Under the pieces are notes generated by a model. That model saw nothing but the letters and a program-made list of their open reading frames with translations, was not told the DNA's origin and ran no database searches. A stretch of DNA of 22,956 nt. Source: a virus. The stretch covers positions 1 to 22,956 of the IMG/VR virus record IMGVR_UViG_3300048088_000034. One strand, given 5' to 3'. Position 1 is the stretch's first letter. The number at the start of each line of letters is the position of its first letter. The position numbers and the translations under genes are program-made. Shown piece after piece: positions 1 to 22,956 of the stretch.

Positions 1-24
1 CTTGCTCAAATCTACTTCGCTCAT
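1..24 (-). CDS. 5' end of an unidentified gene (partial)
   Basis: Only the first eight codons (MSEVDLSK) lie inside the window; the gene continues past base 1. The ATG is preceded by a good Shine-Dalgarno sequence (TAAGGAAGCAA, then ATG), and part of that sequence is the stop codon of the gene at 33-266. This spacing fits translational coupling in one operon. Nothing can be said about the product. Confidence 0.6.
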
Positions 25-32
25 TTGCTTCC

Positions 33-266
33 TTACAGGTTAATCACAATAGATTTAACCGGCTTAACCTTGATGTGACTGTTGATCCAAATTCGATTTG
101 CTTTCCCGATCTGTACCGCATTCAGATCACCCCTGGAATCAAACGTATTGTTGAACTTGATAAAAATCTCATGACCAAACTTAAAAGCCTGCCCATATTC
201 AAGTTGGCCGAAATCGATCAAGTCGGCATCTTCAACCACCTTCACTTCCATATTAGTTGTTGTCAT
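33..266 (-). CDS. Small conserved-type phage protein, unknown function
   Basis: The protein has 77 residues. Its layout (FGQLEYGQAFKFGHEIFIKF, then an NAVQIG segment, then a C-terminal VKPVKSIVINL) resembles a small phage protein type of the form 'L..Gd.F.f.g.lyiK...naV.l..G......V.pv.a.lvi'. That resemblance is from memory and no function is known for the type. I chose the ATG at 266 because it overlaps the end of the upstream gene and has a GGGGT sequence about 7 bases before it. An in-frame ATG at 251 is possible but has no ribosome site. A longer reading would need a TTG start deep inside the upstream gene. The gene belongs to the operon 253-798, 33-266 and the partial gene at 1-24. Confidence 0.7.
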   Translation of the reverse strand: MTTTNMEVKVVEDADLIDFGQLEYGQAFKFGHEIFIKFNNTFDSRGDLNAVQIGKANRIWINSHIKVKPVKSIVINL

Positions 267-798
267 CAGACATACCCCAGTTGAATACTTCATGTTCCAG
301 CGCAGCAAACACAATCTTTTCTTGCGCTGTGAGTTGATAATTCCTATGATAGGAAACGCTACGGTTACAGGATGATTGATATGCGCCCAGACCCTCGATC
401 AGGAAGTTATCCTGACCATCCCAATTCGAGCAGAACAGGCGGTTCATGTACCGGCTCAGACGTTCTTCTTCATATTCATCGAAATCCAAAACGATAGGCA
501 AGATACCTCGCTTCAGATGATGCAGAGAATAGATACCCGACATAAAGTCGGCGTGGTCTGCCGGGCGCAGCGTCGAAAAGACGATATCCAGCGGACGATA
601 ATACACAAAGTTGCCGATATCACCAGCATCGTACTTAGACTTGAATTCAGAAAGAGAAAACATTTCATCAAACGATGCACAGCGATCATACCACCAATCA
701 TACATTTGAGCACGCTCAAGCAACTGCCGGTGTTCGGCCGACAGTTCAAACAAATCACGCAAATCAACTTTGGTAACCGTTTCCATTTCCGAATCCAT
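253..798 (-). CDS. Hypothetical protein, 181 residues
   Basis: I do not recognise this protein. It is acidic and rich in aromatic residues (for example MYDWWYDRC near residue 32 and DEYEEERLSRYMNRLF near residue 106), with no signal peptide, membrane segment or obvious catalytic motif. It is the first gene after an early-type promoter (822-851) and overlaps the following gene by 14 bases. The ATG at 798 has only a weak ribosome site (AAGAATGGA); a second in-frame ATG at 786 cannot be excluded. Its position just downstream of DNA polymerase, behind its own promoter, suggests an early phage protein. That is inference from context only. Confidence 0.75.
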   Translation of the reverse strand: MDSEMETVTKVDLRDLFELSAEHRQLLERAQMYDWWYDRCASFDEMFSLSEFKSKYDAGDIGNFVYYRPLDIVFSTLRPADHADFMSGIYSLHHLKRGILPIVLDFDEYEEERLSRYMNRLFCSNWDGQDNFLIEGLGAYQSSCNRSVSYHRNYQLTAQEKIVFAALEHEVFNWGMSDDNN

Positions 799-821
799 TC
801 CATTCTTAGTTAAGGTACGAA

Positions 822-851
822 ATTATACTATGTAAAGTCGGACGAAGTAAA
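822..851 (-). promoter_or_regulatory. T4-type early promoter for the 253-798 operon
   Basis: On the minus strand the -35 box is TTTACT (bases 851-846) and the -10 box is TATAAT (827-822), with an 18-base spacer. It matches the T4 early-promoter pattern (GTTTACTT and TATAAT, established knowledge) and the other promoters found in this window. The -35 box sits directly against the stem of the polymerase terminator, so its TTTACTT is also that terminator's T-rich tail. Confidence 0.7.
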
Positions 852-879
852 GCCCCTCAGTATGAATATACTGAGGGGC
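845..879 (-). terminator. Rho-independent-type terminator after DNA polymerase
   Basis: Bases 852-863 and 868-879 form a perfect 12-base-pair stem with a 4-base loop (GC-rich base, stem GCCCCTCAGTAT on the plus strand). In the minus direction it is followed by TTTACTTC, a short imperfect T-tract. It lies 8 bases beyond the polymerase stop codon. Confidence 0.75.
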
Positions 880-886
880 CATATGA

Positions 887-3628
887 TTAGCTAAACCAGT
901 CCATTACAGATGCTTGACGAGTAGAACTCCAATTAATAGATTTCAACAGATTATCCAGCAACGATGTAAACGACCGTTCGAAGTTAGACTCATAGTTGAT
1001 ATACTTCTCCAACTTAAACTCTGGCGGCAACTTACCCTGGAAAGCGATACACTCGCAACCATAAGGATTAGGCTGTCTCAGCTCAACAAACTTAATCTTA
1101 TCACCAGACTGAATCTTAGCTATGCCAGGAATCTTATTCTTCTGGATAATATAGTTATGATACAAAGCCGCTTTAACGTGTTTCGGTGCTCCCTTCGTAT
1201 AGACGTTTTCAGGATCGAAATACTTCTCCAATCCATTCACACCCGACGGAGTTGCAACCCGTTCTACCGGCAAAGACATAAACTCTTTCTTCTTCACTGC
1301 GCAGAAGTCTTGCAATTCTTCTTCGGTTCCTTGAAGAGCAATCTTGTATGCTTCCAACATCCAGTCCCGGCAATGCTTCGGAGACGACGCCTTAACTGCA
1401 TCTAGACCAACCGTCTTATGATACAGATCAGGGAAGTAACGAACGCCTTCAGAGTCGGCCACCAACATAGTGTAACGTTTCTTCGCAGACCAGATTGCCG
1501 AAGTCGCAATAACTTCTCGCTTCATGAACATACGCTGATCGTCCGCGTTGACATACTCCGCCAGTTCTTGATAGCAACTGTCGATATAAGGTTCAATCTT
1601 ATCCGAGAACAACTTATCCAGGAAGTTAACAATCTTCTCAACTTCGGTCTTTTGCTGTTCTTCAGTAAACAACTTGTCTACCAGCTTAGACATATCCAGA
1701 TAGCACGAGTCAGTATCCTGATAGATTGCGAAGTTGTGACCGCTTACGACTTCCAGGGTTGTAGCTGCCGGACGGTTAGTGTGGTGAATCTTATGCTCAA
1801 CTTCACCCAACTTCAGAACCTTGTTCATATACTCGTCTAGCTTACGGGCGATCCACAGAATCGACAGCTTACCAGACAACGTGATACCTTCCGCAACCCG
1901 AATATCGAAGAACTCACGGAACCACTTATTGCCGATCGCTCCAAACAGAGAGTTCATCAGAATCTTCAACGAGTGTTGATGAACATCATATGTCGAGATT
2001 TTGATCGCTAGTTCTTCCAACACCATCATTTCTTCAGGAGTCGGCTCACGGTCGCCAATCTTAGCATTCAGATTCACTTCCTCTTGTTCGAAGGCAAGCA
2101 TTTGCTTCTTAACCTTCTTACGAGAATCATAAATCTCCCGCGTCTTTTCATTGAAGATAGACTTCTTGCCTCGACGGAAGAAAGCACGATTCGCCGTCAT
2201 ACACAAGTTATACTTCTTCAGCGCCGACAGATCGACTCGCTTGTTGACCAGATCATCTAGTGTGAAGTTAGGAATATTCCGAACCTCTACCGGCAAATCT
2301 TCAGGTTCAACAATCGTTTCCGCTCCGAGATTGTACTGCTGAATCAAGTGAGGATATAGACTATTCAAGTCACAAGATACGACCCACTTGAATCGGCCAC
2401 CCTTAATTTCCCGGACGAACCCACCGCCAAACTGCGTATCACCTTCATAGACTGATTTGATCTTAGGACGTTGACCGCGATTCACCAGCATCGAATACGT
2501 CAGCGACGACCACGGACGCACTGTTCCAAGCGTATCCTGATAATTCGCCTTACATAGATATGCCAGAATGTACGTCAACTCGAAGAATCGTTTCTTGGCG
2601 TTCATCATAACGATCAGATCGACGTCAACCAAGTTGTATTCTACAGCCTTCTGATAATTCCGAATATACAACGTGTTCAGATTACCTTCATCCGCGTAAT
2701 CAACCTTACCTTCGCCCAGAATCAAACGAGCAACCGTATCCAGCTTTGTGTCATCCGGATTCATATAGCCGTGCTTCTCGAACAATTGCTTGTAGTCGAG
2801 CATCTGGGTTCCGAAGAATTCATAGACGGTTTGTTCTTCACCCCAACCAGTCTTAATCGAATTCTTGTTAACCATGTTCCACGGACTGAGTTTCTTCTTC
2901 ATCGCCTCTCCGCAAACCTTCTCAATACGGTTCGTCAGATACGGATTATCAAAGCCCTCAATATACCAGCCGCTCCAGAAGTTGAAAGCCTTCTGTTGCC
3001 ATAGTCCCACGAAGTCGTTCAGCATATCGAATTCCTCACGGAACCCGCGATACTCAACGTTCAGCTTACCTACGCGGGGATGAGCCGGATTGTGTTTATA
3101 GGTTCCGATGAACTGGCCCTTGAAATACTCCAGACCCCAAACGTAATACTTCTTCTCTACCGTATGATACAGTGTGATCAGATTGATCGGGTGCGCTGCT
3201 TCTTCTGGCTTAGGAAACGGACCATCGATGGGCGCAATCGTACCGTCAGGAAGAACCTCAATATCTCCAGAAAAGGTTTCAATGTCGACAATCGCTCCCT
3301 TAATCTTTGCACCATCATACTTAATCTCACCAGGATAAACTTTGGAGACGAACTGATTCATGATACTCTCAGTACCATAAACGGCGAAACCATCGATATC
3401 TTTGTAAGATTCGATGAAGCTTCTCATTTCCTTACTATCAGAGAATTGAACCGCCTCTAGTGGTTCATCGTGCATCGACATTGCGTCGGCTTTGGCGGCA
3501 TCATTAGTGCGGATATACAACTCAGGCGCAAATTCGATGATCTCAGACTTATGCTTATCATCTTCAAAATAGCGCAGAAAAATCTTGCTACCACGAACAT
3601 CGATGTTCGTGTAAAAATTATCGGACAT
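887..3628 (-). CDS. 43: DNA polymerase, family B, T4 gp43-like
   Basis: Replicative DNA polymerase with 3'-5' proofreading, 913 residues (T4 gp43 is 898). Visible motifs in order: Exo I DIETFSG with D115 and E117; Exo II GFDNPYL with D227; Exo III YNLVDVD with Y331 and D335; motif A DLNSLYP with D420; motif B KILMNSLFGAIGNKW from K555; motif C YQDTDS with D638 and D640; and KKRYTML at 716-722. All catalytic residues are present, so both polymerase and exonuclease should be active. The C-terminus ends QASVMDWFS, a short hydrophobic tail in the place where T4-type polymerases carry the sliding-clamp binding peptide. The ATG at 3628 has a GGAG ribosome site. The gene has its own early-type promoter (3674-3702) and a terminator (845-879), so it is probably one transcription unit. 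Confidence 0.98.
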   Translation of the reverse strand: MSDNFYTNIDVRGSKIFLRYFEDDKHKSEIIEFAPELYIRTNDAAKADAMSMHDEPLEAVQFSDSKEMRSFIESYKDIDGFAVYGTESIMNQFVSKVYPGEIKYDGAKIKGAIVDIETFSGDIEVLPDGTIAPIDGPFPKPEEAAHPINLITLYHTVEKKYYVWGLEYFKGQFIGTYKHNPAHPRVGKLNVEYRGFREEFDMLNDFVGLWQQKAFNFWSGWYIEGFDNPYLTNRIEKVCGEAMKKKLSPWNMVNKNSIKTGWGEEQTVYEFFGTQMLDYKQLFEKHGYMNPDDTKLDTVARLILGEGKVDYADEGNLNTLYIRNYQKAVEYNLVDVDLIVMMNAKKRFFELTYILAYLCKANYQDTLGTVRPWSSLTYSMLVNRGQRPKIKSVYEGDTQFGGGFVREIKGGRFKWVVSCDLNSLYPHLIQQYNLGAETIVEPEDLPVEVRNIPNFTLDDLVNKRVDLSALKKYNLCMTANRAFFRRGKKSIFNEKTREIYDSRKKVKKQMLAFEQEEVNLNAKIGDREPTPEEMMVLEELAIKISTYDVHQHSLKILMNSLFGAIGNKWFREFFDIRVAEGITLSGKLSILWIARKLDEYMNKVLKLGEVEHKIHHTNRPAATTLEVVSGHNFAIYQDTDSCYLDMSKLVDKLFTEEQQKTEVEKIVNFLDKLFSDKIEPYIDSCYQELAEYVNADDQRMFMKREVIATSAIWSAKKRYTMLVADSEGVRYFPDLYHKTVGLDAVKASSPKHCRDWMLEAYKIALQGTEEELQDFCAVKKKEFMSLPVERVATPSGVNGLEKYFDPENVYTKGAPKHVKAALYHNYIIQKNKIPGIAKIQSGDKIKFVELRQPNPYGCECIAFQGKLPPEFKLEKYINYESNFERSFTSLLDNLLKSINWSSTRQASVMDWFS

Positions 3629-3673
3629 ATTTCTCCATATTAAACAACGTTAACTCCTACAGGGTTCACCGAT

Positions 3674-3702
3674 ATTATAGCGGGGATAGTATGTAAAGTA
3701 AA
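3674..3702 (-). promoter_or_regulatory. T4-type early promoter for DNA polymerase
   Basis: On the minus strand the -35 box TTTACT (3702-3697) and -10 box TATAAT (3679-3674) are 17 bases apart. The extended sequence CTTTACTTTACATAC resembles T4 early promoters. The -10 is about 45 bases before the polymerase ATG. The -35 box lies inside the T-tract of the terminator for the upstream gene. Confidence 0.8.
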
Positions 3703-3732
3703 GAAAAATCCTCCAGATTTCTCTGGAGGATT
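3697..3732 (-). terminator. Rho-independent terminator after the 3736-4104 gene
   Basis: An 11-base-pair perfect stem (3707-3717 with 3722-3732, loop TTTC on the plus strand) is followed on the minus strand by TTTTTCTTTACTTT. It starts 3 bases after the stop codon of the gene at 3736-4104 and ends the tail-gene transcript before DNA polymerase. Confidence 0.85.
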
Positions 3733-3735
3733 CTT

Positions 3736-4104
3736 TTATGCATAGCTGATCATCTGATCGTTTTGGTATTGTTGTAGTCGCATGAATCGCGTAACTAAGC
3801 ATTCATCTTCAACCGGGGCAGCAACTTCTTCTCCGGTGTTAGGATCAACCTTGCCCTTGGCACCATCAGCATAAACCGTGCCTAGAGGAATTTGACCTAC
3901 GGTATCTGCCAATGCGTTGTCGGTTTCAGTAGAATTTGAAACGTCCTCTGATACCGGATTTTTACGCTTCTGAACAGCGCCCATTGGCGGAGTGACCAAT
4001 GCTACATTGCCTGAGCTTACGTTATTAGTTGATGTTTCTTCACCGCCATCACCACCGGCAGCATCTTCAACTAACTTCTGAAGGAAGTCTTGAACAGTCT
4101 TCAT
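3736..4104 (-). CDS. Hypothetical protein, low complexity
   Basis: The protein has 122 residues. I do not recognise it. It has a short amphipathic N-terminus (MKTVQDFLQKLVEDAAG), a Gly/Ser/Asn/Thr-rich acidic middle that is probably disordered, and a C-terminal segment (CLVTRFMRLQQYQNDQMISYA) that may be helical. Its ATG overlaps the stop of the upstream gene (TAATG), so the two are translationally coupled. It is the last gene before a strong terminator. Its position at the end of the tail block is compatible with a virion or assembly-related protein, but the sequence does not show this. Confidence 0.75.
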   Translation of the reverse strand: MKTVQDFLQKLVEDAAGGDGGEETSTNNVSSGNVALVTPPMGAVQKRKNPVSEDVSNSTETDNALADTVGQIPLGTVYADGAKGKVDPNTGEEVAAPVEDECLVTRFMRLQQYQNDQMISYA

Positions 4105-4478
4105 TATTCAGCCGCCTCTTTAGACTCAGCAGGAGCGTCCGCTTCCACTGCGACTGGCTCCGCTACCCGCTTCGGGCGTCCAGCCTTCTTAGGGGCTGCA
4201 GCAGGCTCAGGAGCAGCATCCGCAACGGTATCTTCAACCGCTACTTCTTCTGCGGCGACTTCAACTGGCTCGGCAGATGAATCTTGATCGCTTGTAGCAT
4301 CACCTAGCAATTCATCTAGACCGCGATACGATACTAGCAATTCTAGGGAGCCATTAGGACGAACTTGCGACCAACCTTGTGCAGAAGCAACAACATTCAA
4401 TGCGCGGGGCTTTAGAGCTAGTGCGCGAGTCTTCATTGCTTCCTTATCGGCAGCATCAATAGGAGTAAAACGTGACAT
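4104..4478 (-). CDS. Hypothetical protein with Ala/Glu/Pro-rich tail and AT-hook-like GRPKR
   Basis: The protein has 124 residues. Residues 1 to about 58 look folded (MSRFTPIDAADKEAMKTRAL, then a QGWSQVRPNGSLELLVSY segment). The remainder is a low-complexity stretch dominated by Ala, Glu, Val and Pro, interrupted by KKAGRPKR, which resembles an AT-hook (GRP core flanked by basic residues). AT-hooks bind the DNA minor groove, but a single one in a disordered tail is weak evidence. I chose the ATG at 4478, just after the upstream stop, because AAGGGAA lies before it; a longer reading from 4541 would overlap the upstream gene by 62 bases and has no ribosome site. The function is unknown. Confidence 0.75.
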   Translation of the reverse strand: MSRFTPIDAADKEAMKTRALALKPRALNVVASAQGWSQVRPNGSLELLVSYRGLDELLGDATSDQDSSAEPVEVAAEEVAVEDTVADAAPEPAAAPKKAGRPKRVAEPVAVEADAPAESKEAAE

Positions 4479-4479
4479 A

Positions 4480-4941
4480 TTAGGTTCCCTTGTTATAGGT
4501 AGAAAGTTTATCAATAATTGGTTTGAGAGCGTTCGGGTCATAGCGCCATCCTTCAGCTACACCGACAGAATCCGCAACGGTCTCTGAACAAAAGTATTTA
4601 TTCTTGCTATATTGATTGCGTCTTAGGACAAAACCGATCAGACCCAACAGATCATATTTACAACCCTGTTTAATCTTATCATCAAACCAAGACTCTACTA
4701 CAGCAGGATCAATATCCAACTCAACGAAGTCCCAGTCAGAATCCACTAGAGTCTGCCAAACTCCACGCACCGCGTTTGCTTTCAGAACTGCCGACAAGGT
4801 ATAGCTTTGTCCTTGATCATTAGTTTTGGTGATTATCTCAACGTGTGAATATGGTCCGTTTGTCCACCAACGAACCAAGTCTGACCCGATGTTATCGATA
4901 ATCGACGGGTGACGACCTTTGAAAAATGCTACCTTAACCAT
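4480..4941 (-). CDS. Permuted NlpC/P60-like (YiiX type) cysteine peptidase or amidase
   Basis: The protein has 153 residues. It shows the circularly permuted papain-like order: an N-terminal His block (WWTNGPYSHVEII, His near residue 33) and a C-terminal Cys block (KYFCSETVADSVG, Cys near residue 117). The phrase FKGRHPSIIDNIGSDLVRWW is typical of this group. Members hydrolyse amide or peptide bonds, including cell-wall peptides and lipid substrates; the target here is unknown. No signal peptide is seen. The ATG at 4941 has a GGAG ribosome site. The gene starts 52 bases from the divergent tail-tip gene at 4994 and leads into the two low-complexity proteins. It may be a virion or lysis enzyme, but an intracellular role is equally open. 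Confidence 0.8.
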   Translation of the reverse strand: MVKVAFFKGRHPSIIDNIGSDLVRWWTNGPYSHVEIITKTNDQGQSYTLSAVLKANAVRGVWQTLVDSDWDFVELDIDPAVVESWFDDKIKQGCKYDLLGLIGFVLRRNQYSKNKYFCSETVADSVGVAEGWRYDPNALKPIIDKLSTYNKGT

Positions 4942-4952
4942 TTGCCTACTCC

Positions 4953-4960
4953 ATTAAATA
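4953..4960 (+). promoter_or_regulatory. Candidate T4-type late promoter box
   Basis: ATTAAATA on the plus strand lies 33 bases before the only plus-strand structural gene and shares the TAAATA core with the T4 late box TATAAATA (two mismatches). A TAAATA core also lies upstream of the other plus-strand gene. The motif is short and the region is AT-rich, so this is tentative. Confidence 0.3.
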
Positions 4961-4993
4961 TTTTTACTACCGTTTCAAACAAAAGGAAATACT

Positions 4994-5773
4994 ATGTCTT
5001 CTGCAGGACTTCAAGTGTTTGGTGATCACGGATTCGTCCAGATTGACCAAAACTATGTGAATATGGCTCTCATAACTAAAGGCTGGGTCACTTCGTCTTA
5101 TCAAAATGTGGCTGTCTCAAACAACGTTGACCCCAATCCGGCATCATACATTGCTACCGTATCATACACCGGAACCAGCCCTGTTATCTGTATCGATACC
5201 AAGGGCCAATTGGTCAGCTTCTATTACACGTTGCAATCGGGAAACAACTTCACCTTTTGCTTCTTGACGTTTAATTCGTCAGGCCAACCTGCGCCGATGT
5301 CATTCACTTATTATATTTATGACCAAACGCCTAACATTACGCCAGCTCACGTAGGTTTGACGGTTTACAACGCATCCGGTCGAGTCACCTTCAGTTCTGA
5401 TTATGAACCAATGAGAATGATCGGATTTGCTCAGGTTCCTGATAGCTGGAATATTGTCCAAGGTGCTGCAGGAACCTTCCCGGTATATCACCCACCGGCA
5501 TCTACTACACTTGCATCCGGAAGTATCAACCAAAAGATCGCAGTAGGTATTTGTCTACCAAAGATTTATTCTTATACCCTACACCAAGGGTCTAACGATC
5601 AATACTTCCAGACCTTCCTAGTGAATAACGGCAATAACCCTTGTTATGCTACCACAGAAGGGGATGCGGGAACGGGAACGCCATATTGTAATGCTTTCAG
5701 CAACAGCTTCTTGCTTACTCAACCATATGGCTCGCCCATGTTCATTGTTGATATTACTAACCAATATCTCTGA
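4994..5773 (+). CDS. Probable tail-tip or fibre protein with two 'GLxVxN' domains
   Basis: The protein has 259 residues and contains two copies of one domain type. Each begins with a similar phrase: GLQVFGDHGFVQIDQNY at 5-21 and GLTVYNASGRVTFSSDY at 121-137. The same phrase starts the neighbouring minus-strand protein (GLEVYNASGVKTFQSGDY). The rest is rich in Ser, Thr, Tyr and Asn with beta-strand character, as in phage receptor-binding tips. Short 'GLxV.N..G...F' proteins are often encoded next to J-like tail proteins; I recall the name DUF6453 for this type but cannot check it. The ATG follows AAAAGGAAATACT, a good ribosome site. The gene is on the opposite strand to its neighbours, and its stop codon directly abuts the stop of the convergent gene. 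Confidence 0.8.
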   Translation: MSSAGLQVFGDHGFVQIDQNYVNMALITKGWVTSSYQNVAVSNNVDPNPASYIATVSYTGTSPVICIDTKGQLVSFYYTLQSGNNFTFCFLTFNSSGQPAPMSFTYYIYDQTPNITPAHVGLTVYNASGRVTFSSDYEPMRMIGFAQVPDSWNIVQGAAGTFPVYHPPASTTLASGSINQKIAVGICLPKIYSYTLHQGSNDQYFQTFLVNNGNNPCYATTEGDAGTGTPYCNAFSNSFLLTQPYGSPMFIVDITNQYL

Positions 5774-6097
5774 TTATCTCAGACCATATATGATGTAGCC
5801 ATTACAACAACCACCATCCGGTCCCTGAAGGATAGACGGGTCAAAGACCCAACTGATGGTCGCTCCTGATCTTGATACCTTCGCGGGCCAACCTCCCTGA
5901 CCATAGGTTGAGGTGATTGGAGTCGTGGTAGGAAAATACATAACAAATGGAGTACCGGTGGGATCCAATAAGTTATTGTCAGTATATGATCCGTTGTATT
6001 GACCTGTGAAGAAACTACCTTGATATCTGGGGAGATAATCTCCAGATTGAAAGGTCTTTACTCCGCTGGCATTATAAACTTCAAGACCTAAGCCCAT
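5774..6097 (-). CDS. Small tail-tip protein with one 'GLxVxN' domain
   Basis: The protein has 107 residues and starts MGLGLEVYNASGVKTFQS. It is a single-domain relative of the plus-strand protein next door. The middle contains GTPFVMYFPTTTP, comparable to GTFPVYHPPAST in that protein, and the C-terminus is GYIIYGLR. I chose the ATG at 6097 because it overlaps the stop codon of the 1060-residue gene (TAATG) and follows GGGA; the reading from 6103 would use TTG. Coupling to a protein with a J-like C-terminus suggests that it caps or decorates the tip of the tail spike or fibre. That role is inference. Confidence 0.8.
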   Translation of the reverse strand: MGLGLEVYNASGVKTFQSGDYLPRYQGSFFTGQYNGSYTDNNLLDPTGTPFVMYFPTTTPITSTYGQGGWPAKVSRSGATISWVFDPSILQGPDGGCCNGYIIYGLR

Positions 6098-9000
6098 TAC
6101 CAAATCCCCAATCTAATTCTCAAAGTACCATTGGAATCGTAAGTACGAATCCCGTTGTTGTCGATTTCAGTTCTCTGTCCAGTTGATGTGGTTCTCAGCA
6201 AGCCGATACTACCACTAGGACCAGACAACGTTCCGTTCACAGTTCCGCTGAACACACCTCCCGCCGCATTAATTACCCCAGTAAAGTTTGCATTACCGTT
6301 AGAATCAACCGTGAAAGGTGTAGCCACCTTGCTGTTGTCCGGACTTACTAGCTTAAACACACTAGCCTGAACCGCAAAGCTGGATGTCGGATTACCATTG
6401 ATCAAATCATTAACCAATGCGATACCAGAAACATATCCGTTAACATTAGTCTTGATCGCCCACTGTGCCTTGATGTTATTCACATCAGTTGCGCTAGTGG
6501 TTGCCTGAGTCTGGACAGTTGCAAAACTGTAACCATCTACACCGGCTGCTCTCGATCCCACTGCTACCCAATCAATTTGGAATACATCAGAAGCGCTTGT
6601 ATTAGAACCCAAATCAATACGGAGTTGAGTGATCGTGCTTGAAGACCAATCAGAACCTCCAGCAGCAAGATTTGTCATATCCCACTCTAGAACGTACCAA
6701 TCAGCCATTCCCGGATCAGCAGTGATAGTTGCCATATACGAAGAAGAAAATCCGTGACCGGCTGTTGCGTAATACAATGTACCATCCCAACCAGAACCGC
6801 CTGTTCTCTTGACTCTTGCTCTGACCTTGTTATAAGAGGCTCCGTTGATACTGATTATCGGAGACAAAAAGTTAGGGTCATTAGCCGTAGAAGTCAATAA
6901 ACCATATCCGCCAGAAATAGCAAACGTAGCGTGAGTTGCAGTCCAACTACCGGTTACGTTGTTAAAAGGCCAAGTCTGATACGGAGCAAACGAAGCTGCA
7001 TTTCCATTGTTGATTCTGGAAGTAACAGTCTGAATGGCTTGAGCGTTTGCCGAGTCTGCATTAGCACGAGTCGTTGCCTCTGTCGAGATAGCAGAGGTAT
7101 TATCCCCAACTATCGCAGCTAGATTTTGTCTAGCCGTAGCTTCGGCAGTAATCGCATCCGTTCTAGCTTGAACTTCAGTCTGAATCGCTGCTGCATTTTC
7201 ATCGGTTGAAGCCGTCAGCGTCGTGATCAAATCAGATAGAGAACTATCAGCGGCTTGTCTAGCTGTCGCTTCAGCCGTAACCGCTGCGCCTCTATCAGTT
7301 GCTTCCTGTAGGATAGCCGCAGAAATGGCGTCCGTTCTAGCCGCTGCTTCCGACAGAATCTTATTGTTATAATCGACCGCTACTGCTGCTACTTGAGAAT
7401 CAGTATAAGCCTTAGACTCTGAAGGATCATTAACAACATTCCAAGAAGTGCCATCGCTAATATGCAGCTTACCGACTCCAGTAACAGGATCAACAATTGT
7501 ATGAAGGTTATTAACATACAATGTAGGATCAGGCTCAGAACCCGGAACAGACTGACTCAATAGAATTGGCTTATCAAAGGTTACGTGTTTAATGAACACA
7601 GGAGTTTGATTAGATGCCGCATACGTTTGAGTATTGATGTTACCCACTGCCGTTGCCATAGCGTTAGCCACCGCAGGATCAGGGTCGTTATTCTTGATCA
7701 AAGAACTAACTGCTGCCGCAACACCAGCCGCTCCAATACCTACCGCAGCCAAATCGGAAACCCGGAATCCAGTTCCCTTGGATGGAGGGATATCGGGATC
7801 AGAGCTAGAGAAGCCTGAGCTGGTTCCATCACCCGATAAAGTAGCCGATGTAGTTGTACCAGCAGCAGAAGAACCTCCGCTTAGATCATTCAACCCGCCA
7901 GTTGCCGAAGTGTTGCCCGGAGCCAACGTAGTCTGTGTAGCAGGAACTCCGTTAGTCACCCACTTTCTACCACTAGGAGATTGCTTGGATAGATTATTAG
8001 TGAGTTGAGAGTCAGCAGAACCGGCCGCAGACGGGTCGCTGCTTGATCCGGCTGTAAAGCCTAGCGCACCGCCCAACATCGGCGCTCCGCCATCCCTAAG
8101 ATCGTAGGCAACCAGAGCCTCACGGGACAACATATCACCGTAAGAGAATCCGCCGCTCATACCTCCAAACATAGAAGCATTGATGGCAGGAGAATTGATC
8201 TCTCCAGATACCGCCAGCATACCGGTATTCATCTGAACTTTTGGAGCGCCGATGAAGTAGTTACCGCTTGCCTTGAAGATCATATCGCCATCGGTTTGAC
8301 GGTATGACTGACCCTTCACTTGTTGAGTGTAGTTACCCGCAACATGACCATAAGAATCCCCTTGAGCAATTGCATAATGGTCCATAACTGATTTGATCGT
8401 AAATGTTCCTAGAGGGTTAATTTCCCAATAGGTTCCAGTACGATGCGTCATGTTCAAACGCTCTGCTCCAGGAGTATCATCAACTTCACTGAAGTGGCCA
8501 GAGCGAGATTCTGTTACCAAGTTCCAAGGATACTTGCCAGTGTTGCTGGCAGCTTTTGGTTCTATGATAGAAGTGTTTTGAGCAGCGGGGGTCTTTTGCT
8601 CCGACACCGGCGCTGTCGTATCCGGTGTCGGCTCAACTTTTTTTACTGCGTCGTCCGTAGGCTCTTCATCAGACAATACAATCAAAGCAATCTTGTATAG
8701 TGCCATACGGTCGTCTTGACCGTTTAGACCGCCGTTAATTCTCTTGGTGATAGAGACCATATCGCTACGATCAGCATAAGCGTTCAACCCCTTAGAATTC
8801 CAGAACCAACCAGGGCTCATAGCTGCCATAGCAGGTTGAGTTAGCAGATCAGGGTTACTGACGCAGTCAGTGCCGCAAGATTGAGAGAAAGCGCTGTAGG
8901 TAGACTTACCGGTGCATTGGATTAGTCCACGACCCCGGTACTTCCAGCCATCCCCAGAATTCACCGAACCATTACCCATACGATCGCTATATACCACGAT

Positions 9001-9279
9001 AGCAATCTTCTCAGGATTGCGAGCACAGGTATTCGCTAGAGTTGCATCAAAACGACTAGGCCAAGTTCCCTGTAGACCCTTGGCAGAGTAGTTCAAGTTT
9101 TCGCTAACCGCAGATAGACGGCCAGACTCATGCCCCACCTGAGCAATGAAGGCTGCTAGGCGAAGCTTGGTGTTAATTTGATATTGTGCGCAAGCAGCGT
9201 TAATCGCATCAAGCCACTTAGCTTCAGTAGCCGCTCCGCACCCTAGAATCTTGTTTATTTGTCCTGATTTAAATTGCAT
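6097..9279 (-). CDS. Mosaic tail spike: GH19 lysozyme, gp5-type spike, coiled coil, J-like C-terminus
   Basis: The protein has 1060 residues. In order: 1-201 is a GH19-type glycosidase (HESG with E51, ENLNYS with E60, VYSDRMGN, GDGWKYRGRGLIQ), which would cut peptidoglycan. About 202-245 is a Pro/Thr linker. About 249-355 matches the start of T4 gp5 C-terminal spike (ESRSGHFSEVDDTPGAERLN, then RTGTYWEINPLGTFTIKS and a beta-helix-like region). About 356-620 is Gly/Ser-rich, with a small-residue hydrophobic stretch at 507-528. About 620-757 is an Ala-rich coiled coil with repeated EATAR-like units. About 765-908 resembles a jelly-roll carbohydrate-binding module. About 914-995 resembles DUF1983 of lambda-J-type proteins (NIKAQWAIKTNVNGYVSG, then FAVQASVF and PFTVDSNGN). 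The end is LRIRLGIW. It follows gp25 by one base. It probably acts in the virion as the membrane-piercing spike with a local lysozyme. Confidence 0.9.
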   Translation of the reverse strand: MQFKSGQINKILGCGAATEAKWLDAINAACAQYQINTKLRLAAFIAQVGHESGRLSAVSENLNYSAKGLQGTWPSRFDATLANTCARNPEKIAIVVYSDRMGNGSVNSGDGWKYRGRGLIQCTGKSTYSAFSQSCGTDCVSNPDLLTQPAMAAMSPGWFWNSKGLNAYADRSDMVSITKRINGGLNGQDDRMALYKIALIVLSDEEPTDDAVKKVEPTPDTTAPVSEQKTPAAQNTSIIEPKAASNTGKYPWNLVTESRSGHFSEVDDTPGAERLNMTHRTGTYWEINPLGTFTIKSVMDHYAIAQGDSYGHVAGNYTQQVKGQSYRQTDGDMIFKASGNYFIGAPKVQMNTGMLAVSGEINSPAINASMFGGMSGGFSYGDMLSREALVAYDLRDGGAPMLGGALGFTAGSSSDPSAAGSADSQLTNNLSKQSPSGRKWVTNGVPATQTTLAPGNTSATGGLNDLSGGSSAAGTTTSATLSGDGTSSGFSSSDPDIPPSKGTGFRVSDLAAVGIGAAGVAAAVSSLIKNNDPDPAVANAMATAVGNINTQTYAASNQTPVFIKHVTFDKPILLSQSVPGSEPDPTLYVNNLHTIVDPVTGVGKLHISDGTSWNVVNDPSESKAYTDSQVAAVAVDYNNKILSEAAARTDAISAAILQEATDRGAAVTAEATARQAADSSLSDLITTLTASTDENAAAIQTEVQARTDAITAEATARQNLAAIVGDNTSAISTEATTRANADSANAQAIQTVTSRINNGNAASFAPYQTWPFNNVTGSWTATHATFAISGGYGLLTSTANDPNFLSPIISINGASYNKVRARVKRTGGSGWDGTLYYATAGHGFSSSYMATITADPGMADWYVLEWDMTNLAAGGSDWSSSTITQLRIDLGSNTSASDVFQIDWVAVGSRAAGVDGYSFATVQTQATTSATDVNNIKAQWAIKTNVNGYVSGIALVNDLINGNPTSSFAVQASVFKLVSPDNSKVATPFTVDSNGNANFTGVINAAGGVFSGTVNGTLSGPSGSIGLLRTTSTGQRTEIDNNGIRTYDSNGTLRIRLGIW

Positions 9280-9280
9280 T

Positions 9281-9670
9281 TTATCTTAATCTCTTGATTG
9301 GTATAGTTTCGTTAATCACTTGCGGATAGTTAAGAGCATAGAACGTCAAGTTGATATAGATGCCGTAACCGTTCTCAAATCTTTGAATGTCTAGAGTCAC
9401 AATCTCCACTCTAGGCTCGAATCTATCAATAGTTGTCTTGATCCTATCATACAGCTGCATGCGCATCATGTTATCGTTAGGTTCAAATAGCAACTCGCTA
9501 ACCCCGCCACCCATATCAGGCGCCCAAAGGAACTCTCCGGCAGCGGTCATGACTAGATTACGAATAGATTGCAAGATAGATGAAATATCTGTCTTCATAA
9601 CCAAGTCACCCGTCACCGGATGAGTGTTGAAGCTTAGATCAAAATCTCTGTATGTGTATGAATTTGCCAT
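9281..9670 (-). CDS. 25: Baseplate wedge subunit gp25-like
   Basis: The protein has 129 residues (T4 gp25 has 132). It shows the GPW/gp25 fold signature: DISSILQSIRNLVMTAAGEF near residue 28, then a PDMGGGVSELLFEP segment and a C-terminal YALNYPQVINETIPIKRLR. In contractile tails this protein clamps wedge proteins together and helps start sheath assembly. The ribosome site AAGGAAAGTGAT before the ATG overlaps the stop of the upstream gp5-like gene. In this phage the gene sits between the two halves of gp5. Confidence 0.95.
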   Translation of the reverse strand: MANSYTYRDFDLSFNTHPVTGDLVMKTDISSILQSIRNLVMTAAGEFLWAPDMGGGVSELLFEPNDNMMRMQLYDRIKTTIDRFEPRVEIVTLDIQRFENGYGIYINLTFYALNYPQVINETIPIKRLR

Positions 9671-9671
9671 A

Positions 9672-10631
9672 TCACTTTCCTTGTAGGTTGGTCGGCATCA
9701 CGCATCCCAATAAAACTAGACTCTTGCCATTCTTTGGAATATTTGTCTTAGACACGATACCGCCAGAACGCAGAGACTTATCAGATTGGTTCCCACCAAT
9801 ACAGGTCAAGCTTGTTCCATTATCCGCAGACACAAAAGCTACGTGACCAGACCCAGAGTTGGGCACTCCAAATATCGCGATGGCTCCGAACGGCACGTTT
9901 GTCGTACCCACAGACTGACCATAATTCAAATAAGACCTTGAAGAAGCACTTCTGGTACCATTGATATTTACCTGAGCTAGACACCAACCAACGAAAGATG
10001 CACACCAAGCAACGGTAGGTTCTCTCATAAGCCCGCCACCGATTTGGTGATAGATTTTAATAGTATCAGGGTTGTCCGCCTCATTAATCCCTAGCTGAGA
10101 TTGGGCAATAGGCATCCAAGGAGTATCCTTATATGCATTTGGATCCAATACCTTAGCTGGAACTTCAGGATCAGTTGACCCCGGAATCGTAGAAGATACA
10201 ACGTTGTTACTCACATTGAAACTTGAGCCTGTATCCCCATTGCCGCCTGCCTTGATGTTGACATCACCAGTAACTCCCGCTCTAGGATAGTTGCCGCTAG
10301 GATCATTAAATCCCACCTTACCACCATTGAAGAATGAACGGTTTCCGCCTAGGGTGCCCAGAATGATAAATTCTTGCATTCCGTCGTCAGCCGGCAGGCC
10401 GAATACCATTGTGCCAGGAACCACTCCGACAGGGGCAACCCCAACACCGGAGATAAACGCTGAGTTAATTGTTCCTAGAGGTTGACACCACGGAAGCAAC
10501 GAGGTAGGCAATACAGTCAAATCCTCTGAGTGAATACCAATCCACCTAACCCGTAGTCTACCAAGCTGATATGGATCCATGACGTCTTCAACAATTCCAT
10601 AGAGGAACTGATTATTTGTCATTGGAATCAT
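9672..10631 (-). CDS. 5: Baseplate hub gp5-like OB domain fused to a TIGR02594-type peptidase
   Basis: The protein has 319 residues. About 1-100 is the gp5 OB-fold domain (YGIVEDVMDPYQLGRLRVRW, LPWCQPL, then GTLGG), followed by NDPSGNYPR, which also occurs in T4 gp5. About 168-316 is a cysteine-peptidase-like domain of the TIGR02594 type: TPWMPIAQSQLGI, WCASFVGWCL with Cys210, GSGHVAFV with His263, and CIGGNQSD. T4 gp5 has a lysozyme and a beta-helical spike in this position; both are absent here and occur instead in the 1060-residue protein. Such peptidases probably cut peptidoglycan peptides. I chose the ATG at 10631 because it overlaps the upstream stop (ATGA) with GAGG about 10 bases before it; ATGs at 10640 and 10622 are alternatives. 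Confidence 0.92.
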   Translation of the reverse strand: MIPMTNNQFLYGIVEDVMDPYQLGRLRVRWIGIHSEDLTVLPTSLLPWCQPLGTINSAFISGVGVAPVGVVPGTMVFGLPADDGMQEFIILGTLGGNRSFFNGGKVGFNDPSGNYPRAGVTGDVNIKAGGNGDTGSSFNVSNNVVSSTIPGSTDPEVPAKVLDPNAYKDTPWMPIAQSQLGINEADNPDTIKIYHQIGGGLMREPTVAWCASFVGWCLAQVNINGTRSASSRSYLNYGQSVGTTNVPFGAIAIFGVPNSGSGHVAFVSADNGTSLTCIGGNQSDKSLRSGGIVSKTNIPKNGKSLVLLGCVMPTNLQGK

Positions 10632-10972
10632 CTCAACCATACCTCGCCGTAATTGATGACGAAAGTGTTACCGGTAGAATCGGCAGCCAATACTTTCCAA
10701 TATATCTTGTTCTCACGCACGCTGGCTGTGATATCAGTCTTTGGAAATTTGATGGTCATATACCATTGACCTTCTACTTGTTCTGAAGTAACATCGAATG
10801 TGAAATCTGGTGTCTCACTTGCGTAGGCAAGTCTACCTTCGCAAACAATAGTATATTGTCCAGGGATGAATACCGATCCGCTGTCTAGAGTGTATTGAAA
10901 CTTATGCGAGGCATCAGTGCCTCTAAACATAGTAACAATATCGTTGTTCTCGTCTCTGAAATCCTTGAGCAT
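10628..10972 (-). CDS. Probable virion structural protein, 114 residues
   Basis: I do not recognise a family with certainty. The protein is rich in beta-strand-forming residues and ends in a segment typical of small phage structural domains (IYWKVLAADSTGNTFVINYG). It has no signal peptide or membrane segment. The ATG at 10972 follows AGGGACGCAAT. It is the first gene of the minus-strand tail block, directly upstream of and overlapping the gp5-like gene, so a baseplate role is likely. This is the position of gene 53 in T4, but the sequence does not look like gp53. Confidence 0.75.
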   Translation of the reverse strand: MLKDFRDENNDIVTMFRGTDASHKFQYTLDSGSVFIPGQYTIVCEGRLAYASETPDFTFDVTSEQVEGQWYMTIKFPKTDITASVRENKIYWKVLAADSTGNTFVINYGEVWLR

Positions 10973-11017
10973 ATTGCGTCCCTATAGATGGAATTATATA
11001 TCTTAATTTAGAAACGC

Positions 11018-11043
11018 AAAAAGCCGCCCTTGATAGGCGGCTT
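11018..11043 (-). terminator. Rho-independent terminator after phoH
   Basis: An 8-base-pair GC-rich stem (11021-11028 with 11036-11043, 7-base loop) is followed on the minus strand by TTTTT. It separates the DNA-metabolism operon from the tail block. The 45 bases between it and the 10972 start codon are AT-rich and could hold a promoter, but I see no convincing one. Confidence 0.85.
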
Positions 11044-11061
11044 CTTTACAACGAATGTATT

Positions 11062-11832
11062 TTATTTTTGTTTCAATTCGCTATACAAAGCTGTCAAGAA
11101 TTCCTTGACCAGCGAACTACGAACAATGTGTTCTAGTCCAAACTTAATCACTGGATAATTAAGCTCATGGCGATTTGAGAATTTTTCCAACCAATCAAGT
11201 CCGTTCAAACCCTTGATATCTGTTTGGAAATTATCGCCCAGGAATAGAATGCGACCCGATTCATAGCGTGTTACCAGGGCTTGCACTTCTTCAACGGTAA
11301 GGTTTTGTGCCTCATCGATGATCAAGAATGTATCACGGAAAGAATTACCGCGAATATATTCAATCGGTTGCATTACAATCTTCTGCTTAGCTAGGTTGTA
11401 GCCATACAGACCATCGCCCATACGCTCTCTCAGTACTGCCAGGATTGGGGCTAGCAACGGTTCCATCTTATCCGTTACCGAGCCAGGCAACATACCTAGA
11501 GATTTACCAACGTGTACATTTGCTCGCGTTAGAATGATCTTATCGACCGATCCTTCAGCGAGGAATTTGGCAGCCATACTACCTGAGATAAACGTCTTAC
11601 CACAACCTGCGGGTGCTTCAGCGATAACGATTGAGCTACTATTAATAGCCTTAATCATTTCTTCTTGTTTTTCATTCTTAGGCTGAAGGTGAAAGCTAGG
11701 TCTTGCTTTCGGGGTGCGGTCATACGTTGTCGCGACTTCTCTTGGGTCCAATAGGGCACCACGGCTATCCCTTGGTAGACCTCGCGGGTCACGTTCTTCT
11801 CTTGTTGAAGCTCTGCGCATCTTCTTTCCCAT
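11062..11832 (-). CDS. phoH: PhoH-like ATPase
   Basis: The protein has 256 residues. It shows Walker A APAGCGKT at about 73-80, LTRANVHVGKSLGMLPG at about 101-117, Walker B LIIDEAQNLT with D173 and E174, and GDNFQTDI further on. This is the PhoH P-loop family, related to superfamily-1 helicases and common in T4-like phages; its exact phage role is unknown. The first 45 or so residues are basic and Arg-rich (MGKKMRRASTREERDPRG) and may bind nucleic acid. The ATG at 11832 follows AAGGATTGAC. It is the last gene of the cassette, ending at a strong terminator. Confidence 0.95.
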   Translation of the reverse strand: MGKKMRRASTREERDPRGLPRDSRGALLDPREVATTYDRTPKARPSFHLQPKNEKQEEMIKAINSSSIVIAEAPAGCGKTFISGSMAAKFLAEGSVDKIILTRANVHVGKSLGMLPGSVTDKMEPLLAPILAVLRERMGDGLYGYNLAKQKIVMQPIEYIRGNSFRDTFLIIDEAQNLTVEEVQALVTRYESGRILFLGDNFQTDIKGLNGLDWLEKFSNRHELNYPVIKFGLEHIVRSSLVKEFLTALYSELKQK

Positions 11833-11861
11833 GTCAATCCTTTAATGGGTTATTACAACAT

Positions 11862-12395
11862 CTAAAAACAGATACTGTCGCCAGTCAATAGAGATACCAT
11901 CAATCCCATACGGAATGATTGGCCATCATCCACCGGCTGTATAGCGCGTTGAAATTCGAAAATATTACGCTTTTCAGTATCTACGCGAAACACTTTGACT
12001 CCTTTGCTTAGAAGGAATCGAATGCCGGAAACATCACGATATTCGCGTTCAAAAACAACGGCTGCGATACCAGCCTCAAAAATATCAATTGCGCAGTTAG
12101 GACAAGGAGAATCGGTTATAAACATAATCGATCCAACCGCAGACTCGTTTGATCTAATGAGCTTACGCAAAGCATTAGGTTCAGCGTGTCTTACCCTAGG
12201 ATTTGTTGTGCCATCATCAAGCTCACAAACATTTGGTTCTCCGGAAGGCATCCCATTATACCCAAATGAGATCATACGCTCATCTTTTACAATAAGCGCA
12301 CCCACCTTCAATCTTACACAGTAAGATAATTCATCAGCATAGCTGCGTGCCGCCTTCATGTGCGCGAACACGAACTTGTTTTTAAGTTTATTCAA
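11862..12395 (-). CDS. cd: dCMP deaminase
   Basis: Deaminates dCMP to dUMP, feeding thymidylate synthesis. The protein has 177 residues (T4 Cd has 193). Zinc and catalytic motifs: RHAEPNAL with H70 and E72, and SPCPNC with C98 and C101. VGALI and GYNGMPSGEPNVCE are also typical. The start is uncertain: the longest frame begins with TTG at 12395, overlapping the clpP-like stop by 8 bases with only a weak GGA nearby. The first in-frame ATG, at 12359, would remove part of the usual first helix and has no ribosome site. The gene lies in a cluster with a 5'-deoxyribonucleotidase and a possible thymine-modification gene, so it may help set the pyrimidine pool. Confidence 0.93.
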   Translation of the reverse strand: MNKLKNKFVFAHMKAARSYADELSYCVRLKVGALIVKDERMISFGYNGMPSGEPNVCELDDGTTNPRVRHAEPNALRKLIRSNESAVGSIMFITDSPCPNCAIDIFEAGIAAVVFEREYRDVSGIRFLLSKGVKVFRVDTEKRNIFEFQRAIQPVDDGQSFRMGLMVSLLTGDSICF

Positions 12396-13011
12396 TTTCC
12401 GTATTTGGATCTACTTCATCGCTGTCATCCGTAATGATACGTGCAACAATATCAGAGCCGGTTAGATAGACGTCAACACCCTTACGGATATCAGAACGTT
12501 CATCGTCAGTCAAGAATCCTTCAGTAAGATCATCCAACAGAGACTCAACGATTCGTTCTGTCGCAGTTGTGCTATTCTTAATGTCGGCGGTCTTTGCATG
12601 ACCAAATCCGGTGCTCGCGCCGTGAAGCATAACGCAAACGTGGGTGGAAGCGATGATTTTGTTATGACCAGACAACCAAATCATTGCCGCAGCGCTCGCA
12701 GCTTCCCCGTCAACCACAGTTGTGATATTAGCCGCAGAGGCATCAATCGCATTGATGATAGATAGACAAGAGTTGAGATTACCGCCTGGAGAGTTGATGT
12801 GGATTGTAATTTCTTGTCCTTCTGGCGCATAACGCAGGGCGTGGACAAAATCTACATAATCAACTTCTGGACCGATTTCATCATAGATGTATATGACTAG
12901 AGGCGGAACAACTTGAGCCTCGTATCCGATAGGAGAATATGACTTGATATCCTCGATGCTCACAGGAAGGTGTGCAGCGGGTTTGTTGGCTGAAAACTTT
13001 CTTAACTTCAT
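12388..13011 (-). CDS. ClpP-like serine protease (S14 family)
   Basis: The protein has 207 residues. It shows the Clp protease fold signatures: ITIHINSPGGNLNSCLSIIN (about 68-87), DGEAASAAAMIWLSG with the likely nucleophile Ser106, and VMLHGASTGFGH with the likely catalytic His130. The third catalytic residue is less clear. Where E. coli ClpP has an Asp before RFLS, this protein has a Gly before FLTDDE, so a nearby Asp (160 or 161) would have to serve. No Clp ATPase is visible in the window, so it may act alone or with a host unfoldase. ClpP-fold enzymes also serve as capsid proteases in some phages, but the neighbours here are metabolic. The ATG follows CGGAGAATTGT and overlaps into the dCMP deaminase gene. 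Confidence 0.9.
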   Translation of the reverse strand: MKLRKFSANKPAAHLPVSIEDIKSYSPIGYEAQVVPPLVIYIYDEIGPEVDYVDFVHALRYAPEGQEITIHINSPGGNLNSCLSIINAIDASAANITTVVDGEAASAAAMIWLSGHNKIIASTHVCVMLHGASTGFGHAKTADIKNSTTATERIVESLLDDLTEGFLTDDERSDIRKGVDVYLTGSDIVARIITDDSDEVDPNTEIE

Positions 13012-13032
13012 ACAATTCTCCGGTTAATTGTG

Positions 13033-13055
13033 TGAGGGTATTTTCTTCACCCTCA
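13033..13055 (-). other. Leader hairpin upstream of the clpP-like gene
   Basis: A 7-base-pair stem (13033-13039 TGAGGGT with 13049-13055 ACCCTCA) with a 9-base loop lies between the 51-residue gene and the clpP-like start codon. No T-tract follows it on either strand, so it is not an obvious terminator. It could be an mRNA stability or processing element. Confidence 0.4.
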
Positions 13056-13062
13056 TACTAAT

Positions 13063-13218
13063 TTAGCTGAGAATTGCCTGAATCACTTCTATGTCTGGAT
13101 TATCTTCGGCCACTGACTCCATAGCCTCTTGAGCGCTTTCGGCGTGTCTTCCGAAGTATGTGGTTGTACCACACCCCATATCATCTGGAATAAAAACCTT
13201 CACTCTATAGTGGTTCAT
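13063..13218 (-). CDS. Small protein of 51 residues, unknown function
   Basis: This short gene lies between dexA and the clpP-like gene. The product begins MNHYRVKVFIPDDMGCGTTT and ends DIEVIQAILS. The pattern (a strand, a turn, a second strand, then a helix with AESAQEAMESVAE, then a last strand) suggests a small alpha/beta fold. The ATG at 13218 overlaps the dexA stop codon (ATGA), and the frame is open to a TAA at 13063-13065. The tight overlap and amphipathic pattern support a real coupled gene. The function is unknown. Confidence 0.72.
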   Translation of the reverse strand: MNHYRVKVFIPDDMGCGTTTYFGRHAESAQEAMESVAEDNPDIEVIQAILS

Positions 13219-13808
13219 TCTGAGTGCAGAGCCTTGAAAATTCGCATATGATCTACAGCAGCATCGTGTAGGGCGTTGTGATAGATCGCACCGGGGAAGT
13301 CGCTAACCCTAACGCCCGCATACCGATCAAATCCTAAGAACCGGAAAGCCGTTGCGACATCGAACGTGTTATGGTAGTTCCAAATCACGTCCTGGTTCAA
13401 ATCTTCCTCGAACAGATACTGAAGCTTTGAAAGATCGAAGCAATTACGGTCGTACCAATCAACCTTCTTGATGTCGATGCCCTTCGATTTGAAGAATTCC
13501 TGGATCTGATCACCTACCCCATAAAGGGATATATCCGCAGGATTAGGTATCAAAACCTTTCGAGCTTCAACCGATTGTTCATACCACCACTTCACTACGC
13601 GGGTAGACGCCTTGCGGCCACGGTCAAGCTGCTCTTTGAGATCAAACTTCAAGTACAGACCATTCTGCACTAGAGTATCAAAAGTCTGCGATGTGTCGTC
13701 ATACCGGGAAACTGTTAACCCCAACGATAGGATAGGAGCATCGCTGCCTACCGCCAGGGTCTCAAGGTCAATCACCGCAAGGTGATCTTGAAAAGCATTC
13801 TTACTCAT
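13215..13808 (-). CDS. dexA: DexA-like 3'-5' exonuclease
   Basis: The protein has 197 residues (T4 DexA has 227). It belongs to the DEDD exonuclease type: DLET near residue 14 supplies the first acidic pair, YHNTFDVATAFRFLG around residue 145 fits the middle motif, and HNALHDAAVDHMRIF near the end fits the last His/Asp motif. Such enzymes degrade single-stranded DNA from the 3' end and may assist repair or host DNA breakdown. The ATG at 13808 follows GAGGAAGTAG and overlaps the stop of the upstream small gene. It is coupled downstream to the 51-residue gene. Confidence 0.88.
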   Translation of the reverse strand: MSKNAFQDHLAVIDLETLAVGSDAPILSLGLTVSRYDDTSQTFDTLVQNGLYLKFDLKEQLDRGRKASTRVVKWWYEQSVEARKVLIPNPADISLYGVGDQIQEFFKSKGIDIKKVDWYDRNCFDLSKLQYLFEEDLNQDVIWNYHNTFDVATAFRFLGFDRYAGVRVSDFPGAIYHNALHDAAVDHMRIFKALHSE

Positions 13809-14079
13809 CTACTTCCTCGCCGTCAGATTTGAACTTATCCGCATAAGTATCAGATATGGGATATGTGATGCCAAGAGATTCATAAGTTGCATCATCCGGC
13901 ACCTGGATGGCCGCATAGTGGAATCCGTCCCCGTCACAACCAATTCCATTCTCGTAAGTCATTAAATTGGCATCATAAGCTGCTTGCAGCTTAACCACCA
14001 AATCTACATTCAATGTGAATCTAGGATAGTAGCTACCATCGCCGCCATCAGAAATTAAAACAAACAAACTCTTACTCAT
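13801..14079 (-). CDS. Hypothetical protein, 92 residues
   Basis: I do not recognise a function. The protein begins MSKSLFVLISDGGDGSYYPR and is acidic, with a Gly/Asp-rich turn (GIGCDGDGFHYAA) and an acidic C-terminus (SDGEEVDE). The ATG at 14079 overlaps the upstream stop (TGATG). It lies between the thymine-hypermodification-like gene and dexA in one overlapping cassette. Confidence 0.75.
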   Translation of the reverse strand: MSKSLFVLISDGGDGSYYPRFTLNVDLVVKLQAAYDANLMTYENGIGCDGDGFHYAAIQVPDDATYESLGITYPISDTYADKFKSDGEEVDE

Positions 14080-15152
14080 CAAAACCCTTCAAACAAATTA
14101 ACTGGTTTATCAACAGCCGTTGATTTGGCCTTCTTTGCGGTCTTAACTCCAAGGCCGTCATAGCTGGCCTTACCTCTCGGCTTCTTACCTGCGACAATAG
14201 CTGCCTTACACTTCTGGAACTTCTGGAGTTCACACATGAGATTTTCAAAGCTCATGATATTGATGTGACGGTCGAACCCTTCCAAATCGCTGAATAGCTC
14301 TGTGGGATTATAACCAAACTTGTTGAACATTTTGTTCTGATTATCACGCATCCAGAACAAACATTCCTCGTGAGTCATTCCGTCACGGTCCTTAAACAGC
14401 AAGTCAACGCCCTTAGTGCAACCAGGACCAGATACCGTGTACTCATTCTCGCTAAAACAATAATCCTCACAATAGGTAAAATCTACGAACCACTGGTATA
14501 CAAGGAACTTACCCATCCACGGAATAGCAGTCAACAAGTCAAACAGTTCCTTCGGGCTTTCCGCAGCAACCATCTTCTCCCATAGTTCATCAGTCAAAGC
14601 GTACTTTGCGAAGTAGATGGGAGACTGATCGAAGTTGATTTCACTGGTAGGAATCTTCTTCTCAAAATGGACTCGTTCAAGCCAGCTACGAACCGGACAG
14701 GTGTAGTATGCGCCACTCCACCAGGTATGGGCTTCGTTGTCTGCAATCCGTTTGTTGCATGCTTCGAAGTCCTCATCGCTCAGAGGAAACTTCAGCAACT
14801 TGCCGCCTGTTGCGATCTGGTAGGATTCAAACTTATTCCAGAATCGCATCAGAATGATATTGAAGAATCGATCCTTCAGACTAGCTTCAGCCTTACAGAT
14901 ATTATCAATAACGTTGCGAGATTCGCGGTCATGCTCTCTACGAACGTTGGTGAACTTTACCTGTAGGAAAATCGGATTATCCGTCCAGGGAGCAGGCAGC
15001 TTCTCAACATCCTTCTTTTTATGAATCTCGTAACGGTCGTGGATGAACTCGTATAGGTTTGCTAGCACATCCTCATTCAAAGTCGGATTAGCCGCCTTGA
15101 TCACATCTTTTCTGACGTCACAATAGAATACATCGCGTGATCTATGTTTCAT
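14079..15152 (-). CDS. Putative DNA base-hypermodification protein (HMUDK_hel / aGPT-Pplase-like)
   Basis: The protein has 357 residues. Several phrases match my memory of the helical domain found in phage 5-hydroxymethyl-dU kinases and in proteins named alpha-glutamyl/putrescinyl thymine pyrophosphorylase: FTNVRREHDRESR (67-79), RFFNIILMRFWNKFESY (95-111), AIPWMGKFLVYQWFVDFTY (209-227) and SENEYTVSGPGCTKGV (234-249). Proteins of this type act on hydroxymethyluracil or its pyrophosphate form in phage DNA to produce hypermodified thymines. No P-loop kinase motif is present, so this is a stand-alone helical domain; any kinase would be elsewhere. The C-terminus is basic (KKPRG, KTAKKAKS). No strong ribosome site precedes the ATG at 15152. 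I am fairly sure of the family and less sure of the reaction. Confidence 0.75.
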   Translation of the reverse strand: MKHRSRDVFYCDVRKDVIKAANPTLNEDVLANLYEFIHDRYEIHKKKDVEKLPAPWTDNPIFLQVKFTNVRREHDRESRNVIDNICKAEASLKDRFFNIILMRFWNKFESYQIATGGKLLKFPLSDEDFEACNKRIADNEAHTWWSGAYYTCPVRSWLERVHFEKKIPTSEINFDQSPIYFAKYALTDELWEKMVAAESPKELFDLLTAIPWMGKFLVYQWFVDFTYCEDYCFSENEYTVSGPGCTKGVDLLFKDRDGMTHEECLFWMRDNQNKMFNKFGYNPTELFSDLEGFDRHINIMSFENLMCELQKFQKCKAAIVAGKKPRGKASYDGLGVKTAKKAKSTAVDKPVNLFEGF

Positions 15153-15181
15153 ATCTATATTGGGTAGGTTAAAAACGAAAT

Positions 15182-15733
15182 TTAGCGGTAGTAATCATCC
15201 CAACTATTCATCTGTTCATACGGCTCGCGGTCCTTCTCGAAACCATCCGCACGAATTCCAGTGAACAAGATATGGCTGGCCATATAGCGATGCTCGAATC
15301 CGAGAGCCATATGTTCCAGCTTATCGTCGATCAACTCGCTATAAGCAACGTAATGCTTTTCGTGCGTAGCGATAAAACCGTCTGAGAAATTGAAGCAACG
15401 TTTCAGAAAATTGATCTTAGACTGGGTGTGTTCTGGGAAGCATGAACTCACAAATACGATAGTTTGTCCATTATCATGGGCTCGCTTAAGCGCTTCTACA
15501 GAACCCTCCACCGGTTCCAACTTGTCATACAAATCCGGCTTGCGCCAGAATGATATCGGGTCTACATAGTTCTTCAGACCATCGGCAACCAGAATCTCTT
15601 TCATCTCAGTGACCAAATCATAGGTCCGAGTCAAATTCAATACTGGCTTATCCGTGAACTGTTTGAACCAGTCCATCCAAGGTGTTAGCGAATCAACGAC
15701 CGTCAAATCCACGTCGCATGCAATAATACCCAT
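15182..15733 (-). CDS. 5'-deoxyribonucleotidase-like HAD phosphatase
   Basis: The protein has 183 residues. It shows HAD motif I CDVDLTVVDS with D7 and D9, a motif II-like VFVSSCF segment, and an acidic DDKLEH segment near residue 137. These fit the 5'(3')-deoxyribonucleotidase (NT5C) group, which removes phosphate from deoxynucleoside monophosphates such as dUMP or dTMP. The start lies just downstream of a T4-type early promoter (15773-15801). Sitting beside a putative thymine-modification gene and near dCMP deaminase, it may remove normal thymidine or uridine nucleotides; this is inference. Confidence 0.87.
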   Translation of the reverse strand: MGIIACDVDLTVVDSLTPWMDWFKQFTDKPVLNLTRTYDLVTEMKEILVADGLKNYVDPISFWRKPDLYDKLEPVEGSVEALKRAHDNGQTIVFVSSCFPEHTQSKINFLKRCFNFSDGFIATHEKHYVAYSELIDDKLEHMALGFEHRYMASHILFTGIRADGFEKDREPYEQMNSWDDYYR

Positions 15734-15740
15734 CTAAATA
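15733..15740 (+). promoter_or_regulatory. Candidate T4-type late promoter box for the homing endonuclease
   Basis: TCTAAATA on the plus strand differs from the T4 late box TATAAATA at one position and lies 72 bases before the homing endonuclease start codon. Homing endonucleases in T4 are often transcribed late. This is a weak single-box match. Confidence 0.3.
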
Positions 15741-15772
15741 TTCCATCCACTAGGGTTAGTTAAGTTAATCCT

Positions 15773-15801
15773 ATCATACTATATTTTACATATAAAGTAA
15801 A
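15773..15801 (-). promoter_or_regulatory. T4-type early promoter for the nucleotide-metabolism cassette
   Basis: On the minus strand the -35 box TTTACT (15801-15796) and -10 box TATGAT (15778-15773) are 17 bases apart, with CTTTACTTTATATG at the -35 side. It drives the genes from 15733 down to phoH. Its upstream edge is only 11 bases from the plus-strand homing endonuclease start codon. Confidence 0.75.
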
Positions 15802-15812
15802 GGCTTATCCAT

Positions 15813-16490
15813 ATGAACCATTATGTATATCAGATAACAAATAACATAAACAGCAAGATTTATGTTGGAGTCAGATCATGTGAATGTGATCCAAATGAAG
15901 ACAAATATATGGGGTCTGGCGTCGCTATCATCAGGGCTCATAATAAGTATGGGTTAGATAACTTTACCAAGGAAATTATAAGTACATTCGATACAAGAGA
16001 ATTGGCCAATATAGCAGAAGCTGAGATTGTCACTTTAGAATTCTGCGATAGACCAGATACGTATAATATGCGAGAAGGCGGAACCAATGGGTTATTGACT
16101 GAGGAACAGAAAACCAGAATATCAGAAACAAGAAGCGGCATCCCGGCTTGGAACAAGGGTATCCCAAGAACTGAAGATGAGAAAAGGAGGATGTCTGAAA
16201 ATCGTATGGGCGTAGAAGCATGGAATAAAGGCATTCCTAGAGATCAGGAAACTAAGGACAAGATTTCCAAAACTAGATTAGAAAGGAAAATCGAATCTCC
16301 ATTCAAGGGAAGAAAACATACTCCAGAGAGCCTAGCTAAACTGAAGGATAAGGTCGTATCTGAAGAAGTTAAAAACAAGATGAGCGAGTCTTGCCGTAAT
16401 CAAGAAAGATATAATTGTATTCATTGCGGAACTGAGTGTACTGCAGGAAACCTTAAGCGATGGCATAACGATAACTGTAAGCACAAATAA
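15813..16490 (+). CDS. GIY-YIG homing endonuclease with NUMOD3 motifs
   Basis: The protein has 225 residues. About 1-90 is a GIY-YIG nuclease domain (YVYQITNNINSKIYVGVRS; the variant core is YVY then YVG). About 96-185 holds NUMOD3-type DNA-binding repeats (ETRSGIPAWNKGIP and ENRMGVEAWNKGIP, then SPFKGRKHTPESLAKL). The C-terminus is a zinc-finger-like CIHCG followed by RWHNDNC. Such Seg-type enzymes cut DNA and spread themselves. The gene is on the opposite strand to its neighbours, which are intact, so it is free-standing rather than inside an intron. It uses the frequent codon AAA and appears slightly more AT-rich than its surroundings, consistent with horizontal arrival. The ribosome site is weak (AAAGG). 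Confidence 0.93.
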   Translation: MNHYVYQITNNINSKIYVGVRSCECDPNEDKYMGSGVAIIRAHNKYGLDNFTKEIISTFDTRELANIAEAEIVTLEFCDRPDTYNMREGGTNGLLTEEQKTRISETRSGIPAWNKGIPRTEDEKRRMSENRMGVEAWNKGIPRDQETKDKISKTRLERKIESPFKGRKHTPESLAKLKDKVVSEEVKNKMSESCRNQERYNCIHCGTECTAGNLKRWHNDNCKHK

Positions 16491-16491
16491 C

Positions 16492-16519
16492 AAAAGCCCT
16501 TCCGTGAGGAAGGGCTTTT
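16492..16519. terminator. Bidirectional rho-independent terminator
   Basis: A perfect 12-base-pair stem (16492-16503 with 16508-16519) closed by GTGA has TTTT on the plus side (followed by CTGTTTT) and TTTT on the minus side. It starts just after the homing endonuclease stop and lies 12 bases beyond the gp32 stop, so it can end both convergent transcripts. Confidence 0.9.
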
Positions 16520-16531
16520 CTGTTTTACATA

Positions 16532-17566
16532 TTACATACCTTGTAGGAGGCGCTCAAACTCAGCCATTTCATCCGAATCGCCAGCCAAAGGCGCTGCGTC
16601 AGCAGTCTTTCCGACAGACGGAGCAGGAGTTGACTTAGCTTGTTCAGCAGGAGCTTCTTTCGAGCCGCCAGTCATTTCATCAAGCATTTGCTCTGCAGTC
16701 TTAGGCTTACCGGCTGCGGGAACATCAGAACCGCCTTCGGCACCAATACCCATAACCTTCTCATACTTTGCCTTCAGTTCGTCGTAGGTCTTGAAGTTCT
16801 TACGATCATAGAACTCAGCGATGGAATGCGATGCCTTCCAAATGCGTTCCATTTCAGCTTCATCACCACCAGCCAACGGGCCTTGCGGACCCCACTTGAC
16901 GCTATCAAAATTCGGCGCGTCGATTTCCTTCTCACCAATCTTCTTCTTCGTGTACGTCAAGTTCAAGATCAGGTCTGCACCTTCGAACATATCGAACGGG
17001 TCAAACACCGGATCAGTATCAAACTCAGGCTTGTTACACTTCTCAAGAATCTTACGAATCGTCTCACCGAATTCATAGATCATAACCTTACCGTTGTTCT
17101 CAGGATTCGTACCATCCTTGATAATGAGAACGTTGGCGTAATAGGTCGTGCTCGGCAAACGCTTCTTCAGAGCATTCTTAAGAATCTCATCATTGTTCTT
17201 CTTGGCAGTACCCCAAAGCGGGCCATCATAGGCACGAACAGGACAGTCTTCACCGAACGTCTGAAGCGACTTTTCGATGTACCAACCCTTCGGTCCTTGG
17301 AAACCGTGGCTCAGAATCTTAGCCATCGGAGTCAGGTCTTCAGCCTTGTACTTACCTTCTTCGACACCAACCTCATCCACAAACGGAATAGGCAGGAATC
17401 GGATAATATTCACAGACTTGTTGTCTTTTGCATTACGAACCGGCTTCCAAATGCGTTCATCTTTCTTGAATCCACCGCCATTTTGACCAGTCTTTTCCAG
17501 CTTTTGTTGCAGAGCTTGGAAGTTTGAACCTTTACGTGCACGTAGTGCGTTAAAATCTACAGCCAT
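16532..17566 (-). CDS. 32: Single-stranded DNA-binding protein gp32-like
   Basis: The protein has 344 residues (T4 gp32 has 301). It shows a basic N-terminal cooperativity region (RARKGSNF near 9-16), the DNA-binding core (SHGF near 86, then KGWYIE, TYYANVLIIKDGTNPENNGK and DSVKWGPQGPLAG), and a long Ala/Pro/Gly linker ending in an acidic tail (DSDEMAEFERLLQGM), which recruits replication proteins in T4. In T4 the core zinc ion is held by His64, Cys77, Cys87 and Cys90. By eye alignment the matching positions here are His87, Lys99, Cys108 and Arg111, so two ligands are missing and zinc binding looks lost. It follows the gp33-like gene, as in the T4 33-59-32 region, but no gene 59 is present in between. 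Confidence 0.95.
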   Translation of the reverse strand: MAVDFNALRARKGSNFQALQQKLEKTGQNGGGFKKDERIWKPVRNAKDNKSVNIIRFLPIPFVDEVGVEEGKYKAEDLTPMAKILSHGFQGPKGWYIEKSLQTFGEDCPVRAYDGPLWGTAKKNNDEILKNALKKRLPSTTYYANVLIIKDGTNPENNGKVMIYEFGETIRKILEKCNKPEFDTDPVFDPFDMFEGADLILNLTYTKKKIGEKEIDAPNFDSVKWGPQGPLAGGDEAEMERIWKASHSIAEFYDRKNFKTYDELKAKYEKVMGIGAEGGSDVPAAGKPKTAEQMLDEMTGGSKEAPAEQAKSTPAPSVGKTADAAPLAGDSDEMAEFERLLQGM

Positions 17567-17669
17567 GTTTATATCTCGCTTACAATAATTTTAGTTTCAT
17601 AGAATGTCATTCTTTCTTTTAGGATGGAACGAGCAATGAGCTTCTGACCTTCTCTTGCCGCTATACGTT

Positions 17670-17696
17670 TATTTAGTCTGGCTTTTTACGCCAGAC
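17670..17696 (-). promoter_or_regulatory. Hairpin plus candidate late promoter box between the gp33-like gene and 32
   Basis: A 7-base-pair stem (17676-17682 with 17690-17696, 7-base loop) lies 12 bases after the gp33-like stop. On the minus strand ACTAAATA (17677-17670) overlaps its 3' edge and shares the TAAATA core of the T4 late box. No T-run follows, so this is not a clear terminator. The remaining bases down to the gp32 start (17567-17669) show no other clear signal. Confidence 0.35.
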
Positions 17697-17708
17697 ACAT
17701 ATTATACC

Positions 17709-17972
17709 TTAGAACCCGATCACAGAGCTAGTGGTGTTACGTTCTTTCAGTAGACGCAGCTGCATTGCTTCATTTTTGATCTTATCAAACAATGAAGGGC
17801 TGATCAGCTTCTTACCATCTTCGGGCTCAAGACCCAGTTCTTCAATATACTGAGTGGTATGATAAATATAGGAATCTTCATCCTTATCCGACCACGCCCG
17901 GCTTTCCACTTCAAGCGAAAACTCTTCAGACGAAGGAATCGCCACGGGAGTTGCTTCAACTACGTTTTCCAT
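17709..17972 (-). CDS. 33: Late-transcription coactivator gp33-like protein
   Basis: The protein has 87 residues (T4 gp33 has 112). The C-terminal half, YIYHTTQYIEELGLEPEDG followed by KLISPSLFDKIKNEAMQLRLL, follows the T4 gp33 pattern (a helix ending 'fleEnsIpe', then 'FIPSGIIEKIQSEAIDENLL'). The short hydrophobic C-terminus SSVIGF is in the place of the T4 tail that binds the sliding clamp gp45. In T4, gp33 links RNA polymerase, gp55 and the clamp to activate late promoters. The location immediately upstream of gene 32 matches T4 order, which strengthens the call. I chose the ATG at 17972 because AAGGAAGTAAA precedes it directly after the upstream stop; longer readings run into the upstream gene. 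Confidence 0.8.
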   Translation of the reverse strand: MENVVEATPVAIPSSEEFSLEVESRAWSDKDEDSYIYHTTQYIEELGLEPEDGKKLISPSLFDKIKNEAMQLRLLKERNTTSSVIGF

Positions 17973-17973
17973 T

Positions 17974-18294
17974 TTACTTCCTTGCGTCATGAAGGATGAA
18001 CCACGGCATATCGTCAATCCATACGTTGACTGAGATACCTTGTTCAAACATAAAGTCGTGTTTATTTCGGCGTTCGGTGAAGAAAATATTGTCCACCTTG
18101 CCAGTGAGGGTGCGAACTACATCAGCGCCTTCTTTACGATATCGCATTGTAACGCAATACACAGTATGACCACTAGCCTTAGCAGCTGTAATGAAGGCGT
18201 CCCATAGACGGGGATCGCGGGTGTATGTGTCGTCGTAATCAAGAGAGATTACCATTTTCTTGATTCCGTAATCATATTCGGAGCAGTCATTCAT
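17974..18294 (-). CDS. Small HAD-family phosphatase-like protein
   Basis: The protein has 106 residues. It shows HAD motif I SLDYDDTYTRD (D19, D21, T23) and a motif IV-like VNVWIDDMPWF (D94 and D95), with VYCVTMRYRK between them. It is a minimal HAD domain without a cap, the type annotated in many phages as a hydrolase; the substrate is unknown. The ATG overlaps the stop of the upstream gene (ATGA) and follows AGGAG. An internal ATG at residue 14 is a possible alternative start. Confidence 0.83.
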   Translation of the reverse strand: MNDCSEYDYGIKKMVISLDYDDTYTRDPRLWDAFITAAKASGHTVYCVTMRYRKEGADVVRTLTGKVDNIFFTERRNKHDFMFEQGISVNVWIDDMPWFILHDARK

Positions 18295-18497
18295 GCACGC
18301 TCCTGCCAGTTCTTGAAGAAAATCTCTAGGGATTCTCTATCTATTCCCGCAGCTTCTGCATGCTCTTTGGACATAGGCAAACCCGCGTTCCTCATACTAC
18401 AAGGACACAAGGGTTCACCATGAACCGGTCCCATACAAGCACATAATACGGGACCAATTTGTTTCGAATAAAACTGATCAGATTTGTTATACGTCAA
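18291..18497 (-). CDS. Cys-rich small protein, probable TTG start
   Basis: The protein has 68 residues. It contains CACMGPVHGEPLCPCSMRN, a four-Cys cluster that could bind a metal, followed by GLPMSKEHAEAAGIDRESLE. I place the start at TTG 18497 because GGAAGGA lies 9 bases before it and the overlap with the upstream gene is then only 11 bases. A longer reading would overlap the zinc-ribbon gene by about 100 bases. The function is unknown. Confidence 0.65.
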   Translation of the reverse strand: MTYNKSDQFYSKQIGPVLCACMGPVHGEPLCPCSMRNAGLPMSKEHAEAAGIDRESLEIFFKNWQERA

Positions 18498-18741
18498 TCG
18501 TACTTGTCCTTCCAGCAGTTTTCTTAATCTCCCGCAGACGGTCCTTGAACACGTCTGGAACTCCCTTGCGGAAATCGCCCACTCCAGCAACGATACGCGG
18601 AGAACCTATCACTTGATCAATACCACCCGTTTCTTTACAGTTAGGGCAGGGAGCCTCTTTAGGTTGATTGCGGTCTGCAATCTTCAAAACATCCGAGAAG
18701 GTATGCTCACACTTCTCGCACTTATATTCATACAATGGCAT
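18487..18741 (-). CDS. FmdB-type zinc-ribbon protein
   Basis: The protein has 84 residues. The start MPLYEYKCEKCEHTF and the second pair PCPNC give two Cys pairs (C8/C11 and C32/C35), which is the FmdB/CxxC zinc-ribbon signature. The C-terminal part carries basic residues and FRKGVPDVFKDRLREIKK, which may bind nucleic acid. Phage members are usually of unknown role, some being proposed as regulators. The gene begins 2 bases after the upstream stop. Confidence 0.88.
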   Translation of the reverse strand: MPLYEYKCEKCEHTFSDVLKIADRNQPKEAPCPNCKETGGIDQVIGSPRIVAGVGDFRKGVPDVFKDRLREIKKTAGRTSTIDV

Positions 18742-18743
18742 AC

Positions 18744-18968
18744 TTAATCCAAATAATGTTCTTGATGTTCAAACAAATCCCCCACGCATTGGAGATTATG
18801 CTTATCGGCCAACTCTACGCCATAAGCAATAGCTTCGTCCTTGCCCTCATACGGCCATGTTTTACGGGAGGCGATGCAATAATCCCTGAACTCATAATCC
18901 CAAGCCAGAACTAAATCCAGCTTAGTCTTATCAGAACGCGGAAATACTACTATCCAAACTTGGCTCAT
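18744..18968 (-). CDS. Hypothetical protein, 74 residues
   Basis: I do not recognise it. It begins MSQVWIVVFPRSDKTKLDLV and contains WDYEFRDYCIASRKTWPYEG and an HQEH near the end. It is a soluble alpha/beta-looking small protein. The ATG overlaps the stop of the nucleotidyltransferase-like gene (ATGA), so it is coupled within the same operon. Confidence 0.75.
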   Translation of the reverse strand: MSQVWIVVFPRSDKTKLDLVLAWDYEFRDYCIASRKTWPYEGKDEAIAYGVELADKHNLQCVGDLFEHQEHYLD

Positions 18969-19897
18969 TGATTGAATACCTTGTCAACTAGTTCCACGAT
19001 ATACAGCGAGTCAATTTTAACTTCCGGGTTTTCTTCCCGCGCCTTTGCCATAACAATCAGCAAATGATTCATGTACGCCTGGTCGCATCCAGTCAGCTGA
19101 TCCTTAACAACGTTAACATCTGTAAGGTCCAGATCGTTGACTTGCCATGCCATCTTCAGGATTTCCCCTGCCGAGATACGCCAGCCGCGCTCAATAAACT
19201 TGCGCATACGGAACAGGCTACAAATCGGATATAGGGAACCCGTATAGTTCAGGGTCTTGCTGAGAATGGATTCAAGAGCCGAAGCGCGCAGATCCAAAGT
19301 ATCAGTTTGGTAATCATACACGTTCTTGCAATGCTCGAAGTCGTAATTCTTATGAATCTCTTCAGGAGAGCCATAGAAACGAATCACCAATTGGATCTTA
19401 TCCGTCAAGGTAATAGCATTGGCGCTTAGGAAAACCGGGCGATAGCGTTCTTTCTTTGCTTCCTCGGTTTGTTGAGGCTTAAGGATGTAATCAGCTACTG
19501 CGTCTGCACCACCCTCGCCAAGACCTTCTTCATATGCGAATTCAGGGGTATCTTCAGCGTCATCCGCTTGAGCTACTCCGTGACTTTGGACGTGAATCTG
19601 AACACGGCCATTTTCATCAACCTCTACAACGGGCTGCATGCCGTGATCGCCGTTCAGACGTGTGAAAGTCTTACAGTAATACTCGGCAATAGCTTCTGTC
19701 GTTTCCTTCGTCTTGAAGTAGATGTCGAAGTCCTTGATCTCATCGCCCATCAACATCGAAACGATAGAACCGCCGGTAACAATAACGTCACGGCGCAGTA
19801 GCCTTTGTACGTCTTTATCGTCAACCGACTTAATCCAATCGCCAATCTTATTCTTCAGAATCTTACGAATTGACTTGCTCTTAAAACCGTGTTCCAT
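18965..19897 (-). CDS. Nucleotidyltransferase-fold protein (NTase superfamily)
   Basis: The protein has 310 residues. The core motif VIVTGGSIVSMLMGDEIKDF then DIYF gives the GGS and DxD (D56, D58) signature of the polymerase-beta-like nucleotidyltransferase superfamily. The C-terminal half is helical (for example ASALESILSKTLNYTGSLYP). Proteins of this form are common in T4-like phages and their substrate is unknown; tRNA, protein or nucleotide transfer are all possible. The gene has its own promoter (19935-19963) and a GGAG site before the ATG at 19897. An inverted repeat brackets this region. It is the first gene of a chain of overlapping genes that leads to the gp33-like gene. Confidence 0.83.
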   Translation of the reverse strand: MEHGFKSKSIRKILKNKIGDWIKSVDDKDVQRLLRRDVIVTGGSIVSMLMGDEIKDFDIYFKTKETTEAIAEYYCKTFTRLNGDHGMQPVVEVDENGRVQIHVQSHGVAQADDAEDTPEFAYEEGLGEGGADAVADYILKPQQTEEAKKERYRPVFLSANAITLTDKIQLVIRFYGSPEEIHKNYDFEHCKNVYDYQTDTLDLRASALESILSKTLNYTGSLYPICSLFRMRKFIERGWRISAGEILKMAWQVNDLDLTDVNVVKDQLTGCDQAYMNHLLIVMAKAREENPEVKIDSLYIVELVDKVFNQ

Positions 19898-19898
19898 T

Positions 19899-19952
19899 CA
19901 TACTCCATAGTTAGTTATCTAAACAACAGATACTATTATACTATGGAGTATG
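19899..19952. repeat. 13-base inverted repeat bracketing a promoter start site
   Basis: CATACTCCATAGT (19899-19911) and ACTATGGAGTATG (19940-19952) are exact reverse complements separated by 28 bases. One arm covers the ribosome site of the 19897 gene and the other covers the -10/spacer of its promoter. The outer arm would not be in the transcript, so this is more likely a DNA-level site or a chance/duplication product than an mRNA hairpin. Confidence 0.7.
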
Positions 19953-19963
19953 TATGAAGTAAA
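19935..19963 (-). promoter_or_regulatory. T4-type early promoter for the 19897 operon
   Basis: On the minus strand the -35 box TTTACT (19963-19958) and -10 box TATAAT (19940-19935) are 17 bases apart; the -35 side reads CTTTACTTCATAC. It is about 38 bases before the 19897 start codon. Confidence 0.8.
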
Positions 19964-19982
19964 GTAGGGCAGCTGAATTTTA

Positions 19983-20219
19983 TTATTTGATAATCAGCTT
20001 GTTATTGAACTCGGAGATAGAATACAACGGCATGGGTTTAGAGTTACGGGGAATTATCAGAAGTTTTTGTATTACCTTGCCTACTTCTTCGTTCTCCCTT
20101 TGTAGCTTGATACCAAGTGATGGCATCTTCTCGATCATTTCGTGATTCTCGCGCAGACAACGCTTGAGAATACTTTCTAATGCCGAAACCTCTTCATGGG
20201 ATAACTCAATCTTTGCCAT
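19983..20219 (-). CDS. Hypothetical protein, 78 residues
   Basis: I do not recognise a function. The protein is helical in appearance (MAKIELSHEEVSALESILKR, then HEMIEKMPSLGIKLQRENEE and GKVIQKLLII) and rich in Glu, Lys and Leu, so a coiled coil or dimer is possible. The ATG at 20219 has a GGGAG site 7 bases before it. It lies between a weak promoter (20256-20284) and the promoter of the next operon, and no terminator is obvious after it. Confidence 0.72.
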   Translation of the reverse strand: MAKIELSHEEVSALESILKRCLRENHEMIEKMPSLGIKLQRENEEVGKVIQKLLIIPRNSKPMPLYSISEFNNKLIIK

Positions 20220-20255
20220 CGTCGTGCTCCCCTAAAAGTTACGTTCTTTTATCCT

Positions 20256-20284
20256 ATTATAGACCCCTTTTTAGCTATCGTAAG
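20256..20284 (-). promoter_or_regulatory. Weak promoter candidate for the 19983-20219 gene
   Basis: TATAAT (20261-20256, minus strand) has CTTACG 17 bases upstream at the -35 position, a poorer match than the other promoters in the window. It lies immediately after the SleB-type gene and 36 bases before the start codon at 20219. Confidence 0.5.
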
Positions 20285-20291
20285 ACGAAGG

Positions 20292-20789
20292 TCACATGTC
20301 CGACCGTCTAGGACGATAGAAAGCATGATCCCCGATCCTAGCAGTCACCTTATAGTGAACAAGCCAATTCTTGTCAGTGGCTAACTTAGGGTTGACGAAA
20401 TACAAAGACCCATGAGTCGGGTCTGCTCGATCCCCTTGCCAAGCCACCAAAGATGCCTTGATCGATTCCTCCATTTGTTTCTTTACGCCTGGTTTATCTT
20501 CCTTGATCCAAGTGACCTTCTTGAGAAAGTCAAATTGACCTCGCTGTCTTACTACCGCACATACATCGTCTGGGAAATTGCTGCTCTTTGTACGGTTGAT
20601 AATCACATAGGCTACAGCAATCTTTCCTTCCATGGATTGATTACCGGCTTCGCCGTGAACAGCTTGCGATAGGCAAGCTACTTCTTTGAGATTATCTATA
20701 TTGTCCATGTTTATGGCTGGTGGCTGAGATGCGCCGATGTTAACTGCCATAAACATTGATACTATCATCGCCTTGAATTGGGCAAGCAT
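20292..20789 (-). CDS. SleB-type cell-wall hydrolase with signal peptide
   Basis: The protein has 165 residues. It contains the Hydrolase_2 (SleB) domain: CLSQAVHGEAGNQSMEGK with the likely catalytic Glu47, GKIAVAYVIINRTKSSNFPD, RGQFDFL, and GDHAFYR near the end. SleB-type enzymes cleave peptidoglycan glycan strands. The first 20 residues (MLAQFKAMIVSMFMAVNIGA) look like a signal peptide or signal-anchor, so it would be exported by Sec and act in the periplasm, probably as a lysis enzyme. The ATG at 20789 has a strong AAAGGAG site. The gene has its own T4-type early promoter (20865-20893), which is unusual for a lysis gene and may mean regulation at the protein level or a different role. Confidence 0.87.
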   Translation of the reverse strand: MLAQFKAMIVSMFMAVNIGASQPPAINMDNIDNLKEVACLSQAVHGEAGNQSMEGKIAVAYVIINRTKSSNFPDDVCAVVRQRGQFDFLKKVTWIKEDKPGVKKQMEESIKASLVAWQGDRADPTHGSLYFVNPKLATDKNWLVHYKVTARIGDHAFYRPRRSDM

Positions 20790-20864
20790 ATACTACTCCT
20801 TTATTAATTATGATAGATTTTGATTTCGCTAGATTGCCTTAAAATATGGATTATGTAAAATTAG

Positions 20865-20893
20865 ATTATACCCTACTATACGAACATAGTAAA
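20865..20893 (-). promoter_or_regulatory. T4-type early promoter for the SleB-type gene
   Basis: On the minus strand the -35 box TTTACT (20893-20888) and -10 box TATAAT (20870-20865) are 17 bases apart. It lies about 75 bases before the start codon, leaving a 5' leader rich in A and T (20790-20864) that shows no clear structure. Confidence 0.78.
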
Positions 20894-20901
20894 GCGCCGA
20901 T

Positions 20902-20942
20902 AAAAATGGAAAACCGGAGAAACTTTTACGTTTCCCCGGTTT
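20902..20942 (-). terminator. Rho-independent terminator
   Basis: A 13-base stem with one internal mismatch (20911-20923 with 20930-20942, 6-base loop) is followed on the minus strand by TTTTCC and then ATTTTTA. It ends the transcript of the RuvC-containing operon before the SleB promoter. Confidence 0.75.
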
Positions 20943-20964
20943 GGTTGGTTTTTATTATGATTCT

Positions 20965-21033
20965 AGCCAGCTTTGAATAACTTCAATTTGACTCGACGCC
21001 AGAATTCAAAATGTCGAGTCCTCAAAGCTGGCT
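20965..21033 (-). other. Nested-hairpin element directly after the 21034-21543 gene
   Basis: Two perfect inverted repeats are nested: an outer 12-base-pair stem (20965-20976 AGCCAGCTTTGA with 21022-21033) and an inner 8-base-pair stem (20990-20997 GACTCGAC with 21013-21020), with a 13-base strand on one side, 1 base on the other, and a 15-base loop. The element abuts the stop codon of the gene and lies 22 bases before the terminator. It could be a stable 3' RNA structure, a small RNA or a protein-binding site. No function is known. Confidence 0.8.
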
Positions 21034-21543
21034 TTATGCGTTTGGGTCTTGAGGCACGTCCCCTGGAAAGGCCGCAGCTACAACTGACTCGTTGAGTTCC
21101 TTCCTATAGTATTTACCTTGAATAATTTCAGCCAATAATTTAGCGTCGTCTTTATGCAAGGACGGTAGCAACTGGTGAGCCACTGCTCTCTTAGTTCTTG
21201 GTCCCGTAGGAAACGTATCATACATACGGTTCACTTGTCGCCACATACTCTTCAGAGTCTCTACGCTGCCACCCTTCGGCACATTAGACGGTTGCCAATC
21301 TAAAGGACCAATAGACAAGATGTCGCTGAAAGCGTCCCGATAGAAATAGGCTACAATGAGGAAATACTTCAGTTCGGGATAGATAGCGCTATAGCGTTGC
21401 ACAGCAGCAACCCTATCTTCAAACTTCTCAGGTTGAGCGCAAAGCTCAATTAGCTCGCTCAAGTCTAAGTCACGCCGTTTAATATTTGCTGCTTGTCGGT
21501 CAGTTAGATAACCTTGTGTGAAAGCTGATGATGCTCCGCTCAT
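21034..21543 (-). CDS. Conserved T4-like protein (DUF6433-like), function unknown
   Basis: The protein has 169 residues. Phrases such as YPELKYFLIVAYFYRDAF, DILSIGPLDWQPSN, RMYDTFPTGPRTKRAVAHQL and RKELNESVVAAAFPGDVP recall a protein conserved among T4-like phages, including cyanophages; I recall the name DUF6433 but cannot confirm it. It looks helical, with no known catalytic motif. The ATG at 21543 overlaps the RuvC stop (TAATG) after GAGG. A longer reading from 21573 would lie inside the RuvC gene. It is translationally coupled to the resolvase gene. Confidence 0.78.
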   Translation of the reverse strand: MSGASSAFTQGYLTDRQAANIKRRDLDLSELIELCAQPEKFEDRVAAVQRYSAIYPELKYFLIVAYFYRDAFSDILSIGPLDWQPSNVPKGGSVETLKSMWRQVNRMYDTFPTGPRTKRAVAHQLLPSLHKDDAKLLAEIIQGKYYRKELNESVVAAAFPGDVPQDPNA

Positions 21544-22100
21544 TATTTTACCTCTGTGAAAAAACTGTGACACTTCATTACAGCATAAGAGTCACAAATG
21601 TCATCAATGGGCTTGGCCATTTCTTTGACACCTAGAATCTCGTGAATCTTTACTGATAGTTGTTTCTGGAACGTCTCCACCATGACATCTTTCTTTGCGT
21701 TTCCTTTCCCGGTGAAATTCTTCTTCACCTGGGATGGAGCAGGAGTAGCAAACTTGATATCATTCAAATCCATATACTGCTTCAGCAAACTAGCATTCTC
21801 AGCAATCTGGAACACTAGTCCTGAACTTGCACCTAGAGCATAACCCTCAATACAAGCCTCTTTAACTCCGTGATGGATTAGAATGCCTGAAGCCCAATTA
21901 CAGATGTTTCTGAATCGTTCTTCTTGCGTTTCATAATCCCGGAATAGTTTGATTTGGATATTCCCGCCATATTGTCCGGCGCGACTCTTAGTGCCGTTGA
22001 TATTATAGAAATTCAAATTTTCAAACTTTAGCTCTTTCGTCGTATCAAATACGCAAATAGCGGGGCTGGTGTAACTGTAATCAATTCCTGCGATGATCAT
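21543..22100 (-). CDS. RuvC-like Holliday junction resolvase
   Basis: The protein has 185 residues. It shows the RNase H-like RuvC pattern: MIIAGIDYSYTSPAI with D7, ACIEGYALGA with E85, KKNFTGKGNAKKDVMVETF (a typical RuvC-group loop), and IDDICDSYAV with acidic residues 166, 167 and 170. It would cut branched DNA before packaging and could replace T4 gp49 (endonuclease VII), which is a different family. The ATG at 22100 follows GGAGAATTT. It is downstream of a glutaredoxin and a zinc-ribbon protein and coupled to the DUF6433-like gene. Confidence 0.9.
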   Translation of the reverse strand: MIIAGIDYSYTSPAICVFDTTKELKFENLNFYNINGTKSRAGQYGGNIQIKLFRDYETQEERFRNICNWASGILIHHGVKEACIEGYALGASSGLVFQIAENASLLKQYMDLNDIKFATPAPSQVKKNFTGKGNAKKDVMVETFQKQLSVKIHEILGVKEMAKPIDDICDSYAVMKCHSFFTEVK

Positions 22101-22126
22101 AAATTCTCCGTTGGTATACAGAGAAC

Positions 22127-22270
22127 TTAGTCTGATGTATCCTCAGAGGATTCTGAACCGCAGAAAGGACAAATATTAGGAGCTTGGGATTCTTCCGGAT
22201 CGACTAACACAATAGCCGTCTTGCCGCATTCTTCATTATGGCAAGTCATTTCAAACTTAAGGAGACTCAT
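22127..22270 (-). CDS. Zinc-ribbon-like small protein, 47 residues
   Basis: The product starts MSLLKFEMTCHNEECG and later has ICPFCGSESSEDTSD. Two Cys pairs (C10/C15 and C34/C37) are arranged as in a small zinc ribbon. The ATG at 22270 overlaps the glutaredoxin stop codon (ATGA), and the frame runs to TAA at 22127-22129, 26 bases before the RuvC start codon. Function unknown; regulatory or nucleic-acid binding is possible. Confidence 0.75.
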   Translation of the reverse strand: MSLLKFEMTCHNEECGKTAIVLVDPEESQAPNICPFCGSESSEDTSD

Positions 22271-22512
22271 AGCTTTCCAGTCATTACCGCCACGCGGGCT
22301 TCATTAAAGCCGCCAACGAACGTAGAGCCGTTGAATAGCATGGGGAATGAACGCGGCATCGGTTGACCTGCAGCTTCAAAGATAGCCGTCAAATCTTCAC
22401 GAGTGTAATCCTTATCCAACTTCTTTACTTCAAACGTCTTGCCTTTAATCTTCAACAGATTCTCCAGCTGTAGACATTGCGCGCATGCGTCTTTCGAGTA
22501 TACAGTCAGCAT
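22267..22512 (-). CDS. Glutaredoxin-like protein
   Basis: The protein has 81 residues. The thioredoxin-fold active site is CAQC (C10, C13), with FPMLFNGSTFVGGFNEA fitting the cis-Pro region and substrate-binding loop. In T4-like phages such proteins supply electrons to ribonucleotide reductase or keep proteins reduced. The ATG at 22512 has TAAGGA before it, which includes the stop codon of the upstream gene. Ribonucleotide reductase itself is not in the window. Confidence 0.92.
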   Translation of the reverse strand: MLTVYSKDACAQCLQLENLLKIKGKTFEVKKLDKDYTREDLTAIFEAAGQPMPRSFPMLFNGSTFVGGFNEARVAVMTGKL

Positions 22513-22521
22513 ATCAAATCC

Positions 22522-22941
22522 TTACTGAGCAATGACGATCTTCTTTTCGTCAGGCACAATCAATGCGGTTTCTCTTTCGTTCCTACGGCGCTCAAGGATT
22601 TGTTGTGCAAACATCAGAATGTTATCCTCTTTCTTCTTGTAGGCATCAGGTCCCAGAATCAAAGCGCCGGTGTCTCCATCTACGGCGAAAGGACCATCAA
22701 AAGAAATATCCAACTCGCTGCTGAATGCATTAAACATATAGATCAGATTAGGCGCGTCGGCATTAACGTGTACAAGAGCACGGATGGGTTCTTTCTCATC
22801 TTCTTCAACTAGGAAGATAAACGATGGGAAAGGACCATAAACAATACGACCCGAGCCAGTAGGACTATCGCCAACTTGCAGTTCCGTATTAGGGTCAATC
22901 TTAGCAAAAATCTCTTTGAGTGCTCTAACTTTATTAGTCAT
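22522..22941 (-). CDS. Hypothetical protein, 139 residues
   Basis: I do not recognise it. It has an alpha/beta look (MTNKVRALKEIFAKIDPNTE, SFIFLVEEDEKEPIRALVHV, then a helical segment DNILMFAQQILERRRNERET) with no known motif. The start is near the edge of the window; the ATG at 22941 has only a weak upstream AAAGACG. It probably belongs to an operon that continues past the right edge. Confidence 0.75.
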   Translation of the reverse strand: MTNKVRALKEIFAKIDPNTELQVGDSPTGSGRIVYGPFPSFIFLVEEDEKEPIRALVHVNADAPNLIYMFNAFSSELDISFDGPFAVDGDTGALILGPDAYKKKEDNILMFAQQILERRRNERETALIVPDEKKIVIAQ

Positions 22942-22956
22942 CGTCTTTACAATTTG

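Follow-up and report, generated by a model that had tools for sequence, protein, structure and literature searches.

A T4-type gp5 encoded as two genes, each with its own wall-degrading domain, in a fragment of an uncultivated phage genome

In T4, gp5, the textbook cell-puncturing protein, is made as one polypeptide that combines a base bound to the tail tube, a wall-degrading enzyme, and the needle for the membrane, and it is cut in two later. In the window, a fragment of 22,956 bases from an uncultivated phage genome (IMG/VR record IMGVR_UViG_3300048088_000034), the OB domain and the needle of gp5 are found in separate ORFs with a gp25 gene between them, and each ORF carries a wall-degrading domain of its own. 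The OB-CHAP, gp25, and GH19-needle genes have one orientation and almost abut (Table 1). Both halves lie where they had originally been predicted, the start of the first ORF being either 10640 or 10631. In this phage gp5 is probably divided at the gene level at the site of the T4 cleavage, and the two halves would reassemble 3+3 on the hub with a peptide-cutting and a glycan-cutting enzyme.

Table 1. Features of the divided gp5 and its neighbourhood in the window
Feature	Position	Strand	Evidence
gp5 N-terminal half: OB fold and CHAP/TIGR02594 peptidoglycan hydrolase, 322 aa	9672..10640	-	PF06714, PF05257, T4 gp5 1-159 by phmmer, TIGR02594
OB domain through DPSGNYPR segment, residues 1-122	10275..10640	-	Pfam, phmmer, alignment
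CHAP/TIGR02594 domain, residues 174-288; putative catalytic Cys213 (10002-10004) and His266 (9843-9845)	9777..10121	-	Profile, alignment
gp25-like baseplate wedge/sheath-initiator gene between both halves	9281..9670	-	PF04965, E 1.7e-12
gp5 C-terminal half fused to GH19 and fibre tip, 1060 aa	6097..9279	-	Pfam, T4 gp5 match
GH19 lysozyme/endolysin domain, residues 1-203; putative catalytic Glu51, Glu60	8671..9279	-	PF00182; solved GH19 endolysins, E 6e-49; alignment across relatives
Linker, residues 204-248, at the position of the lysozyme-needle linker that T4 cleaves	8536..8670	-	Sequence comparison; enzyme-to-SGH distance
gp5 needle start YPWN...SGH..EVDDTPG..ER and first octads, residues 249-345	8245..8535	-	Needle segment searched alone: T4 gp5 358-476, E 1e-15; A3 profile
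Five VxGxxxxx-type octads, residues 305-344	8248..8367	-	Octad count
Beta domain like Megatron of 8gtc, residues 769-909	6553..6975	-	phmmer, E 1e-18
Phage_Tail_Tip PF09327, lambda-J-type tip, residues 922-999	6283..6516	-	31.4 bits, cut-off 22
C-terminal 43 residues, 60-65% identical to the ends of L169-L171 ORFs (1401-1551 aa; ~40-kb phage contigs)	6100..6228	-	Sequence comparison
109-aa gene after the fibre tip in the window, L013, and L009	5774..6103	-	phrog_2427, E 1e-11; synteny
114-aa gene upstream, overlapping the OB gene, co-oriented; kept in L009 and L013	10628..10972	-	Synteny

The first gene encodes the N-terminal half of gp5. Gp5_OB (PF06714) was recognized by Pfam with 85 bits against a cut-off of 25 (E 7.3e-24), and phmmer matched the protein to T4 gp5 residues 2-159 (E 1e-21), with GFSDPTGQYPR of T4 aligned to GFNDPSGNYPR of the window. 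The Pfam match to CHAP (PF05257, residues 209-284, E 3e-8) is above the cut-off, and TIGR02594 scored E 7e-19 and 68.5 bits, just below its cut-off of 70.55. The putative catalytic cysteine and histidine are invariant in a seven-row alignment. These matches bear out the earlier proposal that the OB fold and the NDPSGNYPR segment share a gene with a TIGR02594-type peptidase. Phage_lysozyme (PF00959), which lies in the middle of T4 gp5, was absent from both halves in the Pfam search, and CHAP and GH19 stand in its place. An AlphaFold model of the OB-CHAP protein had a mean pLDDT of 53, and Foldseek ranked T4 gp5 first, followed by NlpC/P60/CHAP enzymes; the model and the ranking are counted as weak support only. 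When reference genomes were scanned with the OB-CHAP protein, the matches covered only the enzyme half or less. The exchange of T4 lysozyme for a CHAP/TIGR02594 enzyme is not new, because it was published for the fused gp5 of CBA120 (PMC3184105).

The second gene begins with the GH19 domain and continues into the start of the needle. PF00182 scored 26.8 bits against a cut-off of 25.5. Glu51 and Glu60 are aligned across the relatives and are taken to be the catalytic residues, after GH19 enzymes generally. T4 gp5 residues ~356-483 match residues 221-344 of the protein (E about 9e-14), and it is only the first part of the window needle that aligns to T4 gp5. The five consecutive octads, of a loosely defined type, gave a shuffle p of about 0.002 and form a short run next to the run of 10 that the same rule finds in T4. 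This simple rule found no significant run in PhiW-14, the Acinetobacter phages, or the fused protein of Ag3. AlphaFold prediction of the needle region (residues 205-640, seven rows) was unusable, with a mean pLDDT of 32. Together with the gp25 gene between the halves (PF04965), the T4 and PF00182 matches uphold the original prediction that the spike start stands behind a GH19 lysozyme and that each half has a different wall-degrading domain.

T4 gp5 is cleaved at Ser351/Ala352 in the lysozyme-needle linker and works as gp5*3-gp5C3 after cleavage (PMC3004832). With gp5C bound, the T4 trimer shows just 10% of the lysozyme activity seen for free gp5*, its active site being obstructed by needle and linker (PMC3004832). 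The homology of the second window protein to T4 gp5 begins just past the Ser351/Ala352 site, and the original comparison with the T4 cut is upheld. With T4 domain limits taken from PMC7650644, the needle-side linker, from the enzyme to SGH, is 56 aa in the window vs 57 aa in T4, and the OB-side linker is about 54 residues vs 52. These sequence comparisons place the break of the window in the linker between enzyme and needle, the segment at which T4 gp5 is cleaved. T4 gp5 (PDB 1k28) resembles the window pair in its homologous OB domain and needle and in being two chains after maturation, cut between enzyme and needle. It differs in being one polypeptide with one lysozyme that is then cut, whereas the window has two genes, two enzymes of other families, and the gp25 gene between the halves.

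The OB-CHAP protein would be the equivalent of gp5*, forming a trimer on the hub with a peptide-cutting enzyme aboard. The GH19-needle protein would be the equivalent of gp5C, a trimeric beta-helical needle with a glycan-cutting enzyme at its N-terminus. The halves would rejoin as a 3+3 hub-needle complex, the outer membrane would then be pierced, and three copies of each enzyme would reach the peptidoglycan, one enzyme for the stem peptides and one for the glycan strands.

The same two-ORF split was found in Delftia phage PhiW-14, Acinetobacter phages SH-Ab 15599 and nACB2, and IMG/VR contigs L009-L013. The three isolated phages carry the same two enzymes as the window; in contrast to the window, their gp25 gene follows both halves, and their needle proteins are 480-588 aa long and lack the J-like fibre. 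Contractile tails have been described for PhiW-14 and nACB2 (PMC5977210, PMC10057805). The OB clade is supported at 96/83. The split had been described for this phage; it is present, but it is not peculiar to it, being shared by a supported clade and by other T4-like phages with other enzymes. As the window record is itself a fragment, the possibility of a spare complete gp5 was checked in seven larger relatives (PhiW-14, SH-Ab 15599, nACB2, and the long contigs L009, L010, L012, and L013). In each of them OB and needle were matched exactly once, on separate ORFs, and a third, complete gp5 gene was dropped from consideration. As a further difference from T4, PAAR was not found in the large relatives searched. 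In a fragment of an uncultivated phage, the split might be suspected to be an error of assembly or sequencing, or the remains of a decaying gp5. This is hardly credible and is refuted for practical purposes, because the break contains or adjoins the gp25 gene and a whole GH19 domain, and the same two ORFs, with catalytic residues kept, recur in three phage isolates as well as in several independent contigs. A frameshift artefact was dropped as well.

OB, CHAP, and needle occur in one protein in Ag3, in CBA120, and in contig L015. The gp5 of the Ackermannviridae phages CBA120, ViI, and Ag3 agrees with the window pair in combining OB with CHAP/TIGR02594 and in its needle start, but it is one fused protein without GH19. 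The ViI ortholog of this fused CHAP gp5 was detected in virions (PMC3184105). The Ag3 linker reads RWPGPAN...PDRTPKEQATP, and the corresponding region of PhiW-14 reads RWPADVPPKKEFN-stop, then GH19, then IDDRTPNKTP. The divided form most likely originated from such a fused OB-CHAP-needle gp5, as in Ag3 and CBA120, that was opened in the enzyme-needle linker when a GH19 endolysin-type coding sequence, complete with a start codon of its own, was inserted there. The branch of the window has gp25 between the halves, and its needle would have gained a J-like, probably receptor-binding tip.

This tip makes the description of the second protein as GH19 plus needle incomplete: both domains are there, but the C-terminal half is a lambda-J/GTA-like tail-tip fibre, as judged from its PF09327 and 8gtc Megatron matches. 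PF09327 was also found in L013, and the J-like tip on a needle protein was seen only in the window and its two closest relatives. Lambda J shares Phage_Tail_Tip near the C-terminus, but its gp27-like N-terminal hub domains are absent from the window protein, which begins with GH19 and the gp5 needle. Such a long fibre could mean that the GH19-needle protein is a separate tail spike or fibre for host binding and wall digestion that uses a gp5C-like domain, the OB-CHAP protein being a needle-less hub cap. The distance of tens of kb between the OB-CHAP and needle genes of Agrobacterium phage OLIVR5 and Ochrobactrum phage ORM_20 would fit as well. A separate spike is nevertheless unlikely, since the large records yielded no further needle of the gp5 type, the two genes of the window clade either adjoin or have only gp25 between them, and Ag3 and CBA120 have the parts fused in one protein.

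Pseudomonas phage endolysins share about 45-50% identity with the GH19 part, PhiW-14 gp82 is an endolysin in RefSeq, and phrog_181 is filed under lysis, all of which would suit an endolysin for progeny release. This function is very improbable for a protein that contains T4 needle sequence and whose gene sits with OB and gp25. The same PhiW-14 gene is named gp5 hub/lysozyme in GenBank, and the window has another wall hydrolase outside the pair, Hydrolase_2 at 20292-20789. A purely endolysin reading was considered and dropped. P1 gp5 has OB and needle and no lysozyme (PMC9024508), and many fused gp5 proteins among those surveyed have no room for an enzyme; therefore, a gp5 enzyme is not always needed. 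The halves might then assemble although the split is a neutral accident without gain from the second enzyme, one hydrolase being inactive or a scaffold only. This is rather unlikely, as both enzymes retain their putative catalytic residues across relatives only 36-47% identical to the window.

Similar splits probably arose several times in other T4-like phages. The OB domain was absent from 26 of the 105 dereplicated needle ORFs, and the split state appeared in about five places on the trees, where parsimony required 5 changes, at least 3 of them forced by supported branches. A single split clade was rejected with an AU p of 0.028, on a tree of 207 columns and for a group named after the first tree was seen. 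In OLIVR5 and ORM_20 likewise, the OB-CHAP protein lacks a needle, and the needle start belongs to a second protein, which differs from that of the window in its long helical N-terminus. A by-eye reading of this N-terminal region as a lytic transglycosylase was not confirmed by Pfam, PHROGs, or PDB searches. The gp5 of some uncultivated phages is also split, with OB plus Phage_lysozyme2, OB plus VanY, or a nearly bare needle gene; these differ in their enzymes and breakpoints, and in some the OB protein has no recognized enzyme. Aeromonas phage avDM4 ('5_2'), Xanthomonas phage X1, and Aeromonas phage PX29 were considered as named splits, and each has a single gene. The hub of Anabaena myophage A-1(L) is comparable in having two wall-degrading activities, a peptidase and an endoglucanase, at the baseplate centre, but there the hub protein carries both, and a single OB and beta-helix protein forms the spike (PMC10966104).

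A broader possibility, offered tentatively, is that T4-like phages repeatedly turned gp5 cleavage into a gene split, which would free the enzyme from inhibition by the needle and let each half take its own hydrolase. The window needle would moreover be the host-binding central fibre by virtue of its lambda-J-type tip, and if so, one protein would recognize the cell, pierce it, and digest its wall. The boundary cut in T4 is a site where parts can be exchanged, with CHAP, GH19, Phage_lysozyme2, and VanY-type enzymes, or none. Phages with a two-gene gp5 offer a natural means of asking whether activation, assembly, or neither depends on cleavage. In the literature searched, with subscription journals mostly outside coverage, no description of a gp5 split or gene fission was found, and the split of PhiW-14, SH-Ab 15599, and nACB2 is not described. 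Annotation also misses it: the OB-CHAP ORF of PhiW-14 is unannotated, two genes of ORM_20 bear the same gp5 name, and the gp25 homologue of nACB2 is labelled lysozyme.

The first half of the divided gp5 is a 322-aa protein that matches Gp5_OB (PF06714; E 7e-24) and CHAP (PF05257; E 3e-8). T4 gp5 residues 2-159 align to it by phmmer (E 1e-21), and the GF(S/N)DP(T/S)G(Q/N)YPR segment lies inside this alignment. TIGR02594 reaches E 7e-19, two bits below its cut-off. Aligned with relatives that are 34-84% identical, the protein shows no variation at its putative catalytic residues, Cys213 and His266. The original prediction had placed the OB fold, the NDPSGNYPR segment, and a TIGR02594-type enzyme in one gene, and these matches bear it out.

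The second half is a 1060-aa protein with GH19 at its start, where solved phage GH19 endolysins match with E down to 6e-49. Its residues 221-344 align to T4 gp5 356-483 (E about 9e-14), and the needle segment searched alone against T4 gp5 gives E 1e-15. Five consecutive VxGxxxxx-type octads follow (shuffle p ~0.002 under a loose rule). A single-chain structure model of the needle failed. T4 gp5 is cleaved at Ser351/Ala352, within the lysozyme-needle linker (PMC3004832); the T4 homology in the 1060-aa protein runs from 356 and so sets in just past this cut. The start of the gp5 spike stands behind a GH19 lysozyme, beyond the gp25 gene, and the proposed parallel with T4 cleavage between lysozyme and spike also holds. 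The distance from GH19 to SGH is 56 residues in the window versus 57 in T4, and that from DPSGNYP to the enzyme is ~54 versus 52 (T4 domain limits: PMC7650644). By these distances, CHAP and GH19 each retain one of the two linkers flanking T4 lysozyme.

Features of the window and of related phages
Feature	Positions	Strand	Remarks
114-aa protein	10628-10972	(-)	First in transcription order of the co-oriented run
OB-CHAP protein, 322 aa	9672-10640	(-)	Second
gp25	9281-9670	(-)	Third, between the OB-CHAP and needle genes
GH19-needle-fibre protein, 1060 aa	6097-9279	(-)	Fourth
C-terminal half of needle protein	6100-6975	(-)	Lambda-J/GTA-like tail-tip fibre
109-aa protein	5774-6103	(-)	Fifth; matches phrog_2427
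259-aa gene beyond fibre tip	4994-5773	(+), opposite strand	Weak match to DUF6453; conserved in L009 and L013
225-aa ORF	15813-16490	(+), opposite strand	Resembles GIY-YIG/NUMOD homing endonuclease by reading
Cell wall hydrolase (Hydrolase_2, SleB-like)	20292-20789	(-)	Hydrophobic N-terminus; candidate true endolysin
PhiW-14 OB-CHAP ORF	L002 7931-8917 (GQ357915.1)		No annotation in GenBank record
SH-Ab 15599 gp25 homologue	L003 10430-10801		Named 'lysozyme family protein'
nACB2 gp25 homologue	L004 10397-10768		Named 'lysozyme family protein'
Tandem OB-needle genes, L037	7980-8813 and 8845-10347		Two per phage in L037-L040

The OB-CHAP, gp25, and GH19-needle-fibre genes are separated from one another by 1-base gaps, and the outer pairs, with the 114-aa and 109-aa genes, overlap by a few bases. 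Outside this run, the window, a fragment 22,956 bases long from a virus record, holds T4-like replication genes, including DNA polymerase and single-strand binding protein (read from ORF translations) and a PhoH-like protein (ORF translation and PhoH match).

In T4, the needle and linker restrict lysozyme activity to 10%, and dissociation of the needle lifts this restraint (PMC3004832). A phage with the two gp5 pieces made separately requires no cleavage. OB-CHAP and GH19-needle would most probably form a 3+3 complex on the hub, in which the putative CHAP and GH19 activities would attack the peptide and glycan sides, respectively. Anabaena phage A-1(L) likewise has both kinds of activity on the baseplate, but within the hub protein (PMC10966104). 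The arrangement is a variant of gp5 and not a new kind of machine. No published description of the gp5 split was found in the literature searched.

The observation of a split gp5 is right and its interpretation is supported, but the split is not unique to the window phage and is spread more widely than one sequence could reveal. The same gene pair occurs in Delftia phage PhiW-14, Acinetobacter phages SH-Ab 15599 and nACB2, and the IMG/VR contigs L009, L010, L011/L012, and L013. The tails of PhiW-14 (PMC5977210) and nACB2 (PMC10057805) are contractile by electron microscopy. The nACB2 paper treated the gp25 homologue as the sole lysis gene. Every large record has a single OB match and a single needle match, each on its own ORF; thus, these searches revealed no additional intact gp5 in the large relatives. 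In ORM_20 (L173/L261 and L007), two genes far apart are both called 'baseplate hub subunit and tail lysozyme', and each is one half of a split gp5.

Past its needle part, the 1060-aa protein resembles the lambda J central straight fibre in one region (E 7e-7), contains a beta domain similar to Megatron from 8gtc (E 1e-18), and scores 31 bits for Phage_Tail_Tip (PF09327) against a cut-off of 22. Such a fibre is surprising on a T4-type needle. The final 43 residues share 60-65% identity with the C-termini of ORFs of 1401-1551 aa from ~40-kb phage contigs. This C-terminus is common to the window, L009, and L013 only, and two genes beyond it are conserved along with it in both contigs. The needle proteins of PhiW-14, SH-Ab 15599, nACB2, L010, and L011 are 480-600 aa long and lack the fibre tip. 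A PAAR tip (PF05488) was found neither in the relatives searched nor in Ag3, which has a fused gp5; T4 was positive by the same search.

Recurrence was surveyed with HMMs built in this analysis and run over all fetched loci, a sample seeded from the window proteins and their relatives and not a census. Among 105 dereplicated needle ORFs, OB was present in 78, absent in 26, and one was truncated. Needle ORFs without OB were of several kinds: the window clade (CHAP and GH19); OLIVR5 and ORM_20, with the OB-CHAP gene tens of kb from the needle gene; marine contigs with OB and Phage_lysozyme2, whose needle gene has its own DPSG-type segment; contigs with OB and a VanY/M15-type peptidase; and contigs with a nearly bare needle gene starting at about the T4 cut site, some of which adjoin an OB protein in which no enzyme was recognised. 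The tree of OB and needle columns requires five changes between split and fused states (5-6 in bootstrap), and supported branches force three or more of these. Holding all splits together was rejected (p-AU 0.028), with the grouping set after the tree was seen and 207 columns, so repeated origin is likely and falls short of proof. For the window clade and the OLIVR5 pair together, the AU test did not reject a single origin (p 0.19).

OB-CHAP-needle is a single protein in Ag3 and contig L015; such a fusion was described in CBA120 in 2011, and its ViI ortholog was detected in virions (PMC3184105). In Ag3, the linker sequence is RWPGPAN...PDRTPKEQATP. The first PhiW-14 protein finishes in RWPADVPPKKEFN, and the second opens with GH19 followed by IDDRTPNKTP. 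Judged from these sequences, a GH19 coding sequence appears to have been inserted in the linker of a fused gp5; the tree is unrooted, and we infer the direction from fused to split. L018, L042, and L044 have an OB-needle gene without an enzyme, then a separate helical and GH19 gene, then gp25, which is a possible intermediate. In the tandem pairs of L037-L040, one gene is enzyme-less (278 aa) and the other carries Phage_lysozyme (501 aa).
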